Positions 1 through 64,000 of a stretch of DNA of 64,000 nt are shown piece after piece. Numbering within the stretch: the first letter of the stretch is position 1; each line of letters starts with the position of its first letter. Origin of the DNA: Planococcus antarcticus DSM 14505 (GTDB lineage Bacteria > Bacillota > Bacilli > Bacillales_A > Planococcaceae); the NCBI RefSeq assembly GCF_001687565.2, contig NZ_CP016534.2, forward strand, positions 996,501 through 1,060,500, given 5' to 3'. The position numbers were made by a program, and so were the translations under genes. The notes under the pieces were generated by a model, which was given only the letters and a program-made list of their open reading frames with translations, was not told where the DNA came from and did not search any database.

Positions 1-80
1 TAATCGGTGGTAAAGACGGATTAGCTTTATTCAGATCAATCGTAAAACAGTGGAGGGAAGCACATGTCAGTCATGCTTGA
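1..80 (+). CDS. purQ: PurQ C-terminal end (FGAM synthase glutaminase subunit), 5' partial
   Basis: An open frame enters from the left edge (codons from base 3) and stops at TGA 78-80. It ends with residues [19 protein letters not shown], the usual tail of PurQ, the glutamine amidotransferase subunit of formylglycinamidine ribonucleotide synthase. It overlaps the start of purL by 17 bases, the coupling usual for purQ-purL in Bacillales. Only 25 residues are visible, so the call rests on this tail and on its position. Confidence 0.8.
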
Positions 81-2289
81 ACCAAATGCTGCTCAAATAA
101 AAGAACAGAAAATTTATCAGCAAATGGGCTTATCGGATACAGAATTCGAAATGGTCGAAGACATATTGGGAAGAACACCAAACTATACGGAAACGGGTTT
201 GTTTTCGGTCATGTGGTCTGAACATTGTTCTTATAAAAACTCCAAACCCGTACTTGCGAAATTCCCAACTAAAGGAGAACGTGTCCTGCAAGGTCCGGGC
301 GAAGGCGCAGGAATTGTGGATATTGGCGACGGGCAAGCGGTCGTGTTCAAAATGGAATCGCATAACCACCCATCTGCTATCGAGCCGTATCAAGGAGCGG
401 CTACTGGAGTCGGTGGAATTATCCGTGACGTCTTTTCAATGGGCGCACGTCCAATTGCTTTGCTTAACTCATTGCGTTTTGGTGAATTGACAACTCCGCG
501 CGTGAAATACTTGTTTGAAGAAGTCGTTGCTGGCATTGCCGGTTATGGAAATTGCATCGGAATTCCAACAGTTGGCGGAGAAATCCAGTTTGACGATTGT
601 TATGACGGTAACCCTTTGGTGAATGCAATGTGTGTTGGCTTGATCAATCACGAAGATATTCAAAAAGGGATTGCTAAAGGCACGGGCAACCCGGTGATGT
701 ACGTCGGCGCTAAAACGGGGCGTGACGGCATACACGGTGCGACGTTTGCTTCCGAGGAACTAACAGACGGCTCGGATAAAAATCGTCCAGCTGTACAAGT
801 TGGTGATCCATTTATGGAAAAACTGTTACTAGAAGCTTGTTTAGAATTGATCAAGTCCGATGCGTTGATCGGTATTCAAGATATGGGAGCGGCTGGACTC
901 ACTTCTTCTTCAGCTGAAATGGCTTCTAAAGCGGGATCAGGTATTGAGATGGATCTGGATCACATTCCACAGCGCGAAACAGGCATGACAGCTTATGAAA
1001 TGATGTTGTCTGAATCTCAAGAACGTATGTTGATTGTCGTTAAAGCAGGACGTGAGCCTGAAATCGTTGAGTTGTTCGAGAAATATGGACTAGATGCTGT
1101 AACAGTGGGTACCGTTACAGACGACTCGACATTACGCTTAAATCATAAAGGTGAAATTGTTGCAGAAGTACCGGTTGATGCACTTGCAGAAGACGCTCCA
1201 GTTTATCATAAGCCTTCAGCGGTTCCGACTTATTTTACAGAGTTCCAACAAATGGACAATGTCGAGCCACAAGTTACTGATTTCAATAGAACCTTGACGG
1301 CGTTATTAGAACAGCCGACCATCGCTTCAAAAGAATGGGTCTATGATCAATACGATCATCAAGTACGCACAAGCACAGTTGTTAGCCCAGGGTCGGACGC
1401 TGCAATTGTCCGTGTCCGTGGAACGAACAAAGGTCTTGCGATGACAACCGATTGCAACTCCCGCTATATTTACTTGGATCCGGAAACGGGCGGTAAAATT
1501 GCGGTAGCGGAAGCTGCACGTAACGTAGTTGTATCAGGCGCTAAACCACTTGCAATAACGGATTGCTTAAACTTCGGTAACCCAGAAAAGCCAGAAATCT
1601 TCTGGCAGTTAGAAAAAGCTGCAGACGGCATGTCTGAAGCTTGTGTAATCTTGGATTCTCCAGTTATCGGCGGAAACGTCTCTTTATACAATGAAACAAA
1701 CGGTACGGCTATTTACCCGACACCGACAATCGGTATGGTCGGTCTTGTAGAAGACCTTTCACATGTCACAACACAAGACGCTAAAAAACAAGGCGACTTC
1801 GTGTATTTGATCGGTGAAAGCTTGACGGAGTTTGGCGGTAGTGAATTGCAGAAAATGGTCGAAGGACGTATTTTCGGTAAAGCACCAATTATCGATTTAG
1901 CAGTCGAAGCAAAACGTCAACAAGAAATTTTATCGGCAATTCAACAAGGACTTGTCACGTCCGCGCATGACGTTGCTGAAGGCGGCGTTGCTGTCGCTTT
2001 AGCTGAAAAAACATTCGGCAGAGGATTAGGAATGGAAGTTACTTTGTCTGGATCTGCAATAACGGCTTTATTCAGTGAATCGCAATCACGTTTTGTCGTG
2101 ACCGTTAGCCCGGAAAAAGCAGCACAATTCGAGAAAGTCGTATCAGATGCCAAGAAAATCGGCCAAGTCACGGGAGACAACTTAGTAATCAACGGTGAAG
2201 ACGGTACGACATGGATTAACGATTCAGTCGCAACGCTTCGCTCAGCTTGGAAAGGAGCTATCCCATGCTTGCTGAAATCAGAAGCTTAA
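64..2289 (+). CDS. purL: Phosphoribosylformylglycinamidine synthase, large subunit PurL
   Basis: PurL makes FGAM from FGAR, ATP and ammonia channelled from PurQ, the fourth step of purine synthesis. At 741 residues it is the small PurL type that needs separate PurS and PurQ. The N-terminal [12 protein letters not shown] segment, the GPGEGAG loop, the MESHNHPS motif (about residues 97-104) and a second AIRS-like half with the [10 protein letters not shown] loop are all visible. The ATG lies 4-10 bases after the GGAGGGAAG site at 52-60 and inside the purQ end. purF overlaps its 3' end. Confidence 0.97.
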
Positions 2290-3686
2290 ATGAAGAATGT
2301 GGTGTCTTTGGAATATGGGGACATCCGAATGCGACGCAATTGACGTATTACGGATTGCATGCTTTGCAACATCGCGGTCAAGAAGGTGCTGGAATCGTTT
2401 CAACTGATGGAGAAGCCCTTCGCCCATTAAAAGGTGAAGGCATGGTCAGTGAAGTTTTTACGCCAGAAAAAATAGAAAAAATAGCAGGACATGCCGCAAT
2501 TGGCCATGTCCGCTATGCAACAGCAGGGGGCAGCGGCATTGAAAATGTCCAGCCCTTGCTCTTTAATTCAACTACCGGTAGTTTGGCTATTTCGCATAAC
2601 GGCAATTTAGTCAATGCGACACAACTAAAAGGGCATCTCGAACGTCAAGGAAGTATTTTCCAAACGACTTCTGATACAGAAGTGCTCGCTCACTTAATCA
2701 AAAGAAGTGGTTATGCGACGTTTGAGGAAAAAGCGAAAAATGCATTGTCTTTATTAAAAGGTGCTTTTGCTTGTGTGATTTTGACAGAAGAAGCGATGTA
2801 TATTGCGCTAGACCCGAACGGTTTGCGTCCATTATCTCTTGGTAAATTAGGAGATGCTTGGGTGGCGGCATCTGAAACGTGTGCGTTTGATATTGTCGGA
2901 GCGGAATTTGTTCGTTCGGTTGAACCAGGTGAATTTTTGATCATTACGAAAGATGGCATGCGTGCAGAGCGTTTTGCTTATCCAGAAGAGCGGTCGATTT
3001 GTACGATGGAATATGTCTACTTTTCTCGTCCGGATTCGGATATCGACGGCATCAACGTTCATACTGCTAGAAAGCGTCTCGGTGTTCAATTAGCAAAAGA
3101 AGTACAAATTGATGCGGACGTCGTAACAGGTGTTCCAGATTCGAGTATTTCAGCAGCCATCGGTTACTCAGAGCAAAGTGGTATTCCATACGAACTCGGC
3201 ATGATCAAAAACCGTTATGTAGGACGTACGTTTATCCAACCTTCACAAGATTTACGCGAACAAGGCGTTAAGATGAAACTATCGCCTGTCCGGCAAGTGG
3301 TCAACGGAAAACGCGTCATTATGGTAGATGATTCGATTGTTCGCGGCACAACTTCACGGCGCATCGTCACGTTATTGAAAGAAGCAGGCGCTACAGAAGT
3401 GCATGTCGTGATTAGTTCACCGCCGATCAAAAACCCTTGTTTTTATGGCATTGACATTAGCACAGCAGGCGAGCTGATCGCTGCTAACAATACAATAGAA
3501 GAAATGCGTGAAATTATCGGCGCAGATTCACTAACATTCTTGTCGGTTGACGGCATGGTTCAAAATATTGGACGCACCGATCCCGGATCGAAATGTGGTC
3601 ATTGCTTAGCTTGCTTTACAGGCGAATATCCAACCAATATTTATCCCGATACGGTGTTGCCGCACGAAAAAGAGAAAGTAAAATAA
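2265..3686 (+). CDS. purF: Amidophosphoribosyltransferase PurF
   Basis: PurF forms 5-phosphoribosylamine from PRPP and glutamine, the committed step of purine synthesis. I chose ATG 2265 (473 residues) behind AAAGGAG at 2251-2257 rather than an upstream in-frame TTG at 2247. The protein then starts with an 11-residue propeptide before Cys12, the Ntn nucleophile of CGVFG, as in the B. subtilis enzyme. The PRPP loop [13 protein letters not shown] lies near residue 352. Cysteines in [14 protein letters not shown] and KCGHCLAC match the 4Fe-4S ligands of the oxygen-sensitive Bacillus type. It overlaps purL by 25 bases. Confidence 0.96.
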
Positions 3687-3698
3687 GGGGGAACCGGT

Positions 3699-4760
3699 GT
3701 GTCAAAAGCATATGAAAAAGCAGGCGTCAATATCGAAGCAGGCTACGAAGCAGTCAACCGCATGAAATCTCATGTAGAACGGACAGCGCGCAAAGGAATG
3801 CTGGGTGCGTTTGGTGGATTTGGCGGCATGTTTGATTTGTCTGAGTTGAATTTGAAAGAACCGGTTCTTGTTTCCGGTACCGATGGCGTCGGCACGAAAT
3901 TAAAGCTAGCGTTTATGGCGGACCGTCATGATACAATCGGCATCGATTGCGTGGCGATGTGCGTTAATGACATCGTTGCTCAAGGTGCAGAACCTTTGTT
4001 TTTCCTTGACTATATTGCAGTCGGCAAAGCGGTTCCTGAAAAAATCGAACAAATTGTTAAAGGTGTAGCAGATGGCTGTGTCCAAGCAGGCGCTGCACTT
4101 ATTGGCGGGGAAACTGCAGAAATGCCAGGTCTTTACGAAGAAGATGAATATGATATTGCTGGATTTGCGGTGGGGGCAGCGGAGAAATCCGAAATTGTTA
4201 CCGGCGAAAAAATCGCAGCAGGAGATGTGTTAATCGGCTTAGCTTCCAGTGGGATCCATTCAAACGGTTATTCACTTGTACGTCAAATCGTCTTTGAACA
4301 GCATCAATTTACGTTAGATCAACAAGTTGAAGGCTATGAGACGCTCGGACCTATTGGTGACGCATTGTTAACACCGACGAAAATTTACGCAAAAGCAGTA
4401 GCGGCGATTGGCAACGGAACCGAAATCCATGGCATGGCACATGTCACAGGCGGTGGCTTTATCGAGAACATTCCGCGGATGATGCCAGAAGGTTTAGGCG
4501 CAGAAATTTCAATCGGCAGCTGGCCGGTACTGGATATTTTTAATTTGCTAAAAGAAAAAGGCGAGTTGGCAGACCGCGACTTGTATTCAGTATTCAATAT
4601 GGGAATTGGCTTTGTTTTAGCTGTAGCGCCTGAAGACGCGGAAATCGTTTTGAAAAATGCCAGAGCAAACGGCGAGCAAGCTTTCCAGATTGGCCGCGTT
4701 TCGAGTACAGAAGGTGTTCAATTCGAAGGTCAACAGGACGGCACGTTAAATGAACACTAA
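3699..4760 (+). CDS. purM: Phosphoribosylformylglycinamidine cyclo-ligase PurM
   Basis: PurM (AIR synthetase) closes the imidazole ring of FGAM to give AIR, using ATP. The 353-residue length fits the family. The [14 protein letters not shown] segment, the GGETAEMPG loop (about residues 137-145) and [16 protein letters not shown] are typical. The start is GTG 3699 behind AAGGGGG at 3685-3691, 12 bases after purF. The last 11 bases overlap purN, so the two are probably translationally coupled. Confidence 0.96.
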
Positions 4761-5322
4761 CCCAAAGTTCGCTGTTTTTGCGTCAGGCAATGGCTCTAAT
4801 TTTCAAGCCATTGCCGACGCTATTGGAGACGGTATACTGCAGGCAGAAATAGTACTTGTGGTATCAGACAAGCCACAAGCCTACGTAATCGAACGTGCCC
4901 GTAGTATGGGAGTAGCATCGTTTTCGTTTATCCCTTCTGAGTTTGATTCGAAGCAGCTTTATGAACAAATGCTAAAAGAAAAACTGCAGGAATTGGGAAT
5001 AGACTGGATTGTTTTAGCGGGTTATATGCGCTTGATTGGACCGGTCTTACTGACAGCTTACGAAAAACGCATCGTCAATATTCATCCGTCTGTTTTACCT
5101 GCTTTTCCAGGAAAAGACGCCATTGGTCAAACAATGGCTGCGGGTGCCGAGACAGCTGGTGTCACAGTGCATTATGTAGACGCTGGCATGGATACAGGTA
5201 TGATTATTACGCAACAGTCGTTTGCGGTTTTAGAGCGTGGACGCGAAGAAGTCGAGCAGCAGATCCATCAGATTGAGCGTGAATTATATCCTGCAGCTTT
5301 GCAGCAATTATTCGACCAGTAA
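4750..5322 (+). CDS. purN: Phosphoribosylglycinamide formyltransferase PurN
   Basis: PurN transfers the formyl group of 10-formyl-tetrahydrofolate to GAR. The 190-residue protein carries the N-terminal [12 protein letters not shown] phosphate-binding segment, the [14 protein letters not shown] motif containing the catalytic Asn-His pair, and [13 protein letters not shown] with the catalytic Asp. Its ATG lies inside the end of purM (11-base overlap). purH follows after 33 bases. Confidence 0.96.
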
Positions 5323-5355
5323 CATTGCCGGTCTTTATCTTTAGGAGGATTACTT

Positions 5356-6891
5356 GTGAAAAAAAGAGCATTACTCAGCGTATCGGATAAATCAGGAATA
5401 TTGGAATTTGCACAGGAATTGGAAAAAATGGGCTATGAGCTTTTATCAACAGGCGGCACTAAGAAATTTCTTGAAGAAAACGGTGTTTCCATTACAGCCG
5501 TAGATGAAGTTACCAAATTTCCAGAAATTTTAGGTGGCCGTGTGAAAACCTTACACCCACTTGTCCACGGAGGACTACTTGCTAAGCACGATGATGCAGA
5601 ACACCAAAAACAAATGGCTGAAAATGGCATTGCACCGATTGATATCGTCTGTGTCAATCTATACCCATTCCGCGAAACCATCATTAAACCAGATGTGACG
5701 GTAGATGACGCTATTGAAAATATCGATATTGGCGGACCGACTATGCTGCGTTCAGCTGCTAAAAACCATGCTTATGTAACGGTCATCGTGGATGCAGCTG
5801 ATTATGCAGTAGTATTGACTGAATTGCATAGTGACAAAACGACTTTACCTGAAACGAGACGTCGTTTAGCTGCGAAAGTTTTCCGTCATACAGCAGCTTA
5901 TGATTCTTATATTTCCAATTATTTAACTGACCTGACGGGCGAAGAATACCCGGAGCAACTGACGCTGACGTATGAATTGTCTCAAACGCTTCGTTACGGA
6001 GAAAATCCTCACCAAAAAGCTGCTTTTTACCGCAGTCCGCTAGGTTCGGCTTTCTCAATTGCTAACGCTGATCAAGTACATGGCAAGGAATTATCTTATA
6101 ACAATATCCAAGACGCAAATGCTGCTCTTCAAATCATTAAAGAATTCACCATGCCAGCAGCCGTTGCTGTGAAACACATGAACCCATGTGGTGTTGGAAC
6201 AGGCGAAACGATTGCCAATGCTTTTGGTAAAGCTTATGAAGCCGACTCGACTTCTATTTTTGGTGGAATCGTTGCATTAAACCGAGAAGTTGATGCTGAA
6301 ACAGCAAAACAACTAGCAACGATTTTCCTTGAAATTGTGGTTGCTCCAGCATTTTCGGAAGAGGCAATCGAATTGCTGACGCAGAAAAAGAATATTCGTC
6401 TTCTGACGATTCCATTTGACAACAATAGTAAAGACAAGTGGAATACGATTACAGTTGAAGGCGGTCTATTGATCCAGCAGCCAGATGCTTTCAGCTATGA
6501 GGACGCTGACATTCAAGTGGCGACAGAACGTCAACCAACAGCAACAGAACTTGAAGCATTAAAGCTAGGGTGGATTGTCGTCAAGCATGTAAAGTCGAAT
6601 GCTATTGTCGTTTGCAACTCAGAAATGACGTTAGGAATTGGTGCCGGACAAATGAACCGTGTTGGATCTGCTAAAATTGCATTAGAACAAGCAGGCAGTG
6701 CAGCGCAAGGCGCTATTATGGCTTCAGATGCATTTTTCCCGATGAACGATACAGTAGAAGCTGCTGCAAAAGCAGGCATTAAAGCAATCATTCAGCCAGG
6801 TGGTTCAAAGAAAGACCAAGAGTCAATCGATGAAGCGAACGAATACGGCATTGCGATGGTCTTTACTGGCGTCCGTCATTTCAAACATTAA
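5356..6891 (+). CDS. purH: Bifunctional AICAR transformylase / IMP cyclohydrolase PurH
   Basis: PurH performs the last two steps to IMP: formylation of AICAR and ring closure. The 511 residues show an N-terminal IMP cyclohydrolase domain ([33 protein letters not shown]) and a C-terminal transformylase domain with [11 protein letters not shown] (about residues 272-282) and the terminal [17 protein letters not shown]. The start is GTG 5356 behind AGGAGG at 5343-5348. Confidence 0.97.
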
Positions 6892-6905
6892 TCGAGGTGA
6901 GTAAC

Positions 6906-8156
6906 ATGAAGGTATTGGTCATTGGAAGAGGCGGACGAGAACATGCCATTGTCCGTCAATTCGCGAAATCTCCGTCTGTCACTCAAGTTTTTGCAGCACC
7001 TGGTAATGACGGAATGCGTGAAGATGCTGAACTAGCGTCAATCGATGAAATGGATTTTGAAGGTCTTGCAGAATTTGCACAGCAAAAGCAAGTGGATTTC
7101 AGCTTTGTCGGACCGGAACAGCCTTTGGCAGAAGGAATTGTCGACTTTTTTGAAGCCAAAGGGTTACGCATTTTCGGCCCATCCAAAGCGGCTGCGCAAA
7201 TTGAAGGCAGCAAAGCTTTTGCTAAAGAGTTGATGAAAAAATACACTATTCCGACTGCAGGTTATGAAACGTTTACTGAAACTGCTCAAGCAATTGCCTT
7301 TATCCGCCAGCACGGAGCACCAATTGTCGTTAAAGCAGACGGCTTAGCTGCAGGCAAAGGTGTTGTTGTTGCCTTGACTGAAGGCGAAGCTATTGCTGCC
7401 GTCAATGATATGCTAGAAGGCCAAAAGTTCGGAGAGTCGGGTTCTAAAGTTGTCATTGAAGAATTTTTAGACGGAGAAGAATTTTCTTTCATGTCCTTTG
7501 TCTATAGCGGTCAGATTTATCCAATGGTTATTTCACAAGATCATAAACGTGCTTACGACGGAGATCGTGGACCGAATACGGGCGGCATGGGCGCTTATTC
7601 CCCAGTCCCTCAAATATCACAAGCGATTGTTGATGAAACATTCGCGAAAATTGTGGAACCGACAGTCAAAGCAATGGCATCAGAAGAGACGCCTTTTAAC
7701 GGCATCCTTTATGCGGGTGTCATCTTAACTGAAGGAGTGCCAAAAGTGATTGAATTCAACGCACGTTTCGGTGATCCAGAAACACAAGTCGTTTTGCCGC
7801 GAATGAAATCTGATTTCGGTCTCTTTATGGATACAATTTTAAGCGAGCAACCTGCTGAATTGGAATGGGACAATGAAGCAGTGCTTGGTGTAGTCATTGC
7901 AGCTGATGGATATCCAGAGCAAGTTGAAAAAGGCGCGTACTTACCGGACTTGACGAAACTTGCTGGAGTGGAAGTGACTCACGCGGGAACTAAGCTGTCG
8001 TCTGGCAGGTATTTTGGCAATGGGGGACGTGTGCTACTCGTTTCAGCGAAAGGCTCTTCTATTCAAGACGCTCAGAGAAAAGTTTATGAACAGTTGAACA
8101 GCATAGAGTGGAATGCCTTCTTCTATCGTACAGATATTGGATGGCGTGCAAAATAA
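6906..8156 (+). CDS. purD: Phosphoribosylamine-glycine ligase PurD
   Basis: PurD (GAR synthetase) joins phosphoribosylamine to glycine with ATP. It is an ATP-grasp enzyme of 416 residues from ATG 6906, which sits 6 bases after GAGGTG at 6894-6899. An upstream GTG at 6897 overlaps that ribosome site and is less likely. Visible are the N-terminal MKVLVIGRGGREHAI, PIVVKADGLAAGKGVVVA, GPNTGGMGAYSP and VIEFNARFGDPETQ. It is the last gene of the purine operon here; an inverted repeat follows. Confidence 0.96.
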   Translation: MKVLVIGRGGREHAIVRQFAKSPSVTQVFAAPGNDGMREDAELASIDEMDFEGLAEFAQQKQVDFSFVGPEQPLAEGIVDFFEAKGLRIFGPSKAAAQIEGSKAFAKELMKKYTIPTAGYETFTETAQAIAFIRQHGAPIVVKADGLAAGKGVVVALTEGEAIAAVNDMLEGQKFGESGSKVVIEEFLDGEEFSFMSFVYSGQIYPMVISQDHKRAYDGDRGPNTGGMGAYSPVPQISQAIVDETFAKIVEPTVKAMASEETPFNGILYAGVILTEGVPKVIEFNARFGDPETQVVLPRMKSDFGLFMDTILSEQPAELEWDNEAVLGVVIAADGYPEQVEKGAYLPDLTKLAGVEVTHAGTKLSSGRYFGNGGRVLLVSAKGSSIQDAQRKVYEQLNSIEWNAFFYRTDIGWRAK

Positions 8157-8165
8157 TTTTATCCC

Positions 8166-8222
8166 ACTTTAACAGCCAGTAAATCCCACTTGAAAAAGTG
8201 GAGATCTACTGGCTGTTAAAGT
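8166..8222. repeat. Perfect 16-bp inverted repeat with nested hairpin after purD
   Basis: Arms 8166-8181 and 8207-8222 are exact reverse complements (ACTTTAACAGCCAGTA). Between them CCACTT (8186-8191) and AAGTGG (8196-8201) form a second hairpin. It begins 10 bases after the purD stop, so it may end or protect the purine operon mRNA, but no T-tract follows on either strand and it is not a standard intrinsic terminator. Confidence 0.6.
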
Positions 8223-8263
8223 CTGATTGGAGTAACCAACAAACCAGGGGAATGACCTCCTCA

Positions 8264-8292
8264 TTGAATTTTCTCTTTATATATGCTATAAT
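8264..8292 (+). promoter_or_regulatory. SigA-type promoter upstream of the GNAT gene
   Basis: TTGAAT at 8264-8269, a 17-base spacer, and a consensus TATAAT at 8287-8292. Transcription should begin near 8299, leaving a leader of about 180 bases before the ATG at 8482. This is the clearest promoter between purD and the acetyltransferase gene. Confidence 0.7.
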
Positions 8293-8297
8293 CGTTG

Positions 8298-8340
8298 ATG
8301 ACACAAATTCGACAAGAAGCTGTGTCATTTTTGTTTTATT
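8298..8340 (+). terminator. Terminator-like hairpin at the very start of the GNAT leader
   Basis: ATGACACA (8298-8305) pairs with TGTGTCAT (8321-8328), followed by TTTTTGTTTT. It sits at the predicted transcription start, so it could act as an attenuator or as a stabilising 5' hairpin. The rest of the gap before the gene (8341-8481) holds a weak TTATTG/CAATAA inverted repeat and no convincing gene. Confidence 0.45.
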
Positions 8341-8481
8341 GTCTGCCCTATAGGCAATAAATCTGAACTTGCGGATTTTTGATAGCCCGGGTTCACCTCT
8401 ATTTAAACTCCAGAATTGTAAACCGATTAAGACCCCAGAAACAAAATTAGCAGGGCATTTAAAATTGAAAGGAGACAAATT

Positions 8482-9072
8482 ATGAATTGGTATGAAAAAT
8501 TAAATCAGTATTTTCCAGTCGAAGAAATGAAGTCAAAAGAGCATATGGATGCATTATTAAAAGAAAAAGGGAGCGTCTATTACAAAGATGAGGGTCCTTA
8601 TCATGTCTTGATGTATGCAGAATTCCCTCGTTTTACATTTGTTGATTATTTGTTTGTATCCAAAGAATCACGCGGAATGGGTCTTGGTAGAAAGACGTTA
8701 CAGATGTTAAAGGATAAGAAAAAACCAATTATCCTTGAAGTCGAGCCTGTTGATTACGAAGACACCGACACAGAAAAACGTCTGAGGTTTTATGCGCGTG
8801 AAGGATTTGAACACGCATCGTCCATTGGGTATTGCCGACGTTCATTGGCAACTGGGGAAGAGAATTCCATGGAAATTCTCTACTGGACTCCAAGTGGAGA
8901 AACAGAAGAACAAATTTTTGAAGGCATGCAGAAAATGTATGAAGACATCCATACTTACAAGGATGAACAGTTTTACGGAGAATCATACGATTCTGTTACT
9001 GATGTATTGACCTTCAAGGAAGAAGAGAAAAAAGATGTATTAAAACCTTTCAGCGATCCAATCAATAATTGA
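8482..9072 (+). CDS. GNAT family N-acetyltransferase, substrate unknown
   Basis: A 196-residue protein with a GNAT fold. FVDYLFVSKESRGMGLGRKTLQML (about residues 53-76) contains the acetyl-CoA loop of the R-x-x-G-x-G type, followed by a strand with LEVEP and the RLRFYAREGFE segment found in many acetyltransferases. The C-terminal third is acidic and rich in E and K. ATG 8482 follows AAAGGAGA at 8469-8476. It lies alone between its own promoter and a terminator, just before the yerA-like gene. The acceptor substrate cannot be told from the sequence. Confidence 0.8.
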   Translation: MNWYEKLNQYFPVEEMKSKEHMDALLKEKGSVYYKDEGPYHVLMYAEFPRFTFVDYLFVSKESRGMGLGRKTLQMLKDKKKPIILEVEPVDYEDTDTEKRLRFYAREGFEHASSIGYCRRSLATGEENSMEILYWTPSGETEEQIFEGMQKMYEDIHTYKDEQFYGESYDSVTDVLTFKEEEKKDVLKPFSDPINN

Positions 9073-9075
9073 TCA

Positions 9076-9105
9076 AAAATCCACGTGGAATGCGTGGATT
9101 TTTTG
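9076..9105 (+). terminator. Intrinsic terminator after the GNAT gene
   Basis: AATCCACG (9078-9085) pairs with CGTGGATT (9093-9100) and is followed by a T-rich run at 9099-9104. Confidence 0.85.
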
Positions 9106-9215
9106 TGTCTGAGTTTAATCAGAATGTTCCCGTTTTTTAAGGTAGTAACTGTATTTCATTGTATAATTATGCTACGATATTAAGTATTGAAATCACAGAA
9201 AGTAGGTGCCGGCAA

Positions 9216-10946
9216 ATGGTCAATCCTCTATGGAAAAACACAGAGATTCGAAATCAACTAAAGATCATCACAAAAGAAATTGCGCCGGATCTTGTTTTGA
9301 CAAATGCAACGTATCTTCATGGAATCTTTAAGAAATGGATAACAGGAAATATATGGATAGCAGACGACCGTATCGTCTATGCTGGAAAAGATATGCCGAA
9401 AATTGATGCTTCTACTGAAGTTGTAGAGATGAAGGATAAATTTATCGTTCCAGGATATATAGAACCCCATGTTCATCCTTCTCAATTATACAATCCTCAA
9501 AGCTTTGCAGATTATGCGGCTCAGGGGGGAACAACCATGTTCCTTTCCGACAATCTAACCTTTTTTTTAGCGCTCGAAAACAAGAAAGCGTTTTCAATGT
9601 TGGATCAACTTGCGGAATTGCCATTCAGCTTTTATTGGTGGACGCGTTTTGATTCGCAGACAGAGTTGAATGATGAAGACCAATTATTCACTTCTACTTC
9701 AGTAGGAGAATGGCTCGATCGCCAGGATGTATTACTCGGCGGTGAACTGACTGGTTGGCCAAAGTTAATGGCAGGCGACGACCAGATGCTGTATTGGATT
9801 CAGAAAGCCAAAATGGGATTGAAAAAAATCGAAGGCCATTTTCCAGGTGCTTCGGAAAAGACCTTGGCCCGCATGAGACTGCTTGGAGCTGATGGCGATC
9901 ATGAAGCGATGACTGTGGACGAAGTGGAGATGCGCTTGCTGCACGGCTATGGTGTGACGCTCCGGCATTCCTCTATTCGCCCTGATCTTCCGAACCTTTT
10001 GAAAGGCATTGTGGAGCGGAAATTGAACGTTTTTGACAAGCTGATGATGACGACAGATGGCTCAACACCGGCATTTCATTTGGATGGAGTCATGGACTTG
10101 TGCATCAAAATTGCACTTGAAGCAGGCGTACCGCCGATTGATGCTTATATGATGGCATCTTACAATGTGGCTCGCTATTACAATGTGACGAGTTTGCATG
10201 GCTTGATTGCGACAGGGCGCTACGCTAATCTGAACATTCTTGATACTATCGACAACCCAGTGCCTTCAGGTGTCATTTCAAAAGGGGTATGGCTGAAAAA
10301 AGACGGTAAAAAAGTACAATCATTGCCGAATATCGATTGGTCAATATTGCCTGAACTTGAACTCGACTATGAACTGACAGATGATGATTTCCAATTTTCG
10401 ATGCCTTTTGGTATTGAAATGGTCAACGATGTCATTACAAAACCCTATACAGTTAGTGTAGATAGTCATGACTCTGATTTATCGAAATTACATGATGAAA
10501 GCTTTCTGATGTTGGTTGATAAAAAAGGTAAATGGCGCGTTAATACCTTGATCAAAGGCTTTGCGCCTGGTTTGGATGGATTCGCCTCTTCATATACCAA
10601 TACTGGTGATATTATTTTAATCGGCAAAAGCCGACGGGACATGTGGGTAGCTTTCAATGAATTGAAACGCTTGAAAGGCGGGATCATTCTGGTCGAAAAT
10701 GGCGAGATCGTTCAATCCTTGCCGCTTCCTTATGGGGGCGTGATGTCGGATCTGCCGATGGAACAGTTAATCGAACAGGAGAAGTCACTGAAGAAAGCGT
10801 TAAAACAGCGCGGCTATAAACATGGTGATGCGGTTTATACGCTGTTGTTTTTGCAGGCAACTCATTTGCCGTATGTCCGCGTTACACAAAAAGGGATCTA
10901 CGATGTCATGAATAAAAAAATCTTATTTCCAGCATTTATGAGGTAA
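9216..10946 (+). CDS. Adenine deaminase-like amidohydrolase (YerA-like)
   Basis: A 576-residue amidohydrolase resembling B. subtilis YerA, a member of the adenine deaminase (Ade) family that converts adenine to hypoxanthine with a metal centre. The metal-binding EPHVHPSQLYNP motif lies near residue 87, GHFPGASEKTL and GADGDHEAMT further on, and the TTDGS motif in the last third of the amidohydrolase domain. ATG 9216 follows AGTAGGTG at 9201-9208. An upstream in-frame TTG at 9159 lies next to a TATAAT-like -10 (9162-9167) and is rejected. The position after purD suits purine salvage. YerA proteins are divergent, so true deaminase activity is uncertain. Confidence 0.85.
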   Translation: MVNPLWKNTEIRNQLKIITKEIAPDLVLTNATYLHGIFKKWITGNIWIADDRIVYAGKDMPKIDASTEVVEMKDKFIVPGYIEPHVHPSQLYNPQSFADYAAQGGTTMFLSDNLTFFLALENKKAFSMLDQLAELPFSFYWWTRFDSQTELNDEDQLFTSTSVGEWLDRQDVLLGGELTGWPKLMAGDDQMLYWIQKAKMGLKKIEGHFPGASEKTLARMRLLGADGDHEAMTVDEVEMRLLHGYGVTLRHSSIRPDLPNLLKGIVERKLNVFDKLMMTTDGSTPAFHLDGVMDLCIKIALEAGVPPIDAYMMASYNVARYYNVTSLHGLIATGRYANLNILDTIDNPVPSGVISKGVWLKKDGKKVQSLPNIDWSILPELELDYELTDDDFQFSMPFGIEMVNDVITKPYTVSVDSHDSDLSKLHDESFLMLVDKKGKWRVNTLIKGFAPGLDGFASSYTNTGDIILIGKSRRDMWVAFNELKRLKGGIILVENGEIVQSLPLPYGGVMSDLPMEQLIEQEKSLKKALKQRGYKHGDAVYTLLFLQATHLPYVRVTQKGIYDVMNKKILFPAFMR

Positions 10947-10951
10947 GCGAT

Positions 10952-11974
10952 ATGAAAAATTGGATGTTCACAGTCATCGTACTGCTGGTGCTTTTGGCAT
11001 TTGCTGCAGGATTTTGGCTAGTTATGAAAGAAGAACCTGCTGAGGAGCCCTTAGTGGAGGACGCTTTGACAATCGCTCCTTTCACTGGAGAGCGAGCGGC
11101 GCCCCCAGCAAATCGTCGAACTGTCATGGCAGTCATCAATAATCATCCGGATGCCCGTCCGCAAACGGGGCTGACCGATGCAGATATCGTTTTTGAAGTG
11201 ATTGCCGAATACGATATCACGCGTTTTTTGGCGCTTTACCAAAGCGACTTCCCAGAAAAAATCGGTCCGATTCGCAGTGCCAGAGAATATTTTGTCGAAA
11301 TTGCTACAGCGTACGATGCTTTTTTTGTGGCCCATGGCTATAGCCTAGATGCGCGCGCGATGTTGAACTCGGGAGTTGTGGATCATGTTAACGGCATTCA
11401 GCACGACGGAACTTTGTTTCAGCGATCATCCGACCGTGTTGCACCACATAATTCCTATATTACGATGGAAAACATCAAGCTAGCTATGAAAAACGTACAG
11501 GCAGCCACAGAATATAGAGGGCAATCACCTTATTATTTCTATGACTCGGTTGAAAATGCTAAACTTGAGGAACAGGCTCTTACGGTAAGTGTAGAGTACG
11601 GGAGAAATGAGCTATTTTTTAGTAATTATACATATGACAGTCAAACGCATCTTTACAGCCGATCGTCCGACGGCGTACCGACCACCGACAAAGAAACCCT
11701 AGAAACAGTCAAAGTCTCAAATGTTTTAGTTTTTGAAGCGCAACACCAAACTGTCGATTCTGAAGGACGTCAGTCAATTGATTTGTCGAGCGGTGGAAAT
11801 GCATTGCTTTTCCAGGGCGGTGGTGTTCGTGAAATAGAATGGAGTTCGCTCGACGGAATGTTGGTGCCAACAGTAGACGGAGAGTCGGTAAAACTGCTGT
11901 CGGGGAAAACTTGGATTCATATTGTCCCATCTTCTCCCAGCATGGAACAATCCGTTAGCTATACCCATAGGTGA
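10952..11974 (+). CDS. yerB: DUF3048 domain protein, YerB-like, membrane anchored
   Basis: A 340-residue extracytoplasmic protein. An N-terminal hydrophobic segment (about residues 4-24) acts as an uncleaved signal or anchor. The DUF3048 region follows: VMAVINNHPDARPQTGLTDADIV, KIGPIRSAREYF and, near the C-terminus, GGNALLFQGGGVREIEW. B. subtilis YerB is a lipoprotein; this copy has no cysteine near the end of its N-terminal hydrophobic segment, so it is more likely membrane anchored. It starts 5 bases after the yerA-like gene. The function of the family is unknown. Confidence 0.85.
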   Translation: MKNWMFTVIVLLVLLAFAAGFWLVMKEEPAEEPLVEDALTIAPFTGERAAPPANRRTVMAVINNHPDARPQTGLTDADIVFEVIAEYDITRFLALYQSDFPEKIGPIRSAREYFVEIATAYDAFFVAHGYSLDARAMLNSGVVDHVNGIQHDGTLFQRSSDRVAPHNSYITMENIKLAMKNVQAATEYRGQSPYYFYDSVENAKLEEQALTVSVEYGRNELFFSNYTYDSQTHLYSRSSDGVPTTDKETLETVKVSNVLVFEAQHQTVDSEGRQSIDLSSGGNALLFQGGGVREIEWSSLDGMLVPTVDGESVKLLSGKTWIHIVPSSPSMEQSVSYTHR

Positions 11975-12003
11975 TCAGAGCAATGAAAGGAAGATGAAGC
12001 TGC

Positions 12004-12324
12004 ATGCAAGTTGATAAAATTAAAGGCCATCAGACAGATCAGTTGATTGAAGCTGTTTTGGCCCTGAAGGATAAGGAAGAAGCTTATCGTTTTTTCGATG
12101 ACTTATGTACGATCAGTGAACTCCAATCGCTGTCTCAGCGGCTGGAAGTGGCGCATATGCTTCGCATGAAAAAAACATATGAAAAAATAAAGAACGAAAC
12201 AGGCGCCAGCACAGCAACTATTTCCCGTGTTCGCCGTTGCCTGAACTACGGCAACGATGGCTATGATGAAATGTTGGAGCGTCTTTATCCCGACGAAAAA
12301 CCTTTTGAACTCCGAAAAGACTGA
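12004..12324 (+). CDS. yerC: YerC/YecD family TrpR-like DNA-binding protein
   Basis: A 106-residue protein of the YerC/YecD family, related to the Trp repressor fold. LCTISELQSLSQRLEVAHML followed by the helix-turn-helix GASTATISRVRRCLNYG (about residues 69-85) is characteristic. The family is thought to regulate transcription, but its targets are not known to me. ATG 12004 follows GGAAGATG at 11990-11997. It closes the yerA-yerB-yerC group and is followed by a terminator that overlaps its stop codon. Confidence 0.88.
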   Translation: MQVDKIKGHQTDQLIEAVLALKDKEEAYRFFDDLCTISELQSLSQRLEVAHMLRMKKTYEKIKNETGASTATISRVRRCLNYGNDGYDEMLERLYPDEKPFELRKD

Positions 12325-12354
12325 GCAGAGAACCAACTCTGTTCGGTTTTTTTG
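12320..12354 (+). terminator. Intrinsic terminator after yerC
   Basis: ACTGAGCAGAG (12320-12330) pairs, with G-U pairs, with CTCTGTTCGGT (12337-12347), followed by seven T residues. The left arm overlaps the yerC stop codon. Confidence 0.75.
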
Positions 12355-12399
12355 TTATACTAAATTGATGATAAATGATATAAAGTTAGGTGAAATGAG

Positions 12400-13092
12400 A
12401 TGGATTTTAAAACATGGCGGCATGTCTTTAAATTAGATCCGGTAAAAGAGATAACGGATGGACATTTGGAACGAATTTGCAGATCCGGGACTGATGCCAT
12501 CTTGATTGGCGGTAGCGATGATGTCACACTCGACAATGTCGTTTATTTAATGGAACGTTTGCAACGCTACGCTCTGCCGGTGGTCCTTGAAGTTTCAACA
12601 ATTGATTCCGTGGCTCCAGGCTTTGACTATTATTTTATTCCGACGGTTTTAAATAGCGATGATCCATTGTGGATTAAAGGGCTTCACCATAGAGCAATTC
12701 GAGAATATGGTGACATCTTGGACTGGGATGAACTGATTCCGGAAGGCTATTGTATTTTGAACGGAGATTGTAAAGCTGCAAAATTAACTGGAGCAAAAAC
12801 AGATTTGACGACGAATGACGTCTTGGCCTATGCTCGCCTGGCTGAACATTTTTTCCAGCTACCCATTTTTTATATGGAGTACAGCGGTATTTACGGAAGC
12901 ATAGATCTGGTCCGCAAAGTAAAAGAGGTTTTGTCTGAAACCCGTTTGTTTTACGGTGGGGGAATCGATTCTGCTGACAAAGCATTAGCGGCATTGGACG
13001 TCGCAGATACTATTGTCGTTGGCAACATTATTTATGAAAATATTGAAAAAGCGATTGAAACCGTAGAGGCAGTTGCGGAAACGGCTGATTAA
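12400..13092 (+). CDS. pcrB: Heptaprenylglyceryl phosphate synthase PcrB
   Basis: PcrB is a TIM-barrel prenyltransferase that joins heptaprenyl diphosphate to sn-glycerol-1-phosphate, giving an archaeal-type ether lipid precursor in Bacillales. The 230-residue protein shows FKLDPVKEI at the N-terminus, [14 protein letters not shown], the [10 protein letters not shown] segment (about residues 157-166), [13 protein letters not shown] and [12 protein letters not shown] at the phosphate-binding end. ATG 12400 follows TTAGGTGA. It precedes pcrA, as in B. subtilis, and a second promoter with a LexA-type box starts at its 3' end. Confidence 0.94.
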
Positions 13093-13120
13093 TCGTTATA
13101 CTAATAAGAACGAATGTTCG
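13073..13120 (+). promoter_or_regulatory. pcrA promoter with LexA (DinR) box
   Basis: A promoter-like pair TTGCGG (13073-13078) and TATACT (13097-13102), spacer 18, runs into AGAACGAATGTTCG at 13107-13120. That sequence contains GAAC-N4-GTTC and fits 12 of 14 positions of the Bacillus LexA consensus CGAACRNRYGTTYC. The box starts 4 bases after the -10, over the expected start site, a good place for a repressor. It suggests SOS control of pcrA-ligA-camS separate from pcrB. Confidence 0.7.
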
Positions 13121-13132
13121 AGGTGGTGCACA

Positions 13133-15346
13133 ATGGAATCGATAACGAAAAACTTACTAAACGGCATGAATCCGGAACAAGCGGAAGCGGTCAAGGCGAC
13201 CGAAGGCCCTTTATTAATTATGGCAGGTGCGGGATCTGGTAAAACCCGTGTGTTAACACATCGGATTGCTTATTTGGTGCTGGAAAAACAAGTTTATCCG
13301 TCTAATATTTTAGCAATTACGTTTACCAATAAAGCAGCGCGTGAAATGCGTAACCGGATCGATGGATTGCTGGGGCACGGAACTGGGCAGCGTATGTGGG
13401 CTTCTACGTTCCACTCGATGTGCGTGCGTATCCTGAGACGCGATATCGACCGATTAAACATGTCGAAGAATTTCTCGATTTTGGATACCACAGACCAATT
13501 GACGGTCATCAAGAATGTACTGAAGCAACAAAACCTGGATCCGAAAAAATACGAACCCCGGACTATGCTCAATGCCATTTCATCGGCAAAAAATGAATGC
13601 ATCGATGCAACACAGTTTGCGGCAGACATGAATCAGTTTAATCCGTACGAAAAGACGGTATCTGATGTCTACACAGCTTACGAGAAACGACTAAAGAAAA
13701 ACCAGTCGCTCGATTTTGACGATTTGATCATGACGACATTAAATTTATTTAACACAGTTCCTGAAGTCCTTGAGTATTACCAAAATAAATTCCATTATAT
13801 TCATGTGGATGAATACCAGGATACCAACAACGCTCAATACCAGCTAGTCCAAAAATTAGCTAGTAAGTTCAAAAATATTTGTGTGGTTGGAGATTCGGAT
13901 CAGTCGATTTATCGCTGGCGCGGAGCAGACATTACCAATATCCTGTCATTCGAAAAAGATTATCCGAATGCCAAAGTCATTATGCTTGAGCAAAATTACC
14001 GCTCAACCAAGCGCATTTTGCAAGCAGCTAATGATGTCATCCAGAAAAACACGAGCCGTTATCCGAAAGAATTGCGGACTGATAACGATGATGGCCCAGC
14101 CATCACTTTGCATAAAGCATGGGACGAGCGTCAGGAAGCGCAATTTGTCGTTCAAACTATCCAGAAGTTAATGGATGAAGAAAATTACAAGACTTCTGAT
14201 TTTGCAATTCTTTACCGCACGAATGCGCAGTCCCGAATAATGGAGGAGATGTTCGTTAAATCGAATATGTCTTATACCATCGTCGGCGGAACAAAGTTCT
14301 ATGATCGTAAGGAAATCAAAGACTTGCTAGCATATTTGCGTTTGATTGCCAACAACGACGATGATTTGTCGTTGGCTCGTGTCATCAATGAACCAAAGCG
14401 CGGAATTGGCGCGACTTCTTTTGAAAAAATGGCACGCTTTGCCATTGAACAAGACCGCACCATTATGGATGCTTTGCAGGAAGCGGATTTTATGGGACTG
14501 ACGCCTAAAACAGCGCAGACGGCTCTAGAATTCCGTAACATGATGGCTAGCTTTACACAAATGCAAGAATATTTATCGGTAACTGAATTAGTGGAAGAAG
14601 TGTTGAAGAAATCTGGCTATCGCCAGATGTTGCAAAACGACAAGACAATTGAAGGCGAAAGCCGTCTAGAAAACTTGGAAGAGTTTTTATCCGTAACGAA
14701 AGCCTTTGAAAAGCAAAGTGACGACAAATCATTAGTCGCTTTCTTGACAGATTTGGCATTGATTTCAGATATCGATTCCTTGGATGACGAGGAAGACGCA
14801 GATGGACCGATTATTTTAATGACGATGCATGCAGCAAAAGGATTGGAATTCCCTGTAGTCTTTATTATTGGTCTGGAAGAAAATGTATTTCCTCATTCCC
14901 GGTCGAATAATGACGACGAAGAATTGGAAGAAGAGCGGCGCCTTGCTTATGTTGGCATTACTCGCGCCGAGCAACGATTGTATTTAACGCATGCTTCTTC
15001 ACGCACACTGTTCGGGAAAAGTAATTTTAATATGCAGTCTCGTTTTATTTCTGAGATTTCAGAAGAACTGATTGAGCAGACAACAGCACATCACCGCGCC
15101 GGTGCAGCCACGAGCTATAAACAGGCACCCAAACGCACGGCTGTGACACGCCCGGACTATAATCAATCGGGCGGAGAAAAGCTGGGATGGAAAACAGGCG
15201 ACAAAGCGAAACATAAAAAATGGGGCACTGGAACGGTCGTCAGCGTTAAAGGTGAAGGCGAGCAAACAGAACTCGACATTGCTTTTCCAAGCCCTGTCGG
15301 CATCAAGCGACTATTGGCCAAATTTGCGCCGATTGAAAAAGAGTGA
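13133..15346 (+). CDS. pcrA: ATP-dependent 3'-5' DNA helicase PcrA
   Basis: PcrA is an essential SF1A UvrD/Rep-family helicase that acts in repair, rolling-circle replication and removal of RecA. The 737-residue protein starts at ATG 13133 behind AGGTGG at 13121-13126. Motif [10 protein letters not shown], motif Ia [10 protein letters not shown], motif [10 protein letters not shown], motif [16 protein letters not shown], motif IV EQNYRS, motif [15 protein letters not shown] and motif [16 protein letters not shown] occur in order. The C-terminal [14 protein letters not shown] segment is the PcrA-type Tudor-like domain that contacts RNA polymerase. ligA follows after 15 bases. Confidence 0.97.
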
Positions 15347-17368
<2,022 letters not shown>

Positions 17369-17380
17369 GGGGATTTTAAC

Positions 17381-18511
17381 ATGAAACGCATATGGTGGAT
17401 TCCAATCAGCTTGCTACTGTTAACGGGGTGTGTTCCTTCCGGGGCTGATGAGGAAACGGAAGTGGTAAATGAGGAAGAAGAAGTAGAGACGGCAATGATT
17501 CCTAGCATGCAATTGGATGATCAGTTTTACCGTACACTTCTGCCATATAAAGAAAGTGCTACACGGGGAAAAATCGTCAATCGTCTGAACTCACGCTATG
17601 ATATTACCGAGACAGAAAAAGGCTTGTTGCGATTGTCGCAAAAGCAATTTTCACCTGATGATTATTATTTCCAAGAAGGCCAGAAAATCACTGATGAAGA
17701 TGTGACTTCGTGGCTGCAACGGACCAGTAAAGATAATCCGGCGGGATTGAACGCGGCAGATGATCGCACCGCAGAACAAAAAAAAGCGGGCGAACGCCCG
17801 CCTGCGGAAATACTGGCACATGTCATTGAACAGAATTATTTGGTGAAGACCAATGAAGATACGATAAGACTCGGTGGAATCTCGGTTGGCTTGGCGTTGA
17901 ATTCAGTTTACTACAGTTCTGAAGATGGGATTTCTTACGAAGAGGAGATTCCTCAGGAACAGATTGAAAAAGAAGGCAAACGTATGGCCGGCGAGATCGT
18001 CAAACGCTTGCGAGAGAAAGAAGGCTTGGGAGATATACCGATTGTCGTAGGGCTGTTTAAACAGAATTCCCGCAATGCAATGGTGCCAGGCATTTACTTT
18101 TCATCTGGTGCCGCTCCCGGCGGAGATCAGGCTGTAGCGAATTGGACGGCAGTTAACGAAACCTATGTGCTGTTTCCGACTGCGGGTGCGGATGAACGTT
18201 ACCGGGACATCGATACAGCATTCCGTAATTTTAAACAGGATGTCGAGATCTATTTTTCCAATTTCACCAGTGTTATCGGAACAGGATTTTATCAGGACAA
18301 TGAATTAAAAGAACTGAAAATTGAAATTCCCATCCAGTTCTACGGAGCAGCTGAAGTGATCGGTTTCACGCAATATGTAACCGGACTGGTTGTCGAACAT
18401 TTCCCTGAAAATGTGTTAGTGGAAGTCAGTGTGACTTCCACTAACGGACCTGAAGCACTAGTATTACGAGAAGCAGGAGAAACAGAGCCGTTTGTTCACA
18501 TTTATGAATAA
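17381..18511 (+). CDS. camS: CamS family sex pheromone lipoprotein (YerH-like)
   Basis: A 376-residue exported lipoprotein. The N-terminus MKRIWWIPISLLLLTGC ends in a clear lipobox (LLTGC, Cys17), followed by an acidic linker and the CamS domain, which carries VVGLFKQNSRNAMVPGIYFS and the conserved end NGPEALVLREAGETEP. In staphylococci and enterococci the signal peptide of such proteins is processed to a peptide pheromone; whether that happens here is unknown. It starts 12 bases after ligA, matching B. subtilis pcrA-ligA-yerH. Confidence 0.92.
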   Translation: MKRIWWIPISLLLLTGCVPSGADEETEVVNEEEEVETAMIPSMQLDDQFYRTLLPYKESATRGKIVNRLNSRYDITETEKGLLRLSQKQFSPDDYYFQEGQKITDEDVTSWLQRTSKDNPAGLNAADDRTAEQKKAGERPPAEILAHVIEQNYLVKTNEDTIRLGGISVGLALNSVYYSSEDGISYEEEIPQEQIEKEGKRMAGEIVKRLREKEGLGDIPIVVGLFKQNSRNAMVPGIYFSSGAAPGGDQAVANWTAVNETYVLFPTAGADERYRDIDTAFRNFKQDVEIYFSNFTSVIGTGFYQDNELKELKIEIPIQFYGAAEVIGFTQYVTGLVVEHFPENVLVEVSVTSTNGPEALVLREAGETEPFVHIYE

Positions 18512-18566
18512 TTTGCGTTAAAACAGGGACGGCCATGTGCTGTTCCTATTCATTTTTTTAGAAAAA

Positions 18567-18575
18567 TGTTATGAT
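18567..18575 (+). promoter_or_regulatory. Extended -10 promoter for gatCAB
   Basis: TGTTATGAT matches the extended -10 form TG-N-TATGAT. It lies 36 bases before gatC, with a weak -35 (TATTCA, 18547-18552) 17 bases upstream. Confidence 0.55.
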
Positions 18576-18611
18576 ATAGCGTATGTTTACTGAATTCGGA
18601 GGTGTAGAAAA

Positions 18612-18902
18612 ATGGCGAAAATGACTAAAGAAGAAGTGATCGAAGTCGCTCATTTGGCGAGATTGGCAATTACTGATGAAGAAGCTGAACATTTTGCAGA
18701 TCAATTAGAAGCAATTACGAATGCAATGGAATTGCTGAATGAACTGGATACAGAAAATGTTGAACCGACTACTCATGTACTGCAGATGGTCAACGTATTA
18801 CGCGAAGATAAATCCACCCCAGGATTGGACCGCGAACTAGTTTTGAAAAATGTAAAAGAGCACGAAGGCGGACAAGTAAAAGTCCCAACAATTTTAGAAT
18901 AG
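18612..18902 (+). CDS. gatC: Asp/Glu-tRNA amidotransferase subunit GatC
   Basis: GatC holds GatA and GatB together in the amidotransferase that makes Gln-tRNA(Gln) and Asn-tRNA(Asn) from mischarged precursors. The 96-residue protein has the typical opening [18 protein letters not shown], the central [16 protein letters not shown] and the ending [14 protein letters not shown] 18612 follows GGAGGTG at 18599-18605. It heads the gatCAB operon, with gatA 19 bases on. Confidence 0.96.
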
Positions 18903-18921
18903 TCGGAAGGAGGAACTATAG

Positions 18922-20391
18922 ATGTCATTGGTAGAAAAAACAGCTGCACAATTGCAAGAAATGATACATACAAAGGAAACAACAATTGCCGAAATGACTG
19001 AAAAAGCATTTGACCGCATCGAAGCTCTTGAGCCGGAAGTGGATGCATTTCTTGCGTTAAACAAAGAACGTGCAACACAACTTGCTGCAGAAATGGATAG
19101 AGTGCCTTTTGCTGAACGCGGACCATTATTTGGTTTACCAATCGGAGTAAAAGATAATATCGTCACAGAAGGTCTTGTGACAACTGCTTCTAGCCGTATT
19201 TTAGAAGGGTTTAACCCAGTTTATAATGCGACAGTTGTAGAAAAATTAAAAGCAGCTGGAATGGTAACAGTCGGGAAATTGAATATGGACGAATTCGCAA
19301 TGGGTTCTTCTAATGAAAATTCCTACTACAAAAAAACAAAAAACCCATGGAATCTTGAAACCGTTCCAGGTGGTTCTTCAGGTGGCTCTGCTGCTGCAGT
19401 GGCGTCAGGACAAGTACCTTTCTCGCTAGGTTCAGATACGGGTGGATCTATTCGTCAACCAGCCGCTTTTTGTGGTGTGGTCGGCATGAAGCCTACTTAT
19501 GGACGAGTATCCCGTTTTGGTTTGATCGCTTACGCTTCTTCATTAGATCAAATCGGACCAATCACTAGAACTGTAAAAGACAACGCCTTATTGTTAAATT
19601 CCATTTCAGGATACGACGATAAAGATTCAACTTCTGCTAATGTCGAAGTTCCAGATTTCACTGCGGCATTGACTGGTGACATTACAGGGCTGCGTATCGG
19701 TGTTCCAAAAGAGTATTTTGCTGAAGGTGTCGGAGAAGCGGCAAAAGAAGCGGTTCTTGAGGCATTAAAAGTACTTGAAGAAAGAGGCGCAATTTGTGAA
19801 GAAATTTCACTTCCTCATTCGAAATATGCATTAGCCACTTATTATTTATTGGCTTCTTCTGAAGCATCTTCTAATCTTTCTCGTTTTGATGGCATTCGTT
19901 ATGGCTACCGTACCGAGAAAGCCGGAAGCCTTCTTGAATTTTATATGAATACCCGCTCAGAAGGATTCGGTGATGAAGTCAAGCGCCGGATCATGCTTGG
20001 CACATATGCACTTAGCTCTGGCTATTACGATGCTTACTACAAAAAAGCTCAAAAAGTTCGTACATTGATCAAAAAGGATTTTGACGATGCTTTTGAAAAA
20101 TACGATGTCATCATTGGCCCAACGACGCCAACACCGGCATTCAAGATCGGTGAGATCATTGATGATCCATTGACGATGTATGCCAATGATATTTTAACGA
20201 TTCCAGTAAACTTAGCCGGTGTACCAGCTATTTCAATTCCATGTGGATTTAACAATGGATTACCGCTTGGCTTGCAAATTATCGGGAAATATTTTGACGA
20301 AGAAACGGTATATCGTGTGGCTGACGTTTTTGAACAAGCAACCGATTTCCATAAAAAAACTCCTCAAACATGGGAGGGAGCAGCACAATGA
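18922..20391 (+). CDS. gatA: Asp/Glu-tRNA amidotransferase subunit GatA
   Basis: GatA is the glutaminase of the GatCAB complex, an amidase-signature enzyme. The 489 residues carry the catalytic Lys in PIGVKDNI (about residue 79), the serine-rich loop [15 protein letters not shown] with the cis-Ser and nucleophilic Ser (about residues 150-178), and [15 protein letters not shown] 18922 follows AAGGAGGA. Its stop overlaps the gatB start as ATGA (20388-20391), so the pair is translationally coupled. Confidence 0.97.
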
Positions 20392-21818
20392 ATTTCGAAA
20401 CAATCATCGGGCTTGAAGTCCACGTTGAATTAAAAACAGAATCGAAAATGTTTTCCCCAGCACCGGCTCACTTTGGTGCGGAACCGAATACCAATACTAA
20501 CGTTATTGACCTTGGCTATCCTGGTGTTTTGCCAGTAGTTAATAAAACTGCAGTGGACTGGGCAATGAGAGCGGCGCTAGCGTTAAACTGTGAAATTACG
20601 CGCCATACGAAATTTGATCGCAAAAACTATTTCTATCCAGACAATCCGAAAGCTTATCAGATTTCACAATTTGATCAACCAATCGGCGAACATGGCTGGA
20701 TTGAAATCGAGATAAAAGGCGAGAAAAAACGCATCGGTATTACACGTCTTCATATGGAAGAAGATGCAGGGAAATTGACGCATACGGATAAAGGTTATTC
20801 GCTAGTTGACTATAACCGTCAAGGAACGCCATTGATCGAAATCGTTTCGGAGCCAGATATTCGTACAGCTGATGAAGCGTATGCTTATCTTGAAAAAATC
20901 AAAGCGATTATTCAATACACAGGCGTTTCAGACGTACGTATGGAAGAAGGGTCATTGCGTTGCGACGCGAACATCTCGCTTCGTCCATTCGGTCAAGACC
21001 AATTCGGTACGAAAACGGAATTGAAAAACTTGAATTCATTCAACTTTGTTCGTAAAGGTATCGAGCACGAACAAGTTCGTCAGGAACAAGTTCTCTTGTC
21101 AGGTGGGACCATCGAGCAAGAGACACGCCGCTACGACGAATCGACAGGAAAAACTTTGTTGATGCGCATTAAAGAAGGATCTGACGATTACCGTTACTTC
21201 CCAGAGCCAGATTTAGTCGACATTGTCATTGATGATGCTTGGCTTGAACGTGTTCGATCTGAAATTCCTGAATTGCCGGATGCTCGGAAAGCTCGCTATG
21301 TTTCAGAGCTTGGCATGTCTTCCTACGACGCCATGGTTTTAACACTCGCAAAACCAATTTCCGACTTCTTTGAAGCGACGGTAATTGCTGGTGCTGACGC
21401 CAAACTAGCTTCCAACTGGTTGATGGGTGAAGTATCCGCTTATCTGAATGCTGAGCAAAAAGAGCTGGAAGAAACAAAATTGACACCTGAAGGTTTGGCT
21501 GGCATGATCAAGCTGATTTCTGACGGCACAATTTCGTCTAAAATCGCTAAGAAAGTATTCAAGGAATTGATTGAAAAAGGCGGCGACGCGAACGATATCG
21601 TCAAAGCAAAAGGGCTTGTTCAGATCTCGGATGAAAACACATTGCGTGAATTTGTCGCAGCAGCACTCGACAACAACCCACGATCGATTGAAGACTTCAA
21701 AAACGGCAAAGACCGCGCAATCGGTTTCCTTGTCGGGCAAATCATGAAGCAAACAAAAGGGCAGGCAAATCCGCCATTGCTCAACAAAATCCTTCTTGAT
21801 GAGATTGCAAAGAGATAA
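20388..21818 (+). CDS. gatB: Asp/Glu-tRNA amidotransferase subunit GatB
   Basis: GatB activates the tRNA-bound Glu or Asp with ATP before amidation. I chose ATG 20388, 8 bases after GGGAGGGAG, over an in-frame ATG at 20370 that would overlap the ribosome site. The protein is then 476 residues. It shows [47 protein letters not shown] and the C-terminal tRNA-binding YqeY-like tail ([27 protein letters not shown] segment). A strong terminator follows. Confidence 0.97.
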
Positions 21819-21837
21819 GAAGATTTTTAAATAGACG

Positions 21838-21870
21838 AAAGGATGGCCCGTTATGGGCCATCCTTTTTTA
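21838..21870 (+). terminator. Intrinsic terminator after gatB
   Basis: AAAGGATGGCCC (21838-21849) pairs perfectly with GGGCCATCCTTT (21855-21866), loop GTTAT, followed by T residues. Confidence 0.95.
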
Positions 21871-22330
21871 TGAGCTGTAGTGAAGGCGTGTTGAAGTTTT
21901 AAAATGCACCGACCTAGCTCGCGCCAAAAGCAAAGCCCACTTGTCTTTCGGCTCCGCTTAGTCCGTGGGCGCGACGATCTTTAAGAGATTTTTGATAAAT
22001 AAGGCAGTCAAACTGTATTGATAGTTATGTAAGTAGTTAGCAGTGTAGCTAGAACCACATAGTGGGAACTAAGTTTAGACTGGAGTCGTCTTTAAAACGA
22101 TAGTCATTTGTTCCCTACACGCTGCTACAAGTAACCGTTTCTGAATCTTAGCCTTGAAGACTTTGCTGCACAACAGTAAACTGGTAATAAAGACAAATTT
22201 GGGCAATGGAATGTGTTCGATTAATCATTGGCTGTATGTGAATCTAACTGTTTTTAAGCGAGTAAAACTGCTGCTTGAAGAGTTAGAAGACTAATATAGC
22301 GATAAAGTAGGAAAAAGGAGACGTGATCGT
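21871..22330. other. Gene-free stretch with an inverted repeat
   Basis: No convincing gene in about 460 bases. A structured part at 21919-21974 has outer arms TCGCGCC/GGCGCGA and an alternative stem GCCCAC (21935-21940)/GTGGGC (21965-21970). The rest is AT-rich and has stops in all frames. The ribosome site of the next gene (AAAAAGGAG, 22312-22320) lies at its end. I do not recognise an RNA family here. Confidence 0.4.
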
Positions 22331-22891
22331 ATGATGACCGAGCAGCAGTATTTTGAAACAGGCATTACCTTGGAAAGTTATATGGCTCAAATGGAGTCGA
22401 ACCAGCAAAAGTCCTACAGCATCTACGAAAAGTTTGAACTTCCAGAAGATCCGGAGTTTATGGCCTTGTTGAAAGATAAAAAACCCCATATTTTAGTTAT
22501 CACCGAAGATTGGTGCGGAGATGCCATGATGAACAATGCCATCCTGCGAAAAATCACTGATGCGGCTGATTTAGAGGTTCATTGCGTATACCGGGATGAA
22601 AACCTCGAATTAATGGATCGTTACTTGACGAACAGCGGGCGTTCAATTCCAAAATACATCATCCTTTCAGAAGACGGCAATGTCCTTGGTGACTGGGGTC
22701 CAAGAGCACCTAAAGTGCAGAAGTTTGTCGATGATAAAAAATTGATGCTTCCCGAGAAGGACGATCCGCAATACGAGCTTCACATGAAAACGGTTATTGG
22801 TGAAATTTCGGACGGTTTTGTCTATAATAATGATTTTTGGCAAATTGTTTACGAAGATTTGCGCCAGGCATTTGAAAAAGCGTTAAAATAG
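22331..22891 (+). CDS. Thioredoxin-like family protein (PF14595-type)
   Basis: A 186-residue cytosolic protein of the thioredoxin-fold family seen next to housekeeping genes in Bacillales. The core is HILVITEDWCGDAMMNNAIL, with Trp61 and Cys62; the second cysteine of a CxxC site is missing (WCGDA). The RSIPKYIILSEDG segment provides the cis-Pro strand. A single-cysteine site argues against ordinary disulfide exchange; the role is unknown. ATG 22331 lies 10 bases after GGAG; a second ATG at 22334 is possible. Confidence 0.8.
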   Translation: MMTEQQYFETGITLESYMAQMESNQQKSYSIYEKFELPEDPEFMALLKDKKPHILVITEDWCGDAMMNNAILRKITDAADLEVHCVYRDENLELMDRYLTNSGRSIPKYIILSEDGNVLGDWGPRAPKVQKFVDDKKLMLPEKDDPQYELHMKTVIGEISDGFVYNNDFWQIVYEDLRQAFEKALK

Positions 22892-22969
22892 AGAGCATGC
22901 TTATCCATAAGGAAAGCTCTGGCAACTGCCGAGATGTCCTTTACAGAAAGTCCAGAAAGGCTGAATCCC

Positions 22970-23884
22970 ATGAAACGTGCACGTATTATTTACAATCCAA
23001 CTTCGGGCCGAGAGTTGTTCCGGAAACACCTGCCCGAAGTTTTGGAGAAAATGGAGAAGGCCGGCTACGAAACATCCTGTCATGCGACCACTTGTGAAGG
23101 CGATGCCATTCAGGCAGCGTCGTTTGCTGTTGAGCGAAAGTTCGATTTAGTGATAGCTGTCGGTGGAGACGGTACATTAAATGAAGTTGTTTCGGGAATC
23201 GCTAAATTTGAAGATCGCCCTAAAGTTGGCCTAATCCCGATGGGGACGACCAATGACTTTGCCCGTGCTGTTCACATTCCGCGTGATATTACGAAAGCGG
23301 TCGATATTATCCTAAAAGGGAATTCTGTCCCCGTAGATATCGGTCTGATGAACGATGATCGCTATTTTATCAATATTGCAGGCGGAGGCAGACTCACAGA
23401 GTTGACCTATGAGGTGCCGAGTAAATTGAAAACGGTACTTGGCCAAATGGCTTATTATTTGAAGGGCATTGAGATGATTCCTTCAATCCGATCTTCACGT
23501 GTTCGGATTGAATACGACGGACAGGTTTTCGATGACAGTGCGATGATGTTTTTGATCGGATTGACCAACTCGGTTGGAGGCTTTGAGAGATTGGCACCGG
23601 ATGCCAGCATTAATGACGGCAAGTTTACTTTATTGATTTTGAAAGAACTCAATATGGCAGAGTTTATTCGCGTGGCTTCTTTAGCTTTGCGTGGGGAGCA
23701 TTTATCAGATCCCCATGTGATTTATGCAAAGGCCAGTAAAATTACAGTAACCACGCAAGAGCGGGTACTGTTGAATTTGGATGGGGAATACGGCGGTGTG
23801 CTACCGGCCGTATTCGAAAACCTGGCTGGCCATATTGAAATGTATGTGCCGATTGATTTTGTAAACGAAAAAGATCACAAATAA
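22970..23884 (+). CDS. dgkB: Diacylglycerol kinase DgkB
   Basis: DgkB phosphorylates the diacylglycerol released during lipoteichoic acid synthesis so that it re-enters phospholipid synthesis. The 304-residue protein starts RARIIYNPTSGRELF, has the nucleotide motif AVGGDGTLNEV (about residues 64-74), GLIPMGTTNDFARA and the C-terminal LNLDGEYGG. ATG 22970 follows AGAAAGG; a longer in-frame start at 22934 has no ribosome site and would exceed the usual length. The next gene in B. subtilis is yefA (rlmCD); here Nudix and cyd genes lie between. Confidence 0.94.
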   Translation: MKRARIIYNPTSGRELFRKHLPEVLEKMEKAGYETSCHATTCEGDAIQAASFAVERKFDLVIAVGGDGTLNEVVSGIAKFEDRPKVGLIPMGTTNDFARAVHIPRDITKAVDIILKGNSVPVDIGLMNDDRYFINIAGGGRLTELTYEVPSKLKTVLGQMAYYLKGIEMIPSIRSSRVRIEYDGQVFDDSAMMFLIGLTNSVGGFERLAPDASINDGKFTLLILKELNMAEFIRVASLALRGEHLSDPHVIYAKASKITVTTQERVLLNLDGEYGGVLPAVFENLAGHIEMYVPIDFVNEKDHK

Positions 23885-23926
23885 AAAGCTGGAAAATGGA
23901 ATCACTCCATTTTCCAGCTTTTTATT
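23884..23926. terminator. Bidirectional terminator between dgkB and the Nudix gene
   Basis: AAAAAGCTGGAAAATGGA pairs perfectly with TCCATTTTCCAGCTTTTT around ATCAC, with A and T runs on the two sides, so it can end transcription from both converging genes. Confidence 0.95.
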
Positions 23927-23948
23927 TGCAGCGACCAGAGCCAGCTGC

Positions 23949-24377
23949 TCAAAGAAGTTCGATTGCCTTGTCTTGCTCTTCTGCTAGTTGCGGCAGATTT
24001 TTGATGGGCTCCCACCGGAACAACAATGTCATACCGTTGTCTCGGCCATGGCTTTTGATGGTATGTTCAAACTGCTCAATCGGTTTACCCGTGTATTCAA
24101 AATGAAAGATATTCCGCTCGTAGGCTTTGTCTTGATGTTCAGGATAATACGTATACTTATGGATTTTCCCGATGAAGTCGATAACTTCGCGCGGCAATCC
24201 TGTTTCTTCTTTTACTTCTCTGTATAAGGCATCGATCAAGAGCTCATCGTCTTCAATCGTCCCACCTGGTACTTGCAGTCCAACTTCCGGTTCACCTTTG
24301 TATTCAAATACAAGCAATTCACGATTTTCTTCATCGCCTCTTGTGATGTATGCAAATACTTTCCGCTTTGTTCTCAC
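23949..24377 (-). CDS. Nudix hydrolase
   Basis: A 142-residue Nudix protein. The signature G-x5-E-x7-REV-x-EETGL is complete in GTIEDDELLIDALYREVKEE (about residues 39-58, then TGL). PGG precedes it, and the rest is a small alpha-beta domain. The substrate, some nucleoside diphosphate derivative, cannot be predicted. It starts with GTG at 24377, behind AGGGTGAG on the minus strand. It is the only minus-strand gene in this part of the window and is divergent from cydA. Confidence 0.88.
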   Translation of the reverse strand: MRTKRKVFAYITRGDEENRELLVFEYKGEPEVGLQVPGGTIEDDELLIDALYREVKEETGLPREVIDFIGKIHKYTYYPEHQDKAYERNIFHFEYTGKPIEQFEHTIKSHGRDNGMTLLFRWEPIKNLPQLAEEQDKAIELL

Positions 24378-24581
24378 GATGTCTCACCCTTTTTCTTTAT
24401 TCTCTACAGAATACTAAAAATTGAGAAAAATTTCAATTCTTTTCGCTTTATCTCTGTCACAGCTTATTCAAAGTTTGGCATAAAAACAAGGCTTGGGAAG
24501 CGTTTTGGAAAGTGGGTTTGATGTACAATAAGAACAAGAGTCACAGTGAATCACACGCTTTAACAAAAGGAGACGAGTAGA

Positions 24582-25928
24582 TTGGAATTTCAAGACCCGG
24601 CTTTTCTGAGTCGCATTCTAACGTTATTGACTTTATCATTCCATATTCTTTACGCAACGATAGGCGTAGGTGTCCCTCTCATGATCATGATCGCCCAATG
24701 GGTAGGCATCAAGAAAAAAGACGAACATTATATTTTACTGGCTCGCCGTTGGGCCAGAGGATTTGTTATCACGGTTGCAGTAGGTGTTGTAACCGGTACG
24801 GCGATCGGCTTACAGTTATCGCTGCTATGGCCGAACTTCATGCAATTGGCAGGAAATGTAATTGCTCTGCCATTGTTTATGGAAGTTTTCGCATTTTTCT
24901 TCGAAGCCATCTTTCTGGGGATTTATCTCTATACATGGGATCGCTTTGAAGATCAGCGGAAGCATTTTCTGTTGCTTATTCCGGTTGCGCTTGGTGCAGC
25001 CGCATCTTCTGTTTTTATTACAATCGTTAACGCCTTTATGAACCAGCCGCAGGGCTTTGAAATACTGAATGGTGAAATGGTCAATGTCAGTCCGCTACTG
25101 GCTATGTTCAGTCCGGCAGTGCCGACGAAAGTGGCGCACGTTATGGCCACTGCGTTCATGACCAGTGCATTTGTATTAGCTTCCATTGCAGCGCTTCGCA
25201 TGTTAGGCGGTTCCAACCATATTTACCATAAGAAAGCTTTGTTCCTAACCATGAAGCTGGGACTGGTATTTGCTATTGCTACAGCTTTAATCGGCGACTT
25301 TTCAGGTAAATATTTGGCAGAGTACCAGCCGGAAAAACTGGCAGCTGCAGAATGGCATTTTGAAACTGAAGAAAATGCAGGCTTGGTTATGTTTGGTATT
25401 TTAGATGGCGAAGAGGTCAAGTATGCCATCAGAATTCCTTACGCGTTGAGTATTCTGGCGCACAGCAATCCGTTTGCTGAAGTTACCGGACTAAATGAAT
25501 TCCCAGAAGATGAAATACCGCCGCTGTGGATCCATTATCTTTTCGATACGATGGTGACCATTGGCATGTGGCTGGCATTCTTCTCGTTTGTCTATGTAGT
25601 TGCTGCTTTCCGCAACTGGTCGTTCATTCGAAAAAGATGGTTCCGCTGGCTCATAGTAGCGGGAGGACCATTGGCGCTCATCGCTATTGAAGCCGGGTGG
25701 TGGTTCACGGAAGTGGGACGCCAGCCTTGGATTCTCAGAGGTCATATGAAGGTAAGCGAAGGAGCGACCACCAGCGGCAATGTGGATCTGATGATTGTTT
25801 TGTTCGCCGGCTTATATCTTATTCTGGGTATCGGTACGGTTGTTGTTCTGACAAGAATGTATAGGCGCAACCCGGTTGAAAATGAATTAGCAGAACGCGA
25901 ACGCGGCAAAGGCGGTGAAGAAGAATGA
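24582..25928 (+). CDS. cydA: Cytochrome bd-type quinol oxidase subunit I (YthA-like, short Q-loop)
   Basis: Subunit I oxidises menaquinol and holds the haems that reduce oxygen to water. The 448 residues contain His21 (SFHILYA) and His186 (KVAHVM) at the haem-ligand positions, Glu101 and Glu109 of the proton path, and the GRQPW motif after a short Q-loop, as in YthA/CioA-type enzymes. About nine membrane segments are seen. The start is TTG 24582 after AAAAGGAG at 24565-24572. The stop overlaps cydB. I could not place a convincing promoter or Rex site in the upstream gap. Confidence 0.92.
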   Translation: MEFQDPAFLSRILTLLTLSFHILYATIGVGVPLMIMIAQWVGIKKKDEHYILLARRWARGFVITVAVGVVTGTAIGLQLSLLWPNFMQLAGNVIALPLFMEVFAFFFEAIFLGIYLYTWDRFEDQRKHFLLLIPVALGAAASSVFITIVNAFMNQPQGFEILNGEMVNVSPLLAMFSPAVPTKVAHVMATAFMTSAFVLASIAALRMLGGSNHIYHKKALFLTMKLGLVFAIATALIGDFSGKYLAEYQPEKLAAAEWHFETEENAGLVMFGILDGEEVKYAIRIPYALSILAHSNPFAEVTGLNEFPEDEIPPLWIHYLFDTMVTIGMWLAFFSFVYVVAAFRNWSFIRKRWFRWLIVAGGPLALIAIEAGWWFTEVGRQPWILRGHMKVSEGATTSGNVDLMIVLFAGLYLILGIGTVVVLTRMYRRNPVENELAERERGKGGEEE

Positions 25929-26953
25929 CTCTAGAAATTATTGGGATTTCTGTTTTATGGTTATTTCTGTTTTTATACGTCATCGTGGCGTCGATCGATT
26001 TCGGTGCCGGCTTCTTTAATGCTTATAGCTCTTTTGTCGGCAAGCAACATATCTTAACAGGCGTTATTCAGCGTTACTTATCTCCAGTTTGGGAAGTGAC
26101 CAATGTCTTCTTTGTTTTCTTCTTTGTTGGGATCATCGGGTTTTTCCCGAAAACCGCTTTTTATTACGGTACGACTTTATTAGTACCAGCGAGTATCGCC
26201 TTGATTTTGTTGGCGATTCGCGGTTCCTATTACGCGTTTGCAACGTACGGAGCTAAAATCAACCACAGAGGCTATATTTATATGTACGGCTTGTCCGGAC
26301 TTTTGCTGCCGGCTGCTTTGTCGCCGGTGCTTGCCATGTCTGAAGGTGGCTTTATCCTAATGGATAATGGCCAGCCTTATCTGGATTACTGGGCCTTGTT
26401 CACGAGCCCACTGACATGGAGTATTGTGGTGTTAAGCTTAACAGCAGTCCTTTACATCTCGGCTACGTTCCTGACCTGGTATTCGGCTAAAGCCGGTGAC
26501 GCCAAAGCTACCCATTTAATGCGCAAATATTCGTTGATTTGGGCGGGACCTGCCATTATCACGGCTACCGGCATTATCTACGAACTGCGCGGCCATAATC
26601 CGGAGCATTACGCGCGTATTCTTGACTTGTGGTGGATATTCGCTGTTTCGTTCTTGTTGTTTGCCGGTACGGTTTACCTGATCTGGAAAAAACGTCATTA
26701 CGGATGGGCTTTCATTTTGTTGATAGGTCAGTTCTTTACAGCGTTCTTCGCGTACGGTGCTTCTCATTATCCATATTTACTGTATCCGTATTTGACGATT
26801 TACGACAGCTTTACAAATGAAGCCATGGCAATTGCATTGATCATTGCATTTATTGCAGGACTGTTCTTATTGTTGCCGTCGCTCTACTTATTGTTCCGTC
26901 TGTTCTTGTTCGATAAGGATTACATCGAAGGAAAATCGGATTACCACGCATAG
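25925..26953 (+). CDS. cydB: Cytochrome bd-type quinol oxidase subunit II (YthB-like)
   Basis: Subunit II, 342 residues with about eight or nine hydrophobic segments, pairs with CydA to form the oxidase core. The N-terminal WLFLFLYVIVASIDFGAGFF and SPVWEVTNVFFVFFFVG segments are typical (the second corresponds to the W/E-V-T motif of CydB). Its ATG lies in the cydA stop (overlap 25925-25928). The small cydS gene follows after 14 bases, giving a three-gene oxidase operon. Confidence 0.92.
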   Translation: MTLEIIGISVLWLFLFLYVIVASIDFGAGFFNAYSSFVGKQHILTGVIQRYLSPVWEVTNVFFVFFFVGIIGFFPKTAFYYGTTLLVPASIALILLAIRGSYYAFATYGAKINHRGYIYMYGLSGLLLPAALSPVLAMSEGGFILMDNGQPYLDYWALFTSPLTWSIVVLSLTAVLYISATFLTWYSAKAGDAKATHLMRKYSLIWAGPAIITATGIIYELRGHNPEHYARILDLWWIFAVSFLLFAGTVYLIWKKRHYGWAFILLIGQFFTAFFAYGASHYPYLLYPYLTIYDSFTNEAMAIALIIAFIAGLFLLLPSLYLLFRLFLFDKDYIEGKSDYHA

Positions 26954-26967
26954 AGGAGGCACTACCC

Positions 26968-27078
26968 ATGCAGGATTTCATGATATTTTATGCACCATTT
27001 CTGGTTTTGTTCGGAGCCATTATTTTTGGTTTCTGGTTCTCGCTAAAAGATGGTCCCGTTACGAAAGACCGGGAATAA
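26968..27078 (+). CDS. cydS: CydS-like small subunit of cytochrome bd oxidase (36 residues)
   Basis: A 36-residue single-span membrane peptide behind GAGGAGGC at 26953-26960. It begins MQDFMIFYAPFLVLF, has a hydrophobic span to about residue 24 and ends FWFSLKDGPVTKDRE. The pattern MQ-F-I-YAP ... FW--LKD--V closely follows CydS, the small third subunit seen in the Geobacillus cytochrome bd structure; I recall that sequence from memory rather than from a search. CydS is thought to stabilise haem b558. It is followed directly by a terminator. Confidence 0.88.
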   Translation: MQDFMIFYAPFLVLFGAIIFGFWFSLKDGPVTKDRE

Positions 27079-27080
27079 GA

Positions 27081-27115
27081 GCGCGTGCAGGCTTTTGCCT
27101 GCCGCGTTTTTTTGT
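27081..27115 (+). terminator. Intrinsic terminator after the cyd operon
   Basis: CGCG-T-GCAGGC pairs with GCCTGC-CGCG around a TTTT loop, followed by seven T residues at 27107-27113. Confidence 0.9.
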
Positions 27116-27151
27116 TGTATGATAGGTAAATGTGAAATGGAGTGAATATTT

Positions 27152-28513
27152 TTGAAACCAGTAAACAAAAATGACCGAATAACAGTCCATGTAGAAGACT
27201 TGACGCACGATGGTGCAGGTGTAGCAAAAGTTGACGGCTACCCGTTATTCATCCCAGGCGCTTTACCGGGAGAAGATGTCTTAGTTCATGTGCTGAAAAC
27301 CTTGAAATCATATGGCTTTGCAAAGTTGATTGAAATACAGCAAGCCTCACCGTTCCGTGTGGATGCCCCGTGTCCGGTTTTTGATACGTGTGGAGGCTGC
27401 CAGATACAGCACTTATCCTACGAAGGGCAAATGACCTTTAAACAGAAGTTGGTGCGCGATGCTATCACACGGATAGGCAAATTGCCGGACGTGCCAGTGC
27501 ATCCAGTGAAAGGCATGGAACATCCGTGGCGTTACCGCAATAAATCTCAGATCCCATTTGGCACGCAAGATGGCAAAGTTGTAGCTGGATTTTATCAGCC
27601 GCGGTCGCATGATATTGCAGATACAGATACATGTTTGATTCAAACGCCTGAAGCGGATGCTATTATGGTCGCTTTGAAAAAGAACTTGATTGAGATGGGC
27701 ATTGAACCTTATGAAGAAGCGACACACCGTGGCATGCTCCGCCATGTAGTGGTCCGAAAAGCCCGCGCTACTGGAGAAATTATGGTGGTGCTGGTGACTA
27801 AGAAAAAGAAATTCCCTCAAGCGGCTCGCGCCATTGAATTGATTCAAGCAACAGTCCCTGAAGTTACGTCGATTGTCCAGAACATCAACAGTGAGAAAAC
27901 CAATGTTATTTTTGGCGAAGAGACGTTGACGCTGTGGGGCAAAGATGTCATAGAAGATCGAATTGGAGACGTTCGATTTGAAATTTCCGCGCGTTCTTTT
28001 TACCAAATCAATCCTGAACAAACAGAAGTTCTTTACGGACAGGCGCTTGAATATGCTCAGTTGACGGGTGAGGAAACTGTCATCGATGCGTATTGCGGCA
28101 TTGGTACGATTTCGCTATTTCTTGCACAGCAAGCTAAATTTGTTATGGGTGTTGAAATTGTGCCACAAGCCATTGAAGATGCAAAACGCAATGCGGAGTT
28201 GAACGGCTTAGCCAATACATTGTTCGAAGCAGGACCTGCCGAACAGGTCATTCCCCGCTGGTACAAAGAAGGCAAGAAGGCTGACGTGTTAGTGGTTGAC
28301 CCTCCGCGTAAGGGCTGTGATGAGCAGTTGCTACGGACTATTCTCAAACAGCGTCCGACACGTGTTGTCTATGTGTCTTGCAACCCGGCAACATTGGCGC
28401 GTGATTTGCGTATATTAGAAGACGGCGGCTACAGCACCAAAGAAGTGCAGCCTGTCGACATGTTCCCACAGTCCACACATGTGGAATGTGTAGCACATTT
28501 GGAACTAAGATAA
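27152..28513 (+). CDS. rlmCD: 23S rRNA (uracil-C5-)-methyltransferase RlmCD (TRAM domain)
   Basis: A 453-residue RumA/TrmA-type SAM enzyme that methylates uracils of 23S rRNA; the B. subtilis neighbour-conserved YefA (RlmCD) modifies U747 and U1939. A TRAM domain occupies about residues 8-66, then the Fe-S ligands Cys74, Cys80 and Cys83 ([10 protein letters not shown]) with a fourth near residue 163, the SAM motif [14 protein letters not shown] and the catalytic Cys in [12 protein letters not shown]. The start is TTG 27152 after TGGAGTG. A second paralogue lies at 62018-63382. Confidence 0.93.
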
Positions 28514-28518
28514 AAATT

Positions 28519-28555
28519 AAAGCCTACTTCCAATTGGAAATAGGCTCTTTTTTAG
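28519..28555 (+). terminator. Intrinsic terminator after rlmCD
   Basis: AGCCTACTTCC (28521-28531) pairs with GGAAATAGGCT (28536-28546), with one mismatch, followed by TTTTTT. Confidence 0.85.
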
Positions 28556-28607
28556 AGGGAAACTTGTACTTGGTAGATAAATCAATCGGAGGCATCATAT
28601 CCGAAAG

Positions 28608-28670
28608 ATGAAAATCACTATGATTAGTAATCTTGTGCAAGAACAATTATTCCTATTCTTGTTAGTGTGA
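28608..28670 (+). other. Possible 20-codon leader peptide before the UvrA-like gene
   Basis: ATG 28608 opens a frame of 20 codons (MKITMISN ... LFLFLLV) ending at TGA 28668-28670. A CAAGAA/TTCTTG inverted repeat (28638-28643, 28656-28661) lies within it. Downstream, TCCTC at 28709-28713 could pair with GAGGA at 28731-28735, covering the start site of the UvrA-like gene. That arrangement resembles translational attenuation of resistance genes. A GGAGG lies 15 bases upstream, too far for an ideal start, so this is tentative. Confidence 0.3.
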
Positions 28671-28742
28671 GTTTCAGTAAAATAGGGAATCATTAAGTAG
28701 CAAGAGAATTCCTCGGTTGAGTTGAAAAAGGAGGATGACAAA

Positions 28743-31013
28743 ATGACTGATAAAAAAGATGAAATCATTTTGAGAGGACTTCAAGAAAATAATTTAAAAA
28801 ATATAGATTTAAACATCCCAAAAGAGAAAATTAATGTTTTTACCGGTCTTTCAGGGTCAGGGAAAAGCTCAGTGGTGTTTGATACATTAGCAACGGAAAG
28901 CAGAAGGCAAATGACATTGAATTACCCTCTTTATGTTAGACATCAAATGCCGAGGTACGAAAGACCTCATGCTAACTTGATGCAACACTTAAGTCCAGTT
29001 GTCGTTGTGGAACAGAAACCAATAAGAGGAAATTCCCGCTCAACTATTGGCACTTATATGGATATTGATCCATTGATCCGACTGTTGTTCTCAAGAATCG
29101 GCAGTCCATCGATCGGTTCAGCCACTGAATTTTCGAGTGATAGTTCTTTCGGTAAATGCCCAGAATGTAGTGGTTACGGAGAAGTCATTGCACCTGATAT
29201 AACAAAAATAATCGATGACACGAAATCACTCAGAGAATCCGCAGTGAAATTTAAACCGCTATCTCCTTCAGGGTGGCAAGGCAGATGGATGGTGGATGGC
29301 GGATTATTTGATCCTGACACACCCATTAAAGATTTCTCAAAAGAAAAGTATAATCTTTTAGTATATGGACCACCGGAAGGCGAGCGGGCATTTGCTACTT
29401 ATTATACAAAAGACGGCTCTCAGGACTACGAATGGGATGGAATAATTCCGAGATTTGTACGTCTTTACATTAATAGAGATGTCTCTAAGCTAAAAAAAAC
29501 GTCTCAAGAAGATGTCTTAGCTATGTCTACACACACATTATGCCCGACCTGTGAAGGTTCGGGATTAAATCCCAAAGTACTAGAATGCAAAATTAACGGC
29601 TTTAATATCGCACATTACGACCATTTGGAGCTGACAGAACTGCTGGTTGAACTGGCAAAAATAAAAGATCCTATCGGAAAATCAATTGCACAGCAAGTGT
29701 ATCCAAATGTAAAACAACTTGTTGATTTGGGATTGGGTTATTTAAGTCTCACTAGAAAAATGGGTACTTTATCTGGCGGGGAAGCGCAACGAGTGAAAAT
29801 TGCGCGTCATTTAGGCAGCAGCTTAAATAACATTACCTATATTTTTGATGAACCCAGTGCGGGACTTCATCCACAAGAAATAGAGATGTTAACTCAAATG
29901 TTGGAAAGCTTGCGAGATAACTACAATACCGTAGTCGTCATCGAACATAATTTAGCTGTAATAAAAACAGCAGATGAAATAATAGAGATGGGTCCAGGAG
30001 CGGGCGTGAGTGGTGGAGAAGTGGTTTATCAAGGCGAACAAGAAGGGTTAAAAGTAGCCTCAGCCATAACCACTTTAGATCATAAACTCGCAATCAATAA
30101 AAACCCCAGAAAAGTAGAAAGCCGGTTCTCGATACAAAATGCCTCCGATAACAACTTGAAAAATATAAACGTGGAAATTCCAAAAAATGTTTTGGTTTCT
30201 GTGTGTGGCGTTTCAGGTTCCGGCAAAAGCTCTTTACTATTTGGCGCATTTTTAGAGAGGTATCCCGAAACAATCTCGGTTAGTCAAGGCGGCATCGGAA
30301 CTTCCAGCCGTTCGACACTCGCTACTTATATGGGAATTATGAATGACATTCGGTCGATTCTTTCAAAAGAAACGGGACAGCCAGCGGGACTGTTCAGCTT
30401 TAATTCGTTGGGGGCGTGTCCTATCTGCGATGGCAAAGGCGTCACCACGCCAGACGTAGCTTTTGCGGATCCAGTGACCGTCACATGTGAGGCTTGTAGA
30501 GGTACAAGGTATTCAGATAAAGCATTGTCTTATCGCTATGAAGGAAAAAATATAGTGGAAATTTTAGAACTCACGATCGACGAAACAAATACTTATTTGA
30601 AAATGCCAAAAATCATAAGAAAAGTAGATACGTTAAAAGATGTAGGGTTGGGGTATTTGACGTTAGGACAGACGACAAGTTCGCTAAGCGGAGGAGAAGT
30701 GCAACGTCTCAAACTGGCCAGCCAACTTAAAAAAGAAGGGCAAATCTATCTGTTAGATGAGCCTTCATTAGGGTTGCATACAAAAGATAATGATCATTTA
30801 TTAGACGTTTTCCAAAGCCTCGTAAACAAAGGAAACTCTGTAATCATCATCGAACACAATCTAAACTTTATTGCAGCGAGTGACTGGGTAATCGAAATGG
30901 GTCCAGGCGGGGGAAAGAAGGGTGGACAACTATTGTTTGAAGGAACACCAGACGAGATGCTGAGCTCAAGCACAGTGACAGCGAAATGGTTAAAAGAAGG
31001 TGCGAAGGAATAG
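28743..31013 (+). CDS. UvrA-like double ABC ATPase (drug-resistance type UvrA paralogue)
   Basis: A 756-residue protein with two UvrA-type ABC domains: Walker A TGLSGSGKSS and CGVSGSGKSS (about residues 35 and 485), zinc-finger-like CPECSGYG, CPTCEGSG and CPICDGKG pairs, signature TLSGGEAQRVK and SLSGGEVQRLK, and Walker B ITYIFDEPS and IYLLDEPS. It is about 200 residues shorter than UvrA and appears to lack the UvrB-binding insertion. Such short paralogues include DrrC-type proteins linked to DNA-binding drug resistance. The role here is inferred. ATG 28743 follows AAGGAGG at 28728-28734. Confidence 0.85.
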   Translation: MTDKKDEIILRGLQENNLKNIDLNIPKEKINVFTGLSGSGKSSVVFDTLATESRRQMTLNYPLYVRHQMPRYERPHANLMQHLSPVVVVEQKPIRGNSRSTIGTYMDIDPLIRLLFSRIGSPSIGSATEFSSDSSFGKCPECSGYGEVIAPDITKIIDDTKSLRESAVKFKPLSPSGWQGRWMVDGGLFDPDTPIKDFSKEKYNLLVYGPPEGERAFATYYTKDGSQDYEWDGIIPRFVRLYINRDVSKLKKTSQEDVLAMSTHTLCPTCEGSGLNPKVLECKINGFNIAHYDHLELTELLVELAKIKDPIGKSIAQQVYPNVKQLVDLGLGYLSLTRKMGTLSGGEAQRVKIARHLGSSLNNITYIFDEPSAGLHPQEIEMLTQMLESLRDNYNTVVVIEHNLAVIKTADEIIEMGPGAGVSGGEVVYQGEQEGLKVASAITTLDHKLAINKNPRKVESRFSIQNASDNNLKNINVEIPKNVLVSVCGVSGSGKSSLLFGAFLERYPETISVSQGGIGTSSRSTLATYMGIMNDIRSILSKETGQPAGLFSFNSLGACPICDGKGVTTPDVAFADPVTVTCEACRGTRYSDKALSYRYEGKNIVEILELTIDETNTYLKMPKIIRKVDTLKDVGLGYLTLGQTTSSLSGGEVQRLKLASQLKKEGQIYLLDEPSLGLHTKDNDHLLDVFQSLVNKGNSVIIIEHNLNFIAASDWVIEMGPGGGKKGGQLLFEGTPDEMLSSSTVTAKWLKEGAKE

Positions 31014-31082
31014 TTTAGCTAACTTCTCGAAATATGAATCTAATCAAGTAATCAACCGTATAAGCATTATTTGGCAAGTGAG

Positions 31083-31127
31083 AAAAGAGCTTGGTCAGCG
31101 GAGAATGCTGATTAAGCTCTTTTTTCG
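31083..31127 (+). terminator. Intrinsic terminator after the UvrA-like gene
   Basis: AAAAGAGCTT pairs with AAGCTCTTTT, and inside them TCAGC pairs with GCTGA around GGAGAAT. T residues follow. The stop-to-hairpin gap is about 70 bases. Confidence 0.9.
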
Positions 31128-31227
31128 GTTTAGACAAAAAATTTTACTTTACTGAGTTACAGGTTTTAAAGAGACGAACTATAGGGTAAATACAAAGGAA
31201 TACTTCTATAAGGAGAGAACGATTAGT

Positions 31228-31386
31228 ATGGAACAAATACCCGAGTCAAAATTCACTAACAAGCGTGAAACCATTATTCAGGGACTAGTCGAACAAAATG
31301 TCTTTAAAATCAATGGACGCCAATTGTATGAAACTTCATTTTATGAGTTGATGAAAACCTATATAGAAAATGAAAAAGCCGGTTGA
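31228..31386 (+). CDS. FbpA-like small protein (52 residues)
   Basis: A 52-residue protein from ATG 31228 behind AAGGAGAG at 31210-31217. The segment RETIIQGLVEQNVFKINGRQ followed by LYETSFYELMKTYIE matches the FbpA family (Fur-regulated basic protein, PF13076), whose pattern is LI--L---GVYK-DGRQLYEL-L-ELE-EY. In B. subtilis FbpA takes part in the iron-sparing response with the sRNA FsrA. This copy is less basic, and I see no Fur box upstream, so iron control is not shown. The terminator overlaps its stop codon. Confidence 0.75.
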   Translation: MEQIPESKFTNKRETIIQGLVEQNVFKINGRQLYETSFYELMKTYIENEKAG

Positions 31387-31400
31387 TTCCGGCTTTTTTC
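31373..31400 (+). terminator. Intrinsic terminator overlapping the FbpA-like stop codon
   Basis: AAAAAGCCGG (31373-31382) pairs perfectly with CCGGCTTTTT (31389-31398), with the TGA stop in the loop region. Confidence 0.92.
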
Positions 31401-31430
31401 AATGGCTGATCTAAAGCAGGAGAAATATTC

Positions 31431-31949
31431 ATGCATGATAAAAAACTAGAGATGTATCGTAAGAATCAGTTGGATGAAATGACATTTGCCGAAATACAGC
31501 AAGAGATGACGAACAGCAATTTAACTTCCGAAAAATTAGTTTTAATGTACAAAGAAACAATTTCAGTACGCAATAAAGAAACAAACGCAGTCTTTGAAAT
31601 ACATCCAGAAGCGTTACCAATTGCACAAGCACTTGATTTTGAACGACAACAAACGGGGCCGCGTTCATTTTTGCATGGCATTCCCATTTTGCTGAAAGAC
31701 AATATAGATACCGGCGATAAAATGCATACAAGCGCAGGTTCTTTAGCGCTTGAAAACCACTATGCATTGCGTGATGCTAAAATCGTAGAGAACTTACGCC
31801 GAGCAGGAGCTGTTATTCTTGGCAAAGCCAATATGACAGAACGGGCAAATTTCATGTCGGAAAAAATGACCAACGGCTATAGCTCACGAGGCGGACAAGT
31901 GAAAAATTCATACGGGGAATTTGATGTCGGGGGAATCTATATAAGTTGA
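31431..31949 (+). pseudogene. Amidase-signature enzyme, 3'-truncated
   Basis: The 172-residue open frame is the N-terminal third of an amidase of about 490 residues. FLHGIPILLKDNIDTGDKMHTSAGS contains the catalytic Lys, and AGAVILGKANMTERANF is intact. The match ends at YGEFDVGG, exactly before the serine-rich loop (GGSSSGS in intact relatives) that carries the cis-Ser and nucleophile. The frame then reads five unrelated residues and stops. The remaining two thirds are absent and the DNA that follows is repeat-like. Catalysis is impossible, so this is a decayed gene. Confidence 0.85.
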
Positions 31950-32340
31950 ACGAATGATTCCAGGGCTGTTAATGTTCCGCCAATCAGCTGCTAAGAGCTG
32001 GCGCCGAGCGAACTCGGGCCTGCCCCCGAGTGGATTTCTTTCCATGTCACTTACGCTGCTCTCATAACAGTCTCCGCTGGTTTGTTCCGTATCCGGATGA
32101 CTTGTTACTCAAGGTTGCATAGAAGAAAGAGCGGAAGACGGCGAAGGGCAAAGATGTGCTCCTGCATCGCTGCGCTAGCTCGGTCGCAAAGCCATTGCCC
32201 GAACCTCTCTTCGTTCAATGACTTTCCTGCGGAAAAACGGAGTGACGAGAAGACTGAAGCTGAAACCACGGAAAGCGAAGTGACCGGACCGATTGGGGTT
32301 ATACACTGCTATTCATTTTGATTAGACTTTGTCTATGGTC
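31950..32340. other. Gene-free, repeat-rich stretch after the amidase remnant
   Basis: About 390 bases with no supportable gene. It begins where amidase similarity ends. It contains a CTCGGG/CCCGAG hairpin (about 32014-32030) and the 46-base repeat core at 32183-32228 that recurs near mreBH. Composition is richer in G and C than the flanking genes. It may mark a deletion or insertion site that removed the amidase 3' end. Confidence 0.5.
32183..32228 (+). repeat. Intergenic repeat family B, copy 1
   Basis: The core GTCGCAAAGCCATTGCCCGA and the following AACCTCTCTTCGTTCAATGA plus CTTT match the copy at 47689-47733, with a 2-base length difference in the loop. AAAGCCATTG and CAATGACTTT form a hairpin with one mismatch. 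Confidence 0.75.
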
Positions 32341-32366
32341 TGAAGCGAAGCCATCTTTGGCTTCGC
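32341..32366 (+). terminator. Plus-strand intrinsic terminator facing the tetR end
   Basis: GAAGCGAAGCCA pairs with TGGCTTCGCTTT around TCTT, followed by T residues (32361-32366 region). There is no T-run on the minus strand, so it ends plus-strand transcription, perhaps from the amidase remnant. Confidence 0.8.
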
Positions 32367-32370
32367 TTTT

Positions 32371-33231
32371 TTATGCCAACTCGTCTAAATGCTTCCATAC
32401 TTGTTCTATCAATATCGACAGTTCAGATTTGATCTGTTTATCGTTAGCCAATGTAGTGAGGACACTTTCAATCAATGCCTTTCTTGGTGTTTCCATTGCC
32501 AACTCTATTGCTAGAAACTGCACCAACTGCTGTGTATTGGCGTGGTTTTTTGTTTGTTCAGCATATATTTCTAGCATATCGGAAAGCTCTTTAATACTAA
32601 CATGGTCAGCTAAAGTGGCGGTAGGTAATCGAAGCTTGCCGATAAAGCTATCTTTCGCCGCGATTTGAAGAGTAATAGTCGCCTGTAGACGGCGAACGAC
32701 GAAAGAAGAAAGTTTATCTGCCGGCAACTCTTCTTCAGAAACGAGACGCCACAAGTGAATCAGTTGCTGAACATAGCCATGGACAAAAGCCGCATTCTCT
32801 AATGCATACGGAGCGGCTTCTTTGCCAAAGACATCAATGATTCGGGAAGAAATCCATTCCATTTCCAGCGTATATTGTTTAATGGAAAATGATTTTAGTT
32901 CCGGATCCTGCGAATAGAAGATGTTTTCGTAGAGAGAAAACAGATTTTTTTCAAGATTCAGCTTGATGCGAATATTTAGTTGTTCTGCCAGAACCTCTGG
33001 ATCGTTGGTCAGCATTCCGAGAGCTGCAGCCAATCGTTGTTGCCGAATTTCGCTTCCAATTTCTTCCGTAATTGCCATGAGGCATTCTGCTTTAGAGCTG
33101 AAATATTTATAGAAAGTTCCTTTGGACACGCCAGCTTCATCCAGGATGTCTTGAATAGAAGAAGGGTTATAGCCTTTATTGATGAAGAGATTGTAGGCCG
33201 CGCTTAAGATTTGTTGTTTTTTAGGATTCAT
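32371..33231 (-). CDS. TetR/AcrR family transcriptional regulator
   Basis: A 286-residue regulator. The N-terminal helix-turn-helix is clear: KKQQILSAAYNLFINKGYNP and SIQDILDEAGVSKGTFYKYF (about residues 3-45). The C-terminal half is a long ligand-binding domain with no recognised ligand. ATG 33231 follows AAGGTGAGG on the minus strand; an upstream GTG at 33240 lies within that site. It is divergent from a DHA2-type efflux gene, with matching operators in front of both genes, so it most likely represses that gene and itself. Confidence 0.88.
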   Translation of the reverse strand: MNPKKQQILSAAYNLFINKGYNPSSIQDILDEAGVSKGTFYKYFSSKAECLMAITEEIGSEIRQQRLAAALGMLTNDPEVLAEQLNIRIKLNLEKNLFSLYENIFYSQDPELKSFSIKQYTLEMEWISSRIIDVFGKEAAPYALENAAFVHGYVQQLIHLWRLVSEEELPADKLSSFVVRRLQATITLQIAAKDSFIGKLRLPTATLADHVSIKELSDMLEIYAEQTKNHANTQQLVQFLAIELAMETPRKALIESVLTTLANDKQIKSELSILIEQVWKHLDELA

Positions 33232-33242
33232 ATACCTCACCT

Positions 33243-33259
33243 TTATACCGTTAGTCTAT
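33243..33259. promoter_or_regulatory. TetR operator candidate near the tetR start
   Basis: TTATAC-N5-GTCTAT, a degraded form of the operator at 33328-33344 with the same 17-base layout. It lies 12 bases upstream of the tetR start codon, where binding would block its own transcription or elongation. Confidence 0.5.
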
Positions 33260-33327
33260 CTTTATAGTATAGAAAAAACGCTTTTAAATCAATATTTTAA
33301 GTTATTTATCAAAAAAACTTGAAAAAA

Positions 33328-33344
33328 TTATACAACCGGTATAA
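33328..33344. promoter_or_regulatory. TetR operator candidate in the efflux gene promoter
   Basis: TTATAC-N5-GTATAA is a perfect 6-bp inverted repeat. It lies between a TTGAAA (33319-33324) and overlaps a TATAAA (33340-33345), the likely promoter elements of the MFS gene, although the 15-base spacer is short. Confidence 0.6.
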
Positions 33345-33396
33345 AGTGATCAAATGAAGAAATAGAAAAGCGTGCTATATATGGAGGAAACTAAAT

Positions 33397-34865
33397 ATGA
33401 CAGAACAGAAAAAAACACCTTATGGCATTATTGCCATTCTTTTTACCGGCGCATTCGTAGCAATCTTTAATCAAACACTTTTAAATATCGCATTGCCTGA
33501 AATAATGCTGGACTTGAATATTGACGCTTCTACGGCTCAATGGCTCGTAACGGGTTATATGCTAGTCAACGGGATTTTGATTCCGGCCAGTGCATTTTTC
33601 ATTCAGCAGTATTCAAACCGTTCGATTTTTATTATTGCAATGTCGCTGTTTGCACTTGGAACGCTATTAGCTGCAGTAGCCCGGCGTTCAGCATCTTATT
33701 AGTGGGAAGAATGATTCAAGCTGCTGGTGCAGCATTGATGATGCCATTATTGATGAATGTGATGCTGTCTGCTTTTCCGGTTGAAAAACGAGGATCTGCG
33801 ATGGGCGTGTTCGGGCTGGTCATGGTCGTTGCACCTGCAACCGGGCCGACTCTTTCCGGTTTTATCGTTGAGCATTACTCATGGCGTGTACTTTTCTGGA
33901 TCGTCTTGCCAGTAGCCTTGATTCCACTTTTACTAGGGATCTTCAAATTAAAAAACCTGACATTCCAGAACAGGGACATATCGCTTGATAAAGCTTCGCT
34001 AGCTCTTTCAAGTCTAGGGTTCGGCGGTGTGTTATATGGATTCAGTTCAGCCGGGACGCTGGGCTGGACCGATCCGGTTGTTGTGGTTACCATTGCTATC
34101 GGTGTCATTTCACTAATTGTTTTCGGTTTCCGTCAGTTGAAACTGGATGAACCGCTGCTGGAAATTCGGATTTACAAATATCCGATGTTCGCCTTATCAT
34201 CCGCTATTTCAATCGCTCTTTCCATGTCGATGTTCTCGGCGATGATCCTGATGCCTATCTATATTCAAATTATAAAAGGAATTTCGCCGATCGACTCAGG
34301 TTTGCTGATGCTTCCTGGCGCGTTGGTCATGGGCTTTATGTCTCCGATTACCGGTCGACTTTTCGACCGGTTCGGGGCAAAAGTGCTGGCCATTCCTGGT
34401 TTGGCCATTGTCGTTGTGACAACCTATATGTTCAGCCAATTAAGCATTGATTCCAGCTATGTCAGCATCATGTTGATTTATACACTTCGAATGTTCGGCA
34501 TCTCGATGGTGATGATGCCGGTCATGACGAATGGCTTGAATACCTTGCCGATAAAAGCTTACCCGCACGGCACTGCAATCAACAACACCTTGCAGCAAGT
34601 GGCAGGGGCCGTGGGTTCTGCCTTTTTAATCACCATCATGAACACGCGCACTGAGTCTAGAGCTGTAGAGTTGGCAGCGGAGGGGATTGCTCCCGATAGA
34701 ATCATGAATCTGGCAATGCTCGACGGCATTAACTTCTCATTTTTCGTCTCGACTTTTATAGCCTTAGTGGCGCTGATTCTGGCATTCTTCATTAAGAAGC
34801 CAGTTCGTCCGGTAACTGAAGTGGAAAAAGAAATCGTTTATAGACGACAAGAAGTAACTGAATAA
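33397..34865 (+). pseudogene. DHA2-type (LmrB/EmrB-like) MFS efflux transporter, frameshifted
   Basis: Two overlapping frames together encode one 14-span drug:H+ antiporter of about 489 residues. Frame 1 (33397-33702) carries TM1-3: FNQTLLNIALPEIMLDLNI, QWLVTGYMLVNGILIPASAF. The second frame continues from about 33684 with ILLVGRMIQAAGAALMMPLL, GPTLSGFIVEHYSWR and the rest. Adding one C in GCAGTAGCCCGG (33673-33684) restores VAPAFSILLVGR. So a single base is missing in a short C run. Either the gene is freshly inactivated or the read has an error. ATG 33397 follows GGAGG. Confidence 0.85.
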
Positions 34866-34871
34866 TCCATG

Positions 34872-34902
34872 AGGCTAGCCCGTATGTGGGTTGGCCTTTT
34901 AC
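34872..34902 (+). terminator. Weak intrinsic terminator after the MFS gene
   Basis: AGGCTAGCCC pairs imperfectly with GGGTTGGCCT around GTATGT, followed by TTTT. Confidence 0.55.
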
Positions 34903-34932
34903 ATGTCAAAAAAGGCGGCGGTACGGCAAATA

Positions 34933-34941
34933 TGGTACACT
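34933..34941 (+). promoter_or_regulatory. Extended -10 promoter for the DEAD-box gene
   Basis: TGGTACACT fits TG-N-TACACT, 31 bases before the ATG. No -35 match is visible. Confidence 0.5.
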
Positions 34942-34971
34942 AAAAGCATTGAAAAGAAGGTGGAATCGCAA

Positions 34972-36132
34972 ATGACTTTTATAAATGAATTAAGCCCAAT
35001 ATGGCAAGAAAAATGGGAGAAAGCTGGATTCGAAACAGCTATGCCGATTCAAGAACAAATGATTCCGGAAATGTTGGCTGGCAATGATATTGTTGCAGAA
35101 TCTCCGACAGGTTCAGGTAAGACTTTGGCATACGTCTTGCCAATATTAGAGCGAGTTAATCCAGAAAAACCGGCAATCCAAGCAATGATCGTTGCTCCGT
35201 CACAGGAATTGTCGATGCAGATTGTTAATGTATTACGTGAATGGACAGAAGATACTGACGTGACAGTTACTCAGTTGATCGGCGGTGCAAATATGCAGCG
35301 TCAATTGGAGAAACTCAAGAAAAAGCCGACGATTGTAGTGGGGACGCCAGGACGCCTAAATGAATTGGTGAAAACCAAAAAGCTAAAAATGCATGAAATC
35401 CGAATTTTGGTATTGGATGAAGGCGATCAGCTAATGGCACGGGAACATCGGGGCATCATGAAGGACTTGATTGAAAAAACTCAACATGAACGCCAATTGG
35501 TGCTGGTATCAGCTACTATTACTGAAGAAATAGAATTGGTGGCGGAACGTTTGATGCAGCATCCGACACGTCTCCAAGTGACAGCGGAAGATCTGCCGAT
35601 GTTTGGAAAAGTAACACATTCCTTCGTCAAAGTGGATGAGCGCGACAAAACCGAAATGCTGCGTAGTATTTCGCATATCCCAGACATGAAAGGTTTGGCA
35701 TTTGTTAATAATCTGGATCAATTGCTAATGAAGGAAAATAAATTGAAATTCCGTGATGCGAAAATCGTAACCTTGCATTCGGAGATGAAAAAAGATGAAC
35801 GTAAAAAAGCATTGGATGCTTTCCGAAAAGGAGAAGTGGCTGTGTTGATCGCTACAGAAGTAGCGGCTCGTGGATTGGATATTGACTTAGTGACGCATGT
35901 CATCCACGTCGACGTTCCTCAAACGGTCGAGCAGTATTTGCATCGCTCAGGAAGAACCGGAAGAGCAGGAGCAGATGGAGAAGTACTGACTTTATTGGCG
36001 TATTCCGATGAGCGTCATTATAAGAAGTTCACTAAGGAACTGCCTTCTAAACCTGTTCAAAAAGTGATCCATGGTGGAAAACTGATCGAAGGTTCTAGCA
36101 AAACCATTGCGACAAAGGGGAATAAACGATGA
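34972..36132 (+). CDS. DEAD-box RNA helicase (YfmL/CshC-like)
   Basis: A 386-residue minimal DEAD-box helicase without a C-terminal extension, resembling B. subtilis YfmL, which is linked to 50S ribosome assembly. Motif Q TAMPIQEQMIP, motif I ESPTGSGKT (about residues 43-51), Ia APSQELS, GG, TPGR, motif II as DEGD rather than DEAD, motif III SAT, and HRSGRTGRAG are present in order. ATG 34972 follows AAGGTGG at 34957-34963; an in-frame TTG at 34891 lies in the preceding terminator. Its stop overlaps ampS. Confidence 0.93.
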   Translation: MTFINELSPIWQEKWEKAGFETAMPIQEQMIPEMLAGNDIVAESPTGSGKTLAYVLPILERVNPEKPAIQAMIVAPSQELSMQIVNVLREWTEDTDVTVTQLIGGANMQRQLEKLKKKPTIVVGTPGRLNELVKTKKLKMHEIRILVLDEGDQLMAREHRGIMKDLIEKTQHERQLVLVSATITEEIELVAERLMQHPTRLQVTAEDLPMFGKVTHSFVKVDERDKTEMLRSISHIPDMKGLAFVNNLDQLLMKENKLKFRDAKIVTLHSEMKKDERKKALDAFRKGEVAVLIATEVAARGLDIDLVTHVIHVDVPQTVEQYLHRSGRTGRAGADGEVLTLLAYSDERHYKKFTKELPSKPVQKVIHGGKLIEGSSKTIATKGNKR

Positions 36133-37358
36133 ATTTTCAAGAAAAGCTTGAACAATATGCGGATTTAACAGTCTATGTAGGGTTAAATGTTCAAAAAGGG
36201 CAATTTGTCGTGATCAATACGACGACCGATACGCTTGAATTTACACGAATCGTTGTTAGAAAAGCTTATGAAGCAGGCGCGAAACGGGTACAGGTTAACT
36301 ACGAAGATCCAGTGCTAACACGGACGCATTTTGAACTCGCGCCCGAGGATGCCTTTAAAGAATTTCCGAAATGGTCTGTCGTCCAGCGTGATGAAGTAAT
36401 CAATACGGGTGGTTCTTTCCTATGGATTGATGCGGAAGATCCGGATCTATTGACTGGAATTCCAGCAAAACGGTTGGCTGATTCGCAAAAATCGGCCGGT
36501 AAAGCATTAGAACGTTATCGCCAGGCGGTTGGAACAGACAAAGTCGCCTGGTCGATTGTAGCGATTCCATCTCTGAAATGGGCACAAAAAGTATTTCCAG
36601 AATTGTCGGCTGAAAAACAGATGGATGCCTTATGGCAAGCTATTTTCAAAACGGTGCGAATTGGTGAAGGGGATGCAGTGGAAGCTTGGAAAAACCACAT
36701 CGCTTTATTAGAGCAGCGCGCTACTCAATTAAATGATAAACGCTATGTGAAATTGCAATATACCTCACCTGGGACAGACTTGACGATTGAACTTCCAGAC
36801 AAGCATATTTGGATGTCTGGTGCGTCAAAAACGCCTCAAGGCAACCCGTTTATCGCTAATATGCCAACAGAGGAAGTTTACACTGTGCCTTTAAAGCACG
36901 GAGTAGATGGCACGGTTCGCAACACAAAGCCATTGGTTTATCAAGGCAATGTTATTGATGGCTTTACGCTGACTTTTGAAAAAGGAAAAATTGTTGATGC
37001 AAAAGCGAAAACAGGGCAAGAACTTCTTGACGAAATGATCAGCGCAGATGAAGGGGCGGCTTACTTGGGGGAAGTGGCATTGGTGCCATATTATTCTCCA
37101 ATTTCCGATTCGAATATTCTGTTCTACAATACATTGTTTGATGAAAATGCCTCAAATCATTTGGCAATCGGTGATTCTTATCCGACCTGCTACGAAGGGG
37201 CACGTGATTTGGAACGTAATCAATTAGCAGCGATTGGCCTTAATACCTCAATTGTCCACGAAGATTTTATGATCGGCAGTGGCAGCATGGATATTGATGG
37301 TATCACAGCCAATGGTTCAAAAGAGCCCATCTTCCGAAATGGAAACTGGGCATTCTAA
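36129..37358 (+). CDS. ampS: M29 family aminopeptidase AmpS, copy 1
   Basis: A 409-residue leucyl-type aminopeptidase of family M29 that uses two metal ions (Co or Zn). The conserved core is intact: DLTIELPDKHIWMSGA, NMPTEEVYTVP (metal ligands), LGEVALVPYYSPIS, ILFYNTLFDENASNHLAIG and the closing HEDFMIGSGSMDIDGI, with Glu, His and Asp ligands. It overlaps the helicase gene by 4 bases (ATGA), so the two are coupled. A diverged second copy lies at 48213-49445. Confidence 0.93.
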   Translation: MNFQEKLEQYADLTVYVGLNVQKGQFVVINTTTDTLEFTRIVVRKAYEAGAKRVQVNYEDPVLTRTHFELAPEDAFKEFPKWSVVQRDEVINTGGSFLWIDAEDPDLLTGIPAKRLADSQKSAGKALERYRQAVGTDKVAWSIVAIPSLKWAQKVFPELSAEKQMDALWQAIFKTVRIGEGDAVEAWKNHIALLEQRATQLNDKRYVKLQYTSPGTDLTIELPDKHIWMSGASKTPQGNPFIANMPTEEVYTVPLKHGVDGTVRNTKPLVYQGNVIDGFTLTFEKGKIVDAKAKTGQELLDEMISADEGAAYLGEVALVPYYSPISDSNILFYNTLFDENASNHLAIGDSYPTCYEGARDLERNQLAAIGLNTSIVHEDFMIGSGSMDIDGITANGSKEPIFRNGNWAF

Positions 37359-37370
37359 GAGGTGATTGGG

Positions 37371-38282
37371 ATGAAGAAGTATTGGATTGCGACAATGGCG
37401 GGATTTATGCTGTTCAGCGGAACGGCTGCTGCTGCGGCTGAGCTTCAAATTCCAGCAGCGTACGTTGCAATTGGGGACTCGCTGGCGGCTGGACAAACAC
37501 CTGAACGCCAAATAGATGCTGGTTATGCGAATTTGATTGCTCAGGAACTGTCGCGCAATCAACCTGTGGCATCTTTTTCGAAAAGCTTGGCATTTCCGGG
37601 GTTTACCACTAATGATGTATTAGAGAGTATTCAGACGGACGAGGCGGGGGAAGTGCTTTCCTCGGCAAATCTTATTACCGTATCGGCAGGAGCGAATGAT
37701 TTGCTGCGTCTGGTGCAGAATGATCCAAAACAGGGATCTTTAACTTTTCAGCAGGTCCAGGTTGATTTTGCACTTAACAAAGCAAGGAAAAACATGGACT
37801 TGATCTTGGCTGAGCTTACTGAACAGTCTCCTGGTGCAGCTGTCTACGTGATGGGCTATTATTTTGCTTATCCACATGTTCGTGACAACCAGAAGAATGG
37901 AACGGCCAAGCAGCTTGATCGGCTCAATGAAATTCTTCAGCGCTCGGCTGAAAAGGCGGGTGCCATTTTTGTATCGGTTGACCAGTCTTTTGGCGCGAAT
38001 GCCGTGGATAAGGTTCCGAATGCAGCAGATGTTCACCCAAACGTAGCTGGTTACCAGGCAATGGCAAATGCATTTTTCCGTGAATATCAAGAAGCATGGA
38101 CTGTGGAGGATCTCGAATTGCCGCCGCCAAATCCATTTTCTTTCGAACAAATAATGGAAGCACAGGAACAAGAAGACCAGGAGAATCCGGAGGACAGCGA
38201 AGTTGAAGAAACAGCACAGCGGCCTTCTGATCACAGCCCGACCGGCTACCTGGCTTTGCAGGAATCAATCCCTCATATCTAG
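37371..38282 (+). CDS. Secreted GDSL/SGNH family esterase-lipase
   Basis: A 303-residue exported hydrolase. A signal peptide (MKKYWIATMAGFMLFSGTAA, cleavage after AAA) leads to the SGNH blocks: AIGDSLAAG (nucleophile Ser), SAGANDLL (Asn of block III) and DVHPNVAGY (catalytic Asp-x-x-His). The C-terminal 55 residues are acidic, rich in E, Q and P and probably disordered. ATG 37371 is 6 bases after GAGGTG; a GTG at 37362 overlaps that site. The TAG stop touches the first base of a repeat-A element. Confidence 0.9.
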   Translation: MKKYWIATMAGFMLFSGTAAAAAELQIPAAYVAIGDSLAAGQTPERQIDAGYANLIAQELSRNQPVASFSKSLAFPGFTTNDVLESIQTDEAGEVLSSANLITVSAGANDLLRLVQNDPKQGSLTFQQVQVDFALNKARKNMDLILAELTEQSPGAAVYVMGYYFAYPHVRDNQKNGTAKQLDRLNEILQRSAEKAGAIFVSVDQSFGANAVDKVPNAADVHPNVAGYQAMANAFFREYQEAWTVEDLELPPPNPFSFEQIMEAQEQEDQENPEDSEVEETAQRPSDHSPTGYLALQESIPHI

Positions 38283-38467
38283 AAAAGCGAAAGCGTCCGT
38301 TTAGATTCGACGGGCATAAGACGCTCCGGCGAAGCGGCATGTTTTCAGCCGCACAGCACGAAAAGTGAAGATGCCTGTTCAGCTCTTACATCCCGAGGAG
38401 CTAGGCACTGCAACCGGACACCAGGTGGCTTATGACCCTAGAATCTGGGTGCCGGAGTCTGGACGAT
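38282..38467 (+). repeat. Repeat family A, copy with a nested smaller element
   Basis: The copy begins at the esterase stop codon (TAGAAAAGCGAAAGCG). It shows GGGCATAAGACGCT, GAAGCGGCATGTTTTCAGCC with GCACAGC, then TGGCTTATGACCCTAGAA and GGAGTCTGGAC. Between GCACAGC (about 38351-38357) and GGTGGCTTATG lies about 65 extra bases (38358-38424) with their own 5' AAAAGTGAAGATGCC and 3' GGCACTGCAACCGGACA ends, which pair with each other. A 5' fragment of another copy follows at 38470-38487. Confidence 0.8.
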
Positions 38468-38522
38468 AAGAAAAGCGAAAGCGCCCGAAGAGTCGATATT
38501 GCTTTCTTGATCTAAAAAAACA

Positions 38523-38566
38523 TAAAAAAACGTTCCGGCATATTTTATGCCGGAACGTTTTTTTAC
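38523..38566. terminator. Bidirectional terminator after the esterase
   Basis: AAAAACGTTCCGGCATA pairs perfectly with TATGCCGGAACGTTTTT; A and T runs lie on the two sides. It serves the esterase and the small minus-strand gene. Confidence 0.95.
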
Positions 38567-38713
38567 TTAGCGTTTTTTCCCACGAGTAGTAGGTTGTTTA
38601 TCAACTGATTGTCCAGTCTTGCCTTGTTTTCTTTTATTTAACACTTTGCGGATAATCGGGTATGCGATAGGACCATATTTTATCGCGGATTTCAATAATC
38701 TTCCAATTGCCAT
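38567..38713 (-). CDS. Small basic protein, 48 residues, hypothetical
   Basis: From ATG 38713, 7 bases after GGAGAG on the minus strand, the frame encodes 48 residues: MAIGRLLKSAIKYGPIAYPI followed by IRKVLNKRKQGKTGQ and a TRGKKR tail. It is strongly basic, with a short amphipathic or hydrophobic middle. A longer in-frame start at 38782 has no better ribosome site. Similar short basic proteins are common in Bacillales but I know no function. It is followed by a terminator and lies downstream of the M20 peptidase gene. Confidence 0.6.
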   Translation of the reverse strand: MAIGRLLKSAIKYGPIAYPIIRKVLNKRKQGKTGQSVDKQPTTRGKKR

Positions 38714-38778
38714 TTGAATCTCTCCATTCATAGGGGTGATAAGTATCATTTTCCCGAATTCTTCATAATGCAAACCTT

Positions 38779-39852
38779 TCACTCAGATTGCGCATGGGCC
38801 AGCAGGATCTCTTTGTACGAATGGACACTTGAAATTAACACATATTCAGCGTTGCCATGCCAATCATCGCCGCTTGGACCGAATTCGATAGCACCTTCGC
38901 CTCCAGTGACAGCTGCATAATATCGGGTATCTGCGGCACCGTGTTGACCGAATAAAATAGGTTCCTGCTCGGTCGTTTCCAGAATTGCTTTCTGTAGGCT
39001 TTGGATAAATGGATTTTCTTTAGTTGTTGTCAGAGCAGGCGTAGAACCCGAAGCCTTGTAATCCATATCGAGATGTAAGGTGTCAGCCAAGTCTACTAGC
39101 TGGCGGACGATTTCATCTTTGTCCTGTCCCGGCATAAAGCGGATATCATAGGACATTTCGCAAATTTCAGGAACCACATTGTAGCGTTCTCCCGCTTTGA
39201 TGATGGGCAGGTTGACGGAAGGTTGCTCGTAATATTCCGTTGATTCTTTTCGGAACGGCAGATCAGCGATAGCCATATGGAATTTCATCGCAGACTCAAT
39301 AGCATTGATACCTTCCCACGGCCGGCTGCCATGGGCGGGTTTGCCTTTGAACGTCATATCCATTCGCAGGATGCCTTTGGATTGCAGTCCTACTTTCAAT
39401 CCGGTAGGCTCGCCGCAAATGACGAAGTCTCCATGGAAGCCTTGTTCGACAAGCCATTTGGACGTGTTGCGACCGCCAATTTCTTCATCGGTAACGATAT
39501 GAAGCTGTACGATGCGGTTGGAGCTTGAACTGTCGAGTTCGACAAAGGCCTGCATCATCGCGGCAACACCTGCTTTCATATCTGCGGAGCCGCGGCCATA
39601 GAGGCGGTCCTGTTCCTCCATTGGCACAAACTGTTCTTCGTGGCCCGGAACCACATCGACATGACCATTCCAGACAATGGTCTCAGTGCCTTGTCCTTTG
39701 GCTGCTGTCAGCATCATATAGCCTTTATTGTCGTGAACAGTGACGGTCTCGCCTTTAGCCTTTAGCCAATCTGCACAAAAAAGAAGAGCTTCATTGGCTC
39801 CTTCCTTTGTATCGCTTTGAATTTTAATCAGTTCTTTTAACAGTTTAATCAT
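38779..39852 (-). CDS. M20 family metallopeptidase (ArgE/DapE/ACY1 type)
   Basis: A 357-residue deacylase or peptidase of the M20 family with two zinc ions. Visible are WNGHVDVVPG (His ligand and Asp), YGRGSADMKAGVAAMM (bridging Asp), VTDEEIGG (catalytic Glu-Glu), VICGEPT, the dimerisation domain with GKPAHGSRP, and FGPSGDDWHGNAEYV (last His). I took ATG 39852, which begins right at the first helix as in relatives. An in-frame TTG at 39897 is possible; neither has a good ribosome site. The substrate (N-acyl amino acid or similar) is unknown. Confidence 0.85.
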   Translation of the reverse strand: MIKLLKELIKIQSDTKEGANEALLFCADWLKAKGETVTVHDNKGYMMLTAAKGQGTETIVWNGHVDVVPGHEEQFVPMEEQDRLYGRGSADMKAGVAAMMQAFVELDSSSSNRIVQLHIVTDEEIGGRNTSKWLVEQGFHGDFVICGEPTGLKVGLQSKGILRMDMTFKGKPAHGSRPWEGINAIESAMKFHMAIADLPFRKESTEYYEQPSVNLPIIKAGERYNVVPEICEMSYDIRFMPGQDKDEIVRQLVDLADTLHLDMDYKASGSTPALTTTKENPFIQSLQKAILETTEQEPILFGQHGAADTRYYAAVTGGEGAIEFGPSGDDWHGNAEYVLISSVHSYKEILLAHAQSE

Positions 39853-39947
39853 TTTTTTGGCAAGCCCAAAATCACGGCTGCCTTCACCACCTTTCAAATA
39901 TCTTCGTTATTCAAGTCTTTACCCTATGAATCTATCTTAAAACAGCC

Positions 39948-39976
39948 TTGCATTAAAAGGGAGGTTTGTGTACAAT
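39948..39976 (+). promoter_or_regulatory. SigA-type promoter of the thiT leader
   Basis: TTGCAT (39948-39953), 17-base spacer, TACAAT (39971-39976). Transcription would begin near 39983, just ahead of the TPP riboswitch. Confidence 0.75.
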
Positions 39977-40002
39977 ACAGGGGAAAGTCAAATATCTGTA
40001 TA

Positions 40003-40087
40003 CACCACAAGGGGAGCTTTTGCTGAGAGTGAACATTCGTTCTTACCCTTTGAACCTGTAAGTTAACACTTGCGCAGGGATGTGGAT
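40003..40087 (+). promoter_or_regulatory. TPP riboswitch (THI element)
   Basis: The aptamer is clear: CCACA (40005-40009) pairs with TGTGG (40081-40085) as P1, with GGGGAGC, GCTGAGAGTGAAC, the ACCCTTTGAACCTG box and AGTTAACACTTGCGCAGGGA in order. It binds thiamine pyrophosphate. A terminator hairpin follows 17 bases on, so high TPP should stop transcription before thiT. Confidence 0.97.
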
Positions 40088-40103
40088 GGAAACCGGCCCT
40101 TAC

Positions 40104-40138
40104 AACGGCGCCAGGCTCTGTCCTGGCGTCGTTTTTAA
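40104..40138 (+). terminator. Riboswitch-controlled terminator
   Basis: ACGGCGCCAGG (40105-40115) pairs with CCTGGCGTCGT (40122-40132), one G-U pair, followed by TTTTT. It is the expression platform of the TPP riboswitch. Confidence 0.9.
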
Positions 40139-40193
40139 TATGGTTTTATTCACGGCCCTTCTGGTGATGTGCACAACACATAAGGAGGAAGTC

Positions 40194-40769
40194 ATGAGAA
40201 ATAAAAAAGTGTTATTAATGATGGAAATCGCTATTTTCGCCGCTCTTGGATTTGTTTTGGATTTTATTTCTTTCCGCATGCCACAAGGTGGTTCTGTGAG
40301 TCTTGTGATGATTCCAATTGTTTTAATCGCCTTTAGAAGAGGTGTCGGTGCAGGAGTTCTGACCGGAATTTTGGTGGGGCTGTTGCAGATCGTTTCTGGC
40401 ATTATTTCCGTGACTCCATTGTCGTTTGGATTCGTTGTTATGCAGGTCCTATTGGATTATATTTTGGCGTATGCAGTTGTGGGGCTTGCTGGCGTTATGC
40501 GAGCAAAATATATGCAGCATGCGCAAGCCAAGCAAACCGGAAAGATGCTAACGGCTATAGTAGCGGGAGTACTGATTGCTTCTGCGCTCCGCTATCTCGT
40601 CCATGTCATTACAGGCATTCTGTTCTTCGGTATGTTTGCTGAAGGCAATGTCGTCATCTACTCGGTCATCTATAATGCGACTTACATGATACCGGTATTC
40701 TTGCTGGCTGCTTTTGTCTGTGCTGCGCTTTTTTCGGCCGCACCAAAATTGGTGGATGCAGAAGCTTAA
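40194..40769 (+). CDS. thiT: Thiamine transporter ThiT (ECF S component)
   Basis: ThiT (YuaJ) binds thiamine in the membrane and works with the shared ECF energising module. The 191 residues form about six hydrophobic segments, with EIAIFAALGFVLDFISFRMPQGG at the N-terminus and WxxR-type features replaced by ALRYLVHVITGILFFGMFAEG in the substrate region. ATG 40194 follows AAGGAGGAA at 40182-40190. The riboswitch directly upstream supports the thiamine role; a longer frame from 40080 would read through the riboswitch and is wrong. Confidence 0.94.
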   Translation: MRNKKVLLMMEIAIFAALGFVLDFISFRMPQGGSVSLVMIPIVLIAFRRGVGAGVLTGILVGLLQIVSGIISVTPLSFGFVVMQVLLDYILAYAVVGLAGVMRAKYMQHAQAKQTGKMLTAIVAGVLIASALRYLVHVITGILFFGMFAEGNVVIYSVIYNATYMIPVFLLAAFVCAALFSAAPKLVDAEA

Positions 40770-40773
40770 ACTC

Positions 40774-40805
40774 TAGAAGGCTGTCCTTTGGCAGTCTTCT
40801 TTTCT
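40774..40805 (+). terminator. Intrinsic terminator after thiT
   Basis: AGAAGGCTG (40775-40783) pairs with CAGTCTTCT (40792-40800), one G-U pair, followed by TTTT. Confidence 0.8.
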
Positions 40806-40859
40806 ATGCTTAGATCCAGCAGTTGTTAAATCTGGAGAAGAGCCTCACTTATAATTTTG

Positions 40860-40868
40860 TGGTATAAT
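40860..40868 (+). promoter_or_regulatory. Extended -10 promoter for map
   Basis: TGGTATAAT is a perfect extended -10 (TG-N-TATAAT), 34 bases before the ATG. A second TATAAT lies at 40850-40855. Confidence 0.65.
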
Positions 40869-40902
40869 TCTTGAATAGAAAAGCTTGAAAGAAGGGTAAT
40901 TG

Positions 40903-41655
40903 ATGATAGCAACTACTGAAAAAGATATTGAAATGTTAAAAAAAGCCGGCCAAATGGTGGCCGAAATTCGGGAAACGATGAAAGCTGCAACCAAAGCGGG
41001 AGTCACCACCAAGGAAATTGACGAATTGGGTGGTAAATTATTCGAGGAGCTGGGCGGTGTTTCGGGTCCAAAATCAGAATACGATTTTCCTGGATTTACA
41101 TGCATCAGTGTTAATGAAGAAGTAGCTCATGGCATTCCAGGTGACCGCGTGATCAAGGACGGAGACATTGTCAATATTGATGTATCAGGATCGTATGAAG
41201 GATTTTTCTCCGACACCGGAATTTCATTTGTCGTAGGTGAAGGACATGCAGATAAGGAAAAAATCTGTGAAGCCGCTGCTTCAGCTTTTGACCGTGCGAT
41301 GACGAAAGTCAAAGCCGGTGCAAAACTAAACCAAATCGGTAAAGCAGTCGAACGCGAAGCGAAAGAACAAGGTTTATTCGTCATTAAGAATCTGACCGGG
41401 CATGGCATCGGTAAATCATTGCATGAAGCCCCTCAGCATATTTTAAATTACTACGACGCGTGGGAGACGACTATTCTTAAAGAAGGCATGGTTCTTGCGG
41501 TAGAGCCGTTTATTTCACAAAAGGCAGAGCACATCGTAGAGTCAGGCGATGGCTGGACATTCATCACGCCGGACCAATCCTTAGTAGCGCAGATTGAGCA
41601 TACTGTACTTGTTACAAAAGGTGAACCAATCTTGCTGACCAAACTGGAAAAATAA
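40903..41655 (+). CDS. map: Type I methionine aminopeptidase
   Basis: Removes the initiator methionine from nascent proteins; a two-metal M24 enzyme. The 250 residues contain CISVNEEVAHGIP (His), VNIDVSGSYEGFFSDTG (two Asp ligands), GHGIGKSLHEAP (His) and VLAVEPF plus QIEHTV (two Glu ligands). Like B. subtilis YflG it is a stand-alone map away from the ribosomal operon, so a second map may exist elsewhere. ATG 40903 is 6 bases after AAGGG; a TTG at 40900 is an alternative. Confidence 0.94.
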   Translation: MIATTEKDIEMLKKAGQMVAEIRETMKAATKAGVTTKEIDELGGKLFEELGGVSGPKSEYDFPGFTCISVNEEVAHGIPGDRVIKDGDIVNIDVSGSYEGFFSDTGISFVVGEGHADKEKICEAAASAFDRAMTKVKAGAKLNQIGKAVEREAKEQGLFVIKNLTGHGIGKSLHEAPQHILNYYDAWETTILKEGMVLAVEPFISQKAEHIVESGDGWTFITPDQSLVAQIEHTVLVTKGEPILLTKLEK

Positions 41656-41677
41656 AAAACCGCATACGTTAAGCATT

Positions 41678-41714
41678 AAAGAGATCCAGTTCAAACGACT
41701 GGATCTCTTTTTCT
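41678..41714 (+). terminator. Intrinsic terminator after map
   Basis: AAAGAGATCCAGT pairs perfectly with ACTGGATCTCTTT around TCAAACG, followed by T residues. Confidence 0.95.
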
Positions 41715-41742
41715 TATTTATTTCACGAGAGAAGTTCTACGG

Positions 41743-41789
41743 CACAAAAAAACTGTGGACATACTCGTTCTAATCGAGCCGTCCACAGC
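41743..41789 (-). terminator. Intrinsic terminator of the TspO gene
   Basis: On the minus strand CTGTGGAC pairs with GTCCACAG, with an inner CTCG/CGAG hairpin, followed by TTTTTTT. It lies just after the TspO stop codon. Confidence 0.85.
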
Positions 41790-41790
41790 A

Positions 41791-42525
41791 TTATTGAACT
41801 ATCGGTGAAGTTCTTTTCTTTATTAATAAAATACCGGTTAATATGACGCCGCTAAGGAAAAGGGAAGCTGTTGTCACTAGCATTTCGTCTGTTCCGTGCT
41901 TGACGGCAATCCCAATGAACGCCCAAATGAAAACCAATGCAAAAGGAATGTCCGCGTGGTGAAAGCGAATATGCAAAGCAAGCGCAGTCGCTACTGTTAG
42001 CATGATCACTGTCCAAAGTTGGTCACTGAGTCCCCAGCCGCTCCAATTATAATAAGTTAGAACGAAACTGATGTTGGCGATGGTGGCCACGCTGATCCAG
42101 CCCATGTTAACCGAAATTGGCAGCCGTTCAGTGAACGTTCTTTCCGAATTTCCGTATTGTAGATAAAGAGCGATCAATGCAACCAGATAACCGAGCATGG
42201 CGACGATTGACCAGGCGAAAAATTCATAATGCCATAATAGTAGCCAGCTAATATTGAAAACGCAGCTTAAGATAAAGAATAAGGCGATCTTGGATGAGGG
42301 AATTTCTCCCTTTCTTAAACGCATCCAGAAAGCAATGATCCAAACAGCCAGCAAAAGATAGATGATAGACCAAATTGAAAATACATAACCGGCTGGTGTA
42401 AATAACACAAGGAGCCGATTAGAAATTTCGCCTGTAGTTTGGCCATTAATTGGCAAGGTGTTTGCTAAAGTATTCATGACGACCACAGCGATAAAAGCGA
42501 TTGTCATAAGCAAAATACGAATCAT
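41791..42525 (-). CDS. TspO/MBR family membrane protein, long form
   Basis: A 244-residue protein with about seven hydrophobic segments. LFTPAGYVFSIWSIIYLLLA corresponds to the conserved P-x-G-x-V-F-x-I-W motif of TspO/MBR (tryptophan-rich sensory) proteins, and CVFNISWLLLWH and WISVATIANISF resemble later family segments. TspO proteins bind tetrapyrroles; this long Firmicutes form has no known role. ATG 42525 follows AAGGGGGGA on the minus strand. It is divergent from pepF. Confidence 0.75.
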   Translation of the reverse strand: MIRILLMTIAFIAVVVMNTLANTLPINGQTTGEISNRLLVLFTPAGYVFSIWSIIYLLLAVWIIAFWMRLRKGEIPSSKIALFFILSCVFNISWLLLWHYEFFAWSIVAMLGYLVALIALYLQYGNSERTFTERLPISVNMGWISVATIANISFVLTYYNWSGWGLSDQLWTVIMLTVATALALHIRFHHADIPFALVFIWAFIGIAVKHGTDEMLVTTASLFLSGVILTGILLIKKRTSPIVQ

Positions 42526-42666
42526 GCGAAATCCCCCCTTCTGTTTAGTATACCTGTAGCGGTTTCAATCAACAAATATCCTTTTTTAAAAAATCCCCTA
42601 AAAATGGCGATAAGGTGAAGTGTTAACTAGAGAAGTGGAATATTGTTCCGGTTTCGGAAAGAAAAA

Positions 42667-42675
42667 TGATATACT
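42667..42675 (+). promoter_or_regulatory. Extended -10 promoter for pepF
   Basis: TGATATACT fits TG-N-TATACT, with a weak TTCCGG 18 bases before the hexamer. Confidence 0.55.
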
Positions 42676-42720
42676 AAAGAAGTATTTTTAGAAAATTTAG
42701 TTTACCAGGGGGATAAAAAA

Positions 42721-44520
42721 ATGACAGTTAACTATTCAGAAAGATGGGATTTGGATACGCTATTTCCAGGAGGCAGCGAATCACAGGAATTGCGGGTGCA
42801 TATGAACGAAGCGGTAACAAAGCTTTCTGAATTTGAAGAGCAGATTCACAATTTTGAAGTGCCGACTGCAAAAGAGGACGCTCATAAACTAGCCGACTTG
42901 CTTGAGCAGATGAGCGGTTTGATGAAACACTTAAGCCAATCCGGTGCATTGATCGGCTGTCTAATGGCTCAGAATACGCAAGATAAGAAAGCAGGAATTC
43001 TGGAAAGTGAAGTGTCTTCTCTCTCGGCACGTTTCCAAAATTCTTTCCAGAAAATTCAGCAGGACTTGTCGAAAGTAGAAGGCAAAGTTTGGGCAGAGTT
43101 GTTGAACCAAGGACCTTTGCGCGAGTTCAACTTTATTTTGAACGAATGGCGTGAAGAAGCGAAAATGTTGCTGTCTGAAAAAGAAGAAAGCCTAATCACA
43201 GCACTGAGCGTCGATGGTTATCATAGCTGGAGCCAGTTATACGATATGTTGGTTGGAGAAATCAATGTAACAGTCACTGTGGATGGCAAGTCGAAATCAT
43301 TATCTGTCGGGCAAGCGAATAACTTAAGTTCTCATAAAGATGCTGCCGTCCGCCAAGAATCCTATGAAAAATTAGAAGAAGCCTGGATAGATAAAGAAGA
43401 GTTTTTTGCCAAGACCTTGAATTCCATCGCCGGTTTTCGTTTAGAAACTTATAAAAAACGAGGGTGGGACAATCCGCTTCAGGAGCCGTTGCATATCAAC
43501 CGCACGAAACAAGAAACATTGGATGCTATGTGGGGAGCTATCAGCAACAATAAACAACCTTTCGTCGACTATTTAAACCAAAAAGGCAAACTGCTCGGAA
43601 AAGACGGACTGGATTGGTATGACGTTGACGCACCTGTGACAGAAAGTACGCAGCAGTTTTCCTATCAGGAAGGCGCGGAATTCATCCTCAAACAGTTCGG
43701 GAAGTTTGGTCCTGAACTAGAACAGTTCGCACAGCAGGCATTTGAAAAAGGCTGGATCGAAGCGGAAGACCGTCCGAACAAGCGGCCAGGCGGATTTTGC
43801 ACCGGTTTGCCGTTAAGTGAGGAATCGCGTATCTTCATGACTTATAGCGGATCAATGTCTAACGTGGCAACTTTGGCGCATGAACTCGGCCATGCCTTCC
43901 ATACTTATGCTTTGCGTCCTGTCCATTCGTTGAACCGGTCATATGCGATGAACGTAGCAGAAACTGCCTCTACATTTGCTGAAATGATTGTTGCAGATGC
44001 GGCTGTGAAAAATGCACAATCCGATCAAGAAAAAATCGCCTTACTGGAAGATAAAGTTCAGCGAAGCGTGGCTTTCTTTATGAACATTCATTCGCGTTTC
44101 CTTTTTGAAACTCGTTTCTACGAAGAGCGCAAAAAAGGTGTCGTGCCTGCCGCCAGATTAAATGAATTGATGGAGCAAGCGCAAACAGAAGGATTCGCGG
44201 GTGGTTTGGCTTCAACGCATCCGCATTTCTGGGCATCTAAGCTCCATTTTTATATCACGTATGTGCCATTTTACAATTTCCCGTATACCTTCGGCTATTT
44301 GTTCTCCTTGAGCGTATATGCGAAAGCACTAGAAGAGGGAAGCAGCTTTGAAGAAAAGTACCTAGCTTTGCTTCGCGATACAGCGGTGATGTCAGCAGAA
44401 GACTTGGCGATGAAGCATTTGGATGAAGATATCACTCAGCAGGCTTTTTGGGAAAAAGGAATCGCTTTATGTGTTCAAGATGCCAAGGAATTCATTTCGC
44501 TGACATCCACTGAGGCTTAG
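42721..44520 (+). CDS. pepF: M3 family oligoendopeptidase F
   Basis: A 599-residue cytosolic zinc peptidase that cleaves short peptides. The zinc site HELGHAFH lies near residue 387 (ATLAHELGHAFHTYAL), with the third ligand in NVAETASTFAEM. The N-terminal PepF domain and the C-terminal YFYIT/NFPYTFGYLFSLSVY segment fit the family. ATG 42721 follows AGGGGGAT. The small GNAT gene begins one base after its stop. Confidence 0.94.
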   Translation: MTVNYSERWDLDTLFPGGSESQELRVHMNEAVTKLSEFEEQIHNFEVPTAKEDAHKLADLLEQMSGLMKHLSQSGALIGCLMAQNTQDKKAGILESEVSSLSARFQNSFQKIQQDLSKVEGKVWAELLNQGPLREFNFILNEWREEAKMLLSEKEESLITALSVDGYHSWSQLYDMLVGEINVTVTVDGKSKSLSVGQANNLSSHKDAAVRQESYEKLEEAWIDKEEFFAKTLNSIAGFRLETYKKRGWDNPLQEPLHINRTKQETLDAMWGAISNNKQPFVDYLNQKGKLLGKDGLDWYDVDAPVTESTQQFSYQEGAEFILKQFGKFGPELEQFAQQAFEKGWIEAEDRPNKRPGGFCTGLPLSEESRIFMTYSGSMSNVATLAHELGHAFHTYALRPVHSLNRSYAMNVAETASTFAEMIVADAAVKNAQSDQEKIALLEDKVQRSVAFFMNIHSRFLFETRFYEERKKGVVPAARLNELMEQAQTEGFAGGLASTHPHFWASKLHFYITYVPFYNFPYTFGYLFSLSVYAKALEEGSSFEEKYLALLRDTAVMSAEDLAMKHLDEDITQQAFWEKGIALCVQDAKEFISLTSTEA

Positions 44521-44521
44521 T

Positions 44522-45070
44522 ATGAACTTGCTTTTCGAAGGGCAGACTTGTTACCTGCGCAGTTTAATAGTGGAAGATGCAGGAGAAATGGTGCAATTGC
44601 TGCTACGGAACCGGGATTATTGGTCTGTGTACGAACCGCGTCACCGGGACAGTTATTTTTCTACAGCCGTTCAGCGGGAAAAAATTCGGGAATCGGTTTA
44701 CCAGGCGAGAGAAAACAGAGAATACAGCGTGGGGATTTATGAGCATGCTACCAATAAACTGATTGGGCATATTTCTCTTTACAGCGTCAAACGAATGCCT
44801 TTTTTAAGCGCTTTAGTGGGCTATTCCATCGATGAAGCGTATATCGGCAAGGGTGTTGCGACGGAAGCCGTAAAACTGATGACTGTCTTTGGGTTTGAAC
44901 AGCTCCGTCTCCACCGAATCGAAGCCTACGTCTCCCCGGAAAATGAAGGCTCTATTCGTGTCTTGGAGAAAACAGGATTTAGTAGGGAAGGCTTGTTAAA
45001 GGAGTTTCTCTATATTAATGGCGAATGGAAAGATCATTTTTACTACGCTATGATTGAAGACGAGTTTTGA
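44522..45070 (+). CDS. RimJ/RimL-type GNAT acetyltransferase
   Basis: A 182-residue acetyltransferase of the RimJ/RimL branch, which modifies protein N-termini or amino acids. The opening TCYLRSLIVEDAGEMVQLL, ALVGYSIDEAYIGKGVATEA (acetyl-CoA loop near residues 108-115) and HRIEAYVSPENEGSIRVLEK followed by TGF are the family hallmarks. The ATG lies one base after the pepF stop with no strong ribosome site (weak ACTGAGG), suggesting coupled translation. Confidence 0.88.
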   Translation: MNLLFEGQTCYLRSLIVEDAGEMVQLLLRNRDYWSVYEPRHRDSYFSTAVQREKIRESVYQARENREYSVGIYEHATNKLIGHISLYSVKRMPFLSALVGYSIDEAYIGKGVATEAVKLMTVFGFEQLRLHRIEAYVSPENEGSIRVLEKTGFSREGLLKEFLYINGEWKDHFYYAMIEDEF

Positions 45071-45156
45071 AAGGGCAAGGCCACCTATAAAAAATGGTGG
45101 AAAGAGATGCAGCGTTGGTTTGAATCCTAAAAAGTGTGGAAGAAGGTGCGCGAAAG

Positions 45157-45639
45157 ATGAATAAAGACAAAATGTTCTCTTATCATAAATGGGCGACACT
45201 GGCTTGCTTGGAACACGTTCAAACGTTTGGCAAAGAGCTTTACCAAAAAGAAGGAATAAATTCCTTTGCTTCAATCCAAGCGACGCTAGAGCATGTAATC
45301 GGAGTGGAGAAACTGTGGCTGCTGCGGATGTCTGGTATATCCAAACCGGCATTTGAACATTTCGATGTGGAAACAATAGACAAAGCGATTGAAGCCTTTA
45401 TGCTGTTGTATGCTGAAATGGAATTGTTTTTTGCTTCTTTATCTCAACACCAGTGGCAGGAAACGCTCGATTACCAGAATATGCTTGGAGACGATTTTTC
45501 CACAACTAGAGAAGAAATGCTATTCACTTTTGTTAATCATGCCAGTTACCATAGAGGCCAGATTACATCTTTCCTCCGGCAATTCGGCAAGGAGGGTGCA
45601 ACCCTCGATTATATCTATTACCAAAAACAAAACCGCTGA
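45157..45639 (+). CDS. DinB family protein (putative metal-dependent hydrolase fold)
   Basis: A 160-residue four-helix protein of the DinB/YfiT family. The metal-binding histidines are in SYHKWA, ATLEHVIGVEKLW and the closing NHASYHRGQITSFLRQFG, the usual three-His pattern. Members act in thiol-dependent chemistry (bacillithiol transferases in B. subtilis), but this member is not assigned. ATG 45157 follows GAAGGTG; a longer start at 45136 lies upstream of that site. A weak CCACC/GGTGG hairpin lies in the gap after the GNAT gene. Confidence 0.85.
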   Translation: MNKDKMFSYHKWATLACLEHVQTFGKELYQKEGINSFASIQATLEHVIGVEKLWLLRMSGISKPAFEHFDVETIDKAIEAFMLLYAEMELFFASLSQHQWQETLDYQNMLGDDFSTTREEMLFTFVNHASYHRGQITSFLRQFGKEGATLDYIYYQKQNR

Positions 45640-45660
45640 GAATTTCTCAGCGGTTTTCGT
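45627..45660. terminator. Bidirectional terminator between dinB-like and carbonic anhydrase genes
   Basis: AAAACCGCTGAG (45629-45640) pairs perfectly with CTCAGCGGTTTT (45646-45657). It overlaps the stop codons of both converging genes. Confidence 0.92.
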
Positions 45661-46213
45661 TTCCGTTGATAACAACATCTAGTTTACCTGTGGTCGGATC
45701 GATGACCAAGCCATGGACAGGAACTGTAGTATCCAGCAAGGGGTGGTTTCGAACCATATTGACGCTGTGGGCGACACTTTCCGTTACATCATCAAATCCA
45801 CGGAGCCAGCCTTCTAAATCAACTCCGGAATACTCCATCATGTCGATGGTTTTTTGATCTACTCCACGCTTTTTCATCTTCTCAAGGATTTTTTCGGGTT
45901 TAATAGAGGACATGCCACAGTCATGGTGTCCAATAATATAGATTTCATCTGCATTCAATTCGTATACGGCTACGATCAGGCTCCGCATGATGCCGCCAAA
46001 TGGATGGTTGATGACAGCCCCGGCACTCTTGACAATTTTCACATCACCATTTTTAAAGTTCATCGCTTTTGGCAGCATTTCAAAAAGGCGCGTGTCCATA
46101 CATGTCAAAATAACCACTTTCTTGTCAGGGAATTTGGTGGTCATAAACTCCTCATAATGCTTTTCCTTCACAAACTCTTCGTTATAATCCAAAATTTCAT
46201 CTAATAAAGCCAT
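45647..46213 (-). CDS. Beta-class carbonic anhydrase (YtiB-like)
   Basis: Interconverts CO2 and bicarbonate. The 188-residue protein resembles YtiB of B. subtilis. Zinc ligands Cys38 (TCMDTR), His96 and Cys99 (GHHDCG) and the Asp40-Arg42 dyad are intact. ATG 46213 follows GGGGGAAG on the minus strand. The TATACT on the minus strand at 46285-46290 is a possible -10 without a clear -35. Confidence 0.88.
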   Translation of the reverse strand: MALLDEILDYNEEFVKEKHYEEFMTTKFPDKKVVILTCMDTRLFEMLPKAMNFKNGDVKIVKSAGAVINHPFGGIMRSLIVAVYELNADEIYIIGHHDCGMSSIKPEKILEKMKKRGVDQKTIDMMEYSGVDLEGWLRGFDDVTESVAHSVNMVRNHPLLDTTVPVHGLVIDPTTGKLDVVINGNENR

Positions 46214-46457
46214 CTGTGCTTCCCCCTCATCGATTGCTACTCTTTCAGTTTAATCCAAATTTCTGAAAAAGGCGAATTGAAACAAGTATAATATGCGAAA
46301 TTAAGAATAAAGTCATATTTTCACGTTTTTTTGATAGCAAAACCCTTTATTATGGAAGCTTCTTCAAAAAAACCATTCCATTACGAAGGGGATCCCGTCA
46401 AAGAAAAGAACAAAGGTAAGTCCACTCACTCGGGATCTGCCTTGATTCTTTCAATGT
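46214..46457. other. Intergenic stretch between carbonic anhydrase and mreBH genes
   Basis: About 240 bases without a gene. A long-range inverted repeat GATCCCG (about 46390) / CGGGATC (about 46431) with a 30-base loop lies just after the mreBH stop. On the minus strand a T-run follows about 25 bases later. It may end mreBH transcription, but it is not a standard terminator. Confidence 0.35.
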
Positions 46458-47465
46458 TTAACGCGACATTTTCTCCAGTTGTTTGATCATGCCAAGTGAT
46501 AGTCCTGTTCCAATAGCAACAGACTCCAGCGGCTGCGGGGCGATGTGGACAGGGACCGAAATTTCTTTCGACAGCCACTCCTGCATACCTTTCAGCAATG
46601 CACCGCCTCCTGAGATGACAACTCCCTGGTCGACCATATCACCGGACAGTTCAGCCGGGCAATTTTCCAAGGTTGCGCGAATGCATTCCAAAATAGCGGA
46701 CAACGATTCTTTCAGCGCTTCCTGCGTTTCAAGAGAACTTAAATTGATGGTTTTCGGCAATCCGCTCATGATGTCACGGCCGCGAATTTCCATGTTTTCA
46801 ACTTCATGAGGAACGGGCGCATAGCCGATTTCCTTTTTGATGTTTTCAGCAGTGCGTTCACCGATCAGAACATTGTAATGTTTCCGGACGTAGTGGATGA
46901 TGTCTTCGTCCATGCGGTCGCCGGCCACTTTGACCGTGTTAGAAGAAACCACTCCGCCAAAGGAGATGATGCCGACTTCTGTAGTACCACCACCAATATC
47001 CACGATAACGCTTGCGACCGGTTCACTGATGGGCAAATCTGCGCCTATAGCGGCCGCTACGGTTTCTTCAATCAAGTGGACGGTCTTAGCACCGCTTTGC
47101 TTTACTGCATCGTGAATAGCGCGACGTTCGACTGTCGTAGCTCCAGAAGGCGTACAAACCATGACATTGGGTTTCCGAAAAGCGCTGCCGAGTTGCTTGG
47201 CCGCTCTTTGCATGATGATTTTCAAGAGATCTCTAGTGACATCAAAATCTGCAATGACACCGTCTTTCAAGGGACGGATGACCAGAATGGAATCAGGAGC
47301 TTTGCCGAGCATGGCTTTTGCTTCATCGCCAATGGCCAGAACAGTCCGTGTTTTCGCATCCAGTGCAACCACGGAAGGTTCATTTATGATAATGCCTTTC
47401 GCTTTTGTATAAACCAATATATTTGCGGTTCCTAGATCGATACCGATATCTATTGCAGAAAACAT
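46458..47465 (-). CDS. mreBH: Rod-shape protein MreBH (actin-like)
   Basis: A 335-residue bacterial actin that directs lateral wall synthesis and, in B. subtilis, the hydrolase LytE. It is closer to MreBH than to MreB or Mbl: [40 protein letters not shown] and [19 protein letters not shown] follow the MreBH pattern. The actin phosphate loops [13 protein letters not shown] and [10 protein letters not shown] are intact. The ATG at 47465 lies 8 bases after AGGAGG; a long upstream in-frame extension has no support. In B. subtilis it is under SigI; no SigI-type site was found here. Confidence 0.92.
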
Positions 47466-47514
47466 ACATGAATTCCTCCTATGAATAAAGACGCTGACTA
47501 GTAAGAATTTTACC

Positions 47515-47542
47515 ATTATAGAGGAGTAAGTGAAAGTGTCGA
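47515..47542 (-). promoter_or_regulatory. Promoter of mreBH
   Basis: On the minus strand TCGACA (47537-47542) is followed after 16 bases by TATAAT (47515-47520), about 50 bases before the start codon. Confidence 0.55.
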
Positions 47543-47948
47543 AGGAACCTAAAGCGTAGCCGAAAAGAAAAATACTTTCGTTTCCATACAAATTAAACTC
47601 AAAATCTACGCTAACATTGATTCGGCTATACGTATTCCACAAATTTTCGCCTAAAATCTCGTACCTTAGAATTGCTGTGCTGGCTGCGTCGCAAAGCCAT
47701 TGCCCGAACTCTTCGTTCAATGACTTTGCTGCTGGTGCAGTAAAGCTACATTCAGGAAGCCCCTCAGGAGCTTGCGACGAAGAGGCTTAGCTGCAACTGG
47801 TAACGCGATTGTCGCACCAGTTGCATGATCCACATCCTGTGGGACCAAAGCATCCGCCTGGAAAGATTTCCTCGCCTAACTCACGTTTCTTAGCGGAAAA
47901 ACTAACTTTTGAGTTCAAATTATACAATATATTGCGCAGCAAAGAACA
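47543..47948. other. Gene-free stretch upstream of mreBH with repeats
   Basis: About 400 bases between the mreBH promoter and the next terminator hold no gene. It contains repeat B copy 2 (47689-47733), a 10-bp perfect hairpin TGCAACTGGT/ACCAGTTGCA (47792-47801, 47816-47825) with inner GCGA/TCGC, and CCACA/TGTGG. The dense hairpins suggest an RNA or repeat element rather than plain spacer. Confidence 0.5.
47689..47733 (+). repeat. Intergenic repeat family B, copy 2
   Basis: GTCGCAAAGCCATTGCCCGA, AACTCTTCGTTCAATGACTT and the bases after them match the copy at 32183-32228, two bases shorter. AAAGCCATTG and CAATGACTTT form the same hairpin. Confidence 0.75.
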
Positions 47949-47982
47949 TAAAAACCGGCTCCAATGAAGAAGCCGGTTTTTG
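47949..47982. terminator. Bidirectional terminator after the 46-residue gene
   Basis: AAAAACCGGCT pairs with AGCCGGTTTTT around CCAATGAAGA, with A and T runs on the two sides. Confidence 0.9.
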
Positions 47983-47986
47983 TCGC

Positions 47987-48127
47987 TTAGTATTTTTTTT
48001 CAGGGATAGGGTCTACATGCTCTGCATCGTGCGAATGGAGCTCTTTCCCAAGAAAATGAAGAAGCGTAAAGAAAAACATGAAAATTACGACCATAAAGCC
48101 GAGTGTGACAGTAATGCCATAAATCAT
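47987..48127 (-). CDS. Small membrane protein, 46 residues (YtzI-like)
   Basis: ATG 48127 on the minus strand follows AAAGGAG by 8 bases and encodes 46 residues. A single hydrophobic span (about residues 4-26, MIYGITVTLGFMVVIFMFFF start) is followed by a hydrophilic tail with GKELHSHDAEHVDPIPEKKY. The membrane span plus an ending of the VDP-PE type recalls the YtzI family of B. subtilis; this link is from memory and weak. The function is unknown. It lies downstream of the second ampS gene in the same direction and ends at a strong terminator. Confidence 0.7.
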   Translation of the reverse strand: MIYGITVTLGFMVVIFMFFFTLLHFLGKELHSHDAEHVDPIPEKKY

Positions 48128-48212
48128 AATGATAACTCCTTTCTTACCTGTAATTATCAATATTTAGTATACCTGATTTTGCAGGAAAAAATAAGTGTCG
48201 AATTATCGATAC

Positions 48213-49445
48213 TTAGAATGCCCAGTTGCCAGCGCGGAAAACCGGTTCACGCGAGCCGTCTTCCAATACGCCGTCGATGTCCATTTCTGAAGAGCCAACC
48301 ATGAAATCGACATGGGTAATGCTTTGGTTCAAGCCGGATTTTAACAACTCTTCTTGCGACATCGTTTTCCCACCTTCGAGGCAGAATGCGTAAGCACTTC
48401 CGATAGCGAAATGGTTTGATGCATTTTCATCAAACAAGGTGTTGTAGAACAAAATATTCGAATCAGAAATCGGTGACTGATGAGGAACCAATGCCACTTC
48501 ACCAAGGAAATGAGAACCTTCGTCTGTAGCAACTAACTGCTTCAAGACGTCTTCGCCTTGTGCAGCTGTTACATCAACAATTTTTCCATCCTCAAACGTC
48601 ACTTTAAAGTCATCGATAATGTTGCCGCCATAGCTCAATGGTTTCGTGCTGGATACATAGCCGTTTACACCTGTTTTATGCGGCACTGTAAAAACTTCTT
48701 CAGTCGGCATATTCGCCATGAAAGGATCGCCTTTTTCATTGATCGATCCAGCTCCACACCAAAGATGTCCTTCTGGAAGAGCGACTTCCAAATCTGTTTT
48801 AGGTGATGTGTAATGAAGTTTTGCGTATTTCTTGTCATTCAAGTAATCGACCTTGGTGTGCAGCAGGCGGTCATGTTCACTCCATGCCTCGATTGGCTGA
48901 TCCAAATCTGCACGTACTGCTTTGAAAATTGCATCCCACAACGTGTCGATTTGTTGCCCTGCCGGTACATCTGGAAAGACTTTAGCTGCCCATTTTTGGG
49001 AAGGTGCTGCAATGACAGTCCAGCTGATTTTGTCTGATTGGACGTACTGACGGTATTTGCTCAACGCTTGTCCAGTTGCTTTTTGTGAAGCAGCAATTCG
49101 CTTTGAGTCGATGCCTGCCAAAAGATCTGGACTTTGGGATACTACGCTGATAAAAGCAGCGCCTTGTTCAGCTAATTGCTCACGTTCCTGTACTTTCCAG
49201 GCAGGATATTCCGAAAATGAATCTTCTGGGGCCAATTCAAAGCGTAGACGCGAAACCGCATCGTCATTCCAATCGACGTAAACCTGCTTAGCGCCTGTTT
49301 CGTATGCCTTCTGTGTAATCAAACGAACCAACGGAGCCAAGTCGATGGCCGCAGCAATGTAGAGTTGTTGACCAGGTTGGATATTTACTCCCACTTTTAC
49401 AGCTAGTTCAGCATAGCGGGACAATTTTTCATTAAAAGATGTCAA
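48213..49445 (-). CDS. ampS: M29 family aminopeptidase, copy 2
   Basis: A 410-residue M29 aminopeptidase, the second in the window. The metal-site segments GHLWCGAGSINEKGDPFMAN, MPTEEVFTVPHKTG, ILFYNTLFDENASNHFAIG and HVDFMVGSSEMDIDG are intact. I chose TTG 49445, 6 bases after AGGAGAG, giving MTSFNEKLSRYAEL, which aligns with the start of copy 1. A longer ATG start at 49463 includes the ribosome site. The 410-residue length fits AmpS. It and copy 1 diverge clearly, so they may differ in peptide preference. Confidence 0.9.
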   Translation of the reverse strand: MTSFNEKLSRYAELAVKVGVNIQPGQQLYIAAAIDLAPLVRLITQKAYETGAKQVYVDWNDDAVSRLRFELAPEDSFSEYPAWKVQEREQLAEQGAAFISVVSQSPDLLAGIDSKRIAASQKATGQALSKYRQYVQSDKISWTVIAAPSQKWAAKVFPDVPAGQQIDTLWDAIFKAVRADLDQPIEAWSEHDRLLHTKVDYLNDKKYAKLHYTSPKTDLEVALPEGHLWCGAGSINEKGDPFMANMPTEEVFTVPHKTGVNGYVSSTKPLSYGGNIIDDFKVTFEDGKIVDVTAAQGEDVLKQLVATDEGSHFLGEVALVPHQSPISDSNILFYNTLFDENASNHFAIGSAYAFCLEGGKTMSQEELLKSGLNQSITHVDFMVGSSEMDIDGVLEDGSREPVFRAGNWAF

Positions 49446-49592
49446 ATAAATCTCTCCTCTCATCTCTTCTATAGTAGCAATTTTCAGTCACAGCCTGCAA
49501 TGATTTGTAACGATATTCGAAACATTATTTTTCTTGCTTTTTTTATTATAAAAGTTTATGATTTAAACAAATGTTTGGGCGGGGGTGGTAAA

Positions 49593-50687
49593 ATGAATCA
49601 GAAAGAAGTAGAAATACTGGAATTGATTCGGCGAAATCCGTACTTGTCTCAACAGGAAATGGCGGAACGTTTGAATATGTCTAGGCCATCGCTGGCTAAC
49701 TTTATTTCGAATCTGATGCGCCAAGGCAAGATTCTGGGACGCGCGTACGTATTGCCAGAAGAAAAAACAATTATTTGTATCGGTGGCGCCAATGTGGATA
49801 GAAAATTCTTGATCGATCAGCCGGCGCAGATGGGGACCTCAAATCCGTCATCAGTTACCGGCAGTGTCGGTGGTGTGGCAAGAAATGTTGCCGAGAATCT
49901 GGGACGGCTTGGCCACTCAGTCAAACTCTTGTCTATTGTCGGCAATGATCCGGAATGGAATGTGATCGAGTCAGCTTCAAGCCTGTTCATGTCAACTGAA
50001 TTAACAAAAGCCATTGACGGGCTTTCGACAGGAACGTATACGGCGATCTTGGAGCCGGATGGCGAAATGCTGCTGGCAATGGCTGATATGAAGATCTACG
50101 ATTTCTTGACGCCGGAGCTTATCTCTAAAAATGACAGTACTTTGTTGTCAGCTGCTTTTCTCGTAATCGATCTAAATTGTCCGCTCGAAACCGTAGAATA
50201 TGTTCGGCAGTTGGCTTTTACCAATAAAATCCCGCTAGCTGTTATTCCGGTATCTGCTCCAAAAATGGATCGTCTGAGCAATGATTTGACAGGTATCAGC
50301 TGGTTGATCCTGAATCGGGACGAAGCAAGTAAGTATCTGCAGATGCCGATTGATTCAAAAGATGACTGGCATCTGGCCGTTCAACAGCTTCTGGATATGG
50401 GAGCGGCAGCGGTGGTCGTCACAGGAGGGAAAGATGGAGCGATAGCGGGGAATTCCATTGGCATCCGCCATTACCATTCGATGCAAGTCCATCAAGTCGC
50501 TGATGTAACGGGAGCTGGAGATGCATTTTCCAGTGCCATTATCCATAGTGTGATGAATGATCAAGGGTTTGAAACTGTTATTCATACAGGTATGGTCAAT
50601 GCAGCCAAAACATTGGAAAGCAAAGCGACTGTTCGTCATGAACTAACATCGGTACAACTACAAAAAGAACTGGAGGAATTACAATGA
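49593..50687 (+). CDS. psuK: Pseudouridine kinase with N-terminal helix-turn-helix (PsuK-like)
   Basis: A 364-residue PfkB-family sugar kinase fused to an N-terminal winged helix. Residues 4-53 ([20 protein letters not shown] and [18 protein letters not shown]) form the helix-turn-helix. The kinase shows [29 protein letters not shown] and the catalytic [12 protein letters not shown] near residue 310. Coupling to psuG (ATGA overlap at 50684-50687) indicates phosphorylation of pseudouridine. The DNA-binding part may allow it to sense substrate and regulate its own operon; that is inference. ATG 49593 follows GGGGGTGG. Confidence 0.88.
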
Positions 50688-51595
50688 CATCAATAATTTC
50701 TTATTCAACTGAAGTACAACAAGCACTAGAGGGCAAAAAACCGATTGTGGCACTTGAATCGACGATCATCTCACACGGTATGCCTTATCCGCAGAATGTC
50801 GAAACGGCTCGTATGGTCGAGCAAATCATCCGTGATAATGGAGCAGTTCCTGCAACCATTGCAATTATGGACGGCAAGATTAAAATTGGTTTGTCTAAAG
50901 AAGAGCTGGAATTGCTCGGCAATACGCCTGGAGTTGCTAAAGTTTCAAGAAGAGATATTGGTCAATTAATCGCCACAAAAAAAATCGGAGCTACAACTGT
51001 CGCAGCAACGATGATTTGTGCAGAACTTGCAGGCATCCGTATTTTCGCTACAGGTGGCATCGGCGGGGTACACAGAGGGGCTGAGACGACAATGGATATC
51101 TCAGCAGATCTGGAAGAGTTATCGAATACTGGAGTTGCTGTCGTTTGCGCGGGTGCAAAATCTATTCTGGATATCGGGTTGACATTGGAATACCTAGAAA
51201 CAAAAGGGGTACCGGTCATTGGATTCCAAACAGATGATATGCCTGCATTCTATACACGCTCGAGTGGTTTCGATCTAACTTTCCGCAGCGACAATGCAGT
51301 AGAGCTCGCGCAAGTCCTGAAAGCAAAATGGGATTTAGGAATAAAAGGTGGAGTAGTTATCGCCAATCCAATTCCTGCAGAACATGCCTTGGAAGAGTCA
51401 TTCATCAACGGTATCATTGCCCTGGCTATGGCTGAAGCGAATGAAAACGGCATTTCTGGCAAAGAAGTTACGCCATTCCTTCTAGGGAAAGTTAAGGAAT
51501 TGACTGAAGGAAAAAGTTTGGTCGCTAATATTGAATTGGTCAAGCATAATGCGAAAGTAGGAGCAGAGCTCGCTGTAGCATATAACCAACTTTAA
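50684..51595 (+). CDS. psuG: Pseudouridine-5'-phosphate glycosidase PsuG
   Basis: PsuG splits the C-glycosidic bond of pseudouridine 5'-phosphate to uracil and ribose 5-phosphate. The 303 residues show the family core: [32 protein letters not shown], the manganese and active-site region [40 protein letters not shown] and [11 protein letters not shown]. It overlaps psuK and ends at a terminator, so the two genes form a complete pseudouridine catabolic unit. Confidence 0.95.
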
Positions 51596-51608
51596 GAATG
51601 AATTGTGA

Positions 51609-51640
51609 AGAGAAGTCCATTTGTGGGCTTCTTTTTTTGT
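51609..51640 (+). terminator. Intrinsic terminator after psuG
   Basis: AGAAGTCCA (51611-51619) pairs with TGGGCTTCT (51624-51632), one G-U pair, followed by a run of T. Confidence 0.88.
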
Positions 51641-51697
51641 AGGAAAGGTTTAAAGGGTTTTCAGTGTCCTAAAGATAGGGTAAGGAGAAAGAAGGGG

Positions 51698-53014
51698 ATG
51701 ACGCAGATGAAAACTGACGTATTCATTGGCGGGGGTGGGATCGGTGGATTGACGCTGGCATTGAAATTGGTAAAGCGCGGCATCGATGTAGTCCTCGCCG
51801 AACGGATGGCTGTCAAGGCACCTACCTATAAGGGGGAGCTCCTTCAGCCAAAAAGCATGCAGGTATTCGATAGCCTCGGATTATACAAGCAGATAAGTGA
51901 TCGTTCTAACGAGATTAAAGTGTTAGATATGCTTGAACTTTCAAGCTCCCTGCAAGTAAAAGATCAAGCTTTCATGGATTATAGTGTGTTGCCAGGAAAG
52001 TATAATGCTGCTTATATGATGCATCATGAAGAGTTGAAGTCAGTCATTTTAAATGCAGCATGTGAGTTTGGAAATTTTCACTATTTAAAAGGCACTGCCT
52101 GCAAAGGATATGGAGAAAACACAGCGTTACTTCAAAAAGGTACAGAGAAATTCGAAGTAGAAGCCAAATTTTTCTTTGGAGCTGAAGGCCGTTCTTCCGT
52201 CACACGTAAAGCGATGGAAATTGAAGTAAAACAAACTACGTACAACCATCATTTTTTAACGGTCACTTTCCCGCGAGCCGAAGATTTTACTGATGGTAAA
52301 ATTATTTCTACATATAACCGCTTTTTAGGACTTTTCCCATTACCGGATAACCAAGTTCGTAGTGTATATTTAATTCCACCAGGAGATTACAAGCTATTAA
52401 AAGAAAAGCCAATTCGTCACTTTCACAAACTATATACAGATTTGGCTCCTGCGGTAGATGGATATGTCCAACAACTTACCGATTGGAAAAAAATCCAATT
52501 GATGATTCCCGTCATGTACCATGCTAATTCTTACGTGAAAGGCAACAAGGCTATTATTGGTGACGCCAGCCATGCTGTCCACCCGATGGCAGGGGAGGGC
52601 ATGAATATGGCAATTCAGGATGCCGATATTCTTGGTGAACTGACAGCAGATATATTCGAAGAAAGCAAAATGGATCAAGGTAATTTAAAATGGTATGAAA
52701 CTGTCCGCTACAAACGTGCAGAGCATGTTATTCAGCTGAGCCATTTAGCAGCACTTGCTTATTCGTTTCCATTCAAACCGGTGAGCTATATACGACAGCG
52801 GACATTTGATCGCATGGAGGAGGATCCGATTCTTCATTTTAAACAGATGCTGAATGTTTCAGGGCTTGGCATGTGGAAAGAAAATTTCCGTGATCGCTTT
52901 ATTCAAGGAGGAATTATGCCAGTCCGTATGAAAAATTTGACAGAGGATACGAAAGAAATGAAGTATTATACACCGGAAGACGATTATCCATGGAAAACGG
53001 AGGGACTCAAATGA
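51698..53014 (+). CDS. FAD-dependent monooxygenase (UbiH/PHBH-like)
   Basis: A 438-residue flavoprotein of the aromatic hydroxylase fold. The FAD Rossmann motif VFIGGGGIGGLTLALKLVKRG lies at about residues 8-28, with ER after it. FGAEGRSSVTRK and the second FAD motif IIGDASHAVHPMAGEGMNMA, then IQDADILGELT, are complete. The C-terminal part is basic and not recognised. It is followed by a methyltransferase gene with ATGA overlap, an arrangement suited to hydroxylation then methylation of a small molecule. No substrate can be named. ATG 51698 follows AAGGAG; ATG 51707 is an alternative. Confidence 0.85.
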   Translation: MTQMKTDVFIGGGGIGGLTLALKLVKRGIDVVLAERMAVKAPTYKGELLQPKSMQVFDSLGLYKQISDRSNEIKVLDMLELSSSLQVKDQAFMDYSVLPGKYNAAYMMHHEELKSVILNAACEFGNFHYLKGTACKGYGENTALLQKGTEKFEVEAKFFFGAEGRSSVTRKAMEIEVKQTTYNHHFLTVTFPRAEDFTDGKIISTYNRFLGLFPLPDNQVRSVYLIPPGDYKLLKEKPIRHFHKLYTDLAPAVDGYVQQLTDWKKIQLMIPVMYHANSYVKGNKAIIGDASHAVHPMAGEGMNMAIQDADILGELTADIFEESKMDQGNLKWYETVRYKRAEHVIQLSHLAALAYSFPFKPVSYIRQRTFDRMEEDPILHFKQMLNVSGLGMWKENFRDRFIQGGIMPVRMKNLTEDTKEMKYYTPEDDYPWKTEGLK

Positions 53015-53997
53015 TTGATGTTATGAAGATGTTTAAAGCAAGAATGTATATGAAGCGTAACGAACCATTTTTATACAGCTGGCATGCGTATGTGGGCTAT
53101 GAACTAGATTTGTTTAAAGCCTTTGAACGTCCGGTAACTAAACACGATGTAGCGGATGCACTGCAATTGGACGAAGACTTGCTGAATCAATGGGTGAGCG
53201 TGGGGGTATCAATCGGGCATTTGAAAGAATCAGGAAGAAAACGCTACAAAACGTGGAATGCTTGGAAACTACCAAAACCCAAAGGCAATAATTCCTCAGG
53301 CGTTCTGCTGAAAGAAATGATGGAATTACATATTCCAACGCTTTTGAGTTATCCCGATATGATGCGTAAACAAGAACGTTTGCATTACGATGAAGAAAAG
53401 CATGCACCAACTGTGGCGGAAACAAGTCGATTGCTAGAAGTATTGGCTTTGCCAAAAATAACAAGGCGTCTGAAAGAAACAGCAGCTGATACAGTGTTAG
53501 ATATTGGCTGTGGTGAAGGGGGTTATATTAAAAAATTAGCGGAACGTTTTCCAAATACACATTTCACTGGAATCGAAATCAGCCCTTCCGTAACAGAAGT
53601 CGCGAAAAAACTGACAAAAGAAAATCAGAATATCTCCATTGAAAACGCTGATCTTTGGCAATACAAACCTGCCGAGCCGCAGGATATGGTCATGATGAAT
53701 AACGTTATCCACTATATCGACCTCGAAAAACGCCAAGAACTATTTAATGAACTGGCTAGCTGGGTGAAAGAAAAGGGAATGTTATCCGTAATCACACCCA
53801 TTGCTGGAGGCAGTGATAGCCCACCTTTCGCTAATGTCTTTAATAGCTTTTTCTCGTCATTCGATAACTTATACCGTTTGCCTGAGCGTGAAGAATTAGC
53901 CGAGTGGGGAGAACAAGCAGGACTCGAACTACTCAGCATCCAAACCGTCATAAAAGAAGGCGGCTGGTACGTCGTGCATTATGAAAAGAAAAGCTGA
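53011..53997 (+). CDS. SAM-dependent methyltransferase, class I
   Basis: A 328-residue enzyme. The N-terminal 120 residues resemble the winged-helix dimerisation domain of O-methyltransferases (PVTKHDVADALQLDEDLLNQ). The SAM motif VLDIGCGEGGYIKKLAERFP lies near residue 160, then GIEISPSV, NADLWQY and MMNNVIHYI. ATG 53011 follows CGGAGGGA and overlaps the monooxygenase stop. The last codons (KKS-TGA) lie inside the first base pairs of a repeat-A copy. The substrate is unknown. Confidence 0.86.
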   Translation: MIDVMKMFKARMYMKRNEPFLYSWHAYVGYELDLFKAFERPVTKHDVADALQLDEDLLNQWVSVGVSIGHLKESGRKRYKTWNAWKLPKPKGNNSSGVLLKEMMELHIPTLLSYPDMMRKQERLHYDEEKHAPTVAETSRLLEVLALPKITRRLKETAADTVLDIGCGEGGYIKKLAERFPNTHFTGIEISPSVTEVAKKLTKENQNISIENADLWQYKPAEPQDMVMMNNVIHYIDLEKRQELFNELASWVKEKGMLSVITPIAGGSDSPPFANVFNSFFSSFDNLYRLPEREELAEWGEQAGLELLSIQTVIKEGGWYVVHYEKKS

Positions 53998-54108
53998 AAC
54001 GACCGCTTTGCTCCGACAGGCATAAGATGAACTTCCGAAGCGGCGAACTTTGCCGCACAGGAAGGACAGCTTATGACCCGAGGGGCAGGTCGTTGAAGCT
54101 AGACAAAG
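53989..54108 (+). repeat. Repeat family A, tandem copy 1
   Basis: A 120-bp unit beginning AAAAGCTGA, in which TGA is the stop of the methyltransferase gene. Predicted stems are P1 AACGACC (53998-54004)/GGTCGTT (54088-54094), P2 CATAAG (54021-54026)/CTTATG (54070-54075) and P3 GCGGC (54040-54044)/GCCGC (54052-54056). It ends GAAGCTAGACAAAG. No reading frame is supported. Confidence 0.85.
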
Positions 54109-54230
54109 AAAAGCTGAGGAAGCCGTTAAGGTTCGACAGGCATAAGACAGACTGGCGAAGCGGCGTGTTTCCAGCCGCACAGCCGGGATGACTTATGACC
54201 CGAGAACCTGGCTTCTGAAGCTGGACAAAG
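54109..54230 (+). repeat. Repeat family A, tandem copy 2
   Basis: A 122-bp unit directly after copy 1. P2 CATAAG (54141-54146)/CTTATG (54192-54197) and P3 GCGGC/GCCGC are kept. P1 differs in sequence but still pairs (GAAGCC 54119-54124/GGCTTC 54210-54215), a compensating change relative to copy 1. It ends GAAGCTGGACAAAG. Confidence 0.85.
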
Positions 54231-54276
54231 AAAAGCTGAAACGACCGCTTTGCTCCGACAGGCATAAGATGAACTT
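54231..54276 (+). repeat. Repeat family A, tandem copy 3, truncated
   Basis: Begins AAAAGCTGAAACGACCGCTT, almost identical to copy 1 for 46 bases through GGCATAAGATGAACTT, then breaks off before the terminator at 54292. The close identity to copy 1 suggests recent duplication followed by loss of the 3' part. Confidence 0.8.
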
Positions 54277-54291
54277 TTAATGCTACAAAAT

Positions 54292-54328
54292 CAAAATCCC
54301 CTGAAAGGTTACCCTTCAGGGGATTTTG
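54292..54328. terminator. Bidirectional terminator after the repeat array
   Basis: CAAAATCCCCTGAA (54292-54305) pairs perfectly with TTCAGGGGATTTTG (54315-54328). It serves the methyltransferase-plus-repeat transcript and the minus-strand DUF1128 gene. Confidence 0.92.
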
Positions 54329-54334
54329 ACTGTC

Positions 54335-54556
54335 TTATTTCCGTAATGAACCAAGTTCTGTGGCAATGGCTTGCATTTCACTCGTACTGAACTTGTCCCG
54401 AGTGGAGACCATTTCATAAAGTTCATGCAAATCTTCGTATTGTGAAGCGTTGAAATGTTCAGCTTTCATTGCATCAACATTGACCATGCGCAATTTCGCT
54501 TTTATTTCTTCAATCATATAACTGACGTTTTCTGTAGAAGGTTTTGATAAGTCCAT
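54335..54556 (-). CDS. yfkK: DUF1128 family protein (YfkK-like)
   Basis: A 73-residue cytosolic protein matching DUF1128, typified by B. subtilis Yfk[21 protein letters not shown], then [26 protein letters not shown] and the [15 protein letters not shown] ending. The family is helical and has no known function. ATG 54556 lies behind GGCAGGAA on the minus strand. It is followed by the terminator at 54292-54328. Confidence 0.92.
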
Positions 54557-54614
54557 GATAAGTTCCTGCCTTTCGGATGGGTATGCTTTATCATTTCATT
54601 ATTCAAATGTAATG

Positions 54615-55976
54615 TCAATTTCCAGCTCGTTCGGCTTCTTTTTCTTCTTTGATTTTGGCAATGATACGTTTTGTCTCGTAGACAATGACGCCAGATAGAC
54701 CAAGAAGTCCGATCAAGTTCGGGAACGCCATCAAACCATTCATGACATCAGAGAATGTCCAGACAACATCCAGTGAAACCGTTGCCCCGACGAAAACCAT
54801 CAACACGAAAGCGATACGATAAACAATTAGCAATGCTGGATTCTTGAACAAATATTGGAAGCATTTTTCTCCGTAATACGACCAACCGATAATAGTGGAA
54901 GATGCAAAGAAAATCAAGCCGATAGCTACGATGATCGGACCTGCACCTCCCAGGAATTGTTCGAAGGCAGCTGTTGTCAATGCAGCTCCCTCAAGTGACT
55001 CATCTGTATAAAGACCAGACATAACAATTGTAACGCCTGTAATTGAACAGATGATGATCGTATCGAAAAATACCTGTGTCATGGAAACCAGCGCTTGACG
55101 TCCCGGAAGATCTGTAATTGCAGCAGCTGCTGCAATCGGAGCAGATCCTAGTCCTGCTTCGTTGGAGAACACGCCTCGCGCTACACCATATCGAATAGCC
55201 GCACCGATAGCACCACCGACTGCGGCTTCACCTGTAAATGCCGCACTAAATATTGTGGCTAAAGCACCAGGAATTAGATCCATATTGAAAATCATAATGA
55301 TAATTCCTGCGATTATGTAGAATAGCGCCATAAAAGGAACAAAGTATGAAGTGACGCGGCCAATGCTCTTAATGCCGCCGAGCAGTACCAAAGCAGTAAA
55401 TATTGTTAGAATGATTCCTGTAATCCATGTTGGAACACTGAATGTATCGCGGACTACGGAAGCAACAGAGTTTGATTGTGTACCGTTGCCGATTCCGAAA
55501 GCGGCAATCGCGCCGAAGATGGCAAAAAGAACTGCCAACCATTTTTGTTTCAATCCGTGTTCAAGATAGTACATCGGTCCTCCAGCCATCTGGCCTTTGG
55601 CATCGACCACACGGTATTTGACTGCCAGTACAGCCTCTCCATACTTAGTGGCCATCCCGAAGAATGCAGAAAACCACATCCAGAAGACAGCACCCGGTCC
55701 ACCGAGAATGACCGCTGTTGCAACACCGACGATATTACCGGTCCCGACTGTCGCCGCCATTGCGGTGGAAAGTGCCTGGAAATGGCTGATGTCCCCTTTA
55801 GAGGTTGTGTCCGTGTTTTTGGTGAAGACCAATTTCAAGGCGTAAGGCAATAGACGGATCTGCAGAACGCCGAGTCGGATAGTTAAAAAAATTCCAGTTC
55901 CTACTAATAAAATCAATAAAGGCGGTCCCCATACGTAACCGCTGACAGTGCCCAATAGTTCTTCGATCTGTGCCAT
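54615..55976 (-). CDS. AGCS family sodium:alanine/glycine symporter
   Basis: A 453-residue transporter with about eleven hydrophobic segments. Signature segments include GPPLLILLVGTGIFLTIRLG, FQALSTAMAATVGTGNIVGV, GPGAVFWMWFSAFFGMATKY and GVARGVFSNEAGLGSAPIAA, all typical of alanine/glycine:cation symporters (AlsT/GlnT type). The exact amino acid is not determined. ATG 55976 follows GGGGGAG on the minus strand. It is upstream of and in line with the DUF1128 gene, but a 58-base gap separates them. Confidence 0.92.
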   Translation of the reverse strand: MAQIEELLGTVSGYVWGPPLLILLVGTGIFLTIRLGVLQIRLLPYALKLVFTKNTDTTSKGDISHFQALSTAMAATVGTGNIVGVATAVILGGPGAVFWMWFSAFFGMATKYGEAVLAVKYRVVDAKGQMAGGPMYYLEHGLKQKWLAVLFAIFGAIAAFGIGNGTQSNSVASVVRDTFSVPTWITGIILTIFTALVLLGGIKSIGRVTSYFVPFMALFYIIAGIIIMIFNMDLIPGALATIFSAAFTGEAAVGGAIGAAIRYGVARGVFSNEAGLGSAPIAAAAAITDLPGRQALVSMTQVFFDTIIICSITGVTIVMSGLYTDESLEGAALTTAAFEQFLGGAGPIIVAIGLIFFASSTIIGWSYYGEKCFQYLFKNPALLIVYRIAFVLMVFVGATVSLDVVWTFSDVMNGLMAFPNLIGLLGLSGVIVYETKRIIAKIKEEKEAERAGN

Positions 55977-56089
55977 TAATACTCCCCCTTTTTCTCTTCT
56001 TTTCTTTCTTTAAAACCTCCTATAAACATAATATTCCGAAACTTTTTCAATATAGTCAAGCTATTTTAAAAAATAACTTTTATTTAAGT

Positions 56090-56115
56090 GTTTAGATTTT
56101 TAAAGATTAGGGAAA
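56090..56115 (+). promoter_or_regulatory. SigB-type promoter candidate for ytxH
   Basis: GTTTAG (56090-56095), 14-base spacer, GGGAAA (56110-56115), near the SigB consensus GTTTAA-N13-15-GGGTAT. In B. subtilis the ytxH family gene is a general stress gene. Two mismatches in the -10 make this tentative. Confidence 0.4.
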
Positions 56116-56164
56116 ATTCCTAACAGATGTGAAAAACATATTTTATACTGGGAGGAATTTAAGG

Positions 56165-56689
56165 ATGAGCCAAAACAAATTGATGACAGGTTTATTAGTA
56201 GGAGCAGCAGTGGGGATTATTGTCTCACTACTTGATAGTAATACAAGAAACGACGTTGTGCAGAAATCAAAAAAAGCAACTAACAATGCAAAATATTATG
56301 CTTCAAACAGAGATGAATTGGTGCAGGCTTTCCAGCATCAGGCTGAAAGAGCACAAAATCTGTATTCACGCATTTCTGAAGATGCATCTTATGTGGGCAG
56401 CAAAGTAAATGAGTTGAAGGAAATGTCTCCACAAGTGAAAGAAATGGCACTGGAAACAAAAGAGGCATTTATGGAAACAAAAGAGGCAGTCCTTGAAACG
56501 AAGGACGATGTAATGTCAGCGGTGAAAGAAGACAATCCTTCTCCGAGTTCATCTTTGACAGATGATACGGATTCCTCTTCAGAATCAAACAACAATTCGT
56601 CGTCAAATAACAACTCTTCAACATCAAATAACAACTCCGGGACAGGCAATCAGTCTGGCACGAACTCAAATCCCGGGAATCGGTCGTAA
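56165..56689 (+). CDS. ytxH: YtxH domain protein
   Basis: A 174-residue protein. The N-terminal hydrophobic segment LMTGLLVGAAVGIIVSLLDSNTR is the YtxH domain opening. A long helical, coiled-coil-like region follows with a repeated ETKEAFMETKEAVLETKDD pattern (residues about 98-116). The last 45 residues are low-complexity Ser/Asn/Gly/Thr (DSSSESNNNSSSNNNSS). ATG 56165 follows GGGAGGAA. It is probably a stress protein anchored at the membrane; the role is unknown. The yihY-like gene follows 13 bases on. Confidence 0.85.
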   Translation: MSQNKLMTGLLVGAAVGIIVSLLDSNTRNDVVQKSKKATNNAKYYASNRDELVQAFQHQAERAQNLYSRISEDASYVGSKVNELKEMSPQVKEMALETKEAFMETKEAVLETKDDVMSAVKEDNPSPSSSLTDDTDSSSESNNNSSSNNNSSTSNNNSGTGNQSGTNSNPGNRS

Positions 56690-56702
56690 TCCGATTACTC
56701 CT

Positions 56703-57599
56703 ATGAAACCTGCAGGACAGCAAAAGAACCAAGACCTTGATCATTCAGTCAATTATGATGTGACTACGGGGAAAGGTTTTCTGAAAGAATTGCTTCAGCG
56801 GATTAAAGACGTCGACGTGCCAGGACTTGGAGCACAGTTGGCGTTTTTTTTCCTCTTGTCAATTTTTCCTTTGCTGATTTTCCTGGTAACCCTGTTGCCG
56901 TATTTGTCTTTATCGCAAGATCAAATTTATAGTTTCATGGAAGAAGTTGTTCCGGCAGAGGTTTATTTACTGATTGAGAGCACACTGGAAGAAATTTTGA
57001 CGAATCAAAACACCGGATTGTTATCATTTGGTATTTTAGCGACGATTTGGTCGGCAAGTTTAGGTATGGATGCTTTGATCAAATCTTTAAATCTTTCTTA
57101 TAAAGTAATGGAAAATCGCCCGCTCCTAATCGCACGGGGAATGTCGATTTTGATGACCATTTTGTTGATTTTTATTTTAATAGTTGCTTTGGCTTTGCCC
57201 GTTTTCGGTGAGCAGCTTGGATTGCTGATTTTTTCGTTTCTAGGATTGGAAGAAGGATTTCTTGCTCTGTGGAGTTCAATCCGCTTCACCATTCCGGCGA
57301 TCATCACATTTGTTGCCTGTGTAATTATCTACTGGCTAGCTCCGAATGTGAAGATGAACATTTTGAGCGTTCTGGCAGGAGCAGCATTTGCTGCAATCGG
57401 CTGGCTGTTGACTTCCTATCTATTTTCAATTTATGTCAGTAATTTCGGTAACTTTTCAGCTACTTATGGCAGTATTGGTGGGGTTATTATCTTGATGCTC
57501 TGGCTCTATATCTCAGCCATGTTATTGATAATTGGTGGACAGATCAACGCAGTGATGAAAGAACGTCGGCATTTTAAAAAAAGAAGGCATCCTGAATGA
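56703..57599 (+). CDS. YihY/virulence factor BrkB family membrane protein
   Basis: A 298-residue inner-membrane protein with about six hydrophobic segments. VPGLGAQLAFFFLLSIFPLLIF, TNQNTGLLSFGILATIWSAS and the C-terminal ATYGSIGGVIILMLWLYISA with MLLIIGGQINA follow the YihY/BrkB pattern. I chose ATG 56703, which has no clear ribosome site; the frame stays open upstream to 56562 inside ytxH, so translation may depend on coupling. Once called RNase BN, the family is now an uncharacterised transporter-like group. Confidence 0.87.
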   Translation: MKPAGQQKNQDLDHSVNYDVTTGKGFLKELLQRIKDVDVPGLGAQLAFFFLLSIFPLLIFLVTLLPYLSLSQDQIYSFMEEVVPAEVYLLIESTLEEILTNQNTGLLSFGILATIWSASLGMDALIKSLNLSYKVMENRPLLIARGMSILMTILLIFILIVALALPVFGEQLGLLIFSFLGLEEGFLALWSSIRFTIPAIITFVACVIIYWLAPNVKMNILSVLAGAAFAAIGWLLTSYLFSIYVSNFGNFSATYGSIGGVIILMLWLYISAMLLIIGGQINAVMKERRHFKKRRHPE

Positions 57600-57622
57600 T
57601 TACCAATTCAGGATGCCTTTTT
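57584..57622. terminator. Bidirectional terminator between yihY-like and zosA-like genes
   Basis: AAGGCATCCTGAA (57584-57596) pairs perfectly with TTCAGGATGCCTT (57607-57619), followed by T on the plus strand. The left arm overlaps the yihY stop. Confidence 0.92.
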
Positions 57623-59491
57623 CTATACATTTCGATTGAGCATGCGTAAGCCGTTTAAAATGACCAAAATCGTGCTACCTTCGTGGCCAATGACGCCAAT
57701 CGGCAAGGTGATGACTTGGAAAAAATTAGAAATAATCAAGAGAATGATGACAGAAACTGAAAAGAAGATGTTTTGTTTCACGATGCGCTGCATTTTTCGA
57801 GAAAGGCGGATTGAGTAGGCAATGCGCGATAAATCGTTTTTCATCAGAATGACATCAGCAGTTTCCAGAGCAATATCGGTCCCTGCACCCATGGCGATGC
57901 CGGTCGTTGCCGTCGCCAGCGCAGGAGCATCATTTATACCGTCACCCGTCATGGCCACGTACTGATATTTTTCCAGCAGTTTTTTCAACTCTTTCACTTT
58001 ATCTGCCGGCAAGCATTCGGCAATATAATCATCGACGCCTGTTTCCTTGGCAATAACGGCTGCCGTTTTGCGGTTATCACCCGTTAGCATGATGCAGTAG
58101 ATGCCTACTTTTTGCAGCTCTTTAATTGTTGATTTGGTGATATCACGGACCGTATCCTTCAATGCCATGGCCGCAAGTATTCCGTCATTGTCACGAACGA
58201 AAGTGACTGTTTTTCCTTGGTTGGCCAGTTTCGTCAAAAGTCCATTTTCAAATTCTTCTGCCAGCTGTTCATCTACAAACTTAGGTTTTCCAACGAGAAA
58301 TTCTTCCCGGTCAATAGTTGCTTTTAAGCCATTGCCCGGGACATCTTCAATGGATAGGTTTGGCAACGGAACAATACCTTTTGATACGATAAAATCATTG
58401 ATGGCTTTGGCTAGCGGATGATTGGATTGAGACTCGATTCCAGCAATTCTGGCCATCGCAAGTTGAGGATCCGCTCCTTTTCGAATGACAAAATCCGTAA
58501 CTTCGGGCTGGCCCCGCGTTAATGTGCCGGTTTTATCAAAAGCGATGGCTCGGACCACACTTAAGTTCTCGAGATGCATACCGCCCTTGAAGATGACGCC
58601 GCTTTTAGCTCCATTGGAAATAGCAGCAAGCGTAGCAGGCATGATAGAAGCGACAAGAGCACAAGGCGAAGCCACTACCAGCAGGACCATGGCCCGGTAA
58701 AAAGTCGTATTCCAATCCCAAACAAAAAGATAATGTGGCACAAACAACATGAGTACAAAAATGACAAGCACAACTTTTACATAACGACCTTCAAAGCGTT
58801 CGATAAATTGCTGGGAAGGAGATTTCTCGCTTTGTGCAGATTGAACCAAGTCGATAATTTTCTGGAACATGGTTTCAGAGCTGGGCTTGGTCATTTCCAT
58901 CGTGATGGCCCCTGACAAATTGACTGTCCCTGCAAATAGTTCATCTTCTTCATACTTTGAGACAGGAAGAGCTTCGCCGCTAATGGCAGATTCGTCTACA
59001 GCGGTTTGGCCGATGTGCAAAGCGCCATCCACCGGTATCCGTTCACCCGGTTTTACGACAATAAGGTCGCCTGTGCTCAGCTCGTTTAGAGGGACCCGCA
59101 CCGTTTGCCCTTCTCTAATCAGCCAAGCGGCTTCGGGTTGCAGTTCCATTAAGGAAGTGATTTCTTTGCGACTTTTGTTCATTGTGTATGTTTCTAGCGC
59201 GCCACTTAAAGAAAAGATGAAAATCAGGATGGCGCCTTCTGCCCAATAACCAATGATAGAAGAGCCGACTGCTGCTAAAATCATTAAGATTTCAACATTT
59301 AATTGTCTATCTTCTAAAGTTTTCAATATGCCGTATTTAGCTTTGGCATAGCCACCAATTACAAAAGCTAGTAAAAAGATAATGACTGAATAAGTGGAAT
59401 ACTGTTGTAGGTCTAATATAAAAGCGATGACAATTAAAAATCCTGAAAACAACGAGGCAATCAATTCGATATGTGTTTTTAAAAATAGCAT
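57623..59491 (-). CDS. Heavy-metal P1B-type ATPase (ZosA-like)
   Basis: A 622-residue metal-transporting ATPase without an N-terminal metal-binding domain. Motifs: TGE loop as SGEALPVSK, the transmembrane SPC site in VVASPCALVASIMPA, phosphorylation DKTGTLTRG, the HP motif SNHPLAKAI and MTGDGINDAPALA. It most resembles ZosA of B. subtilis, linked to zinc uptake under peroxide stress, but Zn/Cd efflux is also possible. ATG 59491 lies 6 bases after AGGTG on the minus strand. I saw no clear PerR or CzrA box. Confidence 0.87.
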   Translation of the reverse strand: MLFLKTHIELIASLFSGFLIVIAFILDLQQYSTYSVIIFLLAFVIGGYAKAKYGILKTLEDRQLNVEILMILAAVGSSIIGYWAEGAILIFIFSLSGALETYTMNKSRKEITSLMELQPEAAWLIREGQTVRVPLNELSTGDLIVVKPGERIPVDGALHIGQTAVDESAISGEALPVSKYEEDELFAGTVNLSGAITMEMTKPSSETMFQKIIDLVQSAQSEKSPSQQFIERFEGRYVKVVLVIFVLMLFVPHYLFVWDWNTTFYRAMVLLVVASPCALVASIMPATLAAISNGAKSGVIFKGGMHLENLSVVRAIAFDKTGTLTRGQPEVTDFVIRKGADPQLAMARIAGIESQSNHPLAKAINDFIVSKGIVPLPNLSIEDVPGNGLKATIDREEFLVGKPKFVDEQLAEEFENGLLTKLANQGKTVTFVRDNDGILAAMALKDTVRDITKSTIKELQKVGIYCIMLTGDNRKTAAVIAKETGVDDYIAECLPADKVKELKKLLEKYQYVAMTGDGINDAPALATATTGIAMGAGTDIALETADVILMKNDLSRIAYSIRLSRKMQRIVKQNIFFSVSVIILLIISNFFQVITLPIGVIGHEGSTILVILNGLRMLNRNV

Positions 59492-59640
59492 GAGTGGCAC
59501 CTGCCTTTCTGGATCCATTTGTCGAATTTAAAATTCTAAAGGACGTAGGTGCAGAAGGAAAAAATTAAACTTCTATTATTCTGTAGTCTATCACATTATT
59601 TCTGAGTAATAGAGAAGCTTGCCCTAAAGTAAAAGGCAAA

Positions 59641-59677
59641 AGAAAAATCCATTGCCTGTCCGGCAACGGATTTTCTG
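59641..59677 (-). terminator. Intrinsic terminator of the SE1561 gene
   Basis: On the minus strand AAAATCCGTTGCC pairs with GGCAATGGATTTT, with one mismatch, followed by T residues (A run 59643-59647 on the plus strand). Confidence 0.8.
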
Positions 59678-59678
59678 C

Positions 59679-59873
59679 TCATTGTTTTTCAGCTGGGCGA
59701 CCCTGGAATTGTTTCATCTTGTCATCCAAGTCATCGACCATCGCGATTAAGCGATCAATATCTTCAAGTTCCGTGTTTTCAGGTTCAATAGCATCTAGTA
59801 CTTCCAAAAACATGCTTAAGCGTTGTTTCATATAAGAGACCTGCTGTTCTTTGTTGGTAATGGATTTCCCCAC
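59679..59873 (-). CDS. SE1561 family protein
   Basis: A 64-residue helical protein: EQQVSYMKQRLSMFLEVLDA, IEPENTELEDIDRLIAMVDD and LDDKMKQF match the SE1561 family of staphylococci and planococci, of unknown function. I chose GTG 59873, 6 bases after GAGGTG on the minus strand. Longer in-frame starts at 59894 and 59927 have no good ribosome site. It is a single-gene unit with its own terminator. Confidence 0.75.
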   Translation of the reverse strand: MGKSITNKEQQVSYMKQRLSMFLEVLDAIEPENTELEDIDRLIAMVDDLDDKMKQFQGRPAEKQ

Positions 59874-59927
59874 TTGATACACCTCATTTCGCATGTTAAT
59901 CGTAACGGATAATGGGGACAATTTCAA

Positions 59928-60205
59928 TAACTATAGGTAGAACTAATTATTTTACTGGTTTTTATATTTTGAATATTTACTTAATTTAAAGTTTGTGTTA
60001 AGTTAAACTTAATCAATAGAGAGGGGAGGCCGAAGGGAATCAGCGAAACCAAACCACAACATCAGCAAATTCAAAGGAGGGGGTTCGCACATTTCATCGG
60101 TGTCTTAGCCGAAAATGGGATTATGAAAGATAACTTAACTGTATATAAAACATAAAGGCTCATCCGCAATCTGACATCAGATACGCTATGAGCCTTTTAT
60201 GATCG
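59928..60205. other. Gene-free stretch with a 15-bp palindrome and an orphan ribosome site
   Basis: Contains TTAAGT-TAA-ACTTAA (59998-60012), a perfect operator-like palindrome, and AAAGGAGGGGG (about 60075-60085) with no usable start codon after it. A frame open from about 59982 to TAA 60153 reads KPQHQQIQRRGFAHFIGVLA and more but has no start codon. It may be a gene remnant. A terminator-like hairpin ends the stretch. Confidence 0.4.
60152..60200. terminator. Hairpin between the orphan stretch and osmC
   Basis: ATAAAGGCTCAT pairs with ATGAGCCTTTTAT, with an inner ATCTGA/TCAGAT stem. T-runs are short on both strands. It probably ends osmC transcription on the minus strand. Confidence 0.65.
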
Positions 60206-60586
60206 TTAATGGATTTCGAAGGTTTCAATGATTTCAATAGAATCTTGGACCGATTGCACCATTGAACAATTTTTCCGGGTCAATTCCAAAATGCGGGGCA
60301 TTTTTTCTTCGTTGATATCCCCAGTGATTACAAAGTGCAGGTGAACTTTCTCCACTCGGTCAGCCTCTTCTTCATTGCGCACAATTTCTTTTACTTCAAT
60401 TTGAATATCTTCAGCAGGCATTCTCATCTTTTCAAGCACTTTCCTCATGACCCCTCCGCTGCATACTGCTAACGACGAAACCAAGAGTTGATACGGACGG
60501 AAACCGTGCTCTTCGTTGCTCGAAATTTGAAGCTCACCAAAGGGCAAATGCCCTGTAAAGCCATTTTCGTTCATTGAATAATTCAT
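60206..60586 (-). CDS. OsmC family protein
   Basis: A 126-residue OsmC/Ohr-fold protein, the family of thiol peroxidases that reduce organic hydroperoxides. The two redox cysteines are present, Cys42 in SLAVCSGGVM and Cys107 in NCSMVQSV. It is more like the general OsmC (YhfA-type) group than Ohr. ATG 60586 follows AGGAGG on the minus strand. Its promoter overlaps that of the divergent transporter gene. Confidence 0.88.
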   Translation of the reverse strand: MNYSMNENGFTGHLPFGELQISSNEEHGFRPYQLLVSSLAVCSGGVMRKVLEKMRMPAEDIQIEVKEIVRNEEEADRVEKVHLHFVITGDINEEKMPRILELTRKNCSMVQSVQDSIEIIETFEIH

Positions 60587-60608
60587 CCCTAACGCCTCCT
60601 ATGTTAGA

Positions 60609-60637
60609 ATTGTATCTGAATTCTTATTAAATACAAA
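60609..60637. promoter_or_regulatory. Overlapping divergent promoters of osmC and the MFS gene
   Basis: On the minus strand TTGTAT (60631-60636) and TACAAT (60609-60614), spacer 16, point to osmC. On the plus strand TTGTAT (60610-60615) and TACAAA (60632-60637), spacer 16, point to the MFS gene. The two promoters use almost the same bases, so RNA polymerase can load only one at a time. Confidence 0.55.
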
Positions 60638-60663
60638 AAAACGTGCTTATTCAGGGAGGCATC

Positions 60664-61842
60664 ATGAAGAATTTCTTAAAAAGTGAGCGTGGTCGGTTTT
60701 GGATTCTAGTGACCATCGTCTCCATATCCGGTTTTTCGCAGGGGATGCTGCTGCCGCTAATCGCGGTTATTTTTGAGCAAGATGGTGTCTCATCTGCTTT
60801 GAATGGCCTGAGTGCCACCGGTTTGTACATAGGTACGTTAGTAATTGCTCCATTTATGGAGCCACAATTGCGAAAGTTCGGCTACAAGCCACTGATTTTA
60901 GTCGGAGGGGGATTGGTTATCCTTTCCTTACTTTTTTTTCCATTGTGGAAATCGGTGATGTTTTGGTTTGTACTCCGCATTTTAATTGGCATCGGTGACC
61001 AAGCATTGCACTTTTCAACTCAAACTTGGATTACGAGTACGTCGCCGCAACACCGTTTGGGACGCAATATCGCTATTTACGGTATGTCTTTCAGTATCGG
61101 TTTTGGAGCAGGCCCTCTTTTTGTGCCGATGGTAGAAGTGTTTGAAGCTTTGCCATTCATCGTTTCAGGGTTGCTTTGTCTGGCAGCTTGGTCATTGGTT
61201 TTCTTGTTGAAGAATGACTTTCCGGAATTCTCTGGAGGTTCCATGACTGCGAAAGGAACATTGGGGCGTTTTAAAGCAGCTTTGCTCATTGCGTGGGTCG
61301 CGTTTTTGCCTCCGCTTGGTTATGGTTTTCTTGAAGCCTCACTCCACGCGATTTATCCGGTCTACGCTTTGCGCCAGTCGATGGAAGTAGGTATGGTCTC
61401 CATCATGCTGGCAGCTTTTTCAGCGGGGGCGATTGCAACACAACTGCCATTGGGAAATTTAAGTGATCGAATCGGCAGAAGGAAAGTCCTCCTGCTAATT
61501 CTGGCGGGGGGAGCAGCTGTATTTACCATAGCCAGCTTCTACGAATCCAATCCCTGGCTAACTGTAGGATTTTTTGCACTAGCCGGCATGTTTGTCGGTT
61601 CTACGTTTTCGCTTGGCATTTCGTATATGGCGGACTTGATGCCGAAAGATCTATTGCCGACGGGCAATTTACTGTGCGGAATCGCGTTCAGTATCGGGAG
61701 CCTGGCAGGGCCATCGCTGGGTGGCCTGTTTATTGAATACTCGGGAGGATTCAGCTTCTTATTGCTGATCGCCGGTATTCTGTTGCTGATTTTGATGCTG
61801 ATTGCATTGAAAGGCAATACGACAAGGACAGATGTTGTATAA
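60664..61842 (+). CDS. MFS transporter (YfkF-like)
   Basis: A 392-residue, 12-span major facilitator. The loop motif DRIGRRK lies between TM8 and TM9 (GNLSDRIGRRKVLLLILAGG), with RILIGIGDQALHFSTQTWIT and GISYMADLMPKDLLPTGNLL typical of drug or sugar exporters of the YfkF group. The substrate is unknown. ATG 60664 follows GGGAGG at 60654-60659. It is divergent from osmC. The order DUF1128 (yfkK), yfkF and the second TRAM methyltransferase recalls the B. subtilis yfk-yfj region. Confidence 0.85.
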   Translation: MKNFLKSERGRFWILVTIVSISGFSQGMLLPLIAVIFEQDGVSSALNGLSATGLYIGTLVIAPFMEPQLRKFGYKPLILVGGGLVILSLLFFPLWKSVMFWFVLRILIGIGDQALHFSTQTWITSTSPQHRLGRNIAIYGMSFSIGFGAGPLFVPMVEVFEALPFIVSGLLCLAAWSLVFLLKNDFPEFSGGSMTAKGTLGRFKAALLIAWVAFLPPLGYGFLEASLHAIYPVYALRQSMEVGMVSIMLAAFSAGAIATQLPLGNLSDRIGRRKVLLLILAGGAAVFTIASFYESNPWLTVGFFALAGMFVGSTFSLGISYMADLMPKDLLPTGNLLCGIAFSIGSLAGPSLGGLFIEYSGGFSFLLLIAGILLLILMLIALKGNTTRTDVV

Positions 61843-61852
61843 AGTAAGCCGA

Positions 61853-61899
61853 CAAAAAAGCTGGATCAGAGAGTAAAATTCTCTGCTCCAGCTTTTTTA
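61853..61899. terminator. Bidirectional terminator after the MFS gene
   Basis: AAAAAAGCTGGATCAGAGA pairs with TCTCTGCTCCAGCTTTTTT, one mismatch, around GTAAAAT. It also closes the minus-strand transcript carrying the repeat-A copy. Confidence 0.92.
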
Positions 61900-61902
61900 T
61901 TG

Positions 61903-62017
61903 TCTAGCTCCAGCTGCCAGATTCTAGGGTCGTAAGCCACTCTAGCTGTGCGGCTGAAAAACACCGCTGCCTGAGCGTCTGACGCCCGTCGAATTTACAA
62001 GGCAACTTGCGCTTTTC
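61903..62017 (-). repeat. Repeat family A, minus-strand copy
   Basis: Read on the minus strand it starts GAAAAGCGCAAGTTGCC right after the TAA of the methyltransferase gene, shows GGGCGTCAGACGCT, GCAGCGGTGTTTTTCAGCCG with CACAGC, GTGGCTTACGACCCTAGAA and ends GGCAGCTGGAGCTAGACAA. P1 is AGTTGCC/GGCAGCT. P2 is CGT...ACG instead of CAT...ATG, so pairing is kept with different bases. Confidence 0.85.
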
Positions 62018-63382
62018 TTACTTCAATACCAATTTTGTTACTGATTCCACTTGCGCAGTTTGTGGGAACATATCAACCGGTTGAATGTATTCAATGCGGT
62101 AGATTTTGGTCAATTGCTGCAAATCTTTTGCCAGCGTGGAAGGGTTGCATGACGTGTAGACAAAGCGTTTTGGCTTTACTTTTAAAATGGTTTGCAACAG
62201 TGAATCAGTGAGCCCTGTGCGCGGTGGATCCACTGTTAGCACGTCAGGCACGAATCCTTCGTTGCTCCAAAGCTCCAGCCATTTTTCAGCTGTACCTGTG
62301 ACGTACTTCGCCGTATAGCCTTGTGCTTTGGCATTGGCTTTTGCATCGACGACACTTTCGTGTAAAACGTCCATTCCGCGAACTTCTTTGGCACTGTCCG
62401 CTAACCAAAGTCCAATCGTTCCGACGCCACAATAAGCATCGACGACTGTTTCTTTACCGGTTAATTCAGCTGCGCGTTTGATTTCATCGTATAGTTTCAC
62501 GGTTTGAGTCGGGTTGAGTTGGAAGAAGGCACGCGCTGACAGATCGAATGCCAGTTCACCCAGCTCTTCGTGAATGGTATCTTTGCCAAACAATGTGACA
62601 GTTTCGTCCCCGAAAACCAAAGAAGTCTTTTCTTTATTAATGTTTTGGACGATCGATACTAAATTGGTATCAATCTTTTTTAGACGTTCCATTAATAATT
62701 CTTTTTGTGGAATCTTCGAACGTGTCGTCACCAGCACCAATTGGATTTCACCAGTTTTTACGCCGGTGCGGACAACGATGGTGCGGATAATGCCTTTCAT
62801 CGTCTTGCCATCGTATATCGGCATTTTCAATTCTTCCAAAATTCGTTTGACTGCGTTCGTAATTACCGTTGTATCAGGGTGCTGAACGATGCATTCATCA
62901 ATATCTAAAAGTTGATGAGAACCTTCTGCGAACAATCCAGCGATAACTTTCGAGCCTTTCAGGCGCGTCTGGAATTGGCTTTTGTTACGGTAACGCCACG
63001 GATCTTCCATGCCGATGGTTTTCTCAACACGAACTTTCGTGCCTTTCAAGTAGCGTTCCAATGCCTGCAAGACAAGATCTCTCTTTTCAACTAGCTGCTG
63101 GTTATAAGTCATATGTTGCAATTGACAGCCGCCACATGCTTCATAAATTGGGCAAGGCGGTGTCTGGCGGTGCGTAGAAGCGGTATGGATATTGACAATG
63201 CGTGCTTGTGCAAAATTACGCTTGACCAGAGTTACTTGCGCAGTAATTTCTTCACCTGGAAGAGCTCCCGGTACAAATACCACATTGCGCTTAAAATAGC
63301 CGATGCCTTCGCCGTTAATGCCAAGCCGTTTAATGGTCATCGGCAATTTCTGGCCTTCTTCAATACTAGGTTTCTCGTTCAT
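62018..63382 (-). CDS. TRAM-domain RNA (uracil-C5-)-methyltransferase, second copy (YfjO-like)
   Basis: A 454-residue RumA/TrmA-family SAM enzyme, paralogue of the gene at 27152-28513. It has a TRAM domain ([19 protein letters not shown]), Fe-S ligands in [14 protein letters not shown] and DECIVQH, the SAM motif [21 protein letters not shown] and the catalytic Cys in [12 protein letters not shown]. It resembles YfjO of B. subtilis, whose substrate is less certain. ATG 63382 lies 9 bases after AAGGAT on the minus strand; a GTG at 63391 is possible. A repeat-A copy begins at its stop codon. Confidence 0.88.
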
Positions 63383-63423
63383 GGAACTCACATCCTTCAG
63401 TTAATCATCTCCTCATTATAGTC

Positions 63424-64000
63424 TTATTTATAGATATCAGCCAGTGCCGATCGCAAATTAGGAAACTTGAATTGGAACCCCTGTTGCTCGAGGACAGTAG
63501 GTAGGACTCGCTGACCTTCGAGAACGAGTTGGCTTTTGTCGCCTAAAGCCGTTTTCATTGCAAACGATGGAACAGGAATCCAATGCGGTCGTCCAAGGGC
63601 GTGGGCAATTTCTTTGCCGAAATCTTTCATTTGCTTTGGATTCGGAGCCGTGACGTTAAAGGCTCCAGTTAGCTGATTGTTGTCCAGTGCAAAAGCCAGT
63701 GCCCTTACCACGTCTTTAATGTGAATCCATGACAACCATTGTTTGCCGGAGCCGACTGTGCCACCTGCGAACATTTTGTAAGGCAACGCCATCAAAGGCA
63801 AAGCACCTGCATCTTTACCGAGGATAATACCAAATCGGCCACAAGCCACACGCAAGCCATCTTCTTCGGCTCGGTGCGCTAAAATTTCCCAGTCCCGAAC
63901 AGTTTGTGCTAGAAAATCAGAGCCAAGATCAGCAGAAGCTTCTGTATAGGTAACAGTTTGAGACGGCGGATAAATACCGACAGCACTCGCATTCACCAAA
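63424..64000 (-). CDS. TIGR01777 family epimerase (YfhF-like), 5' part outside the window
   Basis: The last 191 residues of an NAD(P)-dependent SDR epimerase of the YfhF (SulA-like) type; the N-terminal Rossmann motif lies beyond the right edge. NASAVGIY (the S/A-x-Y active-site region), VACGRFGIILGKDAGALPLM, GSGKQWLSWIHIKDVVRAL, GAFNVTAPNP and the C-terminal DUF1731 domain (LGRPHWIPVPSFAMKTALGD) are visible. The frame stays open to the edge, so the ATG-like start inside the window is not real. Confidence 0.9.
   Translation of the reverse strand, partial: LVNASAVGIYPPSQTVTYTEASADLGSDFLAQTVRDWEILAHRAEEDGLRVACGRFGIILGKDAGALPLMALPYKMFAGGTVGSGKQWLSWIHIKDVVRALAFALDNNQLTGAFNVTAPNPKQMKDFGKEIAHALGRPHWIPVPSFAMKTALGDKSQLVLEGQRVLPTVLEQQGFQFKFPNLRSALADIYK

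Follow-up and report, generated by a model that had tools for sequence, protein, structure and literature searches.

An oriented, hairpin-forming repeat at gene ends in Planococcus antarcticus, probably a MITE-like mobile element

Here we describe a family of short repeats in the genome of Planococcus antarcticus DSM 14505 that is probably a non-autonomous, MITE-like mobile element inserting in one orientation at gene ends. This reading is favoured because orthologous sites lacking the repeat exist in relatives, because a short piece of the left flank is duplicated beyond the unit, and because unrelated copies are stacked at single sites. An earlier note on a 64,000-nucleotide stretch of this genome (hereafter, the window) had proposed that such repeats are either an mRNA-tail RNA under selection or mobile DNA targeting 3' ends; the second proposal gained support from these three features, whereas an RNA role is supported only indirectly, by an excess of G-U pairs.

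The repeat unit is approximately 120 nt long and consists of a single long imperfect hairpin, with the consensus AAGAAAAGCGSAAGCGCCC-GTGT-AGATTC-GACGGGCATAAGAC-...-GCGGC-loop-GCCGC-...-GGCTTATGACCC-TA-GAATCT-GGGCGCTGGAGC(Y)TRGACA. The hairpin is flanked by fixed unit ends: the leader AAGAAAAGCGSAAG on the 5' side and the tail GGAGC(Y)TRGACA on the 3' side. With 44 copies as its basis, a covariance model matched at least 142 copies in the 3.8-Mb genome (E<=1e-3), a number that is a floor because 150 of the 1038 first-look candidates were scored. These copies group into 79 clusters, of which 42 hold one unit and the other 37 are arrays with between 2 and 8. Like a MITE, the repeat is short, high in copy number, and devoid of a transposase gene of its own. 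Chance similarity is ruled out by the 142 covariance-model copies together with covariation beyond that of shuffled alignments. An already described Rfam family, which the earlier note had named as an outcome that would count against it, was rejected, since no family reached its gathering score on the repeat unit in the window or, at relaxed E value, in four other scanned stretches (L031, L045, L055, and L124); in L045, an SSRC10 hit below threshold (28 bits; gathering score 56) reaches the final, cut-off copy. Elsewhere in the window, a TPP riboswitch lies at 40000-40097 on the plus strand (RF00059, 60.3 bits). No description of the family was found in the searched open-access literature, including a search with six literal sequence strings and with most subscription journals outside its coverage, or in the available portions of four papers (PMC3446304, PMC2267715, PMC2864571, and PMC3049150).

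Three loci in the window had been linked as carriers of one repeat, and rechecking of the coordinates bore this out (Table 1), as it did the observations that the 5' end of the unit lies at the stop codon (TAG, TGA, or TAA) at all three, that the copies are in the sense direction, and that each array sits between the stop and a terminator-like hairpin. At the first locus (38282-38487), the final G of the stop TAG doubles as the first G of the unit, and at the methyltransferase locus the stop is supplied by the unit itself (GAAAAGC-TGA), likewise in several relatives. The unit beside the TRAM-type methyltransferase gene is followed by ATAA and then by the terminator. Absent from the earlier note was a second, shortened copy that splits the unit at 38282. 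Shortened or full copies of one subtype (GAAAAGTGAAAGTGCC..) sit inside outer copies, always at their CCGCACAG position and in their orientation, both here and in L127, L156, and the clusters at 2393211, 2985748, and 3318709 of the same genome.

Table 1. Repeat units and neighbouring hairpins at three loci of the window (positions in the window).
Feature	Position	Strand	Remark
Outer unit, 5' half	38282..38357	+	begins in stop TAG (38280-38282) of ORF 37362-38282
Shortened copy (GAAAAGTG...CCGGACA)	38360..38420	+	nested in outer unit at CCGCACAG position
Outer unit, 3' half	38421..38464	+	
Further copy, cut off (5' leader)	38470..38487	+	
Terminator-like hairpin 3' of the 38282 array	38524..38564	+	read directly
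Full unit 1 (GAAAAGC...TAGACA)	53988..54105	+	carries TGA 53995-53997, the stop of methyltransferase ORF 52990-53997
Full unit 2	54108..54227	+	of another subtype; 75% identity with unit 1
Third unit, truncated to 47 nt	54230..54276	+	identical to the start of unit 1, not unit 2
Terminator-like hairpin 3' of the methyltransferase array	54293..54327	+	read directly
Single full unit	61901..62017	-	directly 3' of TAA (62018-62020) of TRAM-type methyltransferase ORF 62018-63391
Terminator-like hairpin 3' of the single unit	61854..61898	-	read directly

The claim that copies lie in the sense direction exactly at stop codons, which held in the window, did not hold genome-wide. With ORFs called mechanically (ATG, GTG, or TTG starts, greedy by length), 41 of the 79 clusters have their 5' end between -3 and +6 nt from the stop of a same-direction ORF, a few unit starts being off by a few nucleotides as the first AAAAG-like match was taken. 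Within this set, the concentration is sharp: 34 of 79 clusters fall at 0 to +5 from the sense stop and none at +6 to +70. Judging from 400 kb of a congener with 408 ORFs, 1.6% of copies would fall 0-5 nt from a sense stop if intergenic insertion were random, and 6.8% if it required a stop-like triplet with A-rich sequence behind it; against the latter figure, the observed 34 of 79 gives a binomial p=3e-19. Random placement, another outcome that had been named in advance as counting against the proposal, was thus contradicted. Stop placement is a strong preference and not a rule, because about half of the clusters are elsewhere, including one behind a tRNA gene. In 27 of the 38 clusters away from a sense stop, the upstream ORF is on the opposite strand. 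Two further samples served as replicates. Among 8-kb loci of the named genome collection, 48 of 74 arrays start at a sense stop; this sample (all but one Planococcus or Planomicrobium, with several loci orthologous to sites of the present genome) excludes arrays near locus ends or scoring below 60, as well as one of 75 that has no full 5' end. The second sample comes from five other families of Bacilli and has a sense stop no more than 2 nt away in 9 of 21 clusters; its loci were picked non-randomly via matches to the covariance model or to variant B, whose interior differs, the clusters were set by hand, and antisense shadows and one match cut by a locus end were dropped. In the genome under study at 893619 (L098), and also in L209, L235, and L241, arrays start no more than about 10 nt from the 3' end of a tRNA-Sec gene on the same strand, and tRNA gene ends may be another target.

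Stop anchoring could also come from selection alone. According to this explanation, which we regard as possible but rather unlikely, units would insert anywhere in A/T-rich DNA and survive mainly between stop and terminator, where a sense hairpin is harmless and the 5' end of the unit can keep the stop. The 38 clusters away from sense stops, one of them behind a tRNA gene, fit such a process and at the same time tell against the MITE-like reading, as do the imperfect inverted ends of the unit. Selection alone would also agree with the position of A-rich sequence in a relative's genome (183 ORFs there have an A-rich stretch within 34 nt of the stop, and for 75 of them the first one is no more than 5 nt away) and with the terminator-like hairpins found no more than 180 nt 3' of 31 of the 41 stop-anchored arrays vs. 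50 of 300 random windows. Against it stand the lack of any of the 79 arrays at +6 to +70 nt from a sense stop and the re-insertion of independent subtypes at one site in one orientation. Moreover, no array has its last full unit within 10 nt of the stop of a convergent ORF (minimum 15 nt, with one convergent ORF call overlapping an array), which counts against selection alone, since selection on position should permit both orientations. A stronger form of the insertion proposal, which we put forward tentatively and with more doubt than confidence, is that the insertion machinery itself picks gene 3' ends in one orientation, recognising the stop along with the terminator's A-rich foot and, more rarely, a tRNA gene end; the 5' end of the element could then rebuild the stop, the interior would be exchangeable cargo between fixed ends, and an element widespread in Bacilli would install removable, stackable hairpins in transcript tails throughout the genome.

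The stems had been said to keep pairing while their bases change, and this was borne out across the 44 copies. RNAalifold predicted a structure of 36 pairs, 25 of which show at least one compensatory change, with 97.3% of cells paired. Two-sided compensatory cells numbered 202, as opposed to 62 in shuffled alignments, and the covariation score was 0.427, compared with 0.218 after shuffling and at most 0.092 when partners were slid. None of 500 shuffles matched the observed value on any of five covariation measures, and sliding the partners abolished the signal, so that covariation exceeds both controls, as expected of a structured RNA, and the lack of covariation that had been named as a further adverse outcome was not what we found. 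The outer helices pair and the first 7 and last 7 alignment columns are unpaired, which bears on the inverted ends of MITEs, imperfect here.

The pairing departs from Watson-Crick in a strand-specific manner. On the sense strand, G-U pairs outnumber A-C mismatches by 102 to 14, a raw excess that arises in part because the structure was predicted on that strand; for the 30 pairs predicted from both strands, the counts are 48 vs. 13 (17 pairs vs. 4, sign test p=0.007), and for all pairs predicted from the antisense strand 48 vs. 31, a weak excess. In 41 of the 44 copies, the sense strand folds more stably than the antisense strand. Mutation bias as the source of the G-U excess is unsupported: among cells of unpaired columns, C>T changes number 5 of 132 and G>A changes 44 of 439. 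On the strength of the G-U excess, the stability of the sense fold, and the lack of a matching mutation bias, selection seems to act on how the sense single strand folds, be it RNA or single-stranded DNA, and an RNA role of the repeat is plausible but unproven. These observations, together with the strong covariation and the position of units between stop and terminator, are what one would expect if the repeat were a selected RNA of mRNA 3' ends (e.g., a transcript-stabilising or protein-binding hairpin) that was spread and kept for the benefit of the host. We nevertheless consider this explanation unlikely in view of the patchy occupancy of sites between relatives and the exchange of interiors between families, both described below.

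Occupancy was judged by reading the first 290-420 nt after each of three genes in 30 congeners. At the TRAM methyltransferase site, units of either interior are present in 4 of 30 (the present genome among them) and absent from 26; at deoD, 4 of 30 have units or a solo leader, and the remaining 26 have neither. The methyltransferase site is occupied by units in 19 of 30 and by a leader or cut-off unit in 3, leaving 8 without a copy at that stop; among these eight, L173, L176, and L178 hold opposite-strand repeat pieces further on, where in L176 and L178 a remnant leader adjoins the stop of a convergent ORF and is sense to that ORF, the piece in L173 lying further off. When 12 sites of the present genome were mapped in the relative G014, one was filled, one held a cut-off unit, and 10 had no copy, although the one opposite position 1344368 could be a deletion remnant. 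Insertion is thus polymorphic between relatives, as for a MITE, and copy number across congeners ranges from 8 to at least 90. The empty TRAM, deoD, and G014 sites and this range of copy number are points against a hairpin kept for the benefit of the host.

MITEs carry inverted ends and a short target duplication. A spacer to the right of the first unit could be defined in 61 of the 79 clusters; in these, the suffix of the left flank matches the right spacer over a mean of 1.79 nt, compared with 0.86 nt in shuffles, none of 5000 of which reached the observed value. The left flank is repeated to the right of the unit by 3-6 nt at 21 of 61 sites, at many of which the duplication includes the stop codon, and by no base at 24 of 61; target-site duplication is therefore a property of the set and not of each site. 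This varying length and the 24 sites that share no base speak against the MITE-like reading, since a variable, often undetectable duplication is unusual for a DDE-type transposon. The clearest case is position 1268474, where the empty site in G014 reads GGACAGTAAGAAAG and the filled site has GTAA (the stop plus one base) on both sides, although the flank on the left happens to look like the end of the unit as well. The deoD site has TAGAAA on its left, and its spacers in three species read GAAA (the present genome), AGAAA twice (G017), and AGAGA and AGAAA in G020, whose array includes a variant B unit with the same type of spacer; that is, stacked subtypes are each followed by the site's own short repeat.

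Arrays appear to have grown in more than one way. In 19 of 37 arrays all copies are at least 95% identical, indicating local amplification, and 14 of 37 hold copies less than 85% identical, with 25 of 26 such copies closest to a copy at another locus. No opposite-strand copy was found within 400 bp of the arrays in this genome, and this, together with the divergent copies, indicates that single sites are re-used in one orientation. A cut-off further copy ends 45 of the 79 arrays, and in 31 of these 45 the piece measures 10-19 nt (a raw count, without shuffled control), approximately the length of the unpaired leader before the hairpin. We read these end copies as the result of hairpin loss, an attachment site being the other possibility. 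In the latter case, site-specific recombination would bring circular units into an attachment sequence X that resembles the leader, yielding X-Y-X as well as solo X sites; the extra 5' end pieces, the solo-leader sites in L154, L160, and L306, and the close resemblance of the empty G014 site opposite 1268474 to a unit junction would all fit. Other empty targets are similar over a few nucleotides only, deletion of the hairpin explains the leader-length pieces equally well, and no recombinase is linked to the repeat, so we consider integration of circular units quite improbable.

Beyond P. antarcticus, the named genome collection has 71 stretches with an exact 18-base piece of the repeat, 70 from Planococcus or Planomicrobium and one from a Christensenellaceae MAG; in the last (L262), the exact match to the repeat lies in an 8.5-kb contig that is possibly mis-binned. 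The covariance model matches 101 of 151 genomes of the family Planococcaceae in 14 of 19 genera (24 candidates scored per genome) and 61 of 398 genomes of the class in 33 of 145 genera, 31 of them outside the family (9 candidates per genome). With variant B as the query (2 candidates scored per genome), eight genomes of other families (G218, G246, G278, G337, G354, G441, G472, and G480) matched at the ends only (approximately positions 1-47 or 91-124, 83-94% identity), and whole-unit matches at 70-78% were found in G258, G401, G298, and G202. Fixed ends around exchangeable middles suggest, from sequence comparison, that the unit ends are what the machinery recognises; such differing interiors also run counter to a hairpin selected for a function in the mRNA. 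Plasmid-borne spread was rejected, as neither variant matched any of 72,556 plasmid records at E<=1e-5.

If the repeat is indeed a MITE-like element, an enzyme supplied in trans would recognise the unit ends and insert the unit in a fixed orientation into a T/A-rich target, for example a stop codon with a terminator's A-rich foot behind it. Insertions that break terminators, promoters, or reading frames would be cleared by purifying selection, and the two processes together would give rise to the stop-codon pattern. Lying between stop and terminator, the unit would then be transcribed into a hairpin of the 3' UTR, arrays would grow through re-insertion and local duplication and shrink through loss of the hairpin with the leader remaining, and folding of the sense strand may be selected for single-strand mobility or for the behaviour of the mRNA 3' end. 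No longer, transposase-carrying copy (a 5'-only piece followed by a 3'-only piece 0.4-4 kb on, same strand) was found in the 2.0 Mb of partly overlapping DNA that was searched, which counts against the MITE-like reading.

Mobilisation by a RAYT/IS200-type Y1 transposase, as for REP elements, was considered in view of the hairpin shape of the repeat and of three PF01797 proteins in this genome, and is very improbable. No repeat copy lies within 1.5 kb of the three genes, congeners without a Y1 match (e.g., G017) hold at least 90 copies, and the co-occurrence table for 151 genomes (66 with both, 35 with the element only, 31 with Y1 only, and 19 with neither; Fisher p=0.72) largely refutes the idea. 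The three RAYT-like genes are in L075, L076, and L077, two of them adjoining ORFs that, judging from their translations, are presumably of the Mg-chelatase/comM type. REP/BIME sequences with RAYT are repeated extragenic hairpins, often downstream of genes, with units of 20-40 nt; the present repeat differs in its 120-nt unit and in showing neither linkage to nor co-occurrence with the Y1 transposase.

Among the systems compared, the nearest is the pneumococcal BOX element, which is present at 125 copies in the genome and overlaps 58 CDSs, in 36 of which it lies at the extreme 3' end and encodes the stop (PMC3049150). Both are short, non-coding, interspersed, MITE-like repeats that are modular and vary in tandem copy number, but BOX has the structure boxA-(boxB)n-boxC, in which only the middle is repeated, whereas here the whole unit repeats, is oriented at stops, and has a short left-flank duplication (compared by description; PMC3049150). 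Bacterial MITEs such as RUP are likewise short, non-coding, high in copy number, and intergenic (PMC3049150). In contrast to RUP-type MITEs, the repeat has no known partner insertion sequence and shows varying duplication, strong stop anchoring, and re-use of sites. The bcr1-bcr18 repeats of the Bacillus cereus group are also intergenic repeats in Bacilli, a likeness by description, with their sequences outside the comparison; the study of these repeats places 84 of 165 and 62 of 155 copies (40-51%) within mRNA in two strains, some in 3' UTRs, and correlates bcr3 with longer mRNA half-life (PMC3446304).

If insertion is directed to gene ends, the repeat would represent a parasite able to colonise genes while leaving them intact, and would offer a natural means of putting structured RNA into 3' UTRs. 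If selection alone places it, filled genes and their empty orthologues would provide many gene-by-gene natural experiments on the effect that a strong hairpin between stop and terminator has on the mRNA. Because the element supplies the stop at the methyltransferase locus, the repeat may also account for odd C-terminal ends in annotated genomes of these bacteria.

One array of the repeat also contains a known structured RNA, Bacillaceae-1 (RF01690), at 3134-3200 (+) of L124 (61.7 bits). This 67-nt motif is an insert with no match to the repeat unit, and a sequence that by eye is similar to it (AGCTAACC..GCGAC) occurs in arrays of L164, L165, and L170, which suggests that the RF01690 motif is itself mobile.
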